64,000 nucleotides of DNA from Desulfovibrio desulfuricans DSM 642 (GTDB taxonomy: Bacteria > Desulfobacterota > Desulfovibrionia > Desulfovibrionales > Desulfovibrionaceae), in assembly GCF_000420465.1 (NCBI RefSeq), contig NZ_ATUZ01000011.1, forward strand, positions 744,001 to 808,000, written 5' to 3'. The notes beneath the pieces are model-generated. The model ran no database searches, was not told the origin of the DNA, and saw only the letters and a list, made by a program, of their open reading frames with translations. Of the stretch, positions 1-64,000 are shown piece after piece (the first letter of the stretch is position 1; every line of letters begins with the position of its first letter). Made by a program: the position numbers and the translations under genes.

Positions 1-2
1 TT

Positions 3-770
3 ATGTTTGCGGTGATACTCATTGGCTACATCGTCATTCGCTGCAAGCTCAATCCCGCCATGGGCCCTGCGCTGCCCAAGGAAGAACGCGAATCCATCAC
101 CTCGGCGGAAAAGTGGAAGAGCCTCTGGGCTGGCCTGCTGCCGCTTGCCATTATTTTTTCTGTGACCGGCGCGTTCATGACCGGCATCACCAGCCTGGTG
201 GAAAGCTCCGCCGTGGGCGCTCTGGTGGCGACCATCGCCGCGCTGGTCAAGGGGCGGCTTACGGCCAGGGTGATGCGCGTGGTTCTGGTGCAGACCCTCA
301 GCGTGAGCTGTATGTTCATGTGGATCATCATGGCTGCCCTGTGTTTCAGCTCTGTTTTTGACGGCCTTGGCGCAGTGCATGCCATCAAGAAGCTCTTCAT
401 CGACGGCTGGAACCTCAGCCCCTGGGGCGTGCTTATCGTCATGCAGCTTTCGTATCTTTTCATGGGGATGTTTCTTGACGATACGGCCATGCTGATCATT
501 GTGGCCCCGCTGTATATTCCGCTGGTCAAGGCGCTGGGTTTTGACCCCATATGGTATGGCGTGCTCTACACCATCACCTGTCAGATCGCCTACATGACTC
601 CGCCATTCGGGTACAACCTCTTTTTGATGAAGGCCATGGCCCCAAAGGGGGTTACGCTAAACGACATCTACGCCTCCATTGTGCCAATGGTCATAATAAT
701 GCTGGTGGGGCTGGTGCTGGTTATGGTCTTCCCTGATATTGCCATGTTCCTGCCCAGAACATTCCTGTAG
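3..770 (+). CDS. TRAP transporter large permease (DctM family), 5'-truncated
   Basis: This is the C-terminal 255 residues of a DctM-type large membrane subunit (family length about 430), cut by the window edge. The frame is hydrophobic throughout, with roughly six to seven membrane segments. The ending contains the family-typical region MTPPFGYNLFLMKAM followed by a GVTLNDIY stretch and a final hydrophobic helix. TRAP carriers use a periplasmic binding protein and an ion gradient to import organic acids or other small solutes through the inner membrane. The stop lies only 14 bases before eutB, so the carrier and ethanolamine ammonia-lyase are probably one operon. That suggests, but does not prove, that it imports ethanolamine or a related amino alcohol. 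The ATG at base 3 is probably internal. Confidence 0.9.
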   Translation: MFAVILIGYIVIRCKLNPAMGPALPKEERESITSAEKWKSLWAGLLPLAIIFSVTGAFMTGITSLVESSAVGALVATIAALVKGRLTARVMRVVLVQTLSVSCMFMWIIMAALCFSSVFDGLGAVHAIKKLFIDGWNLSPWGVLIVMQLSYLFMGMFLDDTAMLIIVAPLYIPLVKALGFDPIWYGVLYTITCQIAYMTPPFGYNLFLMKAMAPKGVTLNDIYASIVPMVIIMLVGLVLVMVFPDIAMFLPRTFL

Positions 771-784
771 CAGAGGCTGACAGC

Positions 785-2143
785 ATGAATGCCCACAGCA
801 CCCTGCGCGAAATCCTGGCCAAGGCGTCGCCCCTCAGATCGGGCGACGTGCTGGCCGGGGTGGCGGCCGCCAACGACGAGGAACGCGTGCGCGCCCAGAT
901 GGTGCTGGCCGATGTGCCCCTCAAACGCTTCCTGAACGAGGATGTGGTGCCCTATGAAAAGGACGAGATCACCCGCCTCATTCTTGACAGCCACGATGCT
1001 GCGGCCTTTGCGCCCATAAGTTCCTTTACCGTGGGGCAGTTCCGCGACTGGCTGCTGACCGATGCCGCCAATGCAGAAAGCCTTGCGGCGCTGACGGCGG
1101 GCATCACTCCGGAAATGGCCGCAGCCGCCAGCAAACTCATGCGGTTGCAGGATCTCATACTGGTGGCGTCCAAATGCAGCGTGGTAACGCGCTTTCGCAA
1201 CACCATAGGATTACCGGGGCATTTTTCCGTCCGTTTACAACCAAATCACCCTACGGACGATGCGCGGGGAATTCTGGCATCAACCATTGACGGGCTGTAT
1301 TACGGCTCCGGCGATGCGGTTATCGGCATCAATCCGGCTTCCGACAGTCTGGAGAACATCGCAAGGCTCCTGTGCCTGCTGGACGAGCTCATTGCGCGCT
1401 ATGAAATACCCACCCAAAGCTGCGTGCTGACCCACGTAACCAATGCCGTGGAGCTTATCCGCAGGGGGGTGCCGCTGGATCTGTGTTTTCAGTCAATAGC
1501 AGGAACAGAAAAGGCCAACGCCAGTTTTGGCATAGACCTTTCCCTGCTGGCAGAAGCGTGGCAGGCAACGCTTGAGCTTGGGCGCGGCACCGTGGGCGAT
1601 GATGTGATGTATTTTGAAACAGGGCAGGGCAGCGCCCTCTCTGCCAACGCCAATTTCGGGGTCGATCAGCAAACGCTGGAATGCCGCGCCTACGCCGTGG
1701 CCCGCAGGTTCCGTCCATTGCTGGTGAATACCGTGGTGGGATTTATCGGGCCGGAGTATCTGTTCAATGGCAAGCAGATTATCCGCGCCGGGCTGGAAGA
1801 CCATTGCTGCGGCAAACTGCTGGGCCTGCCTATGGGCGTGGACATCTGCTACACCAACCATGCCGATGCCGACCAGGACGACATGGATGCCCTGCTGACC
1901 CTGTTGGGCGCGGCTGGCTGCAATTTTATCATGGGTATCCCCGGTGCGGACGACATCATGCTCAATTATCAGTCCACCTCGTTCCACGATGCGGCCTATC
2001 TGCGCAAGCTGCTGGGCAAGCGGCCTGCACCGGAGTTTGAGGCGTGGCTTGAAAGCATGGGCATTCACGATGATGTCGGTGCATTGCTGCCACCGGCCGG
2101 CGCGTTGCGCGGGCTTGAGCAGCGCGTCAGGCAGGCCACATAG
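785..2143 (+). CDS. eutB: Ethanolamine ammonia-lyase large subunit EutB
   Basis: A 452-residue protein, the same length as typical EutB. It forms the TIM-barrel catalytic subunit of adenosylcobalamin-dependent ethanolamine ammonia-lyase, which splits ethanolamine into acetaldehyde and ammonia. Visible signatures are SVRLQPNHPTDD at about residues 148-159, whose Arg and Gln probably match the substrate-contacting pair known in E. coli, and a C-terminal GLPMGVDICYTNHADADQDD stretch with the acidic residues of the active site. An AGAGG ribosome binding site precedes the ATG. It lies between a TRAP permease and eutC. No microcompartment shell or reactivase gene is visible here, so this is a short eut arrangement at least on this side. 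Confidence 0.97.
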   Translation: MNAHSTLREILAKASPLRSGDVLAGVAAANDEERVRAQMVLADVPLKRFLNEDVVPYEKDEITRLILDSHDAAAFAPISSFTVGQFRDWLLTDAANAESLAALTAGITPEMAAAASKLMRLQDLILVASKCSVVTRFRNTIGLPGHFSVRLQPNHPTDDARGILASTIDGLYYGSGDAVIGINPASDSLENIARLLCLLDELIARYEIPTQSCVLTHVTNAVELIRRGVPLDLCFQSIAGTEKANASFGIDLSLLAEAWQATLELGRGTVGDDVMYFETGQGSALSANANFGVDQQTLECRAYAVARRFRPLLVNTVVGFIGPEYLFNGKQIIRAGLEDHCCGKLLGLPMGVDICYTNHADADQDDMDALLTLLGAAGCNFIMGIPGADDIMLNYQSTSFHDAAYLRKLLGKRPAPEFEAWLESMGIHDDVGALLPPAGALRGLEQRVRQAT

Positions 2144-2213
2144 AGCCTTTTGCGGTGCGGGTTTCCCCAAAATCCGCGCAGAGCAGACTTGAACTGTCCC
2201 AAAGGATGTTGCC

Positions 2214-3041
2214 ATGAGCGTCATGAAGCAGGAGTATTTGCCAGCATCAGCGGCAACAGTTTTGGAAGACCCGTGGGCCGATCTGAAACGCTATACGGAT
2301 GCCCGCATTGCCCTTGGGCGTTGCGGCGTCAGCCTGCCGCAGACGGAGTGGCTGCGGTTTCGGCTGGCGCATGCCAGAGCACGCGATGCCGTGCTGACGC
2401 CTTTTGACAGGGCAGGCGTGCGCTCAGATATTGAAAGTGCAGGGTTGCGCTGCCTTGAGCTTGCAAGCGCCGCTGCAAGCAAGGAGGATTTTCTGGCAAG
2501 GCCCGACAAGGGGCGGCGACTTTCGGAAGCCTCACGCGAGCTGCTTGCAAGCCAGTACGCAGGGGCTGACAATCAGGGGGCGGACATTTGTCTTGTTATC
2601 AGTGATGGGCTTTCGGCCCGCGCTGTGCATGAAAACGCGGCCCCCTTTGCCCGGCTTTTTCTGGCCAGCGCGGCAGATGCCGGCTATAGCGCAACCCCCG
2701 TGGCTCTGGTGGAGTTTGGGCGGGTTGCCGTGGCGGACGAAGTGGCGTCGCTCATGAAGGCAAGGCTGGTGGTGATTCTTATTGGTGAACGGCCGGGGTT
2801 GAGTTCGCCCAATTCTCTGGGAGTTTATCTGACCTATGCGCCCTTTCCAGGTTGCACCGATGAAGCGCGGAATTGTATTTCAAATGTGCGGCCTGCGGGC
2901 CTGAGCATTGAAGAAGGCGTGCGCAAACTGTGCTATCTGGTGCAGGGGGCCTTTGCGCGGCAATTGACCGGGGTGAACCTCAAGGACGACATGCCCGCAA
3001 CGTACTTGCCCTTTGGTAAGGATACTACTGCGATTGCATAG
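2214..3041 (+). CDS. eutC: Ethanolamine ammonia-lyase small subunit EutC
   Basis: A 275-residue protein, close to the usual EutC length. EutC pairs with EutB and helps build the adenosylcobalamin site. Family features are ICLVISDGLSARAVHENA near residues 125-142, VVILIGERPGLSSPNSLG near 185-205, and a C-terminal region with a conserved Cys-Ile-Ser-Asn-Val motif. The start has an AAAGGA ribosome binding site at 2201-2206. The gene follows eutB after 70 bases and ends at a strong hairpin, so it is the last gene of the TRAP-eutBC operon. Confidence 0.96.
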   Translation: MSVMKQEYLPASAATVLEDPWADLKRYTDARIALGRCGVSLPQTEWLRFRLAHARARDAVLTPFDRAGVRSDIESAGLRCLELASAAASKEDFLARPDKGRRLSEASRELLASQYAGADNQGADICLVISDGLSARAVHENAAPFARLFLASAADAGYSATPVALVEFGRVAVADEVASLMKARLVVILIGERPGLSSPNSLGVYLTYAPFPGCTDEARNCISNVRPAGLSIEEGVRKLCYLVQGAFARQLTGVNLKDDMPATYLPFGKDTTAIA

Positions 3042-3083
3042 GATTTTTATGTTCAGTGGGTAAACTCTCACCGTGCTCATAGC

Positions 3084-3120
3084 ACAACAGCCGGGCTGCA
3101 CAAGGCAGCCCGGCTGTTGT
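3084..3120. terminator. Bidirectional hairpin terminator between eutC and the DUF169 gene
   Basis: A perfect 16-bp stem (3084-3099 with 3105-3120) closes a 5-nt loop between two convergent genes. The T tracts are short, but position and stem strength fit a shared terminator. Confidence 0.85.
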
Positions 3121-3145
3121 TGTATACCGGTATGCGAGAGCCTTC

Positions 3146-3925
3146 TTAGGCGTCGCGTTCTTTCTTGAAAACAATGAGAGGGCAGTTTTTGCACACGGCT
3201 GCGCCGGGGAAGGGTTCGCCAAGGCGGGTGATGGACGCGCCGCCCTTGTTGGTGACGCGGTCTTCAAGGCGCTTCACCAGAGCTTCCATGTGTTCGCCAG
3301 GTATGGCCACGTTGATTTCGCCCCGTTCCGTCTTGCCGGAATTGTAGCTGCCGCTGCATGCGAGGTACAGGTTCGCCTGCTTGGTGTTCAGCGTGTAGAC
3401 ATTGCCGGAGCAGACGGCTGAGTTGACGCTCATGGAGGGATGGAAGTTGTCGATCCGCTGGGTTGCCATCCAGTCGCCAATGATGTGGTAGGCCTGCATG
3501 GTATCGCACACAAAGTGCACCACATCGGGCTGGGTGGTGGCTGCCGCAAGCGGGCTCACGGCTATGGCCAGCAGATTGGCCGGAACCTGCGGCTTGGCTT
3601 CAAGCACCTTGCGGGCATGGTCGGCATCGGCGCAGTACTTGAGGTGGCTTTTGATTTCGGGTTCGTCCAGCTCTTTCCAGCCGAACACAAAACTAGCATT
3701 GGTACAGCCCATCTTGTCGCGTTCTACAATGACTGTAATACCTTCCATACGCGCACCGACTTCGCTCTGGCAGAAGGTCAGCGGCTTCATGGGAGAGTAG
3801 TGGGGCTGATTTTGCTTGAAAGAATCAAGCTCCTGCTGGTCGTAGAAATATTTGATTGCAACGGGTGCATGAATGAGGCGCAGCTCACGCATCAACGTTT
3901 CACTAAGCTTTTCAAATGTGTTCAT
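3146..3925 (-). CDS. DUF169 family protein
   Basis: A 259-residue soluble protein matching the DUF169 family, whose function is not established. Seen in the sequence are conserved cysteines in an FCQSEVGARMEG stretch, an LACSGSYNSGKT motif and a C-terminal CKNCPL pair, so metal or cofactor binding is possible but unproven. The start at 3925 is preferred over an upstream ATG because it has an AGAGG ribosome binding site and the family-like opening MNTFEKLSETLMRELRL. It is a single-gene unit, convergent with eutC, behind an AT-rich upstream region. Confidence 0.85.
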   Translation of the reverse strand: MNTFEKLSETLMRELRLIHAPVAIKYFYDQQELDSFKQNQPHYSPMKPLTFCQSEVGARMEGITVIVERDKMGCTNASFVFGWKELDEPEIKSHLKYCADADHARKVLEAKPQVPANLLAIAVSPLAAATTQPDVVHFVCDTMQAYHIIGDWMATQRIDNFHPSMSVNSAVCSGNVYTLNTKQANLYLACSGSYNSGKTERGEINVAIPGEHMEALVKRLEDRVTNKGGASITRLGEPFPGAAVCKNCPLIVFKKERDA

Positions 3926-4316
3926 ATAATCCTCTGGTCTAGATGCTATTATACAAGAGTTCATTGTTACGGCTTATTTTTTATTTCTTTATGCCGTTTA
4001 TGTCAATATAATCCCACTAATTTCACAAGTGGTATAATTGCCCCTTGTTTTGTTTTATTCTTAAAATTAATCATTATAAAACAGCATGTTATGCCTGGTG
4101 TTTTTTTGAGCTACCAACTTTTTTTCATAATTAGATTGTGAAAGTTATTATTTTCATATGGTTACGTGTTCATGATTTTTCTTGATTGGCGCGGATTTTC
4201 TGTCCATTTGCGGAAGCTCAGCGGCGGCAATGTCTGCCTTGCTGTGCAAAAAATGGCGAGCAGTTTTATCATAAGGGGCAGGGTTGGAATTACCGCGCAG
4301 TCGGCCGCCTCATATA
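3926..4316. other. AT-rich intergenic region upstream of the DUF169 gene
   Basis: About 390 bases between the start of the DUF169 gene and the terminator of the EF-hand gene. It is markedly AT-rich (about 3960-4170) and should hold the DUF169 promoter. I see no convincing gene, RNA or operator; the short open frames here have no coding character. Confidence 0.6.
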
Positions 4317-4357
4317 AAACACCAGCCCAGCTGCTTTGCGCAGCCGGGCTGGTGTTT
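4317..4357 (-). terminator. Rho-independent terminator of the EF-hand gene
   Basis: Arms AAACACCAGCCC (4317-4328) and GGGCTGGTGTTT (4346-4357) form a 12-bp stem. An inner GCTG/CAGC pairing closes the loop, and U residues follow in the minus-strand transcript. Confidence 0.85.
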
Positions 4358-4413
4358 GTGGGCATAAGGTATGAGCGCCTCCCGCGTGGAGGAGTCATTG
4401 TTTCTGGTGGGGA

Positions 4414-5451
4414 TCAGGCCACTGCTTCCACGCTCTGGGCAGCGGCGGTGGTCTGGCTCACGCTCTGGTAGGCACTGTTGGCAATGGCTGACAGAAAACT
4501 TTGGGCCATGGCGGTTCGGCTTGCGCTGGTTTGGTCTGTTCCCATTGCTTCGCGTTGCTTTTCAAGCGCGGTGGCAAGCTCGTCAGCAGAAACGGAGCCA
4601 TCCTGGTTCACATCCATGGAGTCGAACACTGACTGACTGAGACCTGTCTCATCAACGCTCAGGCCGTCACTGCCATCGCTGTCCAGGCTCGAGAAAAGTT
4701 TGGAAGCCACGTGGGATGATCCGTTCTGACCAGACGAAGCAGACTGCCCCTGTGTGGGAGGTGGCGGGGGCATCTGGCCGTTCATGATGGAAGACAGCAA
4801 TGTTTTTGCGTCCATTTCGCCTGATGAGTTCTGCTCGCTGGACTGGTTTTGCGGATTCTGGGAGTTGTTGTTCATGGCTTCGCGCTGTTTTTTTAGCGCT
4901 GCAGTCAGTTCATCGGCAGAAACGGAGCCGTCCTGATCGGTGTCCATGGAGTCAAACACGGATTGGCTGAGGCCCGTTTCCTCGGCGCTCAGGCCGCCGC
5001 TGCCGTCACTGTCCAGCGAAGAAAAGAGTTTGGACGCAAGATCGTCACCCTTGCCGCCGCGCACTGCGCCCTGCATGCCGCCGGAAACCTGCCCGCTCAT
5101 GATGGCGGAAAGCAGATCCTTGGCAGTGGGCTGGGTTGACGCGGCTGTTTGCGCGGCCTGGCTCTGCCCCATCTGCATGCTGGTGAACATGGCGTTGCGT
5201 TGGGTTTCGATGGCTTTTTGCAGTTCAGTCTGCGAAACGGCTCCATCACCATCGGTATCAAGTTTGTTGTAGAGTTCGCCGCTTAGCCCTGTTTCATCAA
5301 GGCTCAACAGGCCATTCCCGTCTGAATCTAGATCCCCGAAAAGCTTGCCTGACAGATTGTCCTGCGATTGCGCCTCGCTGGAGCCTTTCATCTGCGCAAG
5401 CATCTTCTCCCAATAGGAGGAAGAGGATGATGATAACGCACTGACGCTCAT
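4414..5451 (-). CDS. Six-EF-hand calcium-binding repeat protein
   Basis: A 345-residue, Ser/Gln-rich protein with six canonical EF-hand loops arranged as three pairs. The loops are DLDSDGNGLLSLDE, DTDGDGAVSQTE, DSDGSGGLSAEE, DTDQDGSVSADE, DSDGSDGLSVDE and DVNQDGSVSADE. Each pair is followed by a similar helix (AIETQRNAM, ALKKQREAM, ALEKQREAM) and a TAKDLLSAIMSGQ-like linker, so the protein is three copies of a module of about 100 residues. No signal peptide or membrane segment is visible. The start has a GGGAG ribosome binding site. Calcium binding is very likely; the cellular role is unknown and could be calcium buffering or a surface or secreted factor exported by a leaderless route. Confidence 0.9.
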   Translation of the reverse strand: MSVSALSSSSSSYWEKMLAQMKGSSEAQSQDNLSGKLFGDLDSDGNGLLSLDETGLSGELYNKLDTDGDGAVSQTELQKAIETQRNAMFTSMQMGQSQAAQTAASTQPTAKDLLSAIMSGQVSGGMQGAVRGGKGDDLASKLFSSLDSDGSGGLSAEETGLSQSVFDSMDTDQDGSVSADELTAALKKQREAMNNNSQNPQNQSSEQNSSGEMDAKTLLSSIMNGQMPPPPPTQGQSASSGQNGSSHVASKLFSSLDSDGSDGLSVDETGLSQSVFDSMDVNQDGSVSADELATALEKQREAMGTDQTSASRTAMAQSFLSAIANSAYQSVSQTTAAAQSVEAVA

Positions 5452-5672
5452 ACTGTCTCCCAGTCCTTGCGGACATTGTCGTCAACGCCTGCAATCCACT
5501 GCGGGCGAAGCCGAATACTGTAAGCGCACCTCCCTGTGTCGCGTATCAGCCGGGGAAAAATTTTCCCAATCTGATTCTGCAAAAAACATTCCTTTTGTTT
5601 GAGGGAAAAATCTGCCGCAATCCTGCTTTTTTCGCGTCAGAAGCCAGTATGCGGCGCTGGAAAAAATGAAAA

Positions 5673-5698
5673 ACCGCCGCATCATTTGATGCGGCGGT
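5673..5698 (-). terminator. Terminator of the histidine phosphatase gene
   Basis: An 11-bp perfect stem, ACCGCCGCATC with GATGCGGCGGT, closes a 4-nt loop. In the minus-strand transcript a U-rich run (opposite 5659-5672) follows. Confidence 0.88.
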
Positions 5699-5724
5699 AG
5701 GGAGTGCAGCGGGGGCTTATGGGG

Positions 5725-7161
5725 TCAGCGGATTTTTGCTGGTGAAGAAGCCTCAGCGGAAGTGGCCGTGGCAGGGCCGCTGTCCACATCGCTGTCCACC
5801 CGCAGGCGCAGGGGAGGAACCTCTTGCGGAACCAGAGATGCATTACGCAGTGCCTTGTCGACCCGCTGGGAAAAACTTTCAAGGCTGAAGCGGGCCTCCC
5901 CCACAACAGGCGGCGCTGTTACCAGAGCCGCAGTTGCCTTGTGGGTTCTGGCCGGATCGGTGAGCTGGGGGATGGTCAGGCCGCCCACAGGCTGCGGCGG
6001 ATCAACAAAGGGGTCATGCAGGGCTTCCAGCGACTGGGCAAAAAAGCGCACGCGCACTTCTTTTTTACCGCCCATATTCCACAGCTCAAGCATAAGGACT
6101 GATCCTGGCGGGGTGGAGTCATCGGGGTAGCCGGGCAACTGCCAGTGCACTCCCAGCAATTCGCCCACATTGGCAAGGTTGGTGTCGTGCCCCACAAAAA
6201 CAACTAGGGAAGCCGCGTTGCAGCGTTGATCCCTGTGGGTGCCGTCAAGGGCCGCAGCCATTTCTGAAAGCAGCGATGCCCCCTTGAAAAGAGCCACAAC
6301 CGGAGAGCGGTTCACAGTGTTGAACACGCTTGTATGCACGGGCAGCACTTCACGCAGAACGTGCGCGTCCACCTGGCCCCACCCGGCAGAAATTTCAGGC
6401 CACTGGGCGTATTCCAGCAAAAAAATTTCCGCCATGCTTGATGCGGTTGCCAGTGCGCCGGAAAGCCCTGCGCCCTTGCCGTCAGCATCAACGCTCACAG
6501 AATTGGGCAGGTCTGCGAGCCCGCAGGTGGGCGGCAGATTGTAGCGCGCGCACAACGTTGGGGCCACGGGAGCGCTCAGGTGCTGGATGTGTGTCAAGGC
6601 TCCTGCATTGTCCTCATGCAGCCGATCAAGATCGCCCCCGGCCGTGCCCATGATGCTTGCGGCAACCGAGGCGGGATCAAAACGCTGAAAACCCGCCTGC
6701 ACGGGATGAAAAAGCGGATCGGGCGTCTGGCTTGAAACGGCATAGGTCTGCCCGCCCCCCCGACAGAGGCCATCAAGCAGGGCTTTGGCTGTTGCCCTGG
6801 TGCGCTGATCTACATCGGCGCGCACAAATACCTTGCCGGGCGGCGGACAGGCGCTGTCGGGCAGCAGACCAAAATTCAGCATTTGCCCGCGCATGTCTTC
6901 CCACATGGCGGTTACCAGCCGCGCACCACGCGGCGTGAGGAAACCCCTCGGCGCAGGCCACTGGGGCCAGTTGCGGGTACTCCACTGCGAAAGCGTATCG
7001 GGAGCCTGCGTGGGCGAGCGCACCCCGTGGCGGGAAAGCGCTACAACTTTCATAAGGCGGGGTTGTTCGTCCCCCTGCTGCGCCGCAATGCCAGATAGGG
7101 GCAAATGGCAGAGCAGTGCGCAGGCAAGGCAGACAGTGATTAGGCGTGGTGCAGTGCGCAT
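5725..7161 (-). CDS. Periplasmic histidine-type acid phosphatase
   Basis: A 478-residue member of the histidine acid phosphatase branch (phytase and glucose-1-phosphatase relatives). The catalytic RHGVRSP motif is at residues 44-50, and the C-terminal proton-donor motif HD appears in VGHDTNLANVGELLG. The start at 7161 is chosen over an upstream codon because it has an AAGGAG ribosome binding site and is followed at once by a signal peptide of about 27 residues (MRTAPRLITVCLACALLC). The enzyme should therefore act in the periplasm, releasing phosphate from phosphomonoesters such as sugar phosphates or phytate. Several cysteine pairs could form disulfides. The proline-rich, low-complexity tail beyond about residue 430 is not part of the core fold. 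Single-gene unit with its own terminator. Confidence 0.92.
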   Translation of the reverse strand: MRTAPRLITVCLACALLCHLPLSGIAAQQGDEQPRLMKVVALSRHGVRSPTQAPDTLSQWSTRNWPQWPAPRGFLTPRGARLVTAMWEDMRGQMLNFGLLPDSACPPPGKVFVRADVDQRTRATAKALLDGLCRGGGQTYAVSSQTPDPLFHPVQAGFQRFDPASVAASIMGTAGGDLDRLHEDNAGALTHIQHLSAPVAPTLCARYNLPPTCGLADLPNSVSVDADGKGAGLSGALATASSMAEIFLLEYAQWPEISAGWGQVDAHVLREVLPVHTSVFNTVNRSPVVALFKGASLLSEMAAALDGTHRDQRCNAASLVVFVGHDTNLANVGELLGVHWQLPGYPDDSTPPGSVLMLELWNMGGKKEVRVRFFAQSLEALHDPFVDPPQPVGGLTIPQLTDPARTHKATAALVTAPPVVGEARFSLESFSQRVDKALRNASLVPQEVPPLRLRVDSDVDSGPATATSAEASSPAKIR

Positions 7162-7416
7162 GCGTTCTCCTTGATGGAGGGTACCATAGCCATAAAGGCC
7201 TGCGCGGGCAACGCCGATTTGCATGCGGGAAGGCTGCCGGCCCTGCGCCAGTGCAAATTTTACCCGCCTCACGGGGCGTAATTGCTTGCACAGTGCGGGG
7301 CTTGTTATTATGCTTATTCTTTGCGGCAGAGCTTGGCTCTGGCTGCTTCGTGCGTAACCTTTTTGGGCTTCTTTCCCGTCAGGGAGCGGAGCGTAATCCA
7401 GATATCGAGGCGTATA

Positions 7417-7965
7417 ATGCCCATTGCCGTTCCACGCGTTGGCGTAGAAGACAAACCTCTTGTTCAGGATGTTCGCGTAGAAGACCTTTCAGCGCTCGTC
7501 ATCCGTTCGGCCACGGTACGCGACGTGCACGGCATGTCTGCGCTTATCAACCATTATGCGTCATCCAACGTCATGCTGGCGCGCGGGCCGCAGTACCTCT
7601 ATCAGCATATTCAGGACTACATGGTTGCCACGGCTCCCTCGGCTGACGACGGGCATGAGGTTGTGGTGGCCTGCGGCGCTGTGCATGTGCTGTGGGAAGA
7701 CCTGGCGGAAATACGTTCGGTGGCGGTTCACCCCCTGTGTCAGGCGCAGGGCTTTGGCAAAAGGCTGGTGGCCGCGCTGGTTGACCGATGTCGCTATCTC
7801 GGCTTGCCGAGGGTTTTTGCCTTTACTCTGGCTGCGCCGTTCTTTTCCAAGTGTGGCTTCAGCGAGTTTAAGCGCGATGATATGCCCGCCATTGTGTGGG
7901 TTGAATGCAGTAAATGCCCCAAGTTTTACTGCTGTGACGAAATTGGAATGATACTCGAATTATAG
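7417..7965 (+). CDS. GNAT N-acetyltransferase, probable short-form N-acetylglutamate synthase
   Basis: A 182-residue GNAT protein. The acetyl-CoA binding loop is in the stretch SVAVHPLCQAQGFGKRLV, with the ArgA-like opening IRSATVRDVHGMSALINHYA and ending FFSKCGFSEF. Short stand-alone ArgA-type GNATs catalyse the first step of arginine synthesis (acetyl-CoA plus glutamate), and the argF gene 60 bases downstream supports that reading. A cysteine cluster near the C-terminus (CSKCPKFYCC) is typical of this short family. The start at 7417 has GAGG at a 6-nt spacing; the longer frame upstream has no better site. Substrate is inferred from family and context. Confidence 0.8.
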   Translation: MPIAVPRVGVEDKPLVQDVRVEDLSALVIRSATVRDVHGMSALINHYASSNVMLARGPQYLYQHIQDYMVATAPSADDGHEVVVACGAVHVLWEDLAEIRSVAVHPLCQAQGFGKRLVAALVDRCRYLGLPRVFAFTLAAPFFSKCGFSEFKRDDMPAIVWVECSKCPKFYCCDEIGMILEL

Positions 7966-8025
7966 TTTTCAACCTGCGGCATAATCGCAGGGATTCACAC
8001 TGTCTGCAAAGGGTGGGAATGCGTC

Positions 8026-9048
8026 ATGAGCAACAGGCTGTATCACCGGGATTTTCTGAAAGAAATAGACTTCACGCCGGAAGACCTCACGTATCTGCTG
8101 GATCTGGCGGCCCAGCTCAAGCAGGCCAAAAAGGTCCGGCGCGAGCCGAAGTTTCTGCAAGACAGAAATATTGTCATCCTTTTTGAAAAGGATTCCACGC
8201 GTACCCGCTGTTCTTTTGAAGTGGCAGCCTATGATCAGGGCGCGCGCGTGACCTATCTTGGCCCCTCCGGCTCGCAGATGGGCAAAAAGGAATCCATGGC
8301 CGATACCGCCCGTGTGCTTTCCCGCTTTTATGATGGTATTGAGTATCGCGGTTATGAGCAGGCGAGGGTAGAGGCTCTGGCAAAACACGCTGGCGTGCCT
8401 GTATGGAACGGCCTCACCAACGAATGGCACCCCACGCAGTTTTTGGCCGACATGCTGACCATGCGCGAGTGCTGCGAAAAACCTTTGAATCAACAAACAC
8501 TGGCATATCTTGGGGATGCACGTTATAATATGGGCAATTCCCTGATGGTTGGTTCGGCCCTGCTTGGGCTGGATTTCCGTTCTGTTGCTCCCAGGGCTTT
8601 GTGGACATCGGACGAAGTTTTTGAACTGGCCCTCCACATAGCCAAGAGCACTGGCGCGCACATTATGCGCACGGAAAGCGTGGCCGAAGGCGTTAAAGAC
8701 TGCGACTTCCTCTCCACTGATGTCTGGGTGTCCATGGGCGAGCCTGATTCCGTATGGAAAGAGCGCATTGATCTGTTGACGCCGTATCGCGTGGACGCGG
8801 CAGCAATGGAACTGACGGGCAATCCCCAATGCAAGTTTTTGCATTGTCTGCCAAGCTTCCATAACCGTGATACCGCAGTTGGCGAAGACATTTATCAGCG
8901 CTTTGGCATTGAATGCATGGAAGTGAGCGATGAAGTCTTTGAATCGCCGCGCAACATGGCTTTTGAAGAGGCGGAAAACCGCCTGCACACCATCAAGGCC
9001 GTCATGGTCGCTACCATGGCTGAAGGCCCTCTGGTGTTCAACGCCTGA
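8026..9048 (+). CDS. argF: Ornithine carbamoyltransferase
   Basis: A 340-residue cytosolic enzyme that joins carbamoyl phosphate and ornithine to give citrulline in arginine synthesis. The carbamoyl-phosphate motif STRTR is at about residues 56-60, the ornithine loop region appears as HCLPSFHN near 272-279, and the N-terminal FTPEDL opening is characteristic. The length and both motifs fit a full, intact enzyme; the catalytic Cys is present in HCLP. A purine-rich AAGGGTGGG site precedes the ATG. It is preceded by the acetyltransferase gene and followed by a strong terminator, giving a two-gene arginine unit. A catabolic role cannot be excluded from sequence, but no arginine deiminase or carbamate kinase gene is nearby. 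Confidence 0.96.
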
Positions 9049-9116
9049 TCCCGCATCTCCTCCGGCGCTGACCGGGGGAGAGTGTAGATGTTTGAGACAG
9101 CCGTTACGGCTGGCAG

Positions 9117-9184
9117 CAAGCGCCCTTGCAGCACAATGCCATGTTTTTAGCATGGCTGCGCCGCAGGGGCGCTTGTGTTTTTTT
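9117..9184 (+). terminator. Terminator after argF
   Basis: A long hairpin: a 13-bp stem (9117-9129 with 9163-9175, one G-U pair) encloses an inner GCCATG/CATGGC hairpin. It is followed by a run of T at about 9178-9184. Confidence 0.88.
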
Positions 9185-9553
9185 GGGGGGGCAGCCCACA
9201 GCCAACGCCGCTATCTATTATTCCCGCTAGTTGCTCTGAAAAACAGTCTGGTCAGGTTTTGCCTGCATTTTCTAGAAATCACCAATGTGAGCAGAAAAAC
9301 ACGGCTGTTTTGCCGATTGGCAATTGGGCCATAAATCAGAATGTTAAAATATTAGCGTTTTGCTAAGAATTATTCTTTGAACAATCAATGTAGGCAAATT
9401 AATCAAATATGTTGACGCAAAAATGTACATAGATTAACTCTAATAAAAATAATATGTGCAAAGAATGTAAGGAGGGGGGAAGTTTTTTTATGTTGTGAGG
9501 AAGTTATCAAGAGTGAAGTTTTTCACAACTCGCAATGTAGTGGGGCAAAGAAG
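9185..9553 (+). promoter_or_regulatory. AT-rich promoter and leader region of the ech operon
   Basis: The stretch at 9300-9470 is much more AT-rich than its surroundings and must hold the ech promoter. A possible vegetative promoter is TTGACG (9412-9417), a 16-nt spacer and TTAACT (9434-9439). A very strong purine run, AAGGAGGGGGGAAG (from about 9469), lies about 75 bases upstream of echA, not next to it, and precedes the tiny frame ATG-TTG-TGA at 9490-9498. A GTG frame at 9513-9557 (14 codons) ends overlapping the echA ATG. The regulatory meaning of these is open. Confidence 0.45.
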
Positions 9554-11509
9554 ATGAGTACACTTGTTTTTTGTTGTGTAGCACTGCCGTTTATTATGGC
9601 GCTTGTGCTGTATTTCACGCAAAGCAGCAGCGCTCGCAAGCTGATAGTGCCTGCAGCGGTCACAGTCATGGCGGTGGCAGCCGTGATCCTGGGAGCGAAC
9701 GGCGCTTTTCGGCTTGAGATAGACACCATCTTTGGTCTGTCTGCCGACTCTGTGTTCAGCGTGCTGGACTTGCTGTTGCTGGTTTACATTCTTGGCATAG
9801 GTTGGAAGCTGGGCAGCCGCCTGATTATGGGCATGACCCTGCTGCAACTGATTGGTCTGTTATACCTTAAATTTGTTCTTCCCGGGCATGAAGTGCCCAT
9901 CACTGCCTTTGTGGCAGACGGCCTGTCGCTTATCATGGTGATCATCATCAGCGTGGTTGGCGGGCTTATTACCATTTACGGCATGGGCTACATGGATCTG
10001 CACGAAGAGCATCTGCATCTGCGTGTTTCGCGCCAGCCCAGATTTTTTGCCATTATTTTCTGCTTCCTCGGTGCCATGAACGGCCTGGTGCTCTGCAACA
10101 ATCTTTCATGGATGTTTCTGTTCTGGGAAATCACAACGCTGTGTTCCTTCATGCTCATAGGGCATGACCAGACAGACGAGGCCAAGGCCAATGCCCAGCG
10201 CGCATTGTGGATGAACGTTCTGGGCGGTCTGGCCTTTGTTTCGGCCATGCTGTTTATTCAGAAGAGCCTTGGAACGCTTTCGACCGAGCTCGTGCTGCAA
10301 AAGATGACCTCGATGGACGTAAAGAACACGGCCATTCTCTTGCCTTTTGCGTTCTTCTGTCTGGCGGCCTTTACCAAGTCGGCGCAGGTTCCGTTCGAGA
10401 GCTGGCTGTGCGGTGCAATGGTTGCACCAACGCCTGTTTCGGCTCTGTTGCACTCGGCTACCATGGTCAAGGCGGGCACTTACCTGCTGTTGCGCATGGC
10501 TCCGGCCTTTGCGGGAACCACCATGTCCACCATCGTGGCCCTGTTCGGCGCATTTACCTTTGTGGCCACATGTATTCTTGCGGTCAGCCAAAGTAATGCA
10601 AAAAAGGTTCTGGCGTATTCCACAATCGCCAACCTCGGGCTTATCATCGCCTGTGTGGGCATCAATACCGCTGCATCCATGATGGCGGCAACGACCATCA
10701 TCATTTACCACTCCGTATCCAAGGGCCTGTTGTTCATGTGCGTCGGCGCCATTGAACAGCGCATTGGTTCGCGCGATATCGAAGACATGCGCGGCCTCTA
10801 CGGTATAATGCCCCGCACGGCCATTATCACGGTGATCGGCATTTTTACCATGATGCTGCCGCCCTTTGGCATGCTCATAGGCAAGTGGATGGCCATAGAA
10901 GCCATTGCCCGCGCCACTCAGGCCATGACGCCCATCGTTTTCTTTGTGGCGCTTGGCTCGGCCTTTACCGTGCTCTTCTGGGCGCGCTGGGCCGGTGTAC
11001 TGGTGTCGTCCTCCAAGATGCACGAGCATGCGGCTCACGGTAATCCCAAGCCCTCGGTCATGTTTGCGCTGCGTTCGCTGTGCGGGCTTGCCGTGGTGTT
11101 TTCGTTCATTTCGCCCCTGGTGCTGAAGACCTTTGTGGAGCCTTCTGTTTCGGGTGTTTACGCGCGCTTTAACTTGCAGACTGAAGGCTTTATTCCCGGC
11201 GCAACCCTGACCAGCGCAGAAGGCTATGTGTGGATTTACCTGCTGTTCATTCTGCTTGGTCTGGGCGTGTGGTTTGCATGGCGGGAAGCCCGCAGAACAC
11301 CAGAGTCTGCCCATGCACAGCCGTATTTTTCGGGCCTGGCGGCAGAAAAGAACGGCGTGGTTGGCTTCAAGGGCCCCATGAATGTGTTTGAGCCAGTGCG
11401 CGTGGCCAACTTCTATCTTTGCCAGTATTTTGGCGAGAGCAAGATCACGCGGGCCATCGACATGATTTCCATTGCATTCCTGGTCGTTCTGGTAGGAGGT
11501 CTGCTCTAA
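9554..11509 (+). CDS. echA: Ech hydrogenase subunit A, proton-conducting membrane subunit
   Basis: A 651-residue polytopic membrane protein of the NuoL/MrpA antiporter family, about 15-16 predicted helices. Family motifs include GLSLIMVIIISVVGGLITIYG and, in a later helix, FTKSAQVPFESWLCGAMVAP, which carries the ion-path Lys and Glu. In Ech hydrogenases this subunit is thought to move protons or sodium ions as ferredoxin is oxidised and H2 made, or in reverse. The length fits EchA rather than the much longer CooM. It is the first gene of an echABCDEF operon; its stop overlaps the echB start by one base. The local ribosome binding site is weak, which may matter given the upstream leader frames. 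Confidence 0.95.
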   Translation: MSTLVFCCVALPFIMALVLYFTQSSSARKLIVPAAVTVMAVAAVILGANGAFRLEIDTIFGLSADSVFSVLDLLLLVYILGIGWKLGSRLIMGMTLLQLIGLLYLKFVLPGHEVPITAFVADGLSLIMVIIISVVGGLITIYGMGYMDLHEEHLHLRVSRQPRFFAIIFCFLGAMNGLVLCNNLSWMFLFWEITTLCSFMLIGHDQTDEAKANAQRALWMNVLGGLAFVSAMLFIQKSLGTLSTELVLQKMTSMDVKNTAILLPFAFFCLAAFTKSAQVPFESWLCGAMVAPTPVSALLHSATMVKAGTYLLLRMAPAFAGTTMSTIVALFGAFTFVATCILAVSQSNAKKVLAYSTIANLGLIIACVGINTAASMMAATTIIIYHSVSKGLLFMCVGAIEQRIGSRDIEDMRGLYGIMPRTAIITVIGIFTMMLPPFGMLIGKWMAIEAIARATQAMTPIVFFVALGSAFTVLFWARWAGVLVSSSKMHEHAAHGNPKPSVMFALRSLCGLAVVFSFISPLVLKTFVEPSVSGVYARFNLQTEGFIPGATLTSAEGYVWIYLLFILLGLGVWFAWREARRTPESAHAQPYFSGLAAEKNGVVGFKGPMNVFEPVRVANFYLCQYFGESKITRAIDMISIAFLVVLVGGLL

Positions 11510-12360
11510 TGCTCACCATCTTCAGTGCCATCGGCGGGTTGATCCTGTCGCCCCTGGTGGGCGGCCTGCTTACCGGCCTGGATCGCCGGATCACGGCGCG
11601 CCTTCAGTCGCGCATTGGGCCGCCCCTGCTACAGCCCTTTTACGACATCTTAAAACTGCTGGGCAAACAGCCCCAGGTTACCAATGCCTGGCTGGTGTTC
11701 AGCGCTTATATCACGCTGATTTCATCGGCGCTTGCTCTGCTGATTTTCTTCATGGGCGGGGATTTGCTGCTGCTGTTCTTCGTGCTCACAGTGGGCGCGG
11801 TGTTTCAGGTGGTTGGCGCCATATGCGTACCTTCGCCTTACAGCAACGTGGGCGCGCAGCGCGAGCTGTTGCTCATGCTTGCCTATGAGCCTATCCTGAT
11901 CCTGGTGTTCGTTGGCTTTGCCATGTGCACGGGTTCGTTCTCCATTGCCGCAGTATTCCAGCTCGAGCAGCCGCTGCTGCTCAAGATGCCCCTGCTGTTT
12001 CTGGCGCTGGGTTACGCCCTGACAATCAAACTGCGCAAGTCGCCCTTTGATATCGCTGCCAGCCATCACGGCCACCAGGAACTGGTGCGCGGCGTACAGA
12101 CCGAATATTCCGGCCCGTACCTTGCGCTGATTGAAATTGCCCACTGGTTTGATCTTGTGCTTATTCTTGGGCTGTGCGCCATGTTCTGGCACACCAGCTT
12201 TGTGGGAATGGCCGTTCTTGTGGGCGCCTCGCTGTTCACGGAAATTCTTATCGACAACATCACCGCCCGTCTGACGTGGCAGTGGATGGTGCAAAAGAAG
12301 TCTCTGCTGCTCGGCATGGGCCTGGCCCTGGTTAATCTTTTATGGCTGTACGTGGCGTAA
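11509..12360 (+). CDS. echB: Ech hydrogenase subunit B, NuoH-like membrane subunit
   Basis: A 283-residue membrane protein of the complex I subunit 1 (NuoH) family, with about seven to eight helices. The stretch RITARLQSRIGPPLLQP is the conserved loop at the quinone-module junction of the family, and SPFDIA plus EYSGPYLALIEIAHWFD are further conserved loops. It anchors the soluble hydrogenase arm to the antiporter-like EchA. The start is the ATG in TAATG at 11509, overlapping the echA stop and preceded by GGAGG. Translational coupling to echA is likely. An upstream in-frame ATG inside echA was rejected. Confidence 0.95.
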   Translation: MLTIFSAIGGLILSPLVGGLLTGLDRRITARLQSRIGPPLLQPFYDILKLLGKQPQVTNAWLVFSAYITLISSALALLIFFMGGDLLLLFFVLTVGAVFQVVGAICVPSPYSNVGAQRELLLMLAYEPILILVFVGFAMCTGSFSIAAVFQLEQPLLLKMPLLFLALGYALTIKLRKSPFDIAASHHGHQELVRGVQTEYSGPYLALIEIAHWFDLVLILGLCAMFWHTSFVGMAVLVGASLFTEILIDNITARLTWQWMVQKKSLLLGMGLALVNLLWLYVA

Positions 12361-12372
12361 GGAGGCCGGAAT

Positions 12373-12933
12373 ATGGGTTTCGTCGACAATATGATCAAGC
12401 GGAGCCGCCTGAAGTCTCCGTGGATAGTTCATTTTGACTGCGGTTCCTGCAACGGCTGCGACATCGAGGTGCTGGCCTGTCTGACGCCCATGTATGACGT
12501 AGAACGTTTCGGGGTGGTCAACGCGGGCAACCCCAAGCATGCCGACGTGCTGCTGGTTACAGGCACGGTGAACCACCGCAACCAGCATGTGCTCAAGCAG
12601 ATATACGAACAGATGCCTTCGCCCAAGGCCGTGGTTTCCATCGGAGCCTGCAACCTTTCCGGGGGCGTGTTCAAGGATACCTATAATGTGCTGAACGGTG
12701 CGTACAATATCATTCCTGTTGATGTGTTCGTGCCCGGCTGCCCGCCCAAACCCGAGGCCATCATTGACGGCGTGGTGCAGGCCCTTGGCGTGCTCAAGGC
12801 CAAGATGGGCCTTGGCCCCGAGCCTGTGCCCACCTTTATGCCGGGCGATGAGGACGGCACTCCCGACATGACGCCGCAGGCGGAGTCCGCGCCGGAAGAA
12901 GCCCCCGACAAGCCACAGCAAAACGCGGGTTAA
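12373..12933 (+). CDS. echC: Ech hydrogenase small subunit, EchC
   Basis: A 186-residue NuoB-like small subunit that carries the proximal [4Fe-4S] cluster. The cluster ligands are visible in CGSCNGCDIE near residues 23-32, GACNLSGG near 96-103 and PGCPPKPEAI near 125-134. It passes electrons between the EchF ferredoxin subunit and the NiFe site in EchE. The C-terminal 40 residues are acidic and proline-rich and extend beyond the conserved core. A GGAGG ribosome binding site lies just before the ATG. It sits 12 bases after echB in the operon. Confidence 0.96.
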   Translation: MGFVDNMIKRSRLKSPWIVHFDCGSCNGCDIEVLACLTPMYDVERFGVVNAGNPKHADVLLVTGTVNHRNQHVLKQIYEQMPSPKAVVSIGACNLSGGVFKDTYNVLNGAYNIIPVDVFVPGCPPKPEAIIDGVVQALGVLKAKMGLGPEPVPTFMPGDEDGTPDMTPQAESAPEEAPDKPQQNAG

Positions 12934-12951
12934 CCCGGAAAGGATAGAGCC

Positions 12952-13428
12952 ATGTTTTTTGAAGCCAAGGAAGTGACGCCGCAAACGCTGCTTTCAGAAG
13001 TGCAGCAGCTTGCCAACGCCAAATACCGTTTTGTGACCATGTCGCAGACCGTCATGGACGAAAACACGCTGCGGCTTTTCTATCACTTTGACGTAAACCT
13101 CACCATGTCCGACCTGCGCCACAACGCCGAGCTGTGCGTGTGGGAACCCACGGACGCCAAGGGCATGGTGCATCTGCGCATGGATGTGAACAAGAACGAC
13201 GCCATCCCCAGCATCACGCCCGTATATTTCTGCGCTGTCCTCGTTGAGAACGAAACGCAGGATCAGTTCGGGGTGCATTTTGCTGATCTGCCCCTGGATT
13301 ACCAGGGGGCCATGTATCTGGAGGGCGAAGTCACCCACGCGCCGTACTTTACCATGACCACGGTCCGGCGGCCCGCCGCCAAGGCCGAGGCCGCCAAGGA
13401 TGACACGGCCAAAGGAGAGAAGGCATGA
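12952..13428 (+). CDS. echD: Ech hydrogenase subunit D, NuoC-like
   Basis: A 158-residue soluble subunit resembling NuoC, which packs against the large subunit. The core matches the family over residues 1-125, for example RFVTMSQTVMD, the ETQDQFGVHFADLPLDYQG stretch and a YLEGEV segment. The last 30 residues form an Ala/Lys-rich tail. AAAGGA precedes the ATG. Its stop overlaps the echE start (ATGA), so the two are translationally coupled. Confidence 0.93.
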   Translation: MFFEAKEVTPQTLLSEVQQLANAKYRFVTMSQTVMDENTLRLFYHFDVNLTMSDLRHNAELCVWEPTDAKGMVHLRMDVNKNDAIPSITPVYFCAVLVENETQDQFGVHFADLPLDYQGAMYLEGEVTHAPYFTMTTVRRPAAKAEAAKDDTAKGEKA

Positions 13429-14507
13429 GCAACCGCACAACCGTGATTCCTTTCGGGCCGCAGCATCCCGTACTGCCCGAGCCGTTGCACATCAAGTTTG
13501 TGGTGGAAGATGAAACCGTGGTCGGGGCCGTGCCCCAGCTTGGTTTTGTCCATCGCGGGCTTGAAAGCCTTGTGCGGCTCAAGGACTACAATCAGATGGT
13601 CTTTGTGGTCGAGCGCATCTGCGGCATCTGCTCGTGCATCCATGCCAACTGCTACTGCAACGCCATTGAAGACATGATGGGTATTACAGCGCCGCCGCGT
13701 GCGCAGTTTTTGCGGGTTATCTGGTCAGAACTGCACCGGATACACTCCCATATGCTGTGGCTCGGCCTGTTTGCCGACTCGTTTGGCTTTGAAAGCGTGT
13801 TCCAGCAGTTCTGGCGTATCCGCGAGCATGTCATGGACATCTGCGAAGCCACGGCGGGCAACCGCGTTATTCTTTCGGTCAACGTGGTTGGCGGCGTGCG
13901 CCGCGACCTCAGCCCCGATCAGATCCGCTGGATGCATGGCCGTCTGGATGAACTGGAAAAGGGCATGCGCGAGCTTACCCGCACCATGCTTGACGACTAC
14001 ACCGTGCAGGAACGCACACGCGGCATAGGCACTCTGAGCAAGGACGATGCACGCCTGCTGGGCGCCGCCGGCCCCACCCTTCGCGGCAGCGGCTGGGAAA
14101 TCGACGAACGTATGCACGGCTACGCCGCCTACAAGGATCTCAACTTCATTCCCGTGGTTGAAAATGACGGTGACTGCTACGCCCGCTCCAAGGTACGCTT
14201 TTATGAAGTGCTGCACTCCATAGAGCTTATCCGCGAGGCCTTGAACCGCCTGCCCGAAAGCGAGCTGACCGTAAAGGTCACCGGCAACCCCGAGGGCGAA
14301 TCGGTCTTTCGTGTGGAGCAGCCCCGCGGCGAGCTGTTCTATTACATCCGGGCCAACGGCACCAAAAATCTGGAGCGCATGCGCGTGCGTACGCCCACCT
14401 TTGCCAACGTGCCGCCCCTGCTGCACATGCTGCCGGGCTGCAAACTGCCCGATGTGCCGGTTATCGTGCTGAGTATCGACCCGTGCATCTCCTGCACAGA
14501 GAGGTAG
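13425..14507 (+). CDS. echE: Ech hydrogenase large (NiFe) subunit, EchE
   Basis: A 360-residue NuoD-like catalytic subunit. Unlike NuoD of complex I it keeps both CxxC pairs that hold the NiFe centre: RICGIC near residues 65-70 and DPCISC at the extreme C-terminus (residues 353-358). The protein ends two residues after that motif (TER), which suggests it matures without the C-terminal cleavage used for many other NiFe hydrogenases, as known for Ech enzymes. It reduces protons with electrons from ferredoxin or oxidises H2. An AAAGGAGAG site lies within the end of echD. No hydrogenase maturation genes are in the window. Confidence 0.96.
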   Translation: MSNRTTVIPFGPQHPVLPEPLHIKFVVEDETVVGAVPQLGFVHRGLESLVRLKDYNQMVFVVERICGICSCIHANCYCNAIEDMMGITAPPRAQFLRVIWSELHRIHSHMLWLGLFADSFGFESVFQQFWRIREHVMDICEATAGNRVILSVNVVGGVRRDLSPDQIRWMHGRLDELEKGMRELTRTMLDDYTVQERTRGIGTLSKDDARLLGAAGPTLRGSGWEIDERMHGYAAYKDLNFIPVVENDGDCYARSKVRFYEVLHSIELIREALNRLPESELTVKVTGNPEGESVFRVEQPRGELFYYIRANGTKNLERMRVRTPTFANVPPLLHMLPGCKLPDVPVIVLSIDPCISCTER

Positions 14508-14510
14508 CCC

Positions 14511-14894
14511 ATGTATATGCTCCCAAACGTGCTGCGCAATCTTTCGGGCAAGCCAGCCACGAGGCTGTATCCTCTGGAAGAACGCGAACCCTTCCCCGCC
14601 TATCGCGGCGTGATCACCAACGAGGTTGAAAAGTGCATATTCTGCAATTCCTGCGCAAGAGTATGCCCAACCGATGCCATCACCGTGGATGCAAAAGCCG
14701 GAAAGTGGAATTATGATCCCTTCCTGTGCGTGTACTGCTCCGCGTGTGTGGAAAAGTGCCCTACAAAATGTCTGCATCAGGTTCCAGTGCACCGCAAACC
14801 TTCCATCAGCAAGTTTGTAGTGCACCGCACCGGAACCCCGCGCGTCAAGAAAGCCAAGGCCGAGGCCAAGGACGTGGAAGATACGGAAAAATAA
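14511..14894 (+). CDS. echF: Ech hydrogenase ferredoxin subunit, EchF
   Basis: A 127-residue NuoI-like polyferredoxin with two [4Fe-4S] motifs: CIFCNSCARVCPTDAI near residues 43-58 and CVYCSACVEKCPTKCL near 73-88. It connects soluble ferredoxin to the EchC cluster. The Lys/Glu-rich tail is outside the clusters. It starts 3 bases after echE and is the last gene of the operon, followed closely by a strong terminator. Confidence 0.95.
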   Translation: MYMLPNVLRNLSGKPATRLYPLEEREPFPAYRGVITNEVEKCIFCNSCARVCPTDAITVDAKAGKWNYDPFLCVYCSACVEKCPTKCLHQVPVHRKPSISKFVVHRTGTPRVKKAKAEAKDVEDTEK

Positions 14895-14898
14895 CTGA

Positions 14899-14932
14899 AA
14901 AAGCGAAGGGCCTGCAAAGGCCCTTCGCTTTT
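14899..14932 (+). terminator. Terminator of the ech operon
   Basis: A perfect 14-bp stem, AAAAGCGAAGGGCC with GGCCCTTCGCTTTT, has a 6-nt loop and lies 4 bases after the echF stop. The symmetric A and T runs allow it to work in both directions. Confidence 0.93.
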
Positions 14933-14990
14933 AACAAATACTGGTTTCTTGTTTTCGCTCTTGTTGATCTTGCCTGCACTCTCACCCCGT

Positions 14991-15587
14991 CTATTTGCCG
15001 GACGGGGCAGGCGGCGCGTTTTTCCGGTTATGGAGATTCGCGCCGCCTTTTGTGTGTGCCGTGTGGTGCACGCCGACCCGTTGTGAGCCAGCCTGCGCGC
15101 CCATTTCTGCGCACCGGGGGCAGATGCCCGTCAGTTCCACGGTGTCGCCCTGTAGCTGAAAGCCCTGCTGCTGCATGGTGGAAAAGATGGTCTGATACAG
15201 AGTGGGATTGTTCACCTCGCGGCTCTTGCGGCAACCGGGGCATACCAGCATGAACACGGGCGCATGCTTTTTGTGGCAGGTTTCCGCGCAGGCCACAAAG
15301 GCATTGAGCGAGCCGACTTTGTGCACAAGGCCCTGATTGAGCAGAAATTCAAGCGTTCTATAGACGCTTGCAGGCGTGAGGGCCTTGGAGGATTTGCCGC
15401 GCAGGGCATCAAGAATGTCATAGGCCTTAACGGGTTCCTGAGCCTGTTGCAGATAGGCAAGCACCATGCGCCGCAAGGGCGTAAGCCGCAGAGTGTGACC
15501 CATGCGCGGCTGGTCTGCCTGACAGCACGATGTTTCTGCCTGGCAACAGGCAGGTTCAGCCTGATCAGTTGTTTTCGTCTTCCACAT
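14991..15587 (-). CDS. Fur-family regulator, probable zinc regulator Zur
   Basis: A 198-residue Fur-family repressor. The winged-helix recognition stretch LTPASVYRTLEFLLNQGLVHKV is visible (described here by position, about residues 70-90), and structural-zinc pairs CPGC and CPRC lie in the C-terminal half. The N-terminal leader before the core is unusually Cys-rich (ACCQAET, SCCQAD) and could be an extra metal site. It is the last gene of a zinc-uptake operon and overlaps the DUF3299 gene by 23 bases, so a Zur role with autoregulation is the natural reading. The start at 15587 has a GGTGGA site; an internal ATG at 15503 (MGHTLRLTPLRR) would remove the Cys-rich leader and cannot be excluded. 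Confidence 0.82.
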   Translation of the reverse strand: MWKTKTTDQAEPACCQAETSCCQADQPRMGHTLRLTPLRRMVLAYLQQAQEPVKAYDILDALRGKSSKALTPASVYRTLEFLLNQGLVHKVGSLNAFVACAETCHKKHAPVFMLVCPGCRKSREVNNPTLYQTIFSTMQQQGFQLQGDTVELTGICPRCAEMGAQAGSQRVGVHHTAHTKGGANLHNRKNAPPAPSGK

Positions 15588-16203
15588 AGGGTTCCACCGC
15601 CTCAGCCTTGATGCGGTATCCCGCATCGCCGATGTCGCTTTCTGTTTTCTCGATTTCAAGCTTTCCGTATACCCACACGGTGTCCATCATCTGTATGCCG
15701 CGTGGTTTGTCCAGTGTGACGTAGATGATCTGGTTGGCCGGGGGCGGCGGCACGTGAATGCACGCGCCGAAATAGGGAACCAGCAAAAATTCTGCCAGTT
15801 CATCGCCACCCAGAAAATCAAGCGGAGCTACAAATCCGGCAATACGCACCAGCTTGCCGCCCAAAACCTTGTTGGCGGGCGCATTGCTCCACAGGGCCTG
15901 AAATTCTTTCAGGGCCTTGTCGGCTCTGGGGTCGTCATCGCTGAACTTGTCAAAATTGAACTTGTCAAAAACTTTTGCGGGATTCCATGATGGCGGAATC
16001 AGCTTGTCCCATGTGATTTCGGTGTATTTCCCGCTCTTTTTTGCGGTTGCGGCAGTGTCCGCATCTTCGCGCGAGGGCTGCCAGTGTTCGATTTTTTGCC
16101 GCTCGTAATCGTCAGTCAGGGCAAGGGCGGTTGCGCTGTGCCAGCCGCACAGCAATGCTGCCAGCATGCAGAGGATGCGCCCTGTGGTCGAGGCTGTTTT
16201 CAT
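15565..16203 (-). CDS. Exported DUF3299 protein of the Zrg-type zinc-uptake operon
   Basis: A 212-residue protein with an N-terminal signal peptide (residues 1 to about 28, ending ATALA) and a DUF3299 domain containing VRIAGFVAPLDFLGG, EFLLVPYFGACIHVPPPP and a QMMDTVWVYGKLE stretch. In Vibrio, a DUF3299 protein belongs to the zrgABCDE zinc-uptake system, and here it likewise follows a zrgA-like gene, an ATPase and a permease. Its exact job in zinc uptake is not known; a periplasmic accessory role is inferred. AAAGGA precedes the start. Confidence 0.85.
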   Translation of the reverse strand: MKTASTTGRILCMLAALLCGWHSATALALTDDYERQKIEHWQPSREDADTAATAKKSGKYTEITWDKLIPPSWNPAKVFDKFNFDKFSDDDPRADKALKEFQALWSNAPANKVLGGKLVRIAGFVAPLDFLGGDELAEFLLVPYFGACIHVPPPPANQIIYVTLDKPRGIQMMDTVWVYGKLEIEKTESDIGDAGYRIKAEAVEPYVEDENN

Positions 16204-16217
16204 GGCAGGTTCCTTTA

Positions 16218-17489
16218 TTATACAGAGGCGTTGAGGCCGTCAGCCAGACTCATGCGGTAGGCCCGCCATGCCGGGATAAGCCCGGCGGCAAAACCAGCGG
16301 CCACAATCCCGCCAAGCAAGCGCCATTCGGCGGCTGTGGGCAGAGTGAGCGCAAGGCTCAGCCCATAGCCCGAAGCCAGCACAGGGCCAAACACAGCCAG
16401 CAGGGCGGCAAGGGCGGCAGTTCCCGCCAGAGCGCCCGCAACGACCAGCAGCGTGCTTTCAAACGACAGAAGGGCCACAATATCCAGAGGACTTGCCCCT
16501 GCTGCGCGCAGCACGGCCAGCTCGCGCCGCCGTTCGCCCAGCCCTGCCAGAATGGCGGCCACAAGGCCAGCCAGCCCAGCCACAGTTACCAGCCAGGAGA
16601 GGACGCGCAAGGCATTTTCGCCCGAGCGCAGCAGGCTCCACAACTGATCCAGCGCCACCCCGGGCATAACAGCCATGAGGGCTTCCTGCTGGTCGGCGTT
16701 GATTTCCCTTTGGGCGGCAAAAACGCGGGCGCGGTTTTTCAGGCCAACCAGCACCGCCGTAATACTCTTGGGTGCAAGGCTGAACTTGGTTACCTGATCT
16801 GGCCGCACATGAAAACCCGGCACAGGCGCGCCGCCCTGCCAGTCGATGTGGATGGCCTCCATGGCGGCAAGGCTGATGTACAAAGCCCTGTCCACAGGGG
16901 TGCCTGTGGGTGCAAGAATACCACATACCGTAAAGGGCTTGTCCGTATGCTGGGCAAGGTGGGCGCTGCCCGAGCCGTGGCTGAGTACTAGTCTGTCGCC
17001 CAGCCTGTAGTGCTCTTTGCTGGCAACCTCCGCCCCCAGCACAACATCAAAGATGCCGTCAAAAGGCGTTCCCTGCGCCAGTTGCAGATGCATGCGCCTG
17101 CTGTATTGGTACTGGGTAAAAAAATCGCCCGTAGTGCCAACTACGGCAAATCCCTTGTGCGAATCGCCGAGCGACAGGGGGATAGTCCAGGCCACGTCCT
17201 TGCGCTGGGCAATGCGCTGGGCGCTGTCCCACCCCATGTTGTTGGTGCCCTTGCCCATGTGGAACACGGCATAGAGCAGTAGTTGCAACTCGCTGCCGCG
17301 CGCTCCCACCACCATATCCGTGCCGGAAACTGCCTGAACAAAATTATCGCGCACCTGAGTGCGCACTCGCTCCATACCGAGCAGCAGGGTGGTGGAGAGC
17401 GCGATGGAAAATACCACAAGGCTCAGGGTTCCCCGGCGGTTCCAGGCGCTCGACCAGGCAAGCCCCAACAAAAAACGCCAACGGCTCAT
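16218..17489 (-). CDS. ABC transporter permease, FtsX/MacB type, of the zinc-uptake operon
   Basis: A 423-residue membrane protein with the FtsX/MacB arrangement: one N-terminal helix (about 14-34), a large MacB_PCD-like periplasmic domain (about 40-270, for example VQAVSGTDMVVGARGSELQL), then three C-terminal helices with the FtsX core GLGERRRELAVLRAAGASPLDI in the cytoplasmic loop. Together with the ATPase gene upstream, whose stop it overlaps by 4 bases (ATGA), it forms an ABC complex of the LolCDE/MacB mechanical type rather than a channel-type metal importer. Context with zrgA, DUF3299 and Zur points to zinc. Confidence 0.88.
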   Translation of the reverse strand: MSRWRFLLGLAWSSAWNRRGTLSLVVFSIALSTTLLLGMERVRTQVRDNFVQAVSGTDMVVGARGSELQLLLYAVFHMGKGTNNMGWDSAQRIAQRKDVAWTIPLSLGDSHKGFAVVGTTGDFFTQYQYSRRMHLQLAQGTPFDGIFDVVLGAEVASKEHYRLGDRLVLSHGSGSAHLAQHTDKPFTVCGILAPTGTPVDRALYISLAAMEAIHIDWQGGAPVPGFHVRPDQVTKFSLAPKSITAVLVGLKNRARVFAAQREINADQQEALMAVMPGVALDQLWSLLRSGENALRVLSWLVTVAGLAGLVAAILAGLGERRRELAVLRAAGASPLDIVALLSFESTLLVVAGALAGTAALAALLAVFGPVLASGYGLSLALTLPTAAEWRLLGGIVAAGFAAGLIPAWRAYRMSLADGLNASV

Positions 17490-18274
17490 GCGGTTTCTCC
17501 CTGCGGGATTGTCCCTTTGTCAGCCCTGCTGGCATCGGCCCGGTTAATCTCTGCCAGCCGGATCCGGCGTTCAAAAAAATCCGCCAGAGACAGATCATGG
17601 CTGACAAACAAAAGGCTTGATCCGGCCTCGGCGCTTTCGCGCAGCAGCAGGTGCAGAAAATCTGCCCGCCGTTCCGCATCCAGCGCAGAGGTGGGTTCGT
17701 CAGCCATAACCAGCGGCGGCGACCCCACAAGGGCGCGGGCGGCGGCAACGCGTTGCTGTTGCCCCACAGAAAGGCGGGTTACGCTTTTGCGCCACAGTTC
17801 CGGCCCAAGGCCAAGGCGTTCAAGCAGGCGTTGCGCGGATTGCTCCGGGCTTGCATCCTTTTCCGTTGCCCGTGCGGTGCGTTTGGGCGAAAAGCGGCAG
17901 GGCAGCAGGACATTATCCAGCATGGAGAGATGCGGAACAAGATTGAACTGCTGAAATATCAGGCCGATGGTGTCGCCGCGAAAGGAATCTCTGGCGAATC
18001 TGGGCAAGGTGTCCACACGAATTCCGTTGACGCGCACACTGCCGGAAGCTGGTTGGAGTATCCCTGCAATGAGGCTGAGCAGGGTGCTTTTGCCCCCGCC
18101 GCTGGGGCCGGAAAGAAAAACCGTCTCCCCTTTGTCCACGCTGAACATGGGAATATGCAGGGCTTCTTCCTTTTGGCCGGGCCAGCAAAAGGTGCAATTT
18201 TCAAGCAGGACTGCCTGCTCGCCCGTATTCATGCTGCAAGGCGCTTGCGGTGGTGTTGGCGTAACGGAATTCAT
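17486..18274 (-). CDS. ABC transporter ATP-binding protein of the zinc-uptake operon
   Basis: A LolD/MacB-type ATPase of about 262 residues. Walker A is GPSGGGKST, the signature is LSVGQQQRVAAARAL and Walker B is LVMADEPTSALD; the Q-loop appears in GLIFQQFNLVPHLS. It energises the adjacent FtsX-type permease. The start is uncertain: an ATG at 18274 lies 5 bases beyond the zrgA stop, while a GTG at 18286 would overlap it. Neither has a good ribosome binding site, so coupling to zrgA translation is likely. Confidence 0.88.
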   Translation of the reverse strand: MNSVTPTPPQAPCSMNTGEQAVLLENCTFCWPGQKEEALHIPMFSVDKGETVFLSGPSGGGKSTLLSLIAGILQPASGSVRVNGIRVDTLPRFARDSFRGDTIGLIFQQFNLVPHLSMLDNVLLPCRFSPKRTARATEKDASPEQSAQRLLERLGLGPELWRKSVTRLSVGQQQRVAAARALVGSPPLVMADEPTSALDAERRADFLHLLLRESAEAGSSLLFVSHDLSLADFFERRIRLAEINRADASRADKGTIPQGETA

Positions 18275-18279
18275 GGGAG

Positions 18280-18909
18280 TTACCACTTGAGGGTGTGGGC
18301 CTGTTCGTTCAGTTCGGCGGCATGCTGCCCTGTGGGGCTGACTATCTGCACTCGCAGTTCATGCAGGGCTGGCCATGCGGAAAAAAGACGCACGTCCATG
18401 CCGTGCAGTGCTTCGGGCTGCGCGCATTCAAAAGTGAAGGACGCGTCCATATCTGCATGACCGCCGTGTTCATCGTGCCCGGCATGTTCGTTATGGTCTG
18501 CATGTGCCTTGGGTTCAACTGCGGGAGCGGCAGACGCGTTCTGCTGTGATGCTTGCGTCTTTTCCGGCTGCGTGGCTGTATTTGCTTCCAGCAGAACCTC
18601 GGGCAGGGCTTCGGATTCCAGCGTTACCTTCTTGATGCGGCACTGGGCTGCGGCGGGAAAAACAAAAATATTTTCCGCCTTATGCAGGGTTGCCGCCATG
18701 CTCTGCACGGCCTGACGCTGGGCTGCGTCGCGGGGAGCGTGCTCAAAAGGCAGGGCGTTGGCAAGGGGGCTTTCGAGGCTGATTTCTACAATATTGCCTT
18801 CCACAGCCACATCCAGACGGGCAGCGCCGTGCTCGTGCGGGCCATGCGCAAGCGCGGGGCCGGCTGCGAACAGAACCGTGCAGGCCGTCACAAGAATCAG
18901 TTTTTTCAT
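18280..18909 (-). CDS. zrgA: ZrgA-like (DUF2796) periplasmic zinc-binding protein
   Basis: A 209-residue exported protein with a clear signal peptide (MKKLILVTACTVLFAAGPALA). Right after cleavage comes a metal-binding start, HGPHEHGAARLDVAVEG, and near residue 140 a His/Asp-rich loop containing HADHNEHAGHDEHGGHAD. This is the DUF2796 layout of ZrgA, the periplasmic zinc-capture protein of the Vibrio zrg system. The start at 18909 fits a GGGAG site better than the ATGs at 18912 or 18921. It is the first gene of the operon zrgA-ATPase-permease-DUF3299-zur and has a candidate Zur box upstream. Confidence 0.88.
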   Translation of the reverse strand: MKKLILVTACTVLFAAGPALAHGPHEHGAARLDVAVEGNIVEISLESPLANALPFEHAPRDAAQRQAVQSMAATLHKAENIFVFPAAAQCRIKKVTLESEALPEVLLEANTATQPEKTQASQQNASAAPAVEPKAHADHNEHAGHDEHGGHADMDASFTFECAQPEALHGMDVRLFSAWPALHELRVQIVSPTGQHAAELNEQAHTLKW

Positions 18910-18921
18910 CATTTCTCCCAT

Positions 18922-18961
18922 GTTTCTGGTTCAGAATATTAGCGTTTTTTGAACCAGAAAC
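18922..18961. repeat. Perfect 12-bp inverted repeat in the zrgA leader
   Basis: GTTTCTGGTTCA (18922-18933) and TGAACCAGAAAC (18950-18961) are exact inverse complements separated by 16 nt, ending just before the zrgA ribosome binding site (about 18915-18919). It could fold in the leader RNA or serve as a protein-binding dyad. There is no T tract on the minus strand that would make it a terminator. Confidence 0.7.
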
Positions 18962-18962
18962 T

Positions 18963-18985
18963 GAAATGATATATTATTGCATTTT
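18963..18985 (-). promoter_or_regulatory. Candidate Zur box upstream of zrgA
   Basis: From memory of the gamma-proteobacterial Zur consensus (GAAATG-TTATA-n-TATAA-CATTTC), this 23-bp AT-rich partial palindrome matches at 18 of the 22 defined positions: GAAATG at the left, TATA-n-TAT in the centre, CATTT at the right. It lies about 55-75 bases upstream of the zrgA start and just downstream of a TTGACA-like element (opposite 18986-18991), a good place for repression. Binding is inferred. Confidence 0.6.
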
Positions 18986-19065
18986 TGTCAAAGCAGCACT
19001 TCCGCTCGCCGTCGCATGGCTGCTGTTGACCGGACTCTTGCACCCGCTGTTGCAGCGTCTGGAGC

Positions 19066-20325
19066 TTAAGCTATGTGGCGGCCTTGCCGCTGCCAGTGGG
19101 CAACGCGCAGCTTGTCGGCCACCATGGAAAGGCCGCACAGGCCGATGGAAACTGCCGTGGCCACAAAAACACCCCGGTAGCCAAAACCTTCATACATGAC
19201 CAGCCCGCCGATTATGGGGGCAAAAATGCCGCTGGAATCGAAGGTGGCCATCATCACATTGGAGTTGATGGAGCGTGTGGTGGGTGTGGAGCGGTCATAG
19301 ACCATGGCCGCCAGCAGGGGGTAGAGCAGCCCAAGGCCCACCCCGTACAGGAAGGTGAGGGGAATGAAGGCCCACAGCGGCCCCCAGGCCAGCCCCAGCA
19401 TGCAGCAGACCAATAGAACGCTGCACAAAATGGTAATTCGGTGGCGCGGCAGCGTATCAAGCCTGTTGCTGCCCACCAGACGCACAAGAATGATGGTGAG
19501 CGTATAGGTACTGAAAAACCACGCCGGGTGCGCGCCGGTGATGGAGCATAACCCTTTCATGAAAAAGATGGCCAGTACGGTCATGATGCTGAATGTCATG
19601 CAGGCCATGTACACAAAGAACAGGCCGGAATGGCTCACCGCATGCCACAGTTCCCGACCAGACATGCCGCCTTCTGCCTCCTGGGCCATTTCTGGCTTGC
19701 GCAGGCGTGGTGCCAGCGGCACCAGCATGAGCAGGGAGGGGATGCCCAGCAGGGCCGTGAAGGCAAAGAGGTGCGGTTCGCCCCCAAGCAGGGCAAGTAT
19801 CTGTTCCCCCACTGCCGGAATGATGGAGTAGGGCAGCAGCAGGGTCAGCGAAAAGATGGCAAAACCGCGCGCGCTTTGGCCCTTGGGTATGCAGCTCACC
19901 AGTATGGACACCGTGCAGCAGGAGAACACGGCAAGGGCAATGCCCTGCACCACGCGTAACAGCAGAATCAGCTCAATGATATGGGGGCCGCCCACATAAG
20001 GGTAGGCCAGCATGACGCCGCTTGAAATGATGATGGCAATGCCCATGGGCAGGAGTTTGCCACGGCGCAACAGAACCACGCTTGCCACCTGCCTGAAAAT
20101 CAGAACCATGACAAACATGGAAGAGAGCAGCACTCCCCGCCAGTTCGGGCTGACAGAGAGGCCTTCGAGCCATTGCTCAAAGCAGTAAAAGACGGCCACA
20201 AAACTGTTGCAGCACATGGTCATGCAGAACAGCAGAACAAAATCACGGCTTAATAACGTCTGCGGCGGATCAGGGAAGGCAGTGCCTTCCGGGGTTTGCG
20301 CAGGCGATGCGGCTAGGGGCGGCAT
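19066..20325 (-). CDS. MFS transporter
   Basis: A 419-residue inner-membrane protein with about 12 helices in two six-helix halves separated by a charged central loop (near residues 215-235). The family-type arginine-rich loop between helices 2 and 3 reads VVLLRRGKLLPMG. Substrate cannot be told from the sequence; it resembles unassigned drug/metabolite MFS carriers. GAGG precedes the start. It follows the dikinase gene by 77 bases on the same strand and may be co-transcribed with it, while its stop lies upstream of the zinc operon promoter. Confidence 0.88.
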   Translation of the reverse strand: MPPLAASPAQTPEGTAFPDPPQTLLSRDFVLLFCMTMCCNSFVAVFYCFEQWLEGLSVSPNWRGVLLSSMFVMVLIFRQVASVVLLRRGKLLPMGIAIIISSGVMLAYPYVGGPHIIELILLLRVVQGIALAVFSCCTVSILVSCIPKGQSARGFAIFSLTLLLPYSIIPAVGEQILALLGGEPHLFAFTALLGIPSLLMLVPLAPRLRKPEMAQEAEGGMSGRELWHAVSHSGLFFVYMACMTFSIMTVLAIFFMKGLCSITGAHPAWFFSTYTLTIILVRLVGSNRLDTLPRHRITILCSVLLVCCMLGLAWGPLWAFIPLTFLYGVGLGLLYPLLAAMVYDRSTPTTRSINSNVMMATFDSSGIFAPIIGGLVMYEGFGYRGVFVATAVSIGLCGLSMVADKLRVAHWQRQGRHIA

Positions 20326-20402
20326 GGGGCCTCAATCGTGTTGTGCCGCGATGGCCCAGGCCGCCGTGCGGGGCCGGGCCCACCCCCGCAAAGGGTGTGC
20401 GG

Positions 20403-22967
20403 CTAATGATATTCGCCATTGAGGAACTTGGTGGCATAGGATTGCACTGCTGCATCGTCCACCATGAGCATGTCCATCTGGCGGGTCATTATCAGGAGTC
20501 GTCCCAGTTGATCCAGGCGCGCGCACAGCTCATGCCTGGGGTATTTCTGGTAACGTGCCCGCAGTCTATCACCCGTTATCTCAACGGTAAAGCCCAGCTC
20601 TTTGAGGATCAGGCCTATGCACTGCACACGCCTTACGCGCTGGGCATTGGCGGCAGCGCCTCCGGCAAATTCAAAGCGGATGTAGTTCTTGCTCAGGGTT
20701 TCGCCGCACCAGCAGTCAAGAATGGCGTAGTGGTAGCCTACTCGGGACGAAAAATTGAGATAGCGGTCTGAAACTATGGCATAGCTGCGCTGGCCGAAGC
20801 GTGAACAGCCCTCCTCATTGCAGCCAATCGCGGTTTGCCCCATGACCGAAAGAAACCCGCGCATGTTTACAGGCCGTGGGCCACGAGCCTGCACCGCCGG
20901 ATTGAGCATGCCGTCAAGCACGCACTTGAAAGGCACGCTCAGCACATCGTTTGGCGTTACTTGGCGGGATTCCGGATTGCGCAGCCCGCCGCCCAGATCA
21001 ATCACATGCAGATCAAGCGGCACCGTGCAGACCAGCTTGCTGGCAACGCCTGCGCAGTGATCCGTAACCCTGTCGGATATCTGGAACATCTGGGAATAGC
21101 TCAATTCGTGCACATAGCGCATGATGTCGTGCAGCGATGTGCAGTGGCGGGGCGTGAATGTATCCGCGCGCGGATCCACCAGATGCAGTGGCAGAATATA
21201 GGGTGCGATGCGCCGTAAAAGCACCAGAGCCGGGCTGCTGGGTCTGGCCTGAGGCTTCACCAGCCGCAGGGTCAGCAGTTCCTGCACTTCGCCGTCAAAA
21301 ATTCTGCCGGTGAGCGCATCCACTGTGACAATCTGCTCCTCGGCCAGAATACTGTTGGCGCCCGGCAGGTTCATAATGGTAGGCACGCCAAATTCGCGGC
21401 AAATGGAAGCCATGTGGCCGGTAAGACTGCCTGTTTCTGCAATGATGGCCGAGGCGCGGCGCATGGCCGCCATGGCGTTGGGCGAGGAGTGGGCAAGCAG
21501 CATGACGGCCCCTTCGGGAAAGTGCGTCATGTCTTCCCCTTCGCCCACATGAATAACAGGGCCGCACCCCACGCCCCGCGCGGCAATGTCGCCACCTGAG
21601 AGCAGGGGGCGCAGGTGGCGCAGGGTCGGGGCAGAATGTTCCTCGGAGGCGCTGTCCAGCCCCATGGGGCGGGTTTGCAGCAAAATAATCTGATCGTCTT
21701 CGTCCACGGCCCATTCCATATCCTGCGGATACTGGTAGTGCCGTTCGAGTTCCATGACCATTTCTGCCAGTCTGCGCACCTGATCATCGCTGAGGCAGGG
21801 AACATCGCGCAGGGGATCGGGCACGGATTCGAGCGTGCTTTCCACAAGGCCGGTCTTGGTGCGCACAAGGCGCAGCCGCACTGTTTTGTGGGCAATGGTG
21901 GCCATGGTGATCTTTTTTGTGGCGCGGGAAACAAGCCACTGGTCGGGTGTTCCCGAGCCGTCCACGACCATTTCGCCCAGACCCCACAGGCCGTTGATGA
22001 CAGTGGCGTTGGAGCGCAGGTCTACCGGATGACGGGAAAAAGCCACGCCAGCTGCCTTGGCCCGTACCATTTCAACACAGCAAAGACCCATGCCGGTGGC
22101 GTCCAGATCGTAGCCGTGTTCGGCGCGGTAAGTCAGGGCGCGGGGCGAAAACAGGCTGGCAACCACCTTCTTGAAGGCGGACAGCAGATCCTGACGGGTA
22201 ACGCCAAGGATACTGCGGTACTGACCGGCAAAAGATTGCACGCCGTCCTCGGCAATGGCGCTGGAGCGCAGAGCCACAACCACATTCGCGTTTTTGCCGA
22301 AGGCGGCGTCCCATTCCGCAAACAGGGCTTGCTCAACCTCTGCCGGGATGGGGGCTTCCAGCACAAGCAGCTCAATATTTTTGGAAATTTCTGCAATTAA
22401 CGCGGGTTTTTCGGGGTCAACAGATTTCAGCAGCCTGAACAGGTTTTTAAACAGGCCCGGCGTGCGCAGCAAAAAAAAGCTGCATGCCCGGATAGTGATG
22501 GAAAATCCGCGCGGCACAGGCATATCCAGCATATTGCGCAGCTCGCCGAGGTTGGCGTTTTTGCCGCCGACACTGTAGGCCATGCTGGCATCAACCTCTG
22601 AGAGGGGCAGGGTAAACTGCGGCACATCGCCGCGCGTGTGCTGATCCAGCTCGTGCTCAATGCGCGCGGCAATGGAATGTACGGCGCTGCCCAGAGAAAT
22701 ATCGCACTGCCCTGACATTTCGCTCAGGGTAGAGGCCATGCGCTCGCAGTGGAATATGGCCCGGCGGGCCTGCTTGCGCACTTCGCTGGTTTCCATGTGC
22801 TTGTCGCCGCGCAGGGTGGCGTCCAGCCCGGCCATTACCCCGGCCAGATCTGCATTGGCCTGGAGCAGTTCCTTGAACGAGACATAGCGTTTGTTGAAGG
22901 CGTCCATGGCCGCCTCGCGGCCAACACGAGGGGCAATGCCAAACAGTTTTCTCAGCAGAGAGGCCAT
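20403..22967 (-). CDS. PEP-synthase-like dikinase (ATP-grasp plus phosphohistidine domain) with an unassigned C-terminal domain
   Basis: An 854-residue protein. Residues 1-115 are helical and unassigned. Residues about 120-435 are a PPDK/PEP-synthase ATP-grasp domain (YSVGGKNANLGEL, LRSSAIAEDGVQSFAGQY, MEWAVDEDDQIILLQTRP). Residues about 455-560 are the swivelling phosphohistidine domain, with ETGSLTGHMASICREFGVPT placing the phospho-His at about 518. The usual C-terminal PEP/pyruvate TIM barrel is absent. In its place are about 290 residues with many cysteines (C638, C647, C716, C721, C752, C754) that I cannot assign. The layout recalls rifampicin phosphotransferase and glucan dikinases, where the beta-phosphate of ATP goes from His to another substrate. 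AAGGA precedes the start. The gene follows, on the same strand, the sigma-54 activator. Confidence 0.85.
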   Translation of the reverse strand: MASLLRKLFGIAPRVGREAAMDAFNKRYVSFKELLQANADLAGVMAGLDATLRGDKHMETSEVRKQARRAIFHCERMASTLSEMSGQCDISLGSAVHSIAARIEHELDQHTRGDVPQFTLPLSEVDASMAYSVGGKNANLGELRNMLDMPVPRGFSITIRACSFFLLRTPGLFKNLFRLLKSVDPEKPALIAEISKNIELLVLEAPIPAEVEQALFAEWDAAFGKNANVVVALRSSAIAEDGVQSFAGQYRSILGVTRQDLLSAFKKVVASLFSPRALTYRAEHGYDLDATGMGLCCVEMVRAKAAGVAFSRHPVDLRSNATVINGLWGLGEMVVDGSGTPDQWLVSRATKKITMATIAHKTVRLRLVRTKTGLVESTLESVPDPLRDVPCLSDDQVRRLAEMVMELERHYQYPQDMEWAVDEDDQIILLQTRPMGLDSASEEHSAPTLRHLRPLLSGGDIAARGVGCGPVIHVGEGEDMTHFPEGAVMLLAHSSPNAMAAMRRASAIIAETGSLTGHMASICREFGVPTIMNLPGANSILAEEQIVTVDALTGRIFDGEVQELLTLRLVKPQARPSSPALVLLRRIAPYILPLHLVDPRADTFTPRHCTSLHDIMRYVHELSYSQMFQISDRVTDHCAGVASKLVCTVPLDLHVIDLGGGLRNPESRQVTPNDVLSVPFKCVLDGMLNPAVQARGPRPVNMRGFLSVMGQTAIGCNEEGCSRFGQRSYAIVSDRYLNFSSRVGYHYAILDCWCGETLSKNYIRFEFAGGAAANAQRVRRVQCIGLILKELGFTVEITGDRLRARYQKYPRHELCARLDQLGRLLIMTRQMDMLMVDDAAVQSYATKFLNGEYH

Positions 22968-23045
22968 ACGGATATCCTTGATCGCAGATTTTCGTCATGC
23001 CCTGAAACTGATGATGCTGAATGCCTGATGCGTAAACGTTGCTTG

Positions 23046-25757
23046 TCAGCGTCCCTGCCCGATTACAATATACCTCTGCGCAGGGCCGCGTCCGTCTTTG
23101 CGCACAAGCCCCAGCTGCACAAGCAATTGCAGGTCGTACTGAGCCGTGCGCATGGAAATATTTTTCCCGGCAAGCGCTTGATATTCCTGCCTGCTGATGC
23201 TGCCCGAAGCCGCGATGGTCGGCCAGACCTCCATGACGCGCCGATTGAGCTTGTCCGCAGAGTCCTTGCCGCGCAGCAGGGTATCCAGTTGCGCGGAGGC
23301 CTCGTTTTGCGGCTGAGGGGCAGGGTCGCCCACTGAGGTCTGCACGGGAATATCTGCGGCCGCAGGGCTGACAAGCCTGGCGGGCAAGCCTTCTGCCGGT
23401 GCAGGATCTTCGGCAGGGGGCGTTGTGCAGAATCCCTGATCGCAAGGATCATCCTGCGGCTTGCGCGATTCCTGCGCCGGAGCTGCCGCAGTTTCGTTCT
23501 GTCCTGCCGGGATGGCGTCGTTTTGCGGCTGGGTAGCCGCGCCAAGCTGAATATCTTCTGCAAGTAGGATGCCACCTTCGCAGAATGTCAGAGCCCGCGT
23601 GAGGGTGTTTTTTAATTCGCGCACATTGCCGGGCCAGTCGTAGTCCATCAGTTTGGCCATGGCTCCTTTGCTGACCTGCGGCATGGCGGCGGTCATTGCA
23701 GCCAACCCGCCAGCGGGCTGTGCTCCGCCCTCGGCTTTCAGCCTTGCCTTGGCCTTGAGAGCTTCCGAAAGAAAATAGACAGCCAGCGAGGGAATGTCCG
23801 TCTTGCGCTCCCGCAGCGGCGGCGTGTTGATGGTGATGACGGCCAGCCGGTAGTACAAATCTTCGCGGAACGAACCCTTCTGTGAATCATCTAAAAGGGA
23901 AGCATTGGTCGCCGCAATGATGCGCGTGTCAAAAGGAACGTCTTCATCGCTGCCCAGCGGTCTGATTCGCCTGGTGGAGAGCGCCCGCAGCAGGGCCTGC
24001 TGCACCTTGGGGGCCGCATTGCCTACTTCGTCCAGCATGAGGGTGCCGCCCTGCGCCGTCAGAAAAGCCCCTTTGCGCGGCGCGCGCGCCTCGGTGAAGG
24101 CGCCTTTCACATGCCCGAAAAGCGTATCCATAAGCAGGTTTTCATCCAGCGCCCCACAATTGATGGTAATGAAAGGCCCCGCAGCCCGTGCGCTGAGCCT
24201 GTGGATGGCCTCGGAAACCAGCTCCTTGCCTGTGCCGGTTTCGCCCACAACCAGCACATCGGCCATCACCTGCGAGGCCTTGCGAACATTGTCGCACAAG
24301 GCAAGCATGGTGGGTGATGTGCCAATAAGGCTGTTGACGGGCAGGTCTTCGGGATGCGGCAGATCTTCCACTGGCTCGCGCTGTTGCTGGGCATCATCCT
24401 CAGCGGCGCGCAGGCGGCGGGCCTCCGCGGCAAAGCGCAAGCGTTCAAGCAGGGTGTTTATGCCAGTCTTGAGCCGTTCCAGTTCGCGCGGCAGTTGGGG
24501 CATATCTATTTTTTTGTCGTCCCCTTCGGCGTTGCAGCGTTCAAGTTCCGCAGTTACGGCATTGAGTGATCTGCCCGTCTGTCGCGCAAGCCACCAAAGG
24601 CTCAGACCCAAAAGCAGCATGCCGCCAAGAAAGGCCCCCACATAGATGCCCATGAGCTGCACGCCCGTGCGCGTGGTGGTAAAACTGGTGTCCAATACCG
24701 CCAGACCGCCCAGTACAATTGTTGCCTGCGAAACCGGGCTGAAGGTCACCGGCACGTAACTTACCCTCTCCACCCGCATCTGGCTGCTGCTCCACAGGGA
24801 GCTGTTTTCAGAAAGGGGGAGCTGGCCTGACTTGCCCTCCTGCACATCGGATACCATGTTCCAGTAATTGATGTGTTCAGGGCCGGGCCGGAATGCGGTG
24901 TTAAATCCCGGCCTGCCAAAATCGCCGGTAAAGCCAGCGCGCACGGCATCTGTGCCTAGGCTGCGCTGGGCCAGGCCAGCATCCGGCGCTTCAGACTGAA
25001 AGAGCATCCAGCCATCGCGGTCAAAAAAAAGTGTGCGCACGCGCCCCTCATCGCCTGATGCGGCAATGGGTGCATTGGGGCCGGAGTAGGTGGACAGGAT
25101 ATCCCGCAGCTCCCGCAGATCCAGTGAAAGCATCAGGTAGCCGGCAAATGTGCCTTCCGCATCATGAACCGGGGTGGAAAAACGCAGCACGTGCAGGGTG
25201 ATGTTCTGGTTGCTGCCCTTGACCGGCACCATGGAGTAGGTCGCTTCCACGGGTTGGGCAACGCTGACGTGCCCGGTGCGGTGTTCAGAAGCAATGGAGT
25301 GGAAGGGGCCGGTGGGACTGGCAAGGGCCTGCCGCATGGGAACATTGATGATATCCCCGCCTGTGTTGACAAGCAGATAGCGGTTGTCTGGGGCCAGACC
25401 CTCAAAGGCCAGCTCCCTGTAGCGCAAGCCGCCAGCCTTGGCGCGGAATTTGAGCCGGTTGGCCATGTCCTTTTGATCCATGGAGCCAGCAGCGAGAATA
25501 AGAAGCTGATTGCGCGTTTCTTCAAGCGCCTGTTCTAGAGCAAGGCTCATTGCCTGTGACTGAAGCTGTGCATTGCGCGCAATTGCGCGATCAAGAATGG
25601 CCTCGATGCTACTGCCCGTAGCAGTAAAAATAATCAGCAGTACAAGCGCCAGCAGGGGCAAGCCCAGCATCAGCATGCGGCTTGCAAGGCTGCGATTCAT
25701 AAAGAACGCCGTGAACTCCAGCGAGCTGCCCTGGGGAAGTGTTCTGTGTAAGCGCAT
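23046..25757 (-). CDS. Membrane-bound sigma-54-dependent activator with a periplasmic Cache-type sensor
   Basis: A 903-residue regulator. An N-terminal helix (about residues 25-48) and a second helix (about 360-385) bracket a periplasmic Cache/PAS-like domain, followed by a HAMP-like linker. The AAA+ domain (about 490-740) has Walker A GETGTGKE, Walker B GGTLMLDEVG and arginine-finger region REDLYYRLAV. The sigma-54 contact loop reads GAFTEA rather than the usual GAFTGA. After a long Pro/Ala-rich linker, the C-terminus is a winged-helix-like segment (SRQEYQALAGKNISMRTAQ), not a Fis-type helix-turn-helix. The start at 25757 has GGGGAG. It is divergent from a sigma-54 promoter at 25885-25900, its probable target. 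Confidence 0.9.
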   Translation of the reverse strand: MRLHRTLPQGSSLEFTAFFMNRSLASRMLMLGLPLLALVLLIIFTATGSSIEAILDRAIARNAQLQSQAMSLALEQALEETRNQLLILAAGSMDQKDMANRLKFRAKAGGLRYRELAFEGLAPDNRYLLVNTGGDIINVPMRQALASPTGPFHSIASEHRTGHVSVAQPVEATYSMVPVKGSNQNITLHVLRFSTPVHDAEGTFAGYLMLSLDLRELRDILSTYSGPNAPIAASGDEGRVRTLFFDRDGWMLFQSEAPDAGLAQRSLGTDAVRAGFTGDFGRPGFNTAFRPGPEHINYWNMVSDVQEGKSGQLPLSENSSLWSSSQMRVERVSYVPVTFSPVSQATIVLGGLAVLDTSFTTTRTGVQLMGIYVGAFLGGMLLLGLSLWWLARQTGRSLNAVTAELERCNAEGDDKKIDMPQLPRELERLKTGINTLLERLRFAAEARRLRAAEDDAQQQREPVEDLPHPEDLPVNSLIGTSPTMLALCDNVRKASQVMADVLVVGETGTGKELVSEAIHRLSARAAGPFITINCGALDENLLMDTLFGHVKGAFTEARAPRKGAFLTAQGGTLMLDEVGNAAPKVQQALLRALSTRRIRPLGSDEDVPFDTRIIAATNASLLDDSQKGSFREDLYYRLAVITINTPPLRERKTDIPSLAVYFLSEALKAKARLKAEGGAQPAGGLAAMTAAMPQVSKGAMAKLMDYDWPGNVRELKNTLTRALTFCEGGILLAEDIQLGAATQPQNDAIPAGQNETAAAPAQESRKPQDDPCDQGFCTTPPAEDPAPAEGLPARLVSPAAADIPVQTSVGDPAPQPQNEASAQLDTLLRGKDSADKLNRRVMEVWPTIAASGSISRQEYQALAGKNISMRTAQYDLQLLVQLGLVRKDGRGPAQRYIVIGQGR

Positions 25758-25884
25758 GGTGCTCCCCTGTTTTGTGCAAAAAAGCGCAATCTTTGAGCTG
25801 AGTATAAAAAACATTGCTCTTCGTGACAAGATTTTTCGCGCAAAAATAGAAAAAAAGGCGCAATTACAGGCAATAATTATGCAA

Positions 25885-25900
25885 TGGCACAGCCTTTGCT
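25885..25900 (+). promoter_or_regulatory. Sigma-54 (-24/-12) promoter of the TSUP operon
   Basis: TGGCAC, five bases, then TTGCT matches the sigma-54 consensus (TGGCAC-n5-TTGCW) with the invariant GG (25886-25887) and GC (25898-25899) exactly 10 nt apart. The expected start of transcription is about 25911, giving a leader of about 100 nt before the first gene. The divergent neighbour encodes a sigma-54 activator, which supports the call. Confidence 0.85.
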
Positions 25901-26009
25901 AATACTTTCACATTCGAGGCAACGAGGCGGTGCCTGCCCCCGACGGGAGACATCGCAAAATGGGTAAGTGGTTGAAGTGGAGATGTCACATTTTGATGTG
26001 GAGGAAGTT

Positions 26010-26315
26010 ATGAAAAGGATGCAGAGGCTCTGGACATGGCTTACAGGTTGCGCGCTGCTGGTTGCGGCATTGCCCGGCGCGGCCCTGGCTGCTGGCGGCG
26101 GCAAGGTTGCCAACGTTGTGGTGGTTGCCGATACGCGCAAGCTTGACGGCATACTGTACTGGTGGGCTGAAATGTATAATGAAAGCCATTTCTTTTTTGC
26201 CATTCTGACTATGGCCATCATCCCGGTTACTGGCTGCATTCTCGGGTGGCTGGCAGATATCGTCATGACGCATATCGGCATTGACCTCAAGCACCGCGAA
26301 TTGTCCGAAAAGTAG
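26010..26315 (+). CDS. Small exported or membrane protein of the TSUP operon
   Basis: A 101-residue protein of unrecognised family. It has an N-terminal signal or anchor segment (MKRMQRLWTWLTGCALLVAA), a short extracytoplasmic part (KVANVVVVADTRKLDGILYWWAEMYN would face the periplasm, about residues 32-58) and one more hydrophobic helix (about 60-85). The start at 26010 has GGAGG at 26000-26004; a small CACAT/ATGTG hairpin lies directly before it. First gene behind the sigma-54 promoter and 17 bases ahead of the permease, so a partner of that permease is a fair guess. Confidence 0.75.
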   Translation: MKRMQRLWTWLTGCALLVAALPGAALAAGGGKVANVVVVADTRKLDGILYWWAEMYNESHFFFAILTMAIIPVTGCILGWLADIVMTHIGIDLKHRELSEK

Positions 26316-26332
26316 TCGGAAGGAGGCAAGTT

Positions 26333-27397
26333 ATGGAATGGTTGTATATTTTGATGCCCATTTCCGGCGTGTTCATTTTCTGGCCGGGCCTTGTCATTCT
26401 TGGTTTGGGCGTTGGCATTATCGGCGGCTTCTTCGGCATGGGCGGCGCCTGGATGGTTACCCCCGGTCTTAACATTCTTGGTTTCCCCATGGCCTTTGCC
26501 ATTGGTACCGACGTGGCGCAGATGGCGGGTAAATCGCTTATCTCCACCATGCGGCACGGCAAGTTCGGCAACGTTGACTACGGCTTGGGCCTGACCATGC
26601 TGGTTGGTACCATCGTGGGCGTGGAAGTTGGCGCGCAGATGGTCATGTGGCTGGAACGCCTGGGTTCCGTCGACAAGGTTGTGCGCTGGTTGTACGTTGT
26701 CCTGCTTGTGCTGCTGGCATGGCTTGTATTTCATGATATCGCCGCCCGCCGCAGGAAGGAACGTGAAGCAAGAGCCCAGAACAGGGAACTTGACCAGACG
26801 GCCACTGGCGTTGACTGGGCCTCCCGCCTGCACGCCATCAAGATTCCGCCTGTGTTCCACTTCAAGCAGGCCAACATCACCTGCTCCGCATGGCTGCCCA
26901 TCTTCGTCAGCTTCTTCACCGGCTGGCTGGCTGGTATCCTCGGCATCGGCGGCGGTCTTATCCGCATGCCCGCCCTGGTGTATCTTGTGGGCTGCCCCAC
27001 CCATCTGGCGGTGGGTACGGACCTCTTTGAAGTCGCCATCTCCGGTCTCTACGGCACGGCTTCGTACGCATACAAGGGCCGCGTGGAATTGCTTGCCGCT
27101 CTCATCATGCTGTGCGGCGCGGCCATCGGCGCGCAGATCGGCGTTGTCGCCACCAAGTATGTAAAGGGTTACGGCATCCGCCTCGTGTTCGGCCTGGCTG
27201 TTATCGGCTGCCTCATCTCGGTTGTGTGCAAGCTGGTTGAAGCTGAATTCCCGGCGTGGAGCTGGCTGCTTGGCCCGACCGCTACGATCGACGTGCTCGG
27301 CTTCGTGTCGGCGATCTCCCTTTACATAACCGTCAAGATGGTACAGGGCGCCAAGGCGGAAATTGCCGCCAAGAAGAACCAGCCCGCGGCCAACTAG
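26333..27397 (+). CDS. TSUP (TauE/SafE) family permease
   Basis: A 354-residue inner-membrane protein with about eight to nine helices in two repeats, the TSUP layout. Both halves carry the glycine-rich motif: GVGIIGGFFGMGGAWMVTPG in the first and AGILGIGGGLIRMPAL in the second, each followed by a GTD(V/L) loop. TSUP members export or import sulfite, sulfonates, sulfoacetate or related anions; the substrate here is not determinable. A cytoplasmic, charged insert (about residues 140-175) separates the halves. GGAGG precedes the ATG. Second gene of the sigma-54 operon. Confidence 0.92.
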   Translation: MEWLYILMPISGVFIFWPGLVILGLGVGIIGGFFGMGGAWMVTPGLNILGFPMAFAIGTDVAQMAGKSLISTMRHGKFGNVDYGLGLTMLVGTIVGVEVGAQMVMWLERLGSVDKVVRWLYVVLLVLLAWLVFHDIAARRRKEREARAQNRELDQTATGVDWASRLHAIKIPPVFHFKQANITCSAWLPIFVSFFTGWLAGILGIGGGLIRMPALVYLVGCPTHLAVGTDLFEVAISGLYGTASYAYKGRVELLAALIMLCGAAIGAQIGVVATKYVKGYGIRLVFGLAVIGCLISVVCKLVEAEFPAWSWLLGPTATIDVLGFVSAISLYITVKMVQGAKAEIAAKKNQPAAN

Positions 27398-27410
27398 AAG
27401 GAGACCCGCC

Positions 27411-28007
27411 ATGAAGATTCGTAACCTGATGCTTATGCTGGCGATGGCCTTCTCTGTTGCATTGCTCACCGGCTGCAACTTCGACGGAGGCGTGGAACAG
27501 GGACGCTGCGTGGCCTTTGATGCCACAGCCAAAACCCTCACCATCGTGGTGGACGTGACGCACGATCAGTTTAACCCGCACTACAGTGGCGGCACGCATA
27601 CCTTCAAGCTGCCTGTGGAATCCAAAGACATGGGCCCGAGCCCCAGTGTGGGCGGCCGCCTGATGATCGACCTGGTCAAGAACACCGTGCTTATCTATGA
27701 CCAGAAGACCAGCAGCGTACGCGAACTGGCCGTGCAGTTCACTGATGTGGAAAAGAACGTCGGCTCCAACCATCCCAAGGTCAAGGGCAAGACCTTCCCC
27801 ATTATCGACAAGGAACAGCAGACCGTCACCGTGTACTCTGGCCGTCAGAAGTCTTTGATTACCTTCAAGATTCCTGCTGAAGCCCAGGACTACCCGGCCT
27901 ATGTGTGGACCGCTGGCGACGAAATGCGCATTGCCTACCGCAATGCCGACAAGGCCCAGTCCATGCGTATCATGAACGTGTCCAAGACCAACATCTTCAA
28001 GAAGTAA
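27411..28007 (+). CDS. Lipoprotein of the TSUP operon
   Basis: A 198-residue lipoprotein: a signal peptide with lipobox LLTGC (Cys at residue 22) and then a soluble, beta-rich domain with repeated patterns of alternating hydrophobic residues. It may belong to the DUF4881 family known mainly from Desulfovibrio relatives, but I am unsure. AAGGAG lies 13 bases upstream of the ATG at 27411. It follows the permease by 13 bases and should sit on the periplasmic side of the envelope, perhaps as a sensor or binding partner of the permease. Function unknown. Confidence 0.8.
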   Translation: MKIRNLMLMLAMAFSVALLTGCNFDGGVEQGRCVAFDATAKTLTIVVDVTHDQFNPHYSGGTHTFKLPVESKDMGPSPSVGGRLMIDLVKNTVLIYDQKTSSVRELAVQFTDVEKNVGSNHPKVKGKTFPIIDKEQQTVTVYSGRQKSLITFKIPAEAQDYPAYVWTAGDEMRIAYRNADKAQSMRIMNVSKTNIFKK

Positions 28008-28100
28008 ACCCCCAGGGTGCCTACCCCCACCCTGCGCGCCGGAGCGGTTCGCCCCGCTCCGGCGCACCTCGGGTGGACAAACACACTCAGGAGAGCATCA

Positions 28101-28412
28101 ATGAACAGTTACCGTCAGACCCTCTATTCCAGCATAATCCGGGTTGCGGCCAACGCAGTCATGGTTGGCGCGATCTTTGTGGGCATGTATCAGTCGGCCC
28201 ACAGTTCTGGGGCCTCGGAACTGGTGTTCTGCGCATGGTTTTTTGGCATCACGGTGCCTACGTGGGCAGGGGCCTTCTGGCTCACCAAAAAGGTGCGCCA
28301 GATATATCCCGCCGAGTTTCAGAGCCTTGTGGAACTGCCGCGCCTTGGGCAGCGGCTTGTAAGCTGGCACGTGGCCGAAACGTCCATGTGCCCCGTCATT
28401 GATCGCCGATAA
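28101..28412 (+). CDS. Small membrane protein with two helices
   Basis: A 103-residue protein with two predicted membrane helices (about residues 13-32 and 42-62) and a cytoplasmic tail ending in SMCPVIDRR. Family not recognised. CAGGAG precedes the ATG at 28101. It lies 93 bases after the lipoprotein gene and 14 bases before the next gene, in the same direction. The gap of 93 bases has a GC-rich inverted region but no clear terminator. Confidence 0.7.
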   Translation: MNSYRQTLYSSIIRVAANAVMVGAIFVGMYQSAHSSGASELVFCAWFFGITVPTWAGAFWLTKKVRQIYPAEFQSLVELPRLGQRLVSWHVAETSMCPVIDRR

Positions 28413-28426
28413 ACGGGAGCAGCAGC

Positions 28427-29377
28427 ATGTCGTGTGTCATGACCATACCACAGGCGGGCAGGAAGGAACCTATGGGGGAATTCATCAAGAGTCAGGGTTG
28501 GCAGAACTGCCTCCAGACCCGAGCCCGGCAGCGTTATTGGGGTGCCCTGTGCGCCCTGTTGCTGGGTTTTGCCCTGCTGGGAATGCTTGACGGCCTGCAA
28601 GGCCTTACAAGGTCTGGCGCGGATGTGATCGAATTGCTGCCCGGCGGCAGCGTGTCCATATCCGGGCCGCTGACCATCAAAAATCCCGTCAACAGCGACC
28701 TCAAGGCGCAATTTACCCCGGAAAATCCGGCCCTCTTTTATGATCTGGAAGGATTCTTTGCGGGCTACTGGTTTGGCAACGGCATGTGGCGAGGCAGTGT
28801 GCGCGCCGATGCCGTGGCGGAACCCGGCAGTTACGCCCTGAAAGTTTCTTTCAGGGGTGCGGCTGCCAGCACCACGCAACACTATACTGTTGTCGTGCAT
28901 GCCGATGAAACCGCCATGCGGGCCGCGTCTTCCTCATATTTGCGACGCATTACCGGCTATAACCCCTTTGTGCTGGCCGCGGGATGCTGCGGTCTGGCCC
29001 TGCTGGGCGGGGTTGTGGTGTTCAGGCTTGGCAGCAAGTACATACGCCAGCTGACAACCCTTGGCTGCGGAGAAATCGTGCGCGTGGAACAGAATGCTGA
29101 CACTGCCGTGAAAGCGCAATCCGGCCACATCTGGTGCCTGCTGTATGGTCTGCGCGCGCCCGCAAAGGGAACGCCCTGCGCCGTTTATGATGCGCAAGGC
29201 ATGCCCCTTGGCACTGCCCGCGCCGAAGAAGCAAAGAACGGCACGCTTGAACTGAATTTTGACTCAATCTCAAGCCCGGCGGCAGAAGCCGGTGCGACCA
29301 ATACCGCCGTTCGTCCTGGCTGTCTTGTCCAATTGCGGCCCCCAAGGCCGCTCTCTCCTCTGGTCAAAGACAGATAA
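28427..29377 (+). CDS. Membrane protein with a large periplasmic domain, TSUP operon
   Basis: A 316-residue protein of unrecognised family. One helix near residues 43-62 and one near 181-203 enclose a periplasmic domain of about 120 residues with beta-sandwich-like patterning (SVSISGPLTIKNPVNSDLKA, YALKVSFRGAAASTTQHYTV). A cytoplasmic C-terminal part of about 110 residues follows (VYDAQGMPLGTARAEEAKNG). GGGAG lies 7 bases before the ATG. Last gene of the run behind the sigma-54 promoter. The shape suggests an envelope sensor or scaffold; no catalytic motif is seen. Confidence 0.75.
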   Translation: MSCVMTIPQAGRKEPMGEFIKSQGWQNCLQTRARQRYWGALCALLLGFALLGMLDGLQGLTRSGADVIELLPGGSVSISGPLTIKNPVNSDLKAQFTPENPALFYDLEGFFAGYWFGNGMWRGSVRADAVAEPGSYALKVSFRGAAASTTQHYTVVVHADETAMRAASSSYLRRITGYNPFVLAAGCCGLALLGGVVVFRLGSKYIRQLTTLGCGEIVRVEQNADTAVKAQSGHIWCLLYGLRAPAKGTPCAVYDAQGMPLGTARAEEAKNGTLELNFDSISSPAAEAGATNTAVRPGCLVQLRPPRPLSPLVKDR

Positions 29378-29546
29378 GGTCGTTCGGTCTCCTGCGGCAT
29401 GCACTTGGCGCGTCACCTGTGCATGCCGCTTTTTTTTTGCCCGCCGCATTCATCCCGCCTTGCCGCTCTTGCCGCCTGCTTTGCCATAAGCTATGCTTAT
29501 TGTGTTGCATATGCCCCCTGCGGGCTTAAACCAAGGCGGAATTTTC

Positions 29547-30059
29547 ATGTCTCAACTTTGCCCCTGCGGCAGCGGCCAGTCTCTGGACCAATGCTGCGGC
29601 CCCCATATTGAAGGCGCGTCCTGGCCCCAGAACGCAGAAAGCCTCATGCGTTCACGGTATTCGGCCTATGTGCTTGGCCGCCATCAATGGCTTGTGGAAA
29701 CCACGCATCCCGACTACCGGGAAAATGTGGACGCCGACAAGCTGGCCGAGCAGACCAGGGATATAACCTGGCTGCGCCTTGATATTGCCGCGACCGAAAA
29801 CGATGTTCCCGCCGGAGAACACGGCGAACTTTTTGATGTCGTTGAATTTTATGCCTATTACGAACTTGAGGGCATCCCCCGTCAGTTGGGCGAGCGCAGC
29901 TTTTTTCAGCGCAAGGACGACAAGATTTATTATGTGGACGGCGTGGCCCTGCGGCCTGATGCCTACCGCAGGCAGGAACCCAAGGTGGGGCGCAATGATC
30001 CCTGCCCCTGCGGCAGCGGCAAAAAATACAAGAAATGCTGCGGGGCTTCCAAATCCTGA
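29547..30059 (+). CDS. YchJ-family protein with two SEC-C motifs
   Basis: A 170-residue YchJ/UPF0225-type protein. An N-terminal Cys cluster ([15 protein letters not shown]) and a C-terminal SEC-C zinc motif ([16 protein letters not shown]) flank the YchJ core ([44 protein letters not shown]), which has an NTF2-like fold. Such proteins bind zinc through the SEC-C motif; the biological role is unclear. The start at 29547 is preceded by AAGGCGGA; upstream ATGs in the frame lack a site. Its stop overlaps the start of the next gene (TGATG). Confidence 0.9.
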
Positions 30060-30445
30060 TGACCACGGACGCAGAACGCGCAAAAAATTCCGGCAGGGGC
30101 AAGAATGGTTCTCTGACAGCCATCCGGCAGTTTTGTCTGGAGTGCCAGGGTGCGTCTGCCAAGGCGGTTCGCGCCTGCGCGGATGAAGATTGCCCCCTTT
30201 GGGCCTGGCGGCTTGCCACACTGGCGGGCGAGGAATGCCCCGCCCCGGCGGAAGAAGCCGCGCGACAGGCCTTGCGGGCCATTCGCAGGCAGTGCATGGG
30301 CTGTGCTGGCGACAGGGTAGAGGTGCGTGCCTGTGCGGCGCGTGATGCCTGTGCCCTGTGGCATTGCCGGTTTGGTGTGCGTCCGCAGACTTACAAGGCC
30401 GTGCGGCGGCGTTTTTTTGCTCCCAAACCCTTGCGACTTTTGTAA
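30059..30445 (+). CDS. Cysteine-rich protein with a duplicated CxxC module
   Basis: A 128-residue protein of unrecognised family. It contains two copies of one module: FCLECQGASAKAVRACADED followed by CPLWAWR, and QCMGCAGDRVEVRACAARD followed by ACALWHCR. The shared pattern is CxxCxG, a charged stretch, then V-R-x-C, four or five residues, C and L-W. This gives two four-cysteine sites suited to zinc or an iron-sulfur cluster. The ATG overlaps the YchJ stop, so translation is coupled. The basic C-terminus (RRRFFAPKPLRLL) could bind nucleic acid. Function unknown. Confidence 0.8.
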   Translation: MTTDAERAKNSGRGKNGSLTAIRQFCLECQGASAKAVRACADEDCPLWAWRLATLAGEECPAPAEEAARQALRAIRRQCMGCAGDRVEVRACAARDACALWHCRFGVRPQTYKAVRRRFFAPKPLRLL

Positions 30446-30486
30446 TGCGCCGCCAGGAACGCGGCGCAACACCACAGGAGGTATCC

Positions 30487-31827
30487 ATGCCTCATTTGCT
30501 CGAATGGTCGAGAGCGTATGCTCATCGCCTTGACGCTGACTCTGCTGCGGCCCTGAAGGCGCGCTCGCCAGAGGTGGCCCAGAGGCTTCAGCGCGAGCTG
30601 GCATCCGGCGAGCTGCCCTTTATTTCCATGCCCTTCCGCGCCAAGCTGGAAGTGGAAATGGCCCCGCTGATTCCCCGCATCAAGGCCTACAAGCATATGC
30701 TGGTGCTGGGCATCGGCGGCTCTGCCCTTGGGGCGCGGGCCATGCAGCAGGCCTTTGCGCCGGGGCAGGACGGCCCCGCTCATCGTGGCCCGTGGCTATG
30801 GATTGCGGACAATGTCTGTGCGGAGCGCTTTGAAGCCCTGCTCGGCAAGCTCAATCCCGCGGAAACCGTGGTAGTGTGCATTAGCAAGTCTGGCGGCACC
30901 ATTGAGACCATCTCCCAGTATTTTCTTGTGCGCGACTGGCTGAAGGCCAGCGTGGGCGAGGGCTGGCAGGATCAGATGATCGTTGTCACCGACGAACGCA
31001 AGGGCTACCTGCGCGAAGAAGCCAACCGTTATGGGCTGACCGCCCTTGAAGTGCCGGATTACCTTGGTGGCCGCTATTCGGCGCTCTCTGCTGTGGGCCT
31101 TTTGCCTGCGGCCTTTCTGGGCATAGATTGGCAGGCCCTGCTGGACGGCGCAGCCGATGTTGCCCGCCCCCTGCTGCAACACCCGGATCAGGTGGCCGAA
31201 CATCCTTCGTTTGCCCTGGCCTGCTGGGCCAAGGCTCTGGAAGATAAGGGCTACAGCCAGTTGATATTTTTCAGCTACATCCCGCAGTGGGCCGCCTATG
31301 GCGACTGGTTTGCCCAGCTTTGGGCCGAAAGTCTGGGCAAGGACGGGCAGGGCAGCCAGCCTGTGCCCGCCACCGGGGTGACGGATCAGCATTCCATCAA
31401 CCAGATGTTTTTGAGCGGCCCCCGGAACAAGGGGTGCATTTTCCTGACCAGCCGTGATCAGGCGCAGGGGCCCAATTTCGGCATGGATGTGCCGGATCAG
31501 TGGGCATGGCTGCGGGCCAAACCCTTTGGCAGCCTGCTTGAAGCCGAGGCCCTGGGAACCCGCATGGCCCTGTGCCAGAGCGGCGTGCCCCTGCTGCATG
31601 TGGAAATGCACAATAACGGCCCCCGCGCCGCCGGTTCGCTCATGCTGCTGCTTGAGGCGGCCACCCTGTTTACGGGCTGGCTCATGGGCATCAATCCGCT
31701 GGATCAACCCGCAGTGGAGCTGGGCAAACGCCTTGCCAACGCGCGGCTTGGAGCTGGCGGCTATGCGCAGGAAGAAGCCGATCTGGCGGAATACCTTGCC
31801 GTACCCAGAATGGAACAGAAGTTTTAA
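30487..31827 (+). CDS. pgi: Glucose-6-phosphate isomerase
   Basis: A 446-residue phosphoglucose isomerase that interconverts glucose 6-phosphate and fructose 6-phosphate in the cytosol. Family features are the sugar-phosphate loops MLVLGIGGSALGARAM and CISKSGGTIETISQY, the EHPSFALACWAKALEDKG region, and the C-terminal HVEMHNNGPRAAGSLMLLLE segment. The length is that of the shorter bacterial type. AGGAGG lies directly before the ATG at 30487; an upstream frame inside the Cys-rich gene was rejected. It follows that gene by 41 bases. Confidence 0.95.
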   Translation: MPHLLEWSRAYAHRLDADSAAALKARSPEVAQRLQRELASGELPFISMPFRAKLEVEMAPLIPRIKAYKHMLVLGIGGSALGARAMQQAFAPGQDGPAHRGPWLWIADNVCAERFEALLGKLNPAETVVVCISKSGGTIETISQYFLVRDWLKASVGEGWQDQMIVVTDERKGYLREEANRYGLTALEVPDYLGGRYSALSAVGLLPAAFLGIDWQALLDGAADVARPLLQHPDQVAEHPSFALACWAKALEDKGYSQLIFFSYIPQWAAYGDWFAQLWAESLGKDGQGSQPVPATGVTDQHSINQMFLSGPRNKGCIFLTSRDQAQGPNFGMDVPDQWAWLRAKPFGSLLEAEALGTRMALCQSGVPLLHVEMHNNGPRAAGSLMLLLEAATLFTGWLMGINPLDQPAVELGKRLANARLGAGGYAQEEADLAEYLAVPRMEQKF

Positions 31828-32090
31828 GCAAGTGAAAGGCGCGGGGCCGTTGCCAAGGGCAAAAAGACGGTATCCCGCGCTGGTTGCAACCCTTTGCCTG
31901 TGTGCCGAAATGTGCTTCAGGAATGGCGGTGGCCGTCAGACGGCGGCTTTCGGATATGCCTGGGGTTTTTATAACCTGTCGCGTAGCGGCGGCTTTGCGG
32001 CGGGGCGTAGCGGTCGTTTTCCCTGCGCCCCGGCGGTGCTGGCAGAAGTGCCGCGCCGCCCGGAGCCGCCGCGCGCGCAAAGGCATTGTC

Positions 32091-33581
32091 ATGTTCAGAA
32101 AAAAGCAGCGTAACGAAGCCTGCATCCGCCAGTGCGAGGATGCCTGCGCCCAGGCCGTAGACACGGATAGCGCCTTGCCAAGTTACGCCCGCACATTATC
32201 CTGGCTCTCGCTGGTGGTCATTTTGCTGACCAGCCTGGGGCTTTCTTTCTTCATTTCCAACTCTGCGCGCGAGACCCTGCTCACACGGCAGGAGAACTTT
32301 GCCCAGCAGCTTGTGGAAAATCTCAACAGCCAGATATTCCGCCGGTTCGCCTTGCCCACCTTGCTGGGCTACGGGCGTATCGCCCTGCGGCAGCCAGAAC
32401 AATATGACAGGCTGGATCAGGTGGTGAAGTCCGTGATTCACGGCTTGCCGGTCGAACGGCTGCGTATCTATGATTTTTCGCGTCTGGTGGCGTATTCCAC
32501 CAAGAAGGAAGATCTGGGCCGCGCCGGTTTATCCCCGCCATATCTGGACGACATTCTGCAAGGCGGCGCGCCGAGGTCGGAAATCATCTCGACCATGCCG
32601 GGCTGGCAGGCTCCCTTTCGTGTGCCGTTGCAGGAAGGCTCGTTTGTGCTGCGCATTCTCTATCCCCTGCGCGGCGAACCCCTGCACCCGGGGGAGGAAG
32701 CGCCCATCATGGGCGCGCTGGAGCTTACGCAGGATATTACGGGCGACTATGAGCAGGTGCTCACGTTTCAGGGTATCATCGTTGTCATGTGTCTGCTTTC
32801 GTCTGTGGTCATGTTTGGCCTGCTGCTCATGCTGATCCACAGGTCGGAGCGGGTACTGGCGGCGCGCATGTACAAGAACCGGCTTCTTGAAAACCAGTTG
32901 CACAGTAATGAACGGCTGGTGAGCATGGGCAGGGTGGTGGCCAGTATCGCGCACGAGATTCGTAATCCGCTGGGTATCATCCGCTCCAGCGCCGAGCTGC
33001 TGCAACGCCGTACCGACAAGGCCGACGCCAGCACTCGCCGTATTCTTGGGGCGATTTATGACGAGGCTGTTCGCCTTTCGCAGACGGTCAACGACTTTCT
33101 GGACTACGCCCGTCCCCGCCAGCCCAAGCAGGACGTTGTGGACGTGAATGTGGTGCTGGATCAGGTTCTGGCCTTTCTTGAAGGCGAGATGGGGCGCTGC
33201 GGCGTGGCGCTTGAGCGGCAGTGCGAGAGTGGGCTTTTTACACCCGGCGACAAGGATTTGCTGTACCGGGCTTTTTACAATATCCTTGTAAACGGTCAGC
33301 AGGCGATGGATGGGCCGGGCATTGTGCACATAAATGGGCGCATTGACGACAACGGTCACATTTGCATTGAATTTCTTGATTCTGGCCCCGGTTTTGACCC
33401 CGCTACGCTACCCAACCTGCTGGATCCCTTTTTTACTACCAAGGACGGCGGCACAGGGCTTGGTTTGCCCATTGTGCAGTCGATCATCTCAAGCCACGGC
33501 GGTGTCATCAAGCTTGAAAACGGCCCCGAGGGCGGGGCGCTGGTAAGGGTTCTGCTGCCCAGAGCCCAAACTGGCGCATAG
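32091..33581 (+). CDS. Sensor histidine kinase of a sigma-54 two-component system
   Basis: A 496-residue membrane kinase: helix about 37-56, a periplasmic sensor of about 175 residues, helix about 230-253, then dimerisation and ATPase domains. The H-box is ASIAHEIRNPLGIIRSSAEL, the N-box NILVNGQQAM, and the G-boxes DSGPGFD and GGTGLGLPI; all key residues are intact. It resembles ZraS/HydH kinases. It should phosphorylate the response regulator 8 bases downstream. The start at 32091 is chosen because AAGG precedes it and the first helix follows at a normal distance. Signal unknown. Confidence 0.92.
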   Translation: MFRKKQRNEACIRQCEDACAQAVDTDSALPSYARTLSWLSLVVILLTSLGLSFFISNSARETLLTRQENFAQQLVENLNSQIFRRFALPTLLGYGRIALRQPEQYDRLDQVVKSVIHGLPVERLRIYDFSRLVAYSTKKEDLGRAGLSPPYLDDILQGGAPRSEIISTMPGWQAPFRVPLQEGSFVLRILYPLRGEPLHPGEEAPIMGALELTQDITGDYEQVLTFQGIIVVMCLLSSVVMFGLLLMLIHRSERVLAARMYKNRLLENQLHSNERLVSMGRVVASIAHEIRNPLGIIRSSAELLQRRTDKADASTRRILGAIYDEAVRLSQTVNDFLDYARPRQPKQDVVDVNVVLDQVLAFLEGEMGRCGVALERQCESGLFTPGDKDLLYRAFYNILVNGQQAMDGPGIVHINGRIDDNGHICIEFLDSGPGFDPATLPNLLDPFFTTKDGGTGLGLPIVQSIISSHGGVIKLENGPEGGALVRVLLPRAQTGA

Positions 33582-33589
33582 GATACATA

Positions 33590-34969
33590 ATGAGCGAAAA
33601 AGCGCATCTTCTCATCATCGACGACGAAAAAAACTATCTGCTGGTGTTGCAAACCCTGCTTGAAGACGAGGGCTATGTCGTCACGGCCATCAGCGACCCT
33701 GAAACCGCACTGGCATTTCTGGACGAAAGTGAAGTGGACGTTATTGTGACCGACATGAAAATGCCCAAGGTCACAGGGCGCGAAGTGCTTGAGCGTGTTA
33801 AGAAGAACTGGCCGTACATTCCTGTGCTTATCATGACGGCCTTCGGCTCCATTGAAAGCGCCGTTGAGGTCATGCGCTACGGCGCATTTGACTACATCAC
33901 CAAGCCTTTTTCCAATGACGAACTGCTGCTTTCCATCCACAATGCCGCGGAACTTTCGCGAGCGCACCGCCAGTACCGGTTGTTGCAGGAAGTTATGGAA
34001 GACCGCTACGGCGTCCACAAAATTGTGGGCCGCAGCAGGGCCATACGGGACGTTTTGCTGATGGTTGAGCGCGCTGCGCCCAGCCGCTCTACTGTGCTCA
34101 TTACCGGTGAATCCGGCACGGGCAAGGAGTTGGTGGCCCGCGCCATCCACTATACCAGCCCCCGCAAGGACAAGCCCTTTGTGTCGGTGAACTGTATGGC
34201 CCTGAACCCCGGAGTGCTTGAGAGCGAGCTTTTCGGGCATGAAAAGGGATCATTCACCGGTGCTGTCGCCATGCGGCGCGGGCGCTTTGAACAGGCGGAC
34301 AGCGGAACTCTGTTCCTTGATGAAATTGCGGAACTCACGCCTGACCTTCAGGTCAAGCTGCTGCGCGTCCTGCAGGAGCGGCGTTTTGAACGCGTGGGCG
34401 GCGGCGAGGAAATTGAGGTGGACATTCGCGTGGTGGCGGCCACCAACAAGGATCTTGCCGCGCTGGTGGAGAAGGGGGCATTCCGCGACGACCTCTACTA
34501 CCGCCTTAACGTTGTGCAGGTTCCCCTGCCGCCCCTGCGCGAACGCAGGGAAGACATCCCGCTGCTTGTGGCGCACTTTGTGGAAAAGGTCTGCACAGAC
34601 AATTCCATGTCGCCCAAAACCTTCAGCACTCAAGCGCTGAACTACCTCACGGGCTACGAGTGGCCGGGCAACATCCGCCAGCTTGAAAACGTTGTGGAAA
34701 GCTGCCTTGTGCTGGTGCCGGGCAATGTCATTGACGTGGATAATCTGCCCGCCGAGATCCGCGACGAAGAATCGCAGTTCAAAAGTGCGGTGGACCTGCT
34801 GCCCGTACAACTCGATCTGGCGGATACGCTTGAAAAAATTGAGGCCGCGCTTATCCGTCGAGCCCTGGTGCGGGCGGAGCTTGTGCAGGTCAAGGCAGCA
34901 GAATATCTTGGAATTTCAAAAAGCCTGCTGCAATATAAGCTCAAAAAATATGGCATCACCGGCCATTAA
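33590..34969 (+). CDS. Sigma-54-dependent response regulator (NtrC/ZraR type)
   Basis: A 459-residue regulator in the order REC, AAA+, Fis-type helix-turn-helix. In the receiver, D11-D12, phospho-acceptor D55 (VTDMKMP), the Thr of IMTAFGS and K105 are present. Walker A is GESGTGKE, the sigma-54 loop GSFTGA, Walker [12 protein letters not shown]. The C-terminal helix-turn-helix includes [19 protein letters not shown]. It is coded directly after its kinase. AGGA precedes the start. Targets are unknown; no second -24/-12 promoter was recognised near it. Confidence 0.94.
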
Positions 34970-35089
34970 TTAGTTTTTGGGGCAGGGCAGGGGGCAAACC
35001 TTTTTGCCTGTATTGCTTCAGGATTTACAGCTAACACATTGCTGGCGCAATTATTCTGTCTGTGTTCCAGCCCCTACATCGGTATAAAT

Positions 35090-35134
35090 AAATCAAGGCG
35101 TCCTGGCTTCGGCTGTGGGCGCCTTGATTTTTTT
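35090..35134 (+). terminator. Terminator downstream of the two-component operon
   Basis: Arms AAATCAAGGCGTCC (35090-35103) and GGGCGCCTTGATTT (35117-35130) pair with one mismatch, followed by T residues at 35131-35134. It lies about 120 bases after the response regulator. Confidence 0.82.
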
Positions 35135-35497
35135 CATTTCTAGCTGAGTAAAAATCTTTTTAAATACCGGGATGGTATGTTGGGCGAAATAGATAGAATA
35201 TGCCAGACCAGTTGCAATTTTGCGTCAGGGGTCTTTACAGAAATGATATTTTTTTATAGGTTGAGCAACCAGTCAGCAGGCTGAAAGGTTTTGAAATGCA
35301 AAGGCTCACAGCAGGTAATTGCCCACAGGTATATTGCGTGGTATCACTTCTTAAAATGCTGTATTATCGACAGAACGAGTGATCAAACAGGGCGTTATTA
35401 TTCCTGGGAGTTTTGTCCGTCAAGGTTAAAGCTGGCTCTGGTTAGTATTTGCGCGACGCTTGATTTTGACCCTGGTATGTACAGCTGGCAGAAAAAA
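35135..35497. other. Intergenic stretch without a recognised gene
   Basis: About 360 bases between two terminators, of mixed composition with an AT-rich part near 35140-35300. A frame of about 100 codons exists but has no plausible protein character or ribosome binding site. I see no RNA gene or operator. Confidence 0.55.
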
Positions 35498-35520
35498 GGG
35501 CCGCGCTGCATGCGCGACCC
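35498..35520 (-). terminator. Terminator of the malic enzyme gene
   Basis: GGG-C-CGCGC (35498-35506) pairs with GCGCG-A-CCC (35512-35520) around a TGCAT loop with one mismatch. A six-base U run follows in the minus-strand transcript (opposite 35492-35497). Confidence 0.85.
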
Positions 35521-35558
35521 CCGAACGGTGATGACCAAAAAGCCAGCGACCAGAAGTT

Positions 35559-36815
35559 TTACCCCCGGCGCTTGGCGAGACGCTTTCTGAGGTTTTCTGC
35601 CACATCGGCAGGATTCATGTGGACGCGGGCAATGCCACTTTCCATAGCGGCCTTGGCTGTGGCAGCTGCCACCAGCGGAGCCACGTCCGGGTTCAGGGTC
35701 GAGGGAATGATCATGCCGGGGCTGAGCTCTTCAGGTTTGACGAGTTCGGCAAGGGCCTTGGCGGCGGCGATCTTCATGGCATCGTTGATGTCAGTGGCGC
35801 GCACGTCAATGGCACCCCGGAAGATGCCGGGGAAGGCCAGCACGTTGTTGATCTGGTTGGGGCAGTCGGAGCGGCCCGTTGCCACCACCTTTGCGCCGCC
35901 GTCAAAAGCGCGCTGCAGGGGCCAGATTTCGGGGATGGGGTTTGCCTGGGCAAAAACAATGGGATCCTTGGCCATGCTGCGGATCATGTCTTCGTTCAGG
36001 GAATTGGGCGCGGAAACGCCAATAAAGACATCAGCGCCCTTGATGGCCTCGGCCAGGCCGCCCTTGATCTTGTTGGGATTGGTGTGCTTGGCGATTTCAT
36101 CCTTGTAGGGATTCATGCCTTCGGGGCGGCCTTGCCAGATAGCGCCCTTGGAATCGCACATGATGACGTTTTTGAGGCCCACGGCCATGAGCAGCTTGAT
36201 GATGGCAATACCCGCAGCGCCAGCGCCGCTGGTGACAACGGTCACTTCATCGAGTTTTTTGCCAACAATTTTCAGGGCGTTCATAAGGCCGGCCAGGGTA
36301 ACAACAGCTGTGCCGTGCTGGTCGTCATGGAAAATGGGGCCTTTGAAGATGCCGTTCTTTTTCAGGGTGTCTTCAATGACAAAGCACTCGGGGGCCTTGA
36401 TGTCTTCAAGGTTTACGCCGCCAAAGGTCGGGGCCATCAGTTCAACCAGCTCCACGATCTTGCCGGTGTCCTTGGTGTCCACGCAGATGGGGAAGGCGTC
36501 CACATCGCCAAAGGTTTTGAAGAGCAGGGATTTGCCTTCCATAACGGGCATGGCTGCGGCCGCGCCGATGCTTCCAAGGCCCAACACGGCAGTGCCGTTG
36601 GAAACAACGCAGACAAAGTTGGAGTGGTTTGTATAAACATCAAGCATTGCGGGATCTTTATGAATTTCCATGCAAGGCTCGGCAACGCCGGGCGAGTAGG
36701 CCAGGGTGAGGTCGTCGTTATCGCGCACAGGGGCTTTGACCCGAACCTCTATTTTCCCCTGATATTCCTTGTGCATGGCCAGGGCTTCTTCCCGCAGGTT
36801 CTTGATACGTGACAT
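35559..36815 (-). CDS. NAD(P)-dependent malic enzyme
   Basis: A 418-residue malic enzyme, which converts malate to pyruvate and CO2 with reduction of NAD(P). It shows the catalytic Tyr region LTLAYSPGVAEPC near residue 40, the GVNLEDIKAPECF and GPIFHDDQHGTAVV metal-site regions, and the dinucleotide loop VVTSGAGAAGIAI. It is the short form, without the phosphotransacetylase-like extension of MaeB. The start at 36815 (MSRIKNL) has AAGGAG at 7-nt spacing, better than the ATG 15 bases upstream. It is divergent from a FadR-type regulator that may control it. Confidence 0.93.
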   Translation of the reverse strand: MSRIKNLREEALAMHKEYQGKIEVRVKAPVRDNDDLTLAYSPGVAEPCMEIHKDPAMLDVYTNHSNFVCVVSNGTAVLGLGSIGAAAAMPVMEGKSLLFKTFGDVDAFPICVDTKDTGKIVELVELMAPTFGGVNLEDIKAPECFVIEDTLKKNGIFKGPIFHDDQHGTAVVTLAGLMNALKIVGKKLDEVTVVTSGAGAAGIAIIKLLMAVGLKNVIMCDSKGAIWQGRPEGMNPYKDEIAKHTNPNKIKGGLAEAIKGADVFIGVSAPNSLNEDMIRSMAKDPIVFAQANPIPEIWPLQRAFDGGAKVVATGRSDCPNQINNVLAFPGIFRGAIDVRATDINDAMKIAAAKALAELVKPEELSPGMIIPSTLNPDVAPLVAAATAKAAMESGIARVHMNPADVAENLRKRLAKRRG

Positions 36816-37141
36816 CACTTGCTCCTTCATCTGTTTGTCTGCCGTGACAGTGTAAAAAATGCGCCTGTCGGCGCGGGGCAGCCTCAGTTGAACATGCTCG
36901 AAAAAAGTTTTTGGGCCAGCAACAATGTGGCATTGCGGGCAATTGCCGGAAGTAACCGGTCAGCCGCAGCATTTTGTGTCGGCCTTCTTGTATAAGTATA
37001 CAGAAATTCATGGGGTAAGGAAATATCTTATGAAAATTTTGTAACGGTTTATGGGATTACTGCTTTTTTGACGCATACAAATTCTTGTTTTTTCAAAAAG
37101 ATGCGGCGTACCGCAGACCTCAAGGAGAAACGAATTTCGCC
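36816..37141. promoter_or_regulatory. Divergent control region of malic enzyme and the FadR-type regulator, with a TGTATA dyad
   Basis: This 326-base gap holds the promoters of both divergent genes. At 36989-37002 lies an exact dyad, TGTATA-AG-TATACA, in the wider context CTTGTATAAGTATACAGAA. Regulators of the FadR branch of GntR proteins often bind T-n-GT-n-AC-n-A-like dyads, so this is a candidate operator for the adjacent regulator. The region 37000-37090 is AT-rich. Confidence 0.5.
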
Positions 37142-37930
37142 ATGAATACCGAAAATTCGAAAAATATGGATGCCGAGGCACAGGCCGGAAGAAAGCGCAA
37201 CATCCAGCGCCCCAGAGTACACACCGAGGTGCTGAGCTGTCTGCTGGATGACATTCAGAGCGGCGTTTATCAGGTAGGGCAAAAGCTGCCTTCCGAGCGC
37301 GAATTGATGGACGAGTTCGGCGTGGGACGGCCTGCTGTGCGCGAGGCGCTTTCCGGTCTGGCGCGCATGGGCCTCATTGAGGTATCGCCCGGCATGCGCG
37401 CCCGCGTGTGCCGCCTGACGCTCAAGCCCCTGCTGCGCGAAATGAGGGCTACGCTGGAAATTTACTCCAGCTCGCCTGACGGCTGGCGTCAACTGCACGA
37501 TCTGCGGCTCTTTTTTGAAACCGCCGTGGTGCGTCGCATGGCTCTTGAAATAACTGATGAACAGCTGACCCGCCTGGACGAGCAGCTGCAAAACCAGCGC
37601 AGGTTGCTGGATGCATCGGAAATACGCGCTTTTGCCGAAGCGGATATTGATTTCCACCGTTATCTTGTGGAGTGCATGGGCAACAATTTTCTCGGGCTGT
37701 TGGCCGAAGGCTTTGCCGGATGGCTGATCACGCCTTTGTACGCCTCCTTGCAGGTACGCAAGCAGAGCGAACGTTCATACCGCGCCCACGTTGGCGTGTA
37801 CGAAGCGCTCAAAAAGCGTGATCCGGATCTGGCGGAAAAGGCCATGCGCGCTCACCTGGACGAAATGCGCGGCATTTATCAGGTGGATGTGATGGTTGAT
37901 GAGGACGAGCCAGCGAAAGATCAGAATTAG
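37142..37930 (+). CDS. FadR/GntR-family transcriptional regulator (FCD domain)
   Basis: A 262-residue regulator with an N-terminal GntR winged helix (LPSERELMDEFGVGRPAVRE, about residues 54-75) and a C-terminal all-helical FCD ligand domain. The FCD metal-site residues are visible in ADIDFHRYLVE, SYRAHVGVYEAL and MRAHLDEMRG. Such proteins sense small organic acids or sugar acids. The divergent malic enzyme suggests a C4 or related acid as ligand, which is inference. AAGGAG lies 14 bases before the ATG at 37142, a long spacing; an ATG at 37166 is a possible alternative. Confidence 0.88.
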   Translation: MNTENSKNMDAEAQAGRKRNIQRPRVHTEVLSCLLDDIQSGVYQVGQKLPSERELMDEFGVGRPAVREALSGLARMGLIEVSPGMRARVCRLTLKPLLREMRATLEIYSSSPDGWRQLHDLRLFFETAVVRRMALEITDEQLTRLDEQLQNQRRLLDASEIRAFAEADIDFHRYLVECMGNNFLGLLAEGFAGWLITPLYASLQVRKQSERSYRAHVGVYEALKKRDPDLAEKAMRAHLDEMRGIYQVDVMVDEDEPAKDQN

Positions 37931-37962
37931 CACGGCTTCTGCCCGTATATTGTAGCAGAACC

Positions 37963-38006
37963 GGAATTGCCGCTGCGTCCTCTTGGGGCGGCGGCAATTC
38001 CTTTTT
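37963..38006 (+). terminator. Terminator of the FadR-type regulator
   Basis: GGAATTGCCGC (37963-37973) and GCGGCAATTCC (37991-38001) form an 11-bp stem followed by five T residues. Confidence 0.9.
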
Positions 38007-38037
38007 GCGGGGGGCTGGCGCAAGTTCGCAAGGACGC

Positions 38038-38071
38038 AAAAAACCGCAACGGATTACCGTTGCGGTTTTTT
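38038..38071 (-). terminator. Terminator of the SRP RNA gene
   Basis: A perfect 15-bp stem, AAAAAACCGCAACGG with CCGTTGCGGTTTTTT, and a 4-nt loop. It lies directly after the SRP RNA on the minus strand and is symmetric enough to act on both strands. Confidence 0.92.
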
Positions 38072-38158
38072 GTGGGCCGGACACCCGGCAACGTCTGTTG
38101 CCGCTGCTTCCTTTCGGACCTGACGGGGTTGGCAGTGCTGCCGCCGTCCGGCTTGGCA
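38072..38158 (-). ncRNA. ffs: Signal recognition particle 4.5S-type RNA
   Basis: On the minus strand the near-invariant SRP domain IV core GTCAGGTCCGAAAGGAAGCA is present, with the GAAA-type tetraloop region and the asymmetric internal loop bases. The outer helix is closed by GCCGGAC (opposite 38146-38152) and GTCCGGC (opposite 38076-38082). Length about 80-90 nt fits the small bacterial SRP RNA that binds Ffh and targets membrane proteins. The exact ends are estimated from the closing helix and the following terminator. Confidence 0.93.
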
Positions 38159-38187
38159 AGACACTTACCCGCAAAGCGGGTCGGCTG

Positions 38188-39021
38188 TCAATGGCTGTGC
38201 TGGCATTTAGCCTGCTCCGGACTGTCGCATAGAAGGGACGTGGCGTTGCTCATGATGGTTTCCATCTCCGAATCCTTGAGGCTGGCAAGGCGTTGCAGGC
38301 GTTGGCGCTCTTCCACCGGGTCATACAGCGGCCAATCGGTGCCAAAGAGAATCCGCTCTCGCGGAAAAGCCCCAAGAAGTTTTTTGGCAAGCAGCGGGGT
38401 GGCAAAGGGCGTTGTGCTTGAGGTGTCAAACCAAAGGTTTTCAAACCTGTTGCCAGCAAGCGCCTCAAGCGCATGCGCCCACATGCGGTAACCGCCAAAA
38501 TGCGCCGCAATCACCCTCATGCCGGGGAACTGGCGCAGAATGGCCGCCAGTTTGTAAGGGCAGGAGGGGTTTTGGGCGGGTGTTGTTCTGTCGCCGATGT
38601 GGATTTCAAACACAAAGTCTTTTTGCGCCTCTTCAAAAATGGGCAGAAGGCGAGGGTCGTCCAGCCAGAAGCTCTGAAAATCCGGGTGCAGCTTGATGCC
38701 CCGGATGCCGGCGGCCTTGATGCGCTTGAGCTCAGCCTCCCAGTTTTCATAGCCCGGGTGCACCGTACCAAAGGCGATGACCCTGTCTGCATGCTCCTTT
38801 TGCAAGGTGATGGCGTAGTTGTTTGCAGGAATAACCTGGGCCGGTGCTGTGGCTGCGCACAAAACCACGCATTTTTCCATCTCGGCCTTACGCTCGCGCT
38901 CCAGCAGGTGGGCGATGGTGCCATCGCCCGCGCAGTTGACGCTATAAAAATCATTCAGGTGATCCACTGCCTTGTGCGCTATCTTGGGATGAAAGGCGTG
39001 GGTGTGTATGTCGATGTACAT
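38188..39021 (-). CDS. Amidohydrolase-2 family metal-dependent hydrolase
   Basis: A 277-residue TIM-barrel protein of the amidohydrolase-2 group. Metal-site motifs are the N-terminal DIHTHAFHP, GIKLHPDFQ, FEIHIGD, the central RVIAAHFGG and the C-terminal FGTDWPLYDP with its catalytic Asp. Members hydrolyse or decarboxylate small organic substrates; which one cannot be told. It starts 9 bases after the 2-hydroxyacid dehydrogenase stop, so the two are one operon and may act on the same compound. The ribosome binding site is weak. Confidence 0.85.
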   Translation of the reverse strand: MYIDIHTHAFHPKIAHKAVDHLNDFYSVNCAGDGTIAHLLERERKAEMEKCVVLCAATAPAQVIPANNYAITLQKEHADRVIAFGTVHPGYENWEAELKRIKAAGIRGIKLHPDFQSFWLDDPRLLPIFEEAQKDFVFEIHIGDRTTPAQNPSCPYKLAAILRQFPGMRVIAAHFGGYRMWAHALEALAGNRFENLWFDTSSTTPFATPLLAKKLLGAFPRERILFGTDWPLYDPVEERQRLQRLASLKDSEMETIMSNATSLLCDSPEQAKCQHSH

Positions 39022-39030
39022 GATTCGCGC

Positions 39031-39999
39031 TTATTTTACCCCATTCACCACATTGACGGGGGTTCCTGCCTGCCAGCGCCGGATGTTCTCCGCCATGAGG
39101 TCAATGATGTTTTGCCGCGCACGTGTGGTAGCCCAGGCAATGTGCGGCGTAATCAGCGTATTGGGCGCTGAAAACAGGGGATTGTCGTCCTGCGGAGGTT
39201 CCTGCGCAAGAACGTCAGTGCCAAGACCTCGCAGATGTCCGGATTTCAGGGCTTCTGCGGCGGCGGCTTCATCCACCAGCGGCCCGCGCGAGGTATTCAA
39301 CAGGATAGCCCCCTTGCGCATGGACGATAGCGTTTTGGCATTGATGATATTGCGTGTTTCCTTGGTCAGCGGGCAGTGCAGGGAAACCACGTCTGATGCG
39401 CAAAGCAGGTGCTCAAGCGTGGCAAAGGCAAAGGGGCCGTAGGACGGCGGATCCTTGGGGGTGCGGCAGTAGGCGAGTACGCTCATGCCAAAAGCGTGGG
39501 CCAGTTCACCCATGCGGCGGCCTATGGAGCCAAAACCAATCAGGCCCATGGTCAGCCCTTCGAGGCACAGAGGCGGGATCTTCCAGTAGCACCAGCTTTT
39601 GGATTTGAGCCAGTCGCCGCTTTTGACGCTCTCGGAATGCAGGCTTGTATGGCGGCACAGCTCAAGCAAGAGCGCCATTGCATGCTGCGCCACATCGCTC
39701 ACGCCGTAAGCAACAACGTTGCACACAGGAACATTGCGAGCGGCCAGCGCATCAACGTCTACAATATTATAGCCGGTGGCAAGAACGCCTACCATGCGGA
39801 CATTGCTGTCCAGTTGCTCAAGATTTGCGCCAGTCAACGGGGTTTTGTTGACAAGCACCACGTCTGCCCCCTGGGTGCGCTCTGCAACCGCTTCGGTGGG
39901 AGTGGTTTCATAAATGGACACATCGCCAAGGGATGCGATCGGCCCCCAATCCACATCGCCGGGATTGAGCACAGCACCGTCAAGAATGGCTATTTTCAT
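39031..39999 (-). CDS. D-2-hydroxyacid dehydrogenase (glycerate/hydroxypyruvate reductase type)
   Basis: A 322-residue NAD(P)-dependent dehydrogenase. It has the Rossmann motif GLIGFGSIGRRMG, the catalytic Arg region LLNTSRGPLVDE, the Glu region TDVLAQEPP and the catalytic His in ITPHIAWATTRAR. The arrangement is closest to glycerate dehydrogenases, which reduce hydroxypyruvate or glyoxylate, but substrate range in this family is wide. The start at 39999 has GAGG at 9-nt spacing. First gene of a two-gene operon with the amidohydrolase. Confidence 0.9.
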   Translation of the reverse strand: MKIAILDGAVLNPGDVDWGPIASLGDVSIYETTPTEAVAERTQGADVVLVNKTPLTGANLEQLDSNVRMVGVLATGYNIVDVDALAARNVPVCNVVAYGVSDVAQHAMALLLELCRHTSLHSESVKSGDWLKSKSWCYWKIPPLCLEGLTMGLIGFGSIGRRMGELAHAFGMSVLAYCRTPKDPPSYGPFAFATLEHLLCASDVVSLHCPLTKETRNIINAKTLSSMRKGAILLNTSRGPLVDEAAAAEALKSGHLRGLGTDVLAQEPPQDDNPLFSAPNTLITPHIAWATTRARQNIIDLMAENIRRWQAGTPVNVVNGVK

Positions 40000-40296
40000 G
40001 CAGGTAACCTCTGTTGCCTGCACTCTATCCTGTGATGCCGCTACCCGCAAGTTCCCGGCGCAAAGTCATATATCCGTAACATTTGGGCGTATTTCTTGTT
40101 CCGGTGACAGTTAGTTGCGGCGGTAAATTTGCGCTGTTGTGTTCATCAAAGGCGGCAATGGTTTGCGCGATAGCTCTGTGCAGTGTGAAGCAAGGGTGCG
40201 AAGTCTACGCAGGCAGTGCGCACATCATGTGCTGGTGCAGATGTGGCCGCAAGGTTATGTCTGAAAAATACTTTGCTGGTCGTACACATGGCAAAA
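40000..40296. other. Intergenic region without a recognised gene
   Basis: About 300 bases between the hydroxyacid dehydrogenase start and the pal terminator. It should contain the dehydrogenase promoter. No RNA fold, tRNA or coding frame with credible features is apparent. Confidence 0.5.
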
Positions 40297-40324
40297 AAAG
40301 AGCCGCCCCAAGGGGCGGCTCTTT
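40297..40324 (-). terminator. Terminator of pal
   Basis: AAAGAGCCGCCCC (40297-40309) and GGGGCGGCTCTTT (40312-40324) are perfect complements forming a very stable hairpin. An A run on the plus strand gives the U tract in the pal transcript. Confidence 0.92.
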
Positions 40325-40345
40325 CAGTACTGGTCTTAAAAAAGA

Positions 40346-40813
40346 CTAGTGGGCGATCACGCGGAAGTCATCGCGGCGGTTCTTGGACCACGAAGCTTCG
40401 TTGTTACCCTGCACGGCGGGGTTTTCCTTGCCGTAGCTGATCATTTCCAGCTGGCTGGGGTTCACGCCAAGCGTAACCATGTATTCATAGGAAGCGCGGG
40501 CGCGACGTTCGCCGAGGGCGAGGTTGTATTCCTGGGTGCCGCGTTCGTCGCAGTTGCCTTCGATGCGCACGCGGATAGAGGAGTACTTCTTCAGCAGATC
40601 GGCCTTGGTCTTCAGCATTTCTTTGTATTCGGGCTTGATGTCGAATTTGTCGAAAGCGAAGTAGACGCGGGCGTCAGTGATCTGCTGGATGGCCGCACGC
40701 ATTTCGGGGGTCAGGCCATCGTCATAGCCGGGTTCGCTGGTGGTTTTCTTTGCGCAACCGAAACCGGCGGCAAGGGCCATAACCAGAGCGAGAATAAGAG
40801 CATAGCGTTTCAT
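40346..40813 (-). CDS. pal: Peptidoglycan-associated lipoprotein Pal
   Basis: A 155-residue outer-membrane lipoprotein. The signal peptide MKRYALILALVMALAAGFGC ends in the lipidated Cys. The OmpA-like peptidoglycan-binding domain has YFAFDKFDIKPEYKEML, then IRVRIEGNCDERGTQEYNLA and GERRARASYEYMVTLGV, which carry the conserved Asp and Arg that hold diaminopimelate. It links the outer membrane to the wall as part of Tol-Pal. The start at 40813 has AGGAGG. It lies about 230 bases after tolB, so it may also have its own promoter. Confidence 0.96.
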   Translation of the reverse strand: MKRYALILALVMALAAGFGCAKKTTSEPGYDDGLTPEMRAAIQQITDARVYFAFDKFDIKPEYKEMLKTKADLLKKYSSIRVRIEGNCDERGTQEYNLALGERRARASYEYMVTLGVNPSQLEMISYGKENPAVQGNNEASWSKNRRDDFRVIAH

Positions 40814-41044
40814 TGTGTGTCCTCCTGAACAGCTCATTCTCCAAAAAAATTGATACCTTTCCTTTCTGCACACGCGAGGCCGTTTCGTCCTCGCATAACA
40901 GATGGTATCTGGCCCGCAATTTTTGTCAAGGCGTGGAAGGGGGTTTCGACGCACTTTCGTAAAATATTTTTTACCCATTTCGTCCCGTGAGGGCCGTAAA
41001 ATCGAGTAAAAATGCGGGTAAGAGGCCTATCTGTTAATTTCTAG

Positions 41045-42358
41045 CTATTTTTGCTGACCGGGCATGCCCCAGCGCGGGAAGTAGACGGAACCACCACCGG
41101 TGGGCACCTGCTTCGCATCACCGCCGTGACGGGTGGTCAGGTAGATACCGTGACCGCTGCGCGTGGACGAGAACGCAATAAAGTAACTGTCGGCGCAGAA
41201 AGCGGGCTGTTCATCGCTGCCGGGGCCGAAAGTAACCTGACGCTCCATGCCGGTAAGCATATCTTGCACAAAAATACGGTGACCATAATCGGTCATGCGG
41301 CTGTACACCACCAGGGTTCCGTCAGGCGACAGATTGGCCTCAGTGTTGTACGTGCCGTTTTTGCTCACGCGTGTGACCGATCCGCTGCTCAGATCTTTGA
41401 GGAAAATCTGCGGGCCACCCAGGCGCGAAGAGGTAAATGCCATCTTGGTGCCCGTGCTGTCAAATGTGGGCGAAACGTTGATGGAGTCGTTCTGCTCAAG
41501 CACTCGTTCTTTCTGGAAAACGTGGTTCAGCTGGAAGATGACAGGGAACTTGCCGTTGGAAAGCGCCACGGCAACCTTGTTGTCGGGCATAAAGGCAGGG
41601 CCGATAACCACGTTACCAGGAAAGCGGATGCGCTGCACTTTGCCGCTGGAGCGATCCCATACGCCGAGGGCATGGGATTTTTCGTCAATGTGGGTAAAGA
41701 CCACAAAGCGACCATCAGGCGACCATGCGGGCGACATGGACTCGCCGGGCATGTTGGTGATCTGCCGCAGGTCGCGCCCGGTGGGCTTGACCAGCCACAC
41801 GTTGGCGCTCATCTTGCCCGTCTTTTTTACAAAGGCAAGCGTGGAGCGGAAGAAGGCGCCATTGCCAGTAAGGGCTTCAAGCAGGTCGGCGCAGAATCGG
41901 TCGGCGACTTCGGGCAGGTCTTTGGAAGTAACCTTGGGATACTCCTTGCCGAAAAGCCGCCCGCCAGTGTTGGTTTCAAATGCGCGGATCTGCACGGGGC
42001 GGGTGCCGCTGTCGCCCTCGGGCCAGTAGGTCGTTACCACAATGTCCGACCCGGCAAGCTGGAAGCGCTTGAAATCGAGGGACGGCGGCTCATACCCGGG
42101 CAGAACAACGCCGCCAAGCACTGCTCTGGGATCGGTAAGGCGCATAAAGGGCAAAAAGCTCAGGTTTTCCTGCACGATTTTTTGCAGGTTGGTGCCCATG
42201 CTGTTCGCTTCAACAGAGGGGCCCTTGATGGGGGCCGCCAGGGCAAGGTTAACAATGTTTTGCCCCGGACCGTAAATGTCCACGCGCATGGCGGCCTGCG
42301 CCCCGCTTCCGAGAGCCAGCCAGAACCCCAGGGTCAGGAGAAGAAGCTGTTTTTTCAT
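41045..42358 (-). CDS. tolB: Tol-Pal system protein TolB
   Basis: A 437-residue periplasmic protein with a signal peptide (MKKQLLLLTLGFWLALGSGAQA), an N-terminal TolB domain and a C-terminal beta-propeller. WD40-like TolB repeats are visible: SPAWSPDGRFVVFTHID, SPTFDSTGTKMAFTSSR, EANLSPDGTLVVYSRM and QPAFCADSYFIAFSSTR. TolB docks with Pal and with TolA during envelope constriction. It follows the TonB-C protein gene by 32 bases on the minus strand. Confidence 0.95.
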   Translation of the reverse strand: MKKQLLLLTLGFWLALGSGAQAAMRVDIYGPGQNIVNLALAAPIKGPSVEANSMGTNLQKIVQENLSFLPFMRLTDPRAVLGGVVLPGYEPPSLDFKRFQLAGSDIVVTTYWPEGDSGTRPVQIRAFETNTGGRLFGKEYPKVTSKDLPEVADRFCADLLEALTGNGAFFRSTLAFVKKTGKMSANVWLVKPTGRDLRQITNMPGESMSPAWSPDGRFVVFTHIDEKSHALGVWDRSSGKVQRIRFPGNVVIGPAFMPDNKVAVALSNGKFPVIFQLNHVFQKERVLEQNDSINVSPTFDSTGTKMAFTSSRLGGPQIFLKDLSSGSVTRVSKNGTYNTEANLSPDGTLVVYSRMTDYGHRIFVQDMLTGMERQVTFGPGSDEQPAFCADSYFIAFSSTRSGHGIYLTTRHGGDAKQVPTGGGSVYFPRWGMPGQQK

Positions 42359-42390
42359 GGCGTCAGTATTCCTTGTTCAAGCAGCACGCC

Positions 42391-43635
42391 TCAGCGGCGC
42401 ACCAGTGTAAGGGTGATGTCCAGCGTTCCCCCAAGTTCGGCGGGAGGAGGGGGCAAGCTGCCTGCTCGGCGTATGCCTCGCTGCACATATTTGTCAAGAA
42501 GCTTGTCGCCCGTGGGCGATATTACCTTGAAATCTGTGATTTCTCCCTGAGGGGAAATCGTAAGCCTCAGGCGTGTCTGGTATTCACCCGGCTCTGTTTC
42601 GGCAGGGATCAGGATGGCGTCGCGTATCTGCCGCGTCGCATCACGTCGATATTTTACACGATCAACGCCGGATGCGCCAGATGTAGTTGTGCCAGATGCG
42701 GTCGCGCCAGACGCTGGAATTCCCGAGGCGGCTACTGTAGCGCGACCAGAGGGGGTGTCGGCTGAATCTGTTTTTGCCGGGGGCTGTGCTTTAGCCTGAG
42801 TCTGAGCCTGTGTACTGGCCTGAGCCTGTGCCGAAGCGGCCGCTGATGCGGCCTCCATGTCCGGATCGCCATAGGTGGGCAGATTGTCCACCTGTCGGGC
42901 TGGCTTTTCTGTTGCCGCTGGGGTGGCCTGTTCTGCTGCCGTGGGGCTGCTCCTGCCAATAAGCTGCGTGGCCGGTGTGTTATCAGCCTGAGTCGTGGCC
43001 GGAGCCTTTGCGCCCTTCTTTTTGCTTTCAGTATTCGCCTTGGGGGCAGGCGCCGGGGCCACTGGCGCGGGCCTTACTTCCGGAGCGCCCTTGCCGCTGG
43101 CCTTGGCAATGGCCTCGGCTCTTTCACGGGCGCGGTCTTCTGCGGCTTCGGCTCTTGTGTCGCCAAGCGCGGCTTCGGCCTTGTTTCTGGCCTTGACCTC
43201 GGCCCGCAGCGCTTCTTCCGAACTCAGTGGTTCCGGCTTGGGCTTGCCCTTGGGGGTGCCGTTCCAGAATGTCAGGTGCACGTCCATGGGCGCGCCGTAA
43301 GGCGGTGTTCCAAAAGAACCAATTTGCCGCACCGCGCCGCATACCGAACTGTCAAAAGCTTCCAATCCCGAGGATTTGACGGGCTTGCAGTCTTCAACCT
43401 GCCCACGCCCGTTAACCGTGACCTTGAGGCGCACCCTGAAATCGCTTTTAAGCGCCGGGGGCGGGGCCCATATTTCAATAATTTTGTCCAGCATGTTTCC
43501 GGCATAGCTGCTTTGATCAGCACTGGCGGCAGAAGCGGCAAAAGCCCCGACCGCCGTGACGTAAAAAAACGTCACGGCGATGAGGCTTGAGCATATGCAA
43601 AGACTGCTGAGGTGCGTGCGCGGTTGGGAAGGCAT
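42391..43635 (-). CDS. Tol-operon protein with two TonB/TolA C-terminal-like domains
   Basis: A 414-residue protein with an N-terminal signal or anchor (about residues 12-35). It has a first TonB-C/TolA-C-like domain (about 45-125: FRVRLKVTVNGRGQVEDCKP and PPYGAPMDVHLTFW), a long Ala/Lys/Pro/Thr-rich linker, and a second such domain at the C-terminus (about 325-414: YQTRLRLTISPQGEITDFKV and GTLDITLTLVRR). The two domains are paralogous. It sits where a second TolA-like gene might arise, between the TolA candidate and tolB. It probably spans the periplasm, but with what partner is unknown. GGAGG precedes the start. Confidence 0.8.
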   Translation of the reverse strand: MPSQPRTHLSSLCICSSLIAVTFFYVTAVGAFAASAASADQSSYAGNMLDKIIEIWAPPPALKSDFRVRLKVTVNGRGQVEDCKPVKSSGLEAFDSSVCGAVRQIGSFGTPPYGAPMDVHLTFWNGTPKGKPKPEPLSSEEALRAEVKARNKAEAALGDTRAEAAEDRARERAEAIAKASGKGAPEVRPAPVAPAPAPKANTESKKKGAKAPATTQADNTPATQLIGRSSPTAAEQATPAATEKPARQVDNLPTYGDPDMEAASAAASAQAQASTQAQTQAKAQPPAKTDSADTPSGRATVAASGIPASGATASGTTTSGASGVDRVKYRRDATRQIRDAILIPAETEPGEYQTRLRLTISPQGEITDFKVISPTGDKLLDKYVQRGIRRAGSLPPPPAELGGTLDITLTLVRR

Positions 43636-43684
43636 ATATCCTCCTGAATGCGCGCGTTACCAATTGCGCGTTTAGGTGGCCGCC

Positions 43685-44656
43685 TTAGCGGCCCATGAGT
43701 TCATCAAGCGTAAACACCAGGTCAAGGTCACCGTAATCCGCAGAAGGCGGGGGCGGGAACTGGCCGCTATTGGCAGTGCGTACAATGGCGCTCGCTGCGG
43801 ATGCGTCAAACTGCGCATTGCCCGAACTGTGCGTTACTACGGGATTCTGCAACAGCTTGCCCTGGGCGTCTACCTTGACGTTGATGATGCAGCGCAGGTT
43901 CAGGCGGCTGGCCGAGGTAAAGCCCCAGTTGGGCCGTACTGCCAGCATGACCTGCCCCATGTACACATCGCCAAGGCCACCGCCGCCGGGGCCGGTGCCT
44001 TCGCCGCCGCCGCCGCCCCTGTTGCCGCCTGCGCGGCGCTGGGCCTGGGCGAGAGCCTGCTCCACGGCATTGCCCCTGTCGCCGGAATCTGCCCGCGAGG
44101 TGGCTTTGCGCGCCTGTTGCAAGGCCGCTGCCACAGGGTCAACGTTGGACTTGGCGTCCTTGGATTCCTTGGCGTCCTTCTTGGCGTCCGCCTTGGGAGG
44201 CTCCGGCTTTTTCTGATCCTTTGGAGCTTCCTTATGCGGTTCTTCCTTGGGCTTGGGCTTGTCTTCCTTTTTCTGCGCGATGGGTTTCGCTTCTTCCTTG
44301 GGTTCCGGCTTGGGCTGCGGTTTGGGCTCGGGCTTGGGCTCGGGCTTTTTCACAGCCGCTGTATCCTGCTTGGGCTGCGGCGGAACAGGTTTGGGCTCTT
44401 TAACTTCAACGCGCTCGGGCGCGGCCACTTCCGCCTTGGGGGCGGGCGGCGTAGGCGCAAGGGGGCCATCGCCGGGCTGCCCCATATGCCCGAGTATGGG
44501 CGAGGGGGTACGGTTGCCGCCTGTGGCACCCTCAACCAGACTGATCATGACCGGAGGCGTGTCCAGCTTGATGGGCGGGCTGCTGGGCCAGAACCATATC
44601 AGCAAAAATATGGCCGCGTGCAGGCAGAATGAAAGAACGTATGAGGCCAGGCGCAT
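43685..44656 (-). CDS. tolA: TolA-like energy transducer
   Basis: A 323-residue protein with one N-terminal helix (about 5-24), a Pro/Lys/Glu-rich periplasm-spanning region (about 55-170; repeats such as KPEPKPEPKPQPKPEPKEE), a glycine-rich hinge, and a C-terminal TonB/TolA domain (about 225-320: LNLRCIINVKVDAQGKLLQN, SGQFPPPPSADYGDLDLVFT). Position directly after tolQ and tolR assigns it as TolA, which transmits the proton-driven TolQR motion to TolB and Pal. The Pro/Lys-rich region is more TonB-like than the helical domain of E. coli TolA. Confidence 0.88.
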   Translation of the reverse strand: MRLASYVLSFCLHAAIFLLIWFWPSSPPIKLDTPPVMISLVEGATGGNRTPSPILGHMGQPGDGPLAPTPPAPKAEVAAPERVEVKEPKPVPPQPKQDTAAVKKPEPKPEPKPQPKPEPKEEAKPIAQKKEDKPKPKEEPHKEAPKDQKKPEPPKADAKKDAKESKDAKSNVDPVAAALQQARKATSRADSGDRGNAVEQALAQAQRRAGGNRGGGGGEGTGPGGGGLGDVYMGQVMLAVRPNWGFTSASRLNLRCIINVKVDAQGKLLQNPVVTHSSGNAQFDASAASAIVRTANSGQFPPPPSADYGDLDLVFTLDELMGR

Positions 44657-44665
44657 AGAGCAATC

Positions 44666-45118
44666 CTATTTTCGGGCGCGTGCGGGCTTGCCGCCCTTGG
44701 GCGAGGCATCATCTGGCTGTTCGGCGATAACGCCGAGCTTTTCGATGCCCACGGCCTTGATGTGACCCATGACTTCCACAACGGTGCCGTAAGGCACTGC
44801 CTTGTCGGCCTGCAGAAAGAGCGTCTTGTTCTTTTCCTTGACCAGACGCTGCAAATACCCCTCAAGGTCTTCCATGGTGTCCACGGGGTACTCGTCAAGG
44901 TACATCTTGCCGTCATTTCGCACGGTCAACACCATGTGGTCGGCCTCGGTAGAAAGCACTTCTACCTGCTTGGTCTGCGGCAGATCCACGTCCAGCCCCT
45001 GACTCATCATAGGGGTAGCCACCATGAAGATGATCAGCAGCACCAACATGACGTCCACAAAGGGCGTGACGTTGATGTCCGAAACAAATTTGTTGCCGCC
45101 GCCAACACTAGCGCCCAT
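44666..45118 (-). CDS. tolR: TolR (ExbD family) proton-channel component
   Basis: A 150-residue protein with one N-terminal membrane helix holding the conserved protonatable Asp in [19 protein letters not shown], and a periplasmic ExbD/TolR domain ([18 protein letters not shown]). With TolQ it uses the proton gradient to power TolA. The start at 45118 lies one base after the tolQ stop. The C-terminal tail is basic. Confidence 0.94.
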
Positions 45119-45119
45119 G

Positions 45120-45815
45120 CTACATCTCCGTTGCGCCCGTGCGCTGCACGGGGCGGTGGGCGTTGATTTCGCGCTGGACTCGGTTGAGGAACACGCCGGC
45201 AAAATTCACCAGCAGCGTATCAACCTGCGAAAGCTTGCCCATGAAGATATTGAAGCCGATGGTGGCCGGAACAGCCACCGCCAGGCCGATGGCCGTAGCA
45301 ACCAGAGCTTCCGAAATACCGGGGGCAACGGTGGCCAGGGAGGCCGACTTGAGCATGCCGATGGAGTGGAAGGAGCTCATGATGCCCCAGACCGTGCCAA
45401 ACAGGCCGATAAAGGGGGCCGTGTTGGCGCAGGTGGCCAGAATAGACAGCGAGCTTTGCAGCCGGGCCAGTTCCGTGCCCACACCCTGACGCAGCGCGCG
45501 GCGAACGTTGTCGACCACCACTTCACTGCTGTTGCCAAGTTCTTTGGAACGGTTGAATTCAAGAACGCCCTGATGGGCGATGTAGTACAGCGGGGAAGTT
45601 GGGTCGGAACCCAAGGACTGCACGGCTTCGCGCAGATTGGCCGCCTTCTCGAACTTTTCCGTGCCGCTGAGAGCTTTTTTGTTAGCTGCGCTCAAGCCGA
45701 TGAATTTCTGGATCATCAGCCCCCAGCTCGCAATGGACATCATGACCAGAAACGCCAGCACCGCCTTGGCCACCAGGCTTGCCTGGGCGATCATCGAAAA
45801 AAAACTGAATTCCAT
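45120..45815 (-). CDS. tolQ: TolQ (MotA/TolQ/ExbB family) proton-channel component
   Basis: A 231-residue inner-membrane protein with three helices and the family regions [20 protein letters not shown] and [21 protein letters not shown], which line the proton path. The start at 45815 ([13 protein letters not shown]) has GGAG at 6-nt spacing; a longer reading upstream has no site. First gene of tolQ-tolR-tolA-TonB-C-tolB-pal on the minus strand. Confidence 0.95.
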
Positions 45816-46368
45816 GAGGTTCTCCATATCTGCGCAACAACTGTGGTCTGTTTCAGTGCGCCGCAAAAAATGCCAGCACGGCAGACGCAAAGATGCGCCA
45901 ACCGTCACGGCGGAGCTGCGGAATCCCGCAAGGACTCTGCTGCGCAGCATGCTACGACTGGGGTAAACTTTCAAGAAATTTTTTAGAATCACCTTGCGGC
46001 TCCTCGCGGACAAGGAATTTCGAGTTTCACTGCTGGCTTGCCTGGCAGGGTTTGAAATACATGCTGCAATTTATGAAAAATTTAATTTTACACGTAAATC
46101 TGTTTGTTGTTGAAATTGGTCATATTTTATGTATATTAGAGCACAAGAGTTACGCTTTATGGTCCTTTCTTCAATAAACAGTACATGTGAAAATAGTTGT
46201 TATTCAGCGCGCACTGAACAAAAGTACCTTTTAAAGAATGTCTGTTTAGCCGTTTTGCGTAAAATTATCTTTTTCCATGAAGTGTTGCCAATGCCGTCTT
46301 CTGCGGTGTATGTAATCCGGGTCGAAGTAATTTTTAAAAGGTAGCGGAGCCATTCCGTCTGTAACTAT
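45816..46368. other. Divergent intergenic region between tolQ and the TolC-like gene
   Basis: About 550 bases that must hold promoters in both directions. The part from about 46040 to 46260 is strongly AT-rich; nothing else there is convincing as a gene or RNA. The immediate upstream sequence of the TolC-like gene has only a distant GGAG (about 46346). Confidence 0.5.
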
Positions 46369-47802
46369 ATGAAACGCTTTCCTGAACTGGGCCTCGTGTT
46401 TCTTGTTGTTGGTGCGCTTGCCGGCCCTGTGGGCAGCAATGCAGCGTTTGCCGATTCTTCTGTTGCCGCGCGTCCCTCGGGCAGCGCCGCCGTGCCCGTT
46501 TTTAGCGGAAGAACCTTGCCTTCGGGCAAAGACAATGCTTTGCCTTCCGGGGCAGTTTCCATGCCCGATGCTGTGGATCGCGCTTTGCGGCATAATCCGA
46601 GCCTGGGTTCGCAAGAGGCGCAGGGGCAGTCTTCTGAAGAGGCGCGCAAATCTGCGCGCGGGGCTTTTGGGCCCAAGCTTGGTACAACGTATTCCGCCTC
46701 CAAGCAGGAAAGAAAAACGTCGCCCGCCTTGCCCAGCAGTAGCAGACCAGCGGAAAAAGGCACATATACCTGGGCCGTGGAAATTTCTCAGCCAGTGTTT
46801 CAGGGGTTTCAGCTTCTGGCCAATTATCAGAAGGCAGCCCTTCAGGCTGACAGCGATAAAGCCTCGGTGCGCAATGCCGAACTGTCCATGACAGAAAGTG
46901 TTCAGACCCAGTTTCTGAATTATCTGCGGTACGAAGAAAGCGTGCGCAGCCAGCGTGATGCACTTGCCCGTTTGCAGGATCAGTTGCGCATCACCACTGC
47001 CTTTTTTGGTGTGGGCCTTCGCCCCCGGCTGGATGTGCTCCAGGCAGAAGTGGATGTGCGACAGGCCGAGAATACCTTGATTCAGGTCGAAAACAGCCGC
47101 GACACCAGCCTTGCCAAGCTGAATACCTTGCTGGGGCTGCCCGCCACGGCCAAGATCAAGTTTACCGGCAAGCTTGCCCATGTGCCCTTTACCCGTTCGC
47201 TGGAGCAGTGCCTTGAAGCGGCCTACCGCCAGCGGCCCGATCTTTACATGGCGGCGCGCTCGGTGGAAATCGCGGGCAAATCGCAGCAGGCCGTGCAGAG
47301 CGGCTATTATCCGCAGGTGGAAGCCTATTACAATGTTTCGCAGAGCGGCAATTCGCTTGATCTGCAGGAAAAGGGCGACCGGGGTTCACGCAGCTCCGTA
47401 TGGGAAGTGGGCGCCCGAGCCACCTGGGACGTTTTTCAGTGGGGAACCACGTATTATGCCGACAAAGAGGCAGGCTGGCTGGTCACAAAGATGCGCTATG
47501 CCGAAGAAGACCTGAAACTCAGCGTTGGCTACGACATCAAGTCGAAACTGCTTGCCGTGCAGGAAGCCGCCAAACGGATAACCGTGGCGGAAAAGGGCGT
47601 GGAGCAGTCTACTGAGGCATACAATGTGGCATTGGCCCGTTATCAGGAGCAGGTGGGCACCAACTTTGACGTGCTGGACGCTTCGTCCAAGCTCACCACC
47701 GCTCAGGCGACGTTAACAGGAGCAAAAGCCGATTATCTGACCGCTCTGGCGCAATTATATGTGGCCATGGGCGAATTTCACCCTGATCTTATGCGGCGTT
47801 GA
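46369..47802 (+). CDS. TolC-family outer membrane channel protein
   Basis: A 477-residue protein with a signal peptide (MKRFPELGLVFLVVGALAG and onward to about residue 28) and two tandem outer-membrane efflux domains. They are rich in long alpha-helical stretches (ADSDKASVRNAELSMTESVQ; LDVLQAEVDVRQAENTLIQV; FDVLDASSKLTTAQATLTG). Three copies form a channel-tunnel for type I secretion or drug efflux. No inner-membrane or adaptor partner is adjacent, so its pump is unknown. The ribosome binding site is weak, but the signal peptide fixes the start. It follows the tol operon divergently and precedes RNase J by 43 bases. Confidence 0.92.
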   Translation: MKRFPELGLVFLVVGALAGPVGSNAAFADSSVAARPSGSAAVPVFSGRTLPSGKDNALPSGAVSMPDAVDRALRHNPSLGSQEAQGQSSEEARKSARGAFGPKLGTTYSASKQERKTSPALPSSSRPAEKGTYTWAVEISQPVFQGFQLLANYQKAALQADSDKASVRNAELSMTESVQTQFLNYLRYEESVRSQRDALARLQDQLRITTAFFGVGLRPRLDVLQAEVDVRQAENTLIQVENSRDTSLAKLNTLLGLPATAKIKFTGKLAHVPFTRSLEQCLEAAYRQRPDLYMAARSVEIAGKSQQAVQSGYYPQVEAYYNVSQSGNSLDLQEKGDRGSRSSVWEVGARATWDVFQWGTTYYADKEAGWLVTKMRYAEEDLKLSVGYDIKSKLLAVQEAAKRITVAEKGVEQSTEAYNVALARYQEQVGTNFDVLDASSKLTTAQATLTGAKADYLTALAQLYVAMGEFHPDLMRR

Positions 47803-47845
47803 GCGACGGCACGACCTTAGCCGCGCCGCCCAAAAGTGATTACGA

Positions 47846-49504
47846 ATGAATGAACCTTATTTGAACATTACCCCCCTCGGGGGGCTGGGAGAGATCGGCC
47901 TCAACTGTCAGCTGTGGGAAACCTCCGGCGGCGTTGTGATGGTTGATTGCGGCCTCATGTTTCCTGACGACGCCCACCTTGGTGTGGACGTTGTTATCCC
48001 GCACTTTGGCGCTGTCAGCGGCATCAAGGACAAGCTGCTCGGCATTGTGCTGACGCACGGGCATGAGGATCACATTGGCGCACTGCCCTGGATCGTGCCT
48101 GAAATCAAGGGAACCCGTATCTATGGCTCACGCTTTACCCTGGCGCTTGTGGAACACAAGCTCAGGGAGCGGGAAATTCTGGATTGGGTGGAGCTGTGCC
48201 CTGTCGATATCAACACCGTGCTGCCTCTGGGCGACCTGACCTTTCATTTTTTCCCCGTCTGTCACTCCATTCCCGAAGGCTTTGGTCTGGGCATAGAAAC
48301 GCCCGTAGGCCGGGTGGTGCACAGCGGCGATTTCAAGATTGACCCGCATCCCCTTGACAGCACAGGCACCGACCTGAATCTTTTCCGCAATTTTGCCGGG
48401 CCGGACGGCGCACGGCTGCTGCTTTCGGATTCCACCAACATCGTGCGCGAGGGGCGTTCCCTCACGGAGCGCGAGGTCAAGGATTCGCTGGATAAAATAT
48501 TCGCCACGGCCGAAGGGCGCATCGTCATTACGCTCTTTTCCAGCCATATTCAGCGTATTCAGGAAGTTTTTGATCTGGCGCGCGAGCATGGGCGCACGGT
48601 GGTCATCAGCGGCAAATCGCTGGCGAACAATATTGAAATGGCGCGAGATCTTGGCATTGCCAAGCTGCCGCCTTCGTTTTTCAACGCGCACAACGGCGTA
48701 CCCGACCTGCCGGACGACCAGATCGTGCTGGTGGTGACAGGCGCGCAGGGCGAACCGCTCTCCGCCTTGTCGCGCATGGTGCTTGGCGGCCACAGACAGC
48801 TGGAGATCCGCAAGGGCGATACCGTGGTCATGAGTTCGCGTATGATCCCCGGCAATGCCAAGGCCATCTCCCGGCTGATCAACGAAATGTACCGCATCGG
48901 CGCAGAAGTGCTTTATGAAAGTGTTCACGCCATCCATGCCTCGGGGCACGGCCAGCGCGAAGAACTGCGCGATATGCTTGAGGCTGTGCGCCCCACGCTG
49001 TTTGTGCCTGTGCACGGCGAATACCAGCATCTGGTCAAGCATGGCCGCCTTGCTGTTGAATGCGGCGTGGAGCAGGACAACGTCATCCTGCTGGAAGACG
49101 GGCTGCCCCTTACCCTGCTCAAAGACTCCTTCCGCCTGGAACAGCGCGTTCCGGTCGAGTGTACGCTCGTGGACGGCAAGGGCGTGGGCGATGTGGGCTA
49201 CGCCGTGCTCAAGGAGCGCCGTATCCTGGGCGATGAAGGCATGGTCATTGTGGTGCTGGTGGTTGATTCAGAAACCGGCAGCATACTGCACGGGCCGGAA
49301 ATGATCTCCAAAGGCTTTGTGTTCGAGCAGCACTACAGCCACTTGCTGGAAGACGCCAAGTGCCTGGTGCTGGATGAGATTGAAGCGGCCCGCCCCGGTC
49401 AGCTTGGACGCTTGCAGGAAGGCATTCGTTCTTCGCTGCGGCGTTTCTTCCGCCGTGTGCTGGAGCGTGACCCCGTGGTCGTGCCCGTCATCAGCGAAGT
49501 CTAG
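47846..49504 (+). CDS. rnj: Ribonuclease J
   Basis: A 552-residue metallo-beta-lactamase/beta-CASP nuclease. Zinc ligands are in VLTHGHEDHIGALPW (residues about 71-85) and HSIPEGFGLGIETPVG, followed by VHSGDFKID, LLLSDSTN and the beta-CASP motifs VVISGKSLANNIEM and VVTGAQGEPLSALSRM. The last ligand lies in VHAIHASGHGQREELRDM. It degrades and matures RNA by 5'-to-3' exonuclease and endonuclease action. The start at 47846 has only a weak upstream purine run. Confidence 0.96.
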   Translation: MNEPYLNITPLGGLGEIGLNCQLWETSGGVVMVDCGLMFPDDAHLGVDVVIPHFGAVSGIKDKLLGIVLTHGHEDHIGALPWIVPEIKGTRIYGSRFTLALVEHKLREREILDWVELCPVDINTVLPLGDLTFHFFPVCHSIPEGFGLGIETPVGRVVHSGDFKIDPHPLDSTGTDLNLFRNFAGPDGARLLLSDSTNIVREGRSLTEREVKDSLDKIFATAEGRIVITLFSSHIQRIQEVFDLAREHGRTVVISGKSLANNIEMARDLGIAKLPPSFFNAHNGVPDLPDDQIVLVVTGAQGEPLSALSRMVLGGHRQLEIRKGDTVVMSSRMIPGNAKAISRLINEMYRIGAEVLYESVHAIHASGHGQREELRDMLEAVRPTLFVPVHGEYQHLVKHGRLAVECGVEQDNVILLEDGLPLTLLKDSFRLEQRVPVECTLVDGKGVGDVGYAVLKERRILGDEGMVIVVLVVDSETGSILHGPEMISKGFVFEQHYSHLLEDAKCLVLDEIEAARPGQLGRLQEGIRSSLRRFFRRVLERDPVVVPVISEV

Positions 49505-49580
49505 GGCAAAGCTACAGATAACAATCCAGATTATTGCGGGGCTGAGGGGTAATCCTTCTTCCCTAATAGCTTCAGTACCG

Positions 49581-49629
49581 CTCAAAAGCCGCTGCCGACT
49601 GCCTGTCGGTGGCGGCTTTGCTTTTGAGG
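49581..49629 (+). terminator. Terminator downstream of the RNase J gene
   Basis: AAAGCCGC (49585-49592) pairs with GCGGCTTT (49612-49619), with CCGAC/GTCGG inside and CAAAAG/CTTTTG outside. This is an extended hairpin ending in a T run about 80 bases after the stop. Confidence 0.78.
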
Positions 49630-49725
49630 GAAAGATGGGCAGGCGGAGTAGGCACGTGTCCTGTGCTGCGGCTCGGGAATACACGCGGCAGAAGCATGCA
49701 CGCTTCAGTTTGGCTCCGCACATAA

Positions 49726-49760
49726 AACGCGGTGCGTTTGCCAGGCAAACGCACCGCGTT
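49726..49760 (-). terminator. Terminator of the branched-chain amino acid transporter operon
   Basis: A perfect 17-bp stem, AACGCGGTGCGTTTGCC with GGCAAACGCACCGCGTT, around a tight loop. In the minus-strand transcript it is followed by UUUUAU. Confidence 0.9.
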
Positions 49761-49812
49761 ACTATCGATTGCAGCAAGGGTACTGGTTTCGCGCCGCTAT
49801 GGGGACAGCGGT

Positions 49813-50517
49813 CTACATGCCCAGATAGGCTGTGCGCACTTCTTCGCTGGTGAGCAGGTTGGCGGCTGTGTCGTGCATGACTATGCGGCCATTTTCCATA
49901 ACATAGCCGTGGTTGGCGATGCGCAGGGCCTGGTTGGCGTTCTGCTCCACCAGAAAGACCGTGGTGCCGTTGGAATTGACCTTCTGGATGATGGAAAAGA
50001 TCTGCTGAATGATGATGGGGGCGAGGCCAAGGGATGGTTCGTCCAGCAGCAGAAGCTTGGGACGGCCCATGAGAGCCCGGCTGATGGCAAGCATCTGCTG
50101 CTCGCCGCCGGAAAGGGTGCCGCCAGCCTGCTTGCGGCGCTCGGACAAAATGGGAAAAAGGCTGAACACATAGTCCAGATCGTCCTTCACGCCTGCCGGA
50201 TCACGACGCAAAAATGCGCCGAGGTCGAGATTTTCGCTGACGCTCAGATCGGGGAAAATCAGGCGGCCTTCCGGTACCTGCGAAATACCCAAGGTCACAA
50301 TTTCGTGCGGGGGCAACTGGTGAATGGGCTTGCCGTACCAGAGTATCTCGCCTTTTCTGGGGCGGTTGATGCCGCAGATAGTCATAAGCGTGGTGGATTT
50401 GCCCGCGCCGTTGGCCCCGATCAGGGTGACAATTTCGCCTTCCTCAATATTCAGCGAAATATCGCGCAGGGCCTGAATGTTGCCGTAATAGGTGTCTACG
50501 TTACGCAGCTCAAGCAT
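49813..50517 (-). CDS. livF: Branched-chain amino acid ABC importer ATPase LivF
   Basis: A 234-residue ATPase: Walker A GANGAGKST, signature LSGGEQQMLAISRALM, Walker B KLLLLDEPSLGLAP, and the LivF-type ending with an H-loop VEQNANQAL. One of two ATPases of the HAAT (Liv) importer. Its start overlaps the livG stop by 8 bases. It is the last gene of livKHMGF on the minus strand. Confidence 0.95.
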   Translation of the reverse strand: MLELRNVDTYYGNIQALRDISLNIEEGEIVTLIGANGAGKSTTLMTICGINRPRKGEILWYGKPIHQLPPHEIVTLGISQVPEGRLIFPDLSVSENLDLGAFLRRDPAGVKDDLDYVFSLFPILSERRKQAGGTLSGGEQQMLAISRALMGRPKLLLLDEPSLGLAPIIIQQIFSIIQKVNSNGTTVFLVEQNANQALRIANHGYVMENGRIVMHDTAANLLTSEEVRTAYLGM

Positions 50518-51295
50518 CGCTTTCTCCCAGATAAGCCTTGATGACGCGGGGGTTGGTGCGGATTTCAGCGGGGGTGCCTGTGGCGATGCAGGAGCCGTAT
50601 TCCATGACGTAGATGCGGTCGGAAAGCGACATGACCATGCCCATATCGTGCTCGATAAGCAGGATGGAGAGCTGCTGGTTGTCGCGGATGGAGCAGACCA
50701 GCTCCTTGAGTTCGTTGGTTTCCTGGGGGTTCATGCCCGCTGCAGGTTCGTCCAGCAGCAGCATGCGCGGCTCGGTCGCCATTGCGCGGGCGATTTCAAG
50801 CCGCCGCTGTGCGCCGTAGGGCAGGTTGTTGGCCGTTTCGTTCCAGAAATCCTGAAGCTTCACCAGTTCCAGAAGTTCATAGCTGCGGTCGATGCAGTCC
50901 TGCTCTTCACGGCGGGTGCGGCCATCGCGCACGATCGCGCCAAAAATGCCCGCCTTGGTGCGGCAGTGGCGGCCAATCATCACGTTTTCAAGCACGGTCA
51001 TTTCGCTGAAAAGGCGGATGTTCTGGAACGTGCGGGCCATGCCCATCGCCGTGATGAGGTGGGGCTTTTTGCCGTTGAGCAACTGCTTGTCGCCCGAGGC
51101 GTCGTGCAGAAACATCTGCCCCTCTGTGGGGGTGTAGATGCCGGTCACGCAGTTGAAAAACGTGGTCTTGCCTGCGCCATTGGGGCCGATAAGGGCAACG
51201 ATCTCGCCGCTGTTCACGGTGAGCGAAAGCTCGTTAAGCGCGCGGAGACCGCCAAAATCCTGAGAAAGATCCTTTACTTCCAGTACCGGTTTCAT
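50510..51295 (-). CDS. livG: Branched-chain amino acid ABC importer ATPase LivG
   Basis: A 261-residue ATPase with Walker A GPNGAGKTT, the LivG insertion GMARTFQNIRLFSEMTVLENV, signature region NLPYGAQRRLEIARAMA (a variant C-loop, normal for LivG) and Walker B RMLLLDEPAAGMNP. It pairs with LivF to power LivHM. Start overlaps the livM stop by one base. Confidence 0.95.
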   Translation of the reverse strand: MKPVLEVKDLSQDFGGLRALNELSLTVNSGEIVALIGPNGAGKTTFFNCVTGIYTPTEGQMFLHDASGDKQLLNGKKPHLITAMGMARTFQNIRLFSEMTVLENVMIGRHCRTKAGIFGAIVRDGRTRREEQDCIDRSYELLELVKLQDFWNETANNLPYGAQRRLEIARAMATEPRMLLLDEPAAGMNPQETNELKELVCSIRDNQQLSILLIEHDMGMVMSLSDRIYVMEYGSCIATGTPAEIRTNPRVIKAYLGESDA

Positions 51296-52515
51296 CAGCG
51301 GCCTCCTTCAGCACCGTGCAGGTTGCTGATGCGGTAGCGGCGTCGTTCGCCGCTGATGAGGCCCTGTGGCCGGAAGAGCATCATAATCACCATGATCGCT
51401 CCGAAAAGCAGCATGCGGTAGTCAGAGAAAGCCCGCAGATATTCCGGGGCAAGAATGAGAATCAGCGCTGCAATGACCACGCCCGCAATGGAACCCATGC
51501 CGCCCAGCACCACCATTGAAAGAATCATGGCTGATTCCATGAAGGTAAAGCTGGAGGGATTGATATAGGTGGTCTTGGCGGCAAAGATTACCCCGGCAAA
51601 GCCAGCCCAGCAGGAGCCGAGCGCAAAGGCCGAAAGTTTTACCCGCGTGATGTCCACGCCCATGGCCTCGCAGGCTATTTCGTCTTCCCGCAGGGCTTGC
51701 AGGGCCAGCCCCACGCGCGAATTCTTGAGCCGGGTGATAACCACAATGGTAACCACAACTGCGGCCAGCACCAGATAGTAGATGTAGGTGGTGGACGCGG
51801 TGATGTCCATGCTCATACCAAAAAAACCGGGGCGCGGAATGTCGCTAACGCCGCGTGGGCCGCCGGTGACGGTGTTCCAGTTTTGCAGGGTGAGGCGCAC
51901 AATTTCGCCAAAGCCCAGGGTCACAATGGCGAGGTAGTCGCCACGCAGCCGCAGCACGGGAAAGCCCAGGCCAAGGCCGAAAAGCACGGTGAGGAAACCG
52001 CCGATGGGCAGGCAGGTCCAGAAGCCGAGGCCGAAATACTGGTTCAGCAGGCCGTACGTATACGCGCCAATGGCGTAAAAAGCCACGTAGCCAAGCACAA
52101 GCTGGCCCGCCAGACCCACAACGATGTTCAGGCCCAGCGCCAGCATGACGTACAGCAGGGCGGAGATCATGATGTTGGTCTGATAGAAGGAACTGACCAG
52201 AGGCATGCCGATGAGCACAACGGCAAGCACGGCAAGCCCACCAAGGCGGAGGCCAGCGCTGTTTCTGAATGATTCAATAATCTCTGCCAGATTGAAGCAC
52301 TTGGGCAGGGTGATGATCTTGGCGCCAGCAGCTTTACGGCTGAAGCACCAGTCCCAGATAAGTGCAAGCACAAAAATGCCTGCGCCAAGAGCCAATATGC
52401 GGTCAAAACGCCAAACAACGGTTTTTGCCGCCACGTTCAGCTTGATGCCCAGCACCGGCAGGGTGAGCAACATGAACCACAGGGCTGCGATGGCGGCTTT
52501 AAGTATGCGCTGCAT
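51295..52515 (-). CDS. livM: Branched-chain amino acid ABC importer permease LivM
   Basis: A 406-residue membrane protein with about ten helices. It opens with a long hydrophobic N-terminal extension, then the LivM core (LGLNIVVGLAGQLVLGYVAF, GDYLAIVTLGFGEIVR) and the cytoplasmic coupling loop ALREDEIACEAMGVDITRVK. It forms the channel with LivH. Two bases separate it from livH. Confidence 0.94.
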   Translation of the reverse strand: MQRILKAAIAALWFMLLTLPVLGIKLNVAAKTVVWRFDRILALGAGIFVLALIWDWCFSRKAAGAKIITLPKCFNLAEIIESFRNSAGLRLGGLAVLAVVLIGMPLVSSFYQTNIMISALLYVMLALGLNIVVGLAGQLVLGYVAFYAIGAYTYGLLNQYFGLGFWTCLPIGGFLTVLFGLGLGFPVLRLRGDYLAIVTLGFGEIVRLTLQNWNTVTGGPRGVSDIPRPGFFGMSMDITASTTYIYYLVLAAVVVTIVVITRLKNSRVGLALQALREDEIACEAMGVDITRVKLSAFALGSCWAGFAGVIFAAKTTYINPSSFTFMESAMILSMVVLGGMGSIAGVVIAALILILAPEYLRAFSDYRMLLFGAIMVIMMLFRPQGLISGERRRYRISNLHGAEGGR

Positions 52516-52517
52516 GG

Positions 52518-53426
52518 CTACACCTTCTGCACTGTGGCTTTGCCCAAGATTCCGTCGGGCCTGAAAATGAGAATGAGGATAAGAATGCCGAAGGCCAGCA
52601 TGTCTTCGTAGTTGCCGGAAAAATAGCCCGTGGTGAAGCTTTCGGCCAGGCCAAGCACAAGCCCGCCCACCATTGCGCCGGGGATGGAGCCGATGCCGCC
52701 GAGCACTGCGGCGGTAAAGGCTTTAAGTCCAGCCAGAAAACCGATGCCAAAGTTGACCTGCCCCATGTGCGAGGCGATAAGCACGCCGCCAAGGGCCGCC
52801 AGGGCGGAACCGATGATGAACGTGAGGGAGATGATGCGGTCGGCATTGATGCCGAGCAAAAGGGCCATCTTGCGGTTTTGGGCCGTGGCGCGCATGGCTT
52901 TGCCCATGCGGGTGTAGCGGATGAAAAGCGAGAGCGAAACCATGGCAAAGGTGCTGACCATCAGGATGAGAAAGTCGCTGGCACCCATGACGTAGTCGAT
53001 GTGCTCAAGAAAATCCATTTCCGGCAGCAGGTTGGGAAAGGGCACAAAGTCGGATGTCTGCGCAAGCAGCACATAGTTTTGCAAAAAGATGGACATACCG
53101 ATGGCAGAGATAAGCGGCGACAGGCGCGGTGCGCCCCGCAGGGGCTTGTAGGCGACCTTTTCCAGCGTATAGCCGTAGGCGGAACACCAGACTATGGCCG
53201 CAAGAGCCGCCACAATAAGAATGCCGCCAGCAGGGAAGCCATAGACGCCAAGCGCGCCAGCTATTAGCAGGGCCGTGAAAGAGCCCAGCATATACACTTC
53301 GCCATGGGCAAAATTGATGAGCCCGATAATGCCGTAAACCAGCGTGTAGCCGAGGGCGATCAGCGCATAAATGCTGCCCCGGGTTAAACCGCCGAAAAAG
53401 AGCTCTATAAAAAATTGAATGTCCAT
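52518..53426 (-). CDS. livH: Branched-chain amino acid ABC importer permease LivH
   Basis: A 302-residue membrane protein with about eight helices. LivH features are the N-terminal GSIYALIALGYTLVYGIIGLINFAHG region (about residues 16-42), RATAQNRKMALLLGINADRI and VLGGIGSIPGAMVGGLVLGL. It follows the binding-protein gene after 120 bases that include a strong hairpin. Confidence 0.95.
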   Translation of the reverse strand: MDIQFFIELFFGGLTRGSIYALIALGYTLVYGIIGLINFAHGEVYMLGSFTALLIAGALGVYGFPAGGILIVAALAAIVWCSAYGYTLEKVAYKPLRGAPRLSPLISAIGMSIFLQNYVLLAQTSDFVPFPNLLPEMDFLEHIDYVMGASDFLILMVSTFAMVSLSLFIRYTRMGKAMRATAQNRKMALLLGINADRIISLTFIIGSALAALGGVLIASHMGQVNFGIGFLAGLKAFTAAVLGGIGSIPGAMVGGLVLGLAESFTTGYFSGNYEDMLAFGILILILIFRPDGILGKATVQKV

Positions 53427-53511
53427 GCAAACTCGCGCGCGGTACGGGGGGTGTCCCTGTTCGTTCCGCCTGTCCCGTTAATGCCGTCAGCTTCCGGCGA
53501 TGCGTGAAAAG

Positions 53512-53539
53512 CCGGGGCGCGGCCATGGCCGCGCCCCGG
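53512..53539 (-). terminator. Intra-operon hairpin between the binding-protein gene and livH
   Basis: A 28-base fully self-complementary GC-rich palindrome (arms CCGGGGCGCGGCC), followed on the minus strand by CUUUUC. It lies 8 bases after the binding-protein stop. It probably acts as a partial terminator or mRNA stabiliser that keeps the binding protein more abundant than the permease. Confidence 0.75.
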
Positions 53540-53546
53540 TAGACGT

Positions 53547-54677
53547 TTAGTCCAGGGTAATGCTGTGATTAAGCTCTACGAACTTGCCATCTTTGATCTG
53601 GTAGATGGAAAGGCCCATACCGGCGGCATCGCCGGTCTTGCTGAAGGTCAGCTTGCCCAGCGGGGTTTCCACCGGGGTGGTGCGCAGTGCTTCCACAATC
53701 TTGGCGGCATCGGTGGAGCCAGCCTTGGCAATGGCGTTCACCAGAGCCTGGGTGGCGGCGTAGCCGTTGTAGTAGAAGGAGCCGGGATCGCTGCCGAACA
53801 TCTTCACGTGGCCTTCATGGGCATGTTTGTAGGCGGGCAGGTTACTGGTGTCCTTGGGATAGGAGGCGTACACGCCTTCGGCGTCCTTGCCAGCCATCTT
53901 GATGAAGGCGTCGTCCTTGAGGCCGTCGGGGCCGATCATGGCGGTGGTTACGCGGTCGCGGCGCATCTGCTGCAGCAGCTTGGAAGCAGTGGGCTGGTAG
54001 CCGCCGAACACGAGGATGTCGGGCTGGGCGCGGCGCAGCTTGCGCACAACGGCGGAGAAGTCCACAGCATCAGGGGTAACGGCTTCGTACAGAACGGTTT
54101 CCACGCCAGCCTTTTCAAGGGTTTCGCGGTTGTTGTCCACAAAGCCCTTGCCGTAGTCGCCATTGTCGTGCAGGTAGGCGACCTTCTTGGCCTTGAGGCC
54201 GTTCAGGATGAAGTCGCTGGTCAACTTGGCCTGGGCCTTGTCGTTGGCGATGGTGCGGAAGAAATAGGGGTTGGTGCCGCTTTCAGTAAGGCTGGGGGTC
54301 GTGGCAGAAGGCGACATGGAGACGATCTTGGCCTCGGTGTACAGCGGCAGGGTAGCCTTGGTAGCGCCGGAGCAGATGTGGCCCATGACCACGTTCACCT
54401 TTTCGGAAATAAGCTTGGTGGCCGCGTTGGTGGCCAGCTCGGGCTTGCACTGGTCATCCTGGGCGATCAGTTCAATCTGACGGCCAAGCACGCCGCCGTT
54501 GGCGTTCACTTCGGCAATCACAACCTTGGCGGCGTTCAGGCTGGGAACGCCGTAGGAGGCCAGGTCGCCGGAGTGCGCGCCGGCAACGCCGATTTTAATG
54601 GGATCCGCAGCCATTGCGGGCGCGGCAATTGCCACGCAGAATGCCATTGCAGCAAGCCAAGTCATACCTTTTTTCAT
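53547..54677 (-). CDS. livK: Branched-chain amino acid ABC importer periplasmic binding protein
   Basis: A 376-residue type-I periplasmic binding protein. Signal peptide MKKGMTWLAAMAFCVAIAAP ends with AMA at about residue 24. The mature part begins DPIKIGVAGAHSGDLASYG and has the LivJ/K-type ligand regions IGHICSGATKAT-like (VVMGHICSGATKATL) and KVAYLHDNGDYGKGF. It delivers leucine, isoleucine, valine or a related amino acid to LivHMGF. The start at 54677 has GGAGG at 6-nt spacing; an upstream ATG was rejected. Confidence 0.94.
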   Translation of the reverse strand: MKKGMTWLAAMAFCVAIAAPAMAADPIKIGVAGAHSGDLASYGVPSLNAAKVVIAEVNANGGVLGRQIELIAQDDQCKPELATNAATKLISEKVNVVMGHICSGATKATLPLYTEAKIVSMSPSATTPSLTESGTNPYFFRTIANDKAQAKLTSDFILNGLKAKKVAYLHDNGDYGKGFVDNNRETLEKAGVETVLYEAVTPDAVDFSAVVRKLRRAQPDILVFGGYQPTASKLLQQMRRDRVTTAMIGPDGLKDDAFIKMAGKDAEGVYASYPKDTSNLPAYKHAHEGHVKMFGSDPGSFYYNGYAATQALVNAIAKAGSTDAAKIVEALRTTPVETPLGKLTFSKTGDAAGMGLSIYQIKDGKFVELNHSITLD

Positions 54678-54857
54678 CTCCGCCCTCCGCGAGAAAAGAT
54701 GTGCGCACAAATGATGCGCCGCTTGTGGATGAAGGCTTTTCTATTGCCTCATTGCGGGCATCCTGTCAATGCGCGCACGGCGCGGCGATTGAAAGGCCGC
54801 AGGGCGGCAAACCGCCGAATGCCTTGCAAAAAAAGATATTCCATTAAAACTGTCTGC

Positions 54858-56279
54858 TCATTGCGCAAGGGCCTCTTTCAGGGCCTGCACCCCACGCTCC
54901 ATGGACTGCTCCGACAGGTGAGCATAGCCCAGTATCAGTTCGTGCGCGTGCGCGCCGTTGCGGCACAGCGAATGGTGCTCCACCGGCACGGCCCGAACGC
55001 CCTGCGCGCGCATGGCCGCGAGCACTTTGTCTGAAAAAAGGATTCCTGGAAATCCCGCCACCAGATGCAGCCCGGCAGCCTGTCCGCTGGCTGTGAAGCA
55101 GTCGCCAAAGTACCGCCGCAGACATTCCAGCAGGAAGAGCCTTTTGCCTTTATACAGCTTGCACATTCTCCAGATATGCCGTTCAAGCCCCCCGCTGGAG
55201 ATAAAGGCGGCCAGCGTGCGCTGCGAAAGCGCATCGGTGTGCACATCCGTGTACTGCTTTTCTTCGGCCCAGGGGCGCACCATGTCCGGTGGTATCACGG
55301 CAAAGCCCAGGCGCAGGGCTGGAGCCAGAATCTTGCTGAACGAACCAATATATATGCCCCTGTCGGGCGCAAGCTCGCGCAGGGCGCTGACGGGCGTTCC
55401 CTCAAAACGGAATTCGCCATCATAGTCGTCCTCCACCACCATGCAGTCGCGCTGTCGGGCAAAGTCCACCAGCGCCTGTCGCCGCTGCGCGGAAAGGATG
55501 CCCCCGGTAGGATACTGGTGCGAAGGAGTCACATAGACAAAGGCGCATCGTTGGGTGGTCTGCTCCGAGAGGTTTTGCAGGCGGCTGACGTCCATGCCTT
55601 GCGCGTCTGCAGTTATGCCTTCAATGGCGTACCCGGCGCGCGATATCACCTCCACCAGCCCCCGGTGCACGGGATCTTCCACAATTGCCAGGGCATTCGG
55701 GCGGTTGAGCAGGCGCGCCACAAGCCTGAGCCCCTGGGTTGCGCCTGTTGTGATCATTACCTGCTCCGGTGCGGCGCGCAGGCCCCGCATGCGCAGCAGC
55801 CATCCGGCAATGGCCTCCTGCAATTCGGCAACCCCTTGAGGCCTGCAATAGCGCAGAGCCGAGGCGGGTAAAGTATCGCACACCTGCCGATACAGCCGGC
55901 CCCATTCCGCCGCAGGAAAGTGCTCCAGCGCCGGGATGCCGGACTGAAAGTTCACAAGTCCCGGCGGGTCGGCGCGGGAATCATCGTGCGCATGCTCATC
56001 TGTCGTAGATTTTTGTCCGCACACTTGCGGCTGGGGCCGGATACCTTGCGCCACATGCGTTCCCGAGCCGCGCTGCGATTCAAGATAGCCTTCGGCCAGC
56101 AACTGGTCGTAGGCTTCAATAACAGTGCTGCGGGCCACATGCAGTTCTTTGCCCAGTTGCCGGGTAGAAGGCAGACGGTCGCCTGCTGCCAGATGACCGC
56201 GTAAAATCAGTTCCCTGATCTGCGCGCTGATCTGGCGGTTCAGCGAAAGCGGGCTGTCTGCATCAAGACTGATCCACAT
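54858..56279 (-). CDS. MocR/PdxR-type regulator (GntR helix-turn-helix fused to an aminotransferase-like domain)
   Basis: A 473-residue MocR-family protein. The N-terminal GntR winged helix (SAQIRELILRGHLAAGDRLP, RQLGKELHVARSTVIEAYDQ) is joined by a linker to a fold-type I aminotransferase-like domain. The PLP lysine is in YIGSFSKILAPALRLGF, and the cofactor-contact regions include VMITTGATQGL and YVTPSHQYPTGG. MocR proteins sense PLP or an amino acid and usually control a divergent gene, which here is an EamA-type exporter. No aminotransferase partner is adjacent. Confidence 0.92.
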   Translation of the reverse strand: MWISLDADSPLSLNRQISAQIRELILRGHLAAGDRLPSTRQLGKELHVARSTVIEAYDQLLAEGYLESQRGSGTHVAQGIRPQPQVCGQKSTTDEHAHDDSRADPPGLVNFQSGIPALEHFPAAEWGRLYRQVCDTLPASALRYCRPQGVAELQEAIAGWLLRMRGLRAAPEQVMITTGATQGLRLVARLLNRPNALAIVEDPVHRGLVEVISRAGYAIEGITADAQGMDVSRLQNLSEQTTQRCAFVYVTPSHQYPTGGILSAQRRQALVDFARQRDCMVVEDDYDGEFRFEGTPVSALRELAPDRGIYIGSFSKILAPALRLGFAVIPPDMVRPWAEEKQYTDVHTDALSQRTLAAFISSGGLERHIWRMCKLYKGKRLFLLECLRRYFGDCFTASGQAAGLHLVAGFPGILFSDKVLAAMRAQGVRAVPVEHHSLCRNGAHAHELILGYAHLSEQSMERGVQALKEALAQ

Positions 56280-56314
56280 GGCGCACCTATAATTGGTATG
56301 ATAAAAAATGCCAA

Positions 56315-56340
56315 AAAGTGGCGCTTATCAAAACCACTTT
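56315..56340. promoter_or_regulatory. Inverted repeat between the MocR gene and the EamA gene
   Basis: AAAGTGG (56315-56321) and CCACTTT (56334-56340) are exact inverse complements 12 nt apart, in the AT-rich divergent region. A looser pair, TGGTATGATAA and TTATCAAAACCA, overlaps it. These are candidate binding half-sites for the MocR regulator; assignment is by position only. Confidence 0.4.
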
Positions 56341-56435
56341 AGCTACGCTAGCCTTTCAAACGTCAGATGGCAATACGTGCCGGAAGACGTTCAGCATGCC
56401 GAAGCATTGTGCGGGCATCACAAGGAGAGGAAGTA

Positions 56436-57455
56436 ATGAGCGTGTGTGAAAACAGTGCGCAAGGTGCTGCGGTTGAGAAAGCTGCCGGGGGAGCGCAACC
56501 ACTGGTGCAACAGGGGCAAGCGCGCCCCTGGGGAGCCTGGATCAGCCTGACCCTTGCCATGAGCATCGCTGGCAGCGCCGTGGTGGCGGGAAAACTGCTG
56601 GTGGGTAGCCTGCCTGTGTTTCTTGCGGCGGGGCTGGGCCTTGGAGCAGGGCTGCTGGTGATGCTGCCCCAGTTGTGGCTGCGGCGTGAAAGGGGAACGC
56701 TTGATGGGCGCACCCACGCAACTTTGGCGCTTCAGGCATTGTGCGGCATAGCTCTGTACCGGATTTGCACCTTTGAGGGGCTTCGCTTTACCAGCGCGGC
56801 TTCTGCGGGCTTGATGAGCAGCGCAGCGCCAGCGGTCATTGGCTTGCTGGCATGGGGCATGCTGCGGGAGAGGCCGCCGCTGCGGCGTATTGCTGGCATA
56901 GCCTGTGTGAGTCTGGGCCTGCTCGCCATTAATCTTACGCCCTTTCTGGCAGCGCCGGGAGGCGCTGGTGTGGAAGCCACGCCAGCAAGCGGAGGCGAGG
57001 CCTGGCGCACATTGCTGGGCAACGGCCTTGTGCTGGTGGCCGTATTGTGCGAGGCGGCATTTTCCGTGCTCAGCAAAGCGCGCTGCTGCCCCATGTCGCC
57101 CTTGCGGCGCACGACAATTGTGTCATTTTATGCATTTGTCATGCTGTTGCCCATGGCCCTGTTTGAGGCCCGAGATTATGATTTTACCTCATTGTCTGCC
57201 TCAGCCATATGGGGGCTTGCCTATTATGGCGCTGCGGTTTCTTACCTGTCGTATGTGCTGTGGTTTCGTGGGATTGCTCAGGTGCAGGCCAGCGCAGCCG
57301 CGGCATTTACAGGCTTGGTGCCTTTGAGCGGCGTAGCGCTTTCGTGGCTGGTGCTTGGTGAGCAGATTCTGTGGACGCATCTTGCAGGTCTGGCCTGCGT
57401 GACGGCGGGCATATGGCTTTCGTGCGCTGCAACCAATGCGCCGGATGCCAAGTAG
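56436..57455 (+). CDS. EamA/DMT-superfamily transporter
   Basis: A 339-residue inner-membrane protein with ten helices in two EamA repeats. The first repeat includes YRICTFEGLRFTSAASAGLM and SAAPAVIGLLAWGMLRER; the second includes YYGAAVSYLSYVLWFRGIA and TGLVPLSGVALSWLVLGE. Such proteins often export amino acids or other metabolites. A divergent MocR-type regulator supports an amino-acid or vitamin B6-linked role, by inference. The start at 56436 has AAGGAG. The N-terminal 35 residues are extra-membrane. Confidence 0.9.
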   Translation: MSVCENSAQGAAVEKAAGGAQPLVQQGQARPWGAWISLTLAMSIAGSAVVAGKLLVGSLPVFLAAGLGLGAGLLVMLPQLWLRRERGTLDGRTHATLALQALCGIALYRICTFEGLRFTSAASAGLMSSAAPAVIGLLAWGMLRERPPLRRIAGIACVSLGLLAINLTPFLAAPGGAGVEATPASGGEAWRTLLGNGLVLVAVLCEAAFSVLSKARCCPMSPLRRTTIVSFYAFVMLLPMALFEARDYDFTSLSASAIWGLAYYGAAVSYLSYVLWFRGIAQVQASAAAAFTGLVPLSGVALSWLVLGEQILWTHLAGLACVTAGIWLSCAATNAPDAK

Positions 57456-57514
57456 GGCGCGGGCAAGCCGCAGCCTGCTCCTGATTTCTGGCCGCATTGC
57501 CGTTGGCAACGCTT

Positions 57515-57554
57515 ATAAATAGAAAGAGGGGCTTTCGCCCCTCTTTCTATTTAT
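57515..57554. terminator. Bidirectional terminator between the EamA gene and the FeS operon
   Basis: A perfect 18-bp stem, ATAAATAGAAAGAGGGGC with GCCCCTCTTTCTATTTAT, and a TTTC loop, between two convergent genes. Confidence 0.93.
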
Positions 57555-57569
57555 CCCACGGTCGGGAAA

Positions 57570-59165
57570 CTATTCTTCTTCGCCTTCAAACTTGATGAAC
57601 CCGGGGTTCACGTTGACCATGGCGTTGACGATGAGTTCCACCAGGCCGCCGTAAGCGAAGTTGTTCTTGGTGTACAGATCGTTGTGTTCCAGCATTTCGC
57701 GGATCTGGCCCTTGCAGTTGGAGCAGGGAGCGCAGATGTACTTGCGGGTTTCCGGTCCAAGGCAATCCTTGAAGGCTTCGGCGATCTGCCACATCTTTTT
57801 GCGGCCAGAGATGTTGCCGCGCCATTGCTCGATGTTGTTGCGGGTCATGATGGCAAAGCCGGAGCCGCCGCCGCAGCAGTAGTTGTCCACACCGTGGCAG
57901 GGCATTTCGCGGAACATGGGCGCAATCTTGCGCACGATTTCGCGCTGGGGTTCAACAATGCCCATGAGGCGCACGATATTGCAGGGGTCGTGCAGGGTCA
58001 CGGGGAAGTTGTTGCGCGAAGGATCAAGCTTGAGGCGGCCCGACATGACGATGTCGTGCAGGGTCACGTAGCAGCTTTCGCGCGGCACCTGATATTCGAA
58101 GGGGATAACGCGGTCGGCGATAACGGTCAGGGCCTTGTGGGCGTGGCCGCATTCACCGATGACGATCTTCTTCACGCCAAGTTCCTTGGCGGCCATCATG
58201 TGCTGCAGGGCAATACGGGCGGTCTGGGCGTCGTCGTAGAACACGCCGTAGTTCACGCCGTCGTACGCCAGAGCCTTGCTCGAGAGCGTCCATGAAAGAC
58301 CAGCTTCCTGGAAGATCAGCGAGAAGGCGGCGATGTTTTCAGGCCAGGCCATCACTTCGCCAGCGTTGTGCAGCAGCATGATGTCTGCACCCTGCACGTC
58401 GAAGGGAGTGTGGATGCCCACGCCGGTGATTTCGGTGTAGTCCTCGTCGATGAACTCCACGTTTTCTTTCACCACTTCAGGCGTCATGCCGGTGGAAGAC
58501 CCGCACTTCATCTGGTTCATGGTGCCTTTTTCGTGCAGTTCGCGGGCGTAGATGCCCATCTCCTGGCTGAAAAGCTTGCGGATTTCGCGGGCCAGCAGGC
58601 CGTTGTCCACACCGATGGGGCAGGTCTGCGCGCAGCGACGGCAAAGGTTGCAGCGGTAGGCCAGCTCGCCCAGGCGGGCCACTGTCTTCCAGTTCAGGCC
58701 CATGTCGCCGTAGCGCCATTTGGCAAAGGGTTCTTTCTTCACATACTGCTTGTAGATGCGGCGGAAGATTTCAGACCGGAAGTTGGGCCGGTACATTTCG
58801 TTTTTGCCAGACATCTCGTACAGATGGCAGGCATCAGAACAGGAGTTGCACTGGGCGCAGTAGTCCATGCTGGTTTCGAGCATGGGCAGGAAGGTCCAGT
58901 TGTTTTCCTTGGTGAACAGCTTGCGCATGCCGTTGAGGAACTTGTTGACCAGTTCCTCTTCTTCTTCCTTGTTCTTGGGCACAGGAATGTTCAGCACGCA
59001 CACATCATCAAGGATACAGGCGGTGTTCTGCTTCTGCTCATCTGTAAAGGGCTTCCAGGGCATGGTGTGCACGTCCAGGGGAAGCTCAGGAATATCCTTG
59101 AGGTCAATGCTGACCATCTGCCCTTCGGCAGTGGAAACATCTTTCAATTGCAGTTTATCTTTCAT
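57570..59165 (-). CDS. HdrD/DsrK-like iron-sulfur oxidoreductase
   Basis: A 531-residue cytosolic protein. Two ferredoxin-type motifs, CAQCNSCSDAC (about 107-117) and CNLCRRCAQTCPIG (about 167-180), precede a CCG domain whose cluster ligands lie in LHDPCNIVRLMG, DNYCCGGGSGF and CAPCSNCKG, as in HdrD, DsrK and HmcF. GECGHAHK is a further conserved Cys/His site. It should exchange electrons between a membrane cytochrome b and a cytosolic thiol/disulfide or FeS partner. It is coded 11 bases after a NarI-like cytochrome b, but no dsrJOP genes follow, so I do not call it DsrK. Its sequence opening also differs from DsrK as I remember it. Confidence 0.85.
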   Translation of the reverse strand: MKDKLQLKDVSTAEGQMVSIDLKDIPELPLDVHTMPWKPFTDEQKQNTACILDDVCVLNIPVPKNKEEEEELVNKFLNGMRKLFTKENNWTFLPMLETSMDYCAQCNSCSDACHLYEMSGKNEMYRPNFRSEIFRRIYKQYVKKEPFAKWRYGDMGLNWKTVARLGELAYRCNLCRRCAQTCPIGVDNGLLAREIRKLFSQEMGIYARELHEKGTMNQMKCGSSTGMTPEVVKENVEFIDEDYTEITGVGIHTPFDVQGADIMLLHNAGEVMAWPENIAAFSLIFQEAGLSWTLSSKALAYDGVNYGVFYDDAQTARIALQHMMAAKELGVKKIVIGECGHAHKALTVIADRVIPFEYQVPRESCYVTLHDIVMSGRLKLDPSRNNFPVTLHDPCNIVRLMGIVEPQREIVRKIAPMFREMPCHGVDNYCCGGGSGFAIMTRNNIEQWRGNISGRKKMWQIAEAFKDCLGPETRKYICAPCSNCKGQIREMLEHNDLYTKNNFAYGGLVELIVNAMVNVNPGFIKFEGEEE

Positions 59166-59176
59166 GATGGAACTCC

Positions 59177-60115
59177 CTAGTCTTCCTTCTTGGGGGCTGC
59201 GGGATTGGTGGTGGCCACATCAACCCAGGTCTTGGGCTGGCCATCGCCATTGATATGATCGGCAGACCACGTGACGTTGAACTTCAGGGCGTCCATGATC
59301 TTCTGCTGGTTCTTGGGGCTGTAGTTGGTGGGTTCGTCACCCCAGCGGATGTCGTGGTAGGTGAAGTACTTCATGAAGACGTGGCCCATGTGTGTCATGG
59401 GAATCCAGATCAGCAGGAAGAAGCCCACCAGCAGGTGCAGGCTGAACAGCACGTTGGTTTGCGGGGCAAAGTGGAACGTGATCAGGTTGTACATGAAGGT
59501 GCGGGCCAGCTCGAAGTAGGAAGGAGTGGTAGCCCAGGCAGCCAGGCCCAGCACGCCGAAGAGCACGAAGACAAGCAGGTTGAAGTAATGCTCGGGGGTG
59601 CTGTAGCGGCGCAGGCCTTCATCGGCGCGACGGCGCAAAACAAGGCTGACGCCGCCCACAATGATGCACAGCGTACCAGCCAGGGCACAGGCGCTGATAA
59701 CATTGCCGACAAAAATCATCAGACCGCCCTGGGGGTTGAGGCCCAGAACCTGCGCGATGGCGGCAAACAGCACCACGATGGTGCCGCCCATGAGCATGTA
59801 CATGCCCACATGGAAGGGATAGGTGCGCACCCAGAGCTTGAGGTTGTGTTCAAAGGTGGCGTGCAGGAAAAGCACTTCGGTCAGCAGGGCCTTGACGTCG
59901 CCCATGTGAGCGATGTGACGAGGCTTGGTCCACCAGTCCTTTTCTTCCATAAAGCTGCCGCCGTACACCGTCTTGGAGCCTTCGTGAGGCACGGGGTACA
60001 GTTCCCAGCGCACATGCAGGGGGCTGGCTGCAAGATACGATTTGATCTTGAGGTAGGCCATGCAGAAAAAGCCGGCTACCGCCAGATAGCCAAGAATGTA
60101 AAAAAGTGTGGTCAT
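59177..60115 (-). CDS. NarI/DsrM-like cytochrome b membrane subunit
   Basis: A 312-residue membrane protein with about five helices. Candidate haem b ligands are the histidines in HATFEHNLKLW, FHVGMYMLMGG, VLFSLHLLVGF and PMTHMGHVFMKYFTYHDIRW. It resembles the gamma subunit of respiratory nitrate reductase and DsrM/HmcE, and likely oxidises or reduces menaquinol and passes electrons to the FeS protein coded directly downstream. GGGAG precedes the start. Long AT-rich upstream region with its own promoter. Confidence 0.87.
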   Translation of the reverse strand: MTTLFYILGYLAVAGFFCMAYLKIKSYLAASPLHVRWELYPVPHEGSKTVYGGSFMEEKDWWTKPRHIAHMGDVKALLTEVLFLHATFEHNLKLWVRTYPFHVGMYMLMGGTIVVLFAAIAQVLGLNPQGGLMIFVGNVISACALAGTLCIIVGGVSLVLRRRADEGLRRYSTPEHYFNLLVFVLFGVLGLAAWATTPSYFELARTFMYNLITFHFAPQTNVLFSLHLLVGFFLLIWIPMTHMGHVFMKYFTYHDIRWGDEPTNYSPKNQQKIMDALKFNVTWSADHINGDGQPKTWVDVATTNPAAPKKED

Positions 60116-60532
60116 GCGTTTACTCCCGTGGGGTCAAGATGCCGCTAAATCGTGGGTTAGTTGCGGCCGGCACAGCCGACACGCTTTCAAGCCCGGCATG
60201 CGTCTGCCTGCCTGCAACCTCTCCTTTTAATGGGCCGACGCCTGAGTCAAATCTGACCTTTGTAATCAGGAATTGATCACATTAGTCGACATAGTCAAGG
60301 TGTACGGTGACCCCCCTGATACTCAAAATTACAAAAAATGCAAAGATGTCAGATGGAAACAATACAGTAAACTTAATCTGGATTAACCTAATTTTATTTA
60401 ACTAAATCAAGTAGATTACACCTATAAAAAAAATTTTCAAGCAGGCCAAAAAATTTTTTTAACAAGCTTGGGATGAAAAATTATATACTTTTTTAGTACG
60501 ATAAAATTTATCAGTGATATTGAGGCAATAAA
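60116..60532. promoter_or_regulatory. AT-rich control region of the cytochrome b/FeS operon, with a TTAATC dyad
   Basis: About 415 bases without a gene. From 60280 to 60530 it is strongly AT-rich. At 60373-60386 lies an exact dyad, TTAATC-TG-GATTAA, a candidate operator for one of the nearby Rrf2 regulators or another redox regulator. Confidence 0.5.
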
Positions 60533-60556
60533 AAAGGTCGGCTCATGCCGACCTTT
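60533..60556 (-). terminator. Terminator of the Rrf2-family regulator gene
   Basis: AAAGGTCGGC (60533-60542) and GCCGACCTTT (60547-60556) form a 10-bp stem with a TCAT loop, followed by a U run in the minus-strand transcript. Confidence 0.92.
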
Positions 60557-60610
60557 GTGTGTCAAATGGTATGCTTGTATAAACGGATTCTGCGATTGAA
60601 ACCGTGCTCC

Positions 60611-61027
60611 CTACAGGAGAATGTGCGGGTCGTGCATAAGATCGCGCAGTGTAATTGACTCAAAAACGCCATCAAGTGTCGCCTGCAGGTTCTCCCAGGC
60701 TTTTCGGACTTCACATCCATCAAAGCGCGTGCACTCGCCGGGCTTTTCCATGCAGTTTGTCAATTCAATGCCGCCTTCCATCAGTTTGACGATGCATCCA
60801 AATGTGAGTTCTTCGGGCTTGCGCAAAAGCACATGACCACCCTTGGCCCCACGGATGCTGCCCGTTATGCCAGCCAGCCGCAGCTGGCGCAAAATCTGTT
60901 CGCTGAATTGTGAGCTTATGCCAGTTTGTGCAGCCAACTGGCTTGAAGAGACCGGTTTCTCAAGACCGTTTTTTGCCAGAAAAAGCAGGATCCTGGCGGC
61001 ATACCGGGTTTTTGCAGAAAGCTTCAT
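60611..61027 (-). CDS. Rrf2-family regulator with a three-cysteine iron-sulfur motif
   Basis: A 138-residue Rrf2-type winged-helix protein. The DNA-binding part includes SSQLAAQTGISSQFSEQILR and the wing SIRGAKGGHVLLRKPEEL. The sensor segment NCMEKPGECTRFDGC places three cysteines at 6- and 5-residue gaps, as in FeS-sensing Rrf2 members such as IscR. It likely senses redox state or FeS status. The start at 61027 has GAGGG at 7-nt spacing and the usual opening MKLSAKTRYAARIL. It lies between the cytochrome b/FeS operon (same strand) and a second, divergent Rrf2 gene. Confidence 0.9.
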   Translation of the reverse strand: MKLSAKTRYAARILLFLAKNGLEKPVSSSQLAAQTGISSQFSEQILRQLRLAGITGSIRGAKGGHVLLRKPEELTFGCIVKLMEGGIELTNCMEKPGECTRFDGCEVRKAWENLQATLDGVFESITLRDLMHDPHILL

Positions 61028-61360
61028 TGCGGGTCCCTCTTGTGTGCAGATTGAATAGTTTCCATCTGCCATGACTGCCGGCGTCTCTGCGCCGATGCTG
61101 CGGCTAGCTATGACTAATGACGCATAAATCTAACACATTATATTTGCTATGGGCAGTATTTTTTTTTCTTCGTCAAAAAGTTGCGAAATTATTCACATCA
61201 TTGAAAACATGGCGAAGTCTGGTCGGTGACGTTCATTTCGGCACGCTAGTACCCGCTTGACGCCGTTATGTTGGTGCGCTAAAAAGTTGATCAGAACAGT
61301 CTAAATTAGACAGATACAGTTTAGAGATAGTTATTGTCTCCTGCAAAATAAGGAATGACT
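61028..61360. promoter_or_regulatory. Divergent control region of two Rrf2 genes, with a GTCTAAATTAGAC palindrome
   Basis: 333 bases between divergent Rrf2 genes. GTCTAAATTAGAC at 61299-61311 is a perfect 13-bp palindrome, and ACAGTCTAAA (from 61297) recurs as ACAGTTTAGA 20 bases later (from 61317), just ahead of the plus-strand gene. This spacing fits a tandem operator for one of the Rrf2 proteins. Farther left, TTGCGAAATTATTCACAT (61181-61198) is an imperfect dyad. Confidence 0.5.
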
Positions 61361-61909
61361 ATGCGTATTTCGACGATGGCCTGCCATGCTTTGCACTTGT
61401 TATTGTGCCTTTCTGAACAAGATGACGAAATCCCTGCCTCAGCGTCCGAACTTTCGGTCTGCACCGGCATATCTGAAAAATTTGTTCAAAAAATCATGCG
61501 GCTGCTTCAGTCAGAGGGCATTGTCAAAAGCGTTCGTGGCATTGCCGGAGGCCACATGCTGGCGCGCACCCCTGATGAGATAACGCTCGCCGACATAATT
61601 ATTGCAGTTGAAGGCGGCATTTCCCTGCCTGGCGTCAGCAATGTTGCCCCCAGGGGTAAAACAGCGCTGGACGCCTGGGATATGGTCGCCCGTTCCATGA
61701 ACAGTTCGCTCGAAGCTGTGACTCTCAGTTCTGTTCGACAGAGTAGTGCTTCAGCGCCGCGGCAAGCCACCCGCCGCAGGGTGGCGCAACCCTCTTCTCC
61801 GCTTCTGCCGGAGACCGACTTCGGAGGCACCAATGCAAAAGCATATTCTCTTGGTAGACAGCGATGCCGAAAGCCAAAGCAGACTGTCTCAAACCCTTCA
61901 GCAGTGTAA
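61361..61909 (+). CDS. rrf2: Rrf2-family regulator lacking the cysteine cluster, Rrf2-like
   Basis: A 182-residue Rrf2-type protein. The helix-turn-helix (ASELSVCTGISEKFVQKIMR) and wing (SVRGIAGGHMLARTPDEITL) are conserved. In the sensor segment the usual three cysteines are missing (GISLPGVSNVAPRGKTA), so it probably does not bind a cluster there. A basic, low-complexity tail of about 50 residues follows the core and overlaps the rrf1 gene by 77 bases in another frame. Rrf2 was named for the regulator beside the hmc operon of D. vulgaris; here it lies next to hmcF but on the opposite strand. The start at 61361 has AAGGA at 6-nt spacing. Confidence 0.82.
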   Translation: MRISTMACHALHLLLCLSEQDDEIPASASELSVCTGISEKFVQKIMRLLQSEGIVKSVRGIAGGHMLARTPDEITLADIIIAVEGGISLPGVSNVAPRGKTALDAWDMVARSMNSSLEAVTLSSVRQSSASAPRQATRRRVAQPSSPLLPETDFGGTNAKAYSLGRQRCRKPKQTVSNPSAV

Positions 61910-62186
61910 TTACCGGGTAAGTACCGCCAGCACCTGTGCTGAAAGCCTGGCCCAAATTGCCAGCGACAGGCCCGACTGCGTTGTTTTTGATGTGGAGCTG
62001 GAGGGAACATCCGGCACCATCATGTACAGTCGTTTGCGCCGCAATGCGAGCACCTGGTCGCTTCCGGCGGTGGTGTGCACATCTGTTGGGCCCCGGCCTG
62101 TGAGCTTTGGAACGGGGATTCCCGTTCTTTCAAAAAACTGTTCAAGCGAAGCGCTGCTTTCTACCGTCAGCGCCGCAATGGCATAG
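61833..62186 (+). CDS. rrf1: Stand-alone response-regulator receiver, Rrf1-like
   Basis: A 117-residue REC domain with no output domain. Phospho-acceptor D53 (VVFDVELEG), acidic D9 and D11 (the usual DD is DSD), T83 and K101 are all in place, so it can probably be phosphorylated. No kinase is adjacent. It matches the arrangement of rrf1 beside hmc in D. vulgaris. GGAGG lies 6 bases before the ATG, inside the end of the rrf2 frame, so the two are co-expressed. Confidence 0.85.
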   Translation: MQKHILLVDSDAESQSRLSQTLQQCNYRVSTASTCAESLAQIASDRPDCVVFDVELEGTSGTIMYSRLRRNASTWSLPAVVCTSVGPRPVSFGTGIPVLSKNCSSEALLSTVSAAMA

Positions 62187-62205
62187 CGCTCTTGTTTGAT
62201 ACTCG

Positions 62206-62242
62206 CCTGACGGTCGGGCTGGGATAGTACCCGACCGTCAGG
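62206..62242. repeat. Perfect 13-bp inverted repeat after rrf1
   Basis: CCTGACGGTCGGG (62206-62218) and CCCGACCGTCAGG (62230-62242) pair exactly around an 11-nt loop. Neither strand has a T tract after it, so it is not a standard terminator. Confidence 0.75.
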
Positions 62243-62342
62243 GCTGTGGTTCGCTCCGTTGTTCGCGTCAGGCAAAAGGACAAATGCTGGCGCGGCAGAC
62301 GGCGAGTTTTTTCAGGTTCTTTTGAGGAACCCTTGTTTTTGG

Positions 62343-62375
62343 GGGCCGTCTGTTGCACAGACGGCCCATCTTTTT
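62343..62375 (+). terminator. Terminator of the rrf2-rrf1 unit
   Basis: GGGCCGTCTGT (62343-62353) and ACAGACGGCCC (62357-62367) form a perfect 11-bp stem followed by a five-base T run at 62371-62375. The U tract is only on the plus strand; it also ends just at the hmcF stop. Confidence 0.88.
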
Positions 62376-63759
62376 ATACTTCGTTGTGGTTGATGTGATC
62401 CGGAATGATCATCATATCAACCAGCAGCGGCTTGAGGAACGACCACTTGACGTTGTGTTCTTCATATACTTCCATCATGTCTCGGATGGCGTCCCAGCAG
62501 TTGTGGCAAGGTGTGATGACCAGTTCCGCACCAGTGGCATGGATTTGGTCCAGTTTGTTCTTCAGGCCAACGTTACGTTCTTTGCGGTACATGCCGATGC
62601 CGTTGAGGCCGCCGCCACCGCCGCAGCAGAAGTTGTGGTCGCCCTTGGGATCCATTTCGCGAAAATCTTCAGCTATGTAGCTCATGATTTCGCGGGTGGC
62701 CATGCCAAGGCCGTGGTTGCGCACATAGTTGCACGAATCCTGAAGGGTGCAGGGCATCTTGAGCTTTTTGGCAGGGTCAATCTTGATCTTGCCTGTGCGC
62801 AACATTTCTGCAACCCATTCCACATAGTGCATGAACCGCACCGGCGGATCTCCGCTTTCGCGTCCGGCCCAGTAGGGGCCTTCAACTACGGTGCCACGAT
62901 GGGCGTGCCCGCATTCCGTGCCAACCACCACCTTGGGCTTGATGCGCTCAATGGCGGCGTAGATGCGTTTGACGTTCTGCGCACAGCCTTCCCAGTCGCC
63001 AGCGAACATGGTGAGAGATGTGTTCTCCCAGCCTTCGCGCGGCACTGTCCAGTTGGTGTCTGTAACGTGAAAGAGAATGGCTGCCTGAGCGATGTCTTCA
63101 GGATAGTGCTTCACTTCGCGGGCGTTAAGAATGTACATGACGTCCGCGTTTTCTTTTTCAACAGGGATTTCCAGGTCGGGCCATTCTTCCTGTTGCTCTT
63201 CGACCATCCATTCGCAGGTTTCAATCCAGTCTTCTTCGGTCACGTCCATCTGCGCTCCGTAAACGCGGTGCATGCCGGAGCCGATTTTCATTTCCCACGG
63301 GATGAAGCCGTGCTTGAACAGAATGCCGCGCAAATAGCTGAACATAACGCCCGTATCAATGCCGTGAGGGCAATAAACGGCGCAGCGGTTGCAACAGGTG
63401 CACTTGCCCCAGGCAGCGTCCATGCATTTGATCATGAACTCGGCGTCAACCTTGCCTTTGCGGCGCAGCAGCTCGCCCAGCGTAGCCTGAATCTTGTACG
63501 ATGGAATCTGCGTGGGATCATTGTTGTTGGTGCGATAGAAAAAGCAGCTATCGGCACACATGGCGCAGTGCGCGCAGATGTTCAACCACGTGCGGGTGCG
63601 CGATTTGCAGGTTTGTTCAAGGTCGCGGGCCAGGGCTTCCTGGTCGACCTTCATTTCCTTCATCTGGGCATAATATTGCGCCCCGCCCTTGTCCTTCAGC
63701 AGATCAAGGATACCTTCCTTGGTGGTGACGGGGGTTGGGGTGCACAGCAATTCGGACAT
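62374..63759 (-). CDS. hmcF: HmcF, cytosolic iron-sulfur subunit of the Hmc complex
   Basis: A 461-residue HdrD-like protein with ferredoxin motifs [13 protein letters not shown] (about 60-72) and [15 protein letters not shown] (about 117-131), and a C-terminal CCG domain ([30 protein letters not shown]). GTECGHAHR is also present. The size and motif order fit HmcF, the cytosolic end of the high-molecular-weight cytochrome complex that moves electrons between periplasmic cytochromes and the cytosol. The rrf1 and rrf2 genes next door support this. AAAGGAG precedes the start. It is homologous to the FeS protein at 57570-59165. Confidence 0.88.
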
Positions 63760-63801
63760 GGTTCGCTCCTTTCAGGCGAAAAGATAATTCGTTTGCCCCG
63801 A

Positions 63802-64000
63802 TTACCAGGGGAAAGCGCCGCCGCGCGTTGCGCCGCCTCTTTTAATGGCAAAGTCCATGCCGATCTGCGCACGGGACATAAAGAAGAGGACAATGTGCGA
63901 AAGCTTGGTGAAGGGGGCCAGCAGAAGAAACAGTTCGCCGCTGAGCACATGGGCTATCATCCACGTCTGGTAGGCGCCACCGTCAAGGCGCGCCATAAGA
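63802..64000 (-). CDS. hmcE: HmcE-like cytochrome b subunit, truncated by the window edge
   Basis: Only the C-terminal 66 or so residues are visible. HVLSGELFLLLAPFTKLSHI and VLFFMSRAQIGMDFAIKRGG show a final membrane helix with a His and the NarI/HmcE-type ending. It ends 42 bases before the hmcF start, in the hmcE-hmcF order. The rest lies outside the window. Confidence 0.78.
   Translation of the reverse strand, partial: LMARLDGGAYQTWMIAHVLSGELFLLLAPFTKLSHIVLFFMSRAQIGMDFAIKRGGATRGGAFPW

Follow-up and report, generated by a model that had tools for sequence, protein, structure and literature searches.

A conserved sigma-54 promoter match and a probably dedicated, divergently encoded dCache activator at a TSUP transporter operon of Desulfovibrio desulfuricans

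Does the sigma-54 promoter-like sequence lying between a divergent activator gene and a transporter operon in the 64-kb window (the whole stretch of Desulfovibrio desulfuricans DSM 642 DNA analysed) mark a real promoter, and is it served by the activator beside it? The preliminary description had placed TGGCAC-n5-TTGCT at 25885-25900, with GG and GC ten nucleotides apart, between a sigma-54 activator gene and a five-gene operon, and this was borne out by direct reading of the plus strand, where 25885-25900 is TGGCACAGCCTTTGCT with GG at 25886-25887, GC at 25898-25899 and ten bases between; the flanking ATG codons lie at 25757 (activator) and 26010 (first operon gene). The transcription start it predicted at 25911 agreed with our recount, in which GC was taken as -13/-12. 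The genes and the promoter are as follows.

20403-22967, minus strand: PEP-synthase-like protein behind the activator (PF01326, PF00391), present at 50 of the 80 named loci
23046-25757, minus strand: activator gene, 903 amino acids, with two membrane helices, predicted dCache, Sigma54_activat AAA+ domain with GAFTEA, and C-terminal winged helix
25885-25900, plus strand: sigma-54 promoter match (-24 TGGCAC, -12 TTGCT), predicted start 25911
26010-26315, plus strand: first gene of the operon, for a small envelope protein of the DVU0150 family (NF040783, 139.1 bits against a cut-off of 70)
26333-27397, plus strand: TSUP (TauE/SafE) transporter (PF01925, 151.6 bits against 32.6)
27411-28007, plus strand: DUF4881 protein with a lipoprotein-like signal (PF16222, 249.8 bits, searched from 27405)
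28101-28412, plus strand: hypothetical operon protein A, present at 37 of the 80 named loci
28427-29377, plus strand: hypothetical operon protein B, present at 57 of the 80 named loci

Scanning both strands of the window for TGGCAC-N5-TTGC gave 25885-25900 as the sole match without mismatch, while looser matches were uninformative because 102 were observed against 127 expected at up to 2 mismatches. Across the whole genome TGGCAY-N5-TTGCW had 25 matches compared to 3 for the reversed control pattern, and a profile search found one Sigma54_DBD match. Three further exact GCAATGGCA-N6-TTGC sites exist in the genome, but all lie inside open frames of at least 150 codons and were set aside as presumed coding. 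The preliminary description had proposed comparing the divergent region among relatives, and here the promoter was kept in the space separating the transport operon from the divergent activator in 28/28 loci (the window's own included) and was found at 77 of 83 distinct loci overall; four Desulfobulbus-type loci among the 83 lack the canonical -12 GC. The first promoter null, at a threshold of 13, was useless, with shuffles reaching 13 at an average of 20 of the 28 loci; thresholds of 17 and 18 were used next, reached by 28/28 and 24/28 loci respectively, 17 having been picked after all 28 loci were seen to reach it. By its sequence, 25885-25900 is a real sigma-54 promoter match, confirming the original observation, and it appears to have been conserved for a long time across relatives.

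Upstream of the promoter the intergenic region holds several candidate elements.

25772-25789, no strand assigned: inverted repeat TTGTGC-N6-GCGCAA, a likely upstream activating and autoregulatory site
25801-25829, minus strand: sigma-70-like promoter of the activator, TTGTCA-17-TATACT, a consensus match only
25838-25843, plus strand: candidate half-site GCGCAA, within TCGCGCAA at 25836-25843, ending 41 bp before the TGG
25858-25863, plus strand: candidate half-site GCGCAA, ending 21 bp before the TGG
25879-25884, plus strand: candidate RYGCAA half-site ATGCAA, directly abutting the -24 element

The sigma-70-like match was found once compared to 0.2 times in shuffles. Among relatives, RYGCAA half-sites were in helical register with the -24 element and often touched it, adjoining it in 27 of 77 loci. 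The first phasing test took all 77 loci and ignored relatedness; with a 60% identity limit, leaving 9 loci, phasing gave P values of 0.02 for RYGCAA and 0.05 for RCGCAA, with the opposite-strand TTGCRY not in register in the same test (P 0.16), and at identity limits of 0.62, 0.65 and 0.68 (20, 32 and 47 loci) P was at most 0.008 for both forms. These statistics are exploratory, the motif, period and limits having been chosen with the data in view. The half-sites are not universal: TTGCRYGA was absent from 26 of 77 upstream regions, no half-site was present within 250 bp at 15 of 83 loci, and Nitratidesulfovibrio-type loci had no TTGCRYGA-type site touching the -24 element.

It is somewhat unlikely, but deserves weight, that the RYGCAA array does not serve the activator as a binding site and instead reflects phased A-tracts giving intrinsic curvature, or the site of another regulator. 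Runs of AAAA were phased too, A-runs follow many of the half-sites, and AAATC, first among the 5-letter words tested, scored as high as CGCAA, so DNA curvature could account for part of the register; half-sites without a following A were nevertheless still in register, weakly (R 0.37, n=25). Also against this explanation, the composite of half-site and promoter was almost confined to the activator locus (11 of 12 matches in 61 genomes), as was a close form of the inverted repeat (7 of 8 matches in 41 genomes). The window's own abutting ATGCAA falls outside the stricter composite pattern, which had 0 matches in G000. A composite match in G035 and an inverted repeat in G012 were rejected as presumed coding, being inside open frames of at least 150 codons.

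The gene order of activator and operon, with the DVU0150-family and TSUP genes divergent from the activator as they are here, was maintained in 75 of 80 named loci. In five Desulfovibrio loci the operon is kept but the activator is gone, and the promoter is gone too, a joint absence amounting to a natural knock-out, which speaks for a single activator dedicated to a single promoter. A decayed -12 relic was revealed by local alignment in two of the five, though it was not evident in a global alignment of upstream regions with and without the activator (EBP-bearing and EBP-less). A single half-site was present in 3 of 6 EBP-less loci. G057, which lacks the activator, was considered as a third clean loss, but this was withdrawn on finding a 17.5-scoring site at a distance of 594 bp upstream from the DVU0150-family gene there; that site precedes an intervening UspA-like open reading frame, which may share the transcript. 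In the EBP-less G004 and G007 the relic is followed, at the spacing of a sigma-70 promoter, by TATAAG; with sigma-70-like scores of 8.7 and 8.0, however, these two do not stand out from EBP-bearing loci (median 7.3, maximum 9.2), and so conversion from a sigma-54 to a sigma-70 promoter was not accepted as a result and is no more than a suggestion.

These losses bear on whether the promoter, though real, is driven by another sigma-54 activator, with the neighbouring gene present for some other reason. The genome encodes 20 strong Sigma54_activat proteins, any of which could act, but we consider this improbable given the preserved gene order and given that the five same-genus loci without the activator lack the promoter even though rpoN was detected in 4 of those 5 genomes and all five have matches to other Sigma54_activat proteins.

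The activator itself has, in order, a first membrane helix, the dCache sensor, another membrane helix, the AAA+ domain and the winged helix, and scores 195.8 bits against Sigma54_activat (PF00158; curated cut-off 20.2). Its match to Pfam dCache_1 was below threshold (24.1 bits, cut-off 45) and a sequence search of solved structures gave nothing useful for the sensor, but structure prediction gave a double-Cache fold between the two membrane helices (residues about 48-365), whose fold neighbours are the Helicobacter pylori TlpA (9kpj and 6e09) and the Pseudomonas aeruginosa TlpQ and PctD chemoreceptor domains, with which it aligns at about 10-16% identity. This model makes the sensor a dCache fold anchored in the membrane, like those ligand-binding domains in being flanked by two membrane helices, but differing in that its output is a transcription activator and not a chemotaxis domain; the neighbours bind many different compounds. 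The earlier proposal that a Cache-domain activator senses a periplasmic compound and switches on the TSUP operon was supported in part, with the sensor's periplasmic position inferred from topology. A Fis-type helix-turn-helix is typical of bacterial enhancer-binding proteins, though not universal. The activator had no match to HTH_8 (the Fis-type C-terminal helix-turn-helix), matching a winged-helix model instead. The winged helix takes up about residues 835-903.

Its contact loop reads GAFTEA and not the canonical GAFTGA, the second glycine position being E in 76/81 and D in 5/81 members of the family. The positions of PspF E81, R131 and E97, placed by motif and not by alignment of PspF itself, are V in 78/81, P in 80/81 and L/V/I/M in 79/81, and by sequence the family has replaced three residues of the known AAA+ switch. 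Among 15 other activators encoded in the genome, too, there are single exceptions at these positions; 4 of the 19 others (L175, L181, L182 and L183) were missed by the loop regular expression and lie outside the residue counts. In NorR most substitutions of the second GAFTGA glycine, G-to-E included, are non-functional (PMC2941729), and so activation by a GAFTEA loop is not self-evident, but GAFTGA is not a strict requirement because several natural variants are described in PMC4641369. A protein whose altered loop could not open sigma-54 promoters might act as a repressor, or as a silent DNA-binding sensor blocking polymerase, and the NorR precedent, the replaced switch positions and half-sites contacting the -24 element would all suit this; we judge it slightly less probable even than a different activator, as a sigma-54 promoter is useless without an activator and yet is conserved in 77/83 loci, a pure repressor would not need the promoter to be absent from five same-genus loci lacking the protein, and the 28 aligned activators keep the Walker A and B stretches. 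Chance resemblance is very unlikely, for although short motifs are common (102 window matches at 2 mismatches), only 1 of 20000 shuffles equalled the promoter's score (first-order Markov, 252-bp intergenic region, plus strand scan) and its position and direction are conserved in 28/28 and 77/83 loci.

We therefore favour, as probable, a dedicated one-activator, one-promoter sigma-54 switch for the TSUP operon. The sequence comparison shows the promoter, the architecture, the sites, the gene order and the joint absences, and from it we infer which protein binds the sites, its signal, its autoregulation and the direction of control. Two helices, one on either side of the dCache domain, would anchor the divergently encoded activator in the inner membrane, and its C-terminal winged helix would bind intergenic RYGCAA half-sites that lie on one DNA face, spread from near the start of the activator gene to the -24 element. 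A ligand bound outside would let the AAA+ ring contact the sigma-54 polymerase waiting at 25885-25900 and open the promoter of the five-gene operon, and binding at 25772-25789 would probably curb the activator's own transcription. It is possible, though doubtful, that such membrane-tethered activators use a variant opening mechanism with a rewired AAA+ loop and without a distant looped enhancer. Winged helices on the one-face half-sites touching the -24 element would then present the promoter to the membrane-held ring, the glutamate would have moved from before GAFTGA into the loop, and the E81-R131-E97 switch would have been replaced.

The pairing of activator and operon is not new. Kazakov 2015 (PMC4641369) predicted the Desulfovibrio vulgaris ortholog DVU0151 to regulate DVU0150-DVU0146, pointed out its winged helix and GAFSEA loop, called its N-terminal sensing region unknown and published its binding motif (Fig. 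2 and supplements); a gene by gene literature search on DVU0145-DVU0153 gave nothing beyond this paper. Our locus resembles the DVU0151 regulon of D. vulgaris Hildenborough in its divergent one-component activator, sigma-54 promoter and DVU0150-family operon, and the protein resembles DVU0151 in its loop glutamate, its lack of a Fis helix and its winged-helix match. What is added here is a predicted dCache assignment for the sensing region, the half-site register, the activator-less loci without promoter, and the loop and switch residue changes; activator loss and the AAA+ switch residues are outside the treatment of DVU0151 in the sections covered of PMC4641369, and novelty is not claimed for the RYGCAA array. 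The activator shares with enhancer-binding proteins of the NtrC/NorR/PspF type a Sigma54_activat AAA+ domain, Walker motifs, a GAFTGA-type loop and a regulator divergent from its target, but differs from them in its membrane-anchored dCache input, in a winged helix replacing Fis, in E or D as the fifth loop residue (81/81), in mostly V, P and L at the PspF switch positions, and in likely sites that reach the -24 element.

The locus is a natural test of two ideas on sigma-54 activators. Glutamate at the second glycine disables NorR, yet E or D is present in all 81 sequences beside a conserved sigma-54 promoter; and enhancer-binding activators are usually described as looping from upstream sites (PMC7175178), while here the apparent half-sites run in register up to the promoter. 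An unusual contact loop together with likely sites reaching the promoter would make this a useful test case in a sulfate-reducing bacterium.

A sigma-54 promoter with its GG/GC pair had been placed at 25885-25900 in the preliminary description, and this was confirmed by direct reading, by the exact pattern TGGCAC-N5-TTGC, for which the promoter is the single occurrence in 64 kb, and by shuffling, its score being equalled once in 20000 Markov-shuffled versions of the 252-bp intergenic region. Genome-wide, TGGCAY-N5-TTGCW occurs 25 times vs 3 for the reversed control pattern. The features of the locus are as follows.

20403-22967, behind the activator gene: PEP-synthase-like gene with PPDK_N and PEP-utilizers domains
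25757 (ATG) to 23046, minus strand: activator gene, 903 aa
25772-25789: inverted repeat TTGTGC-N6-GCGCAA, downstream of the activator's -10
25829-25801, minus strand: sigma-70-like promoter of the activator, TTGTCA-17-TATACT
25885-25900, plus strand: sigma-54 promoter TGGCACAGCCTTTGCT, GG at 25886-25887 and GC at 25898-25899

Pfam matched Sigma54_activat (195.8 bits, cut-off 20.2) and the lid domain in the activator, with dCache_1 below threshold (24.1 bits vs a cut-off of 45) and no Fis helix. The first gene of the divergent operon encodes a DVU0150-family protein (NF040783); next come genes for a TauE/TSUP transporter, for a DUF4881 protein whose signal is lipoprotein-like and for two hypothetical proteins. 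A terminator scan within and 3' of the operon gave fewer matches (2) than shuffles did (3.8) and so does not mark its end. The C-terminal PEP-binding domain had no match in the PEP-synthase-like protein.

With the activator as query, at least 30 loci were obtained from 61 genomes, and once L003 and L031 were set aside (contig edges cut off their neighbour genes), all 28 remaining loci among the matches listed, the window's included, had the DVU0150-family gene divergent from the activator and a promoter scoring at least 17 of 19.5 (28/28; null mean 0.7, maximum 3/28). Of the named loci (the best 80 of 134), 75 have genes for the DVU0150-family protein and for TSUP divergent from the activator (counting L148, where a 3-kb gap separates them from it), 71 have a DUF4881 gene and 50 have a PEP-synthase-like gene near the activator, several contigs ending early. 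When both sets were joined, minus duplicates, L148 and any locus lacking the DVU0150-family gene, a score of at least 17 was reached by 77 of the 83 that were left. Below this were L115, L118, L120, L125, L134 and L138; L115, L120, L125 and L134, of Desulfobulbus type, retain the -24 and have TTTGGT, not a TTTGCT-like word, at the -12, possibly a lineage-specific variant. Two further activator homologs of 34-35% identity (L201 in genome G060 and L202 in G056) have no DVU0150-family operon in the 9 kb around them and may form a sister group that acts on other targets.

A search of the 61 genomes located the DVU0150-family gene in 37, and in six of these 37 the operon has no activator at its locus. 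Elsewhere in the six there were partial AAA+ matches only, G004 and G033 being 63% and 86% complete, so that those two may carry an activator copy elsewhere. In the five same-genus loci (G004, G007, G010, G033 and G036) the top-scoring site within 600 bp upstream reaches 14 to 16, and the TSUP tree places these loci in two distinct clades, {G010, G036} and {G004, G007, G033}; with G057 included, the starred branches force three changes. The rpoN gene is present in G007, G010, G033, G036 and G057 and was not found in the 63% complete G004. G057 (L199), from another family, lacks the activator family and has a sigma-54-like site, TGGCATGGATGTTGCC (score 17.5), 594 bp upstream of its DVU0150-family gene (at 3718), with a UspA-like gene between the site and the operon; it is ambiguous as a case of activator absence because this site stands ahead of another gene. 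G004 and G007 have lost the -24 and keep a -12 relic (24 and 22 aligned columns, one gap; 0/200 shuffles as good), and the same alignment test gave no relic in G010, G033 or G036. The joint absence of activator and promoter is the strongest evidence, on sequence comparison, that the activator serves the promoter.

A TTTCACA word lies 3' of the -12 (25906-25912 in the window), at near-constant distance in about a dozen loci, and is also retained in the relic of G004 and G007; it resembles the half-site of another regulator, perhaps a Rex-like one.

The comparison largely bore out the proposal that a Cache-domain activator drives the TSUP operon, in which the binding protein, the ligand, the substrate and the induction are inferred. 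Most likely the membrane-held activator would line one face of the intergenic DNA, sense a periplasmic ligand via dCache and open the sigma-54 promoter of the operon, and its binding at 25772-25789 probably would also limit its own transcription. The close form of that inverted repeat occurs 8 times in 41 genomes, 7 of them at the activator/operon locus (two being G011 contig ends) and the eighth within an open frame elsewhere in G012. The candidate half-site RYGCAA is found in one orientation in the window, ending 105, 95, 41, 21 and 0 bp before TGG, near multiples of 10.5. It abuts the -24 in 27/77 loci and in 0/24 other TGGCAY-N5-TTGCW sites of the genome, where a looser search found three more exact GCAATGGCA-N6-TTGC, every one within open frames. 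The stricter composite RCGCAR-TGGCAY-N6-TGC was matched 12 times across 61 genomes, with 11 of the matches at the TSUP-operon promoter, the window's ATGCAA site falling outside these 12, and TTGCRYGA is present in 51/77 upstream regions (null mean 5, maximum 10). Half-sites number 0 or 1 in 250 bp at loci without the activator vs a mean of 2.3 at those bearing it, and are absent from 15/83 of the latter. Over 20, 32 and 47 mutually dissimilar loci they keep a 10.5-bp register with phase near 0, and GCAA ranks 1st of 46 four-letter words in phasing; CGCAA is 2nd of 53 five-letter words, behind AAATC, and AAAA scores close, so this register may come from DNA curvature.

The GAFTGA-type loop of the best 80 of 134 loci reads GAFTEA (42), GAFSEA (25), GAYTEA (8) or GAFSDA (5). 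In a joint alignment of 81 family sequences with 15 of the genome's 19 other strong activators, positions E81, E97 and R131 of PspF, itself outside the alignment, were set by motif (respectively two residues ahead of the loop, nine past it, and the R of RVGG), using the PspF residue numbers of the loop. Loop position 5 is E or D in 81/81 of the family (G in 14/15 others); the E81 position is V in 78/81 (E in 10/15, V in 1), R131 is P in 80/81 (R in 13/15, P in 2) and E97 is hydrophobic in 79/81 (E in 9/15, L in 2). PMC2745333 describes E81, R131 and E97 of PspF as a switch between nucleotide state and loop, and according to PMC2941729 NorR is constitutive with D or N for the second glycine of its loop and gives no functional protein with E.

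The window holds an ortholog of D. vulgaris DVU0151. Kazakov et al. (2015, PMC4641369) class DVU0151 among single-component activators and give it a GAFSEA loop and a winged helix, not a Fis domain; they describe it as divergent from a sigma-54 promoter with a candidate motif and targeting DVU0150-DVU0146, so the core activator-promoter claim was already known as a prediction. In the literature searched, GAFTEA, GAFSEA and GAYTEA gave this paper (GAFSEA) and an unrelated eHealth match. With the E kept, the promoter conserved and one rpoN match in the genome, the family, judged from its sequences, must either compensate within the activator or fail to activate in the textbook manner. The prediction of the regulon dates from 2015; the replacement of loop and switch and the site array abutting the promoter are worth a specialist's time.
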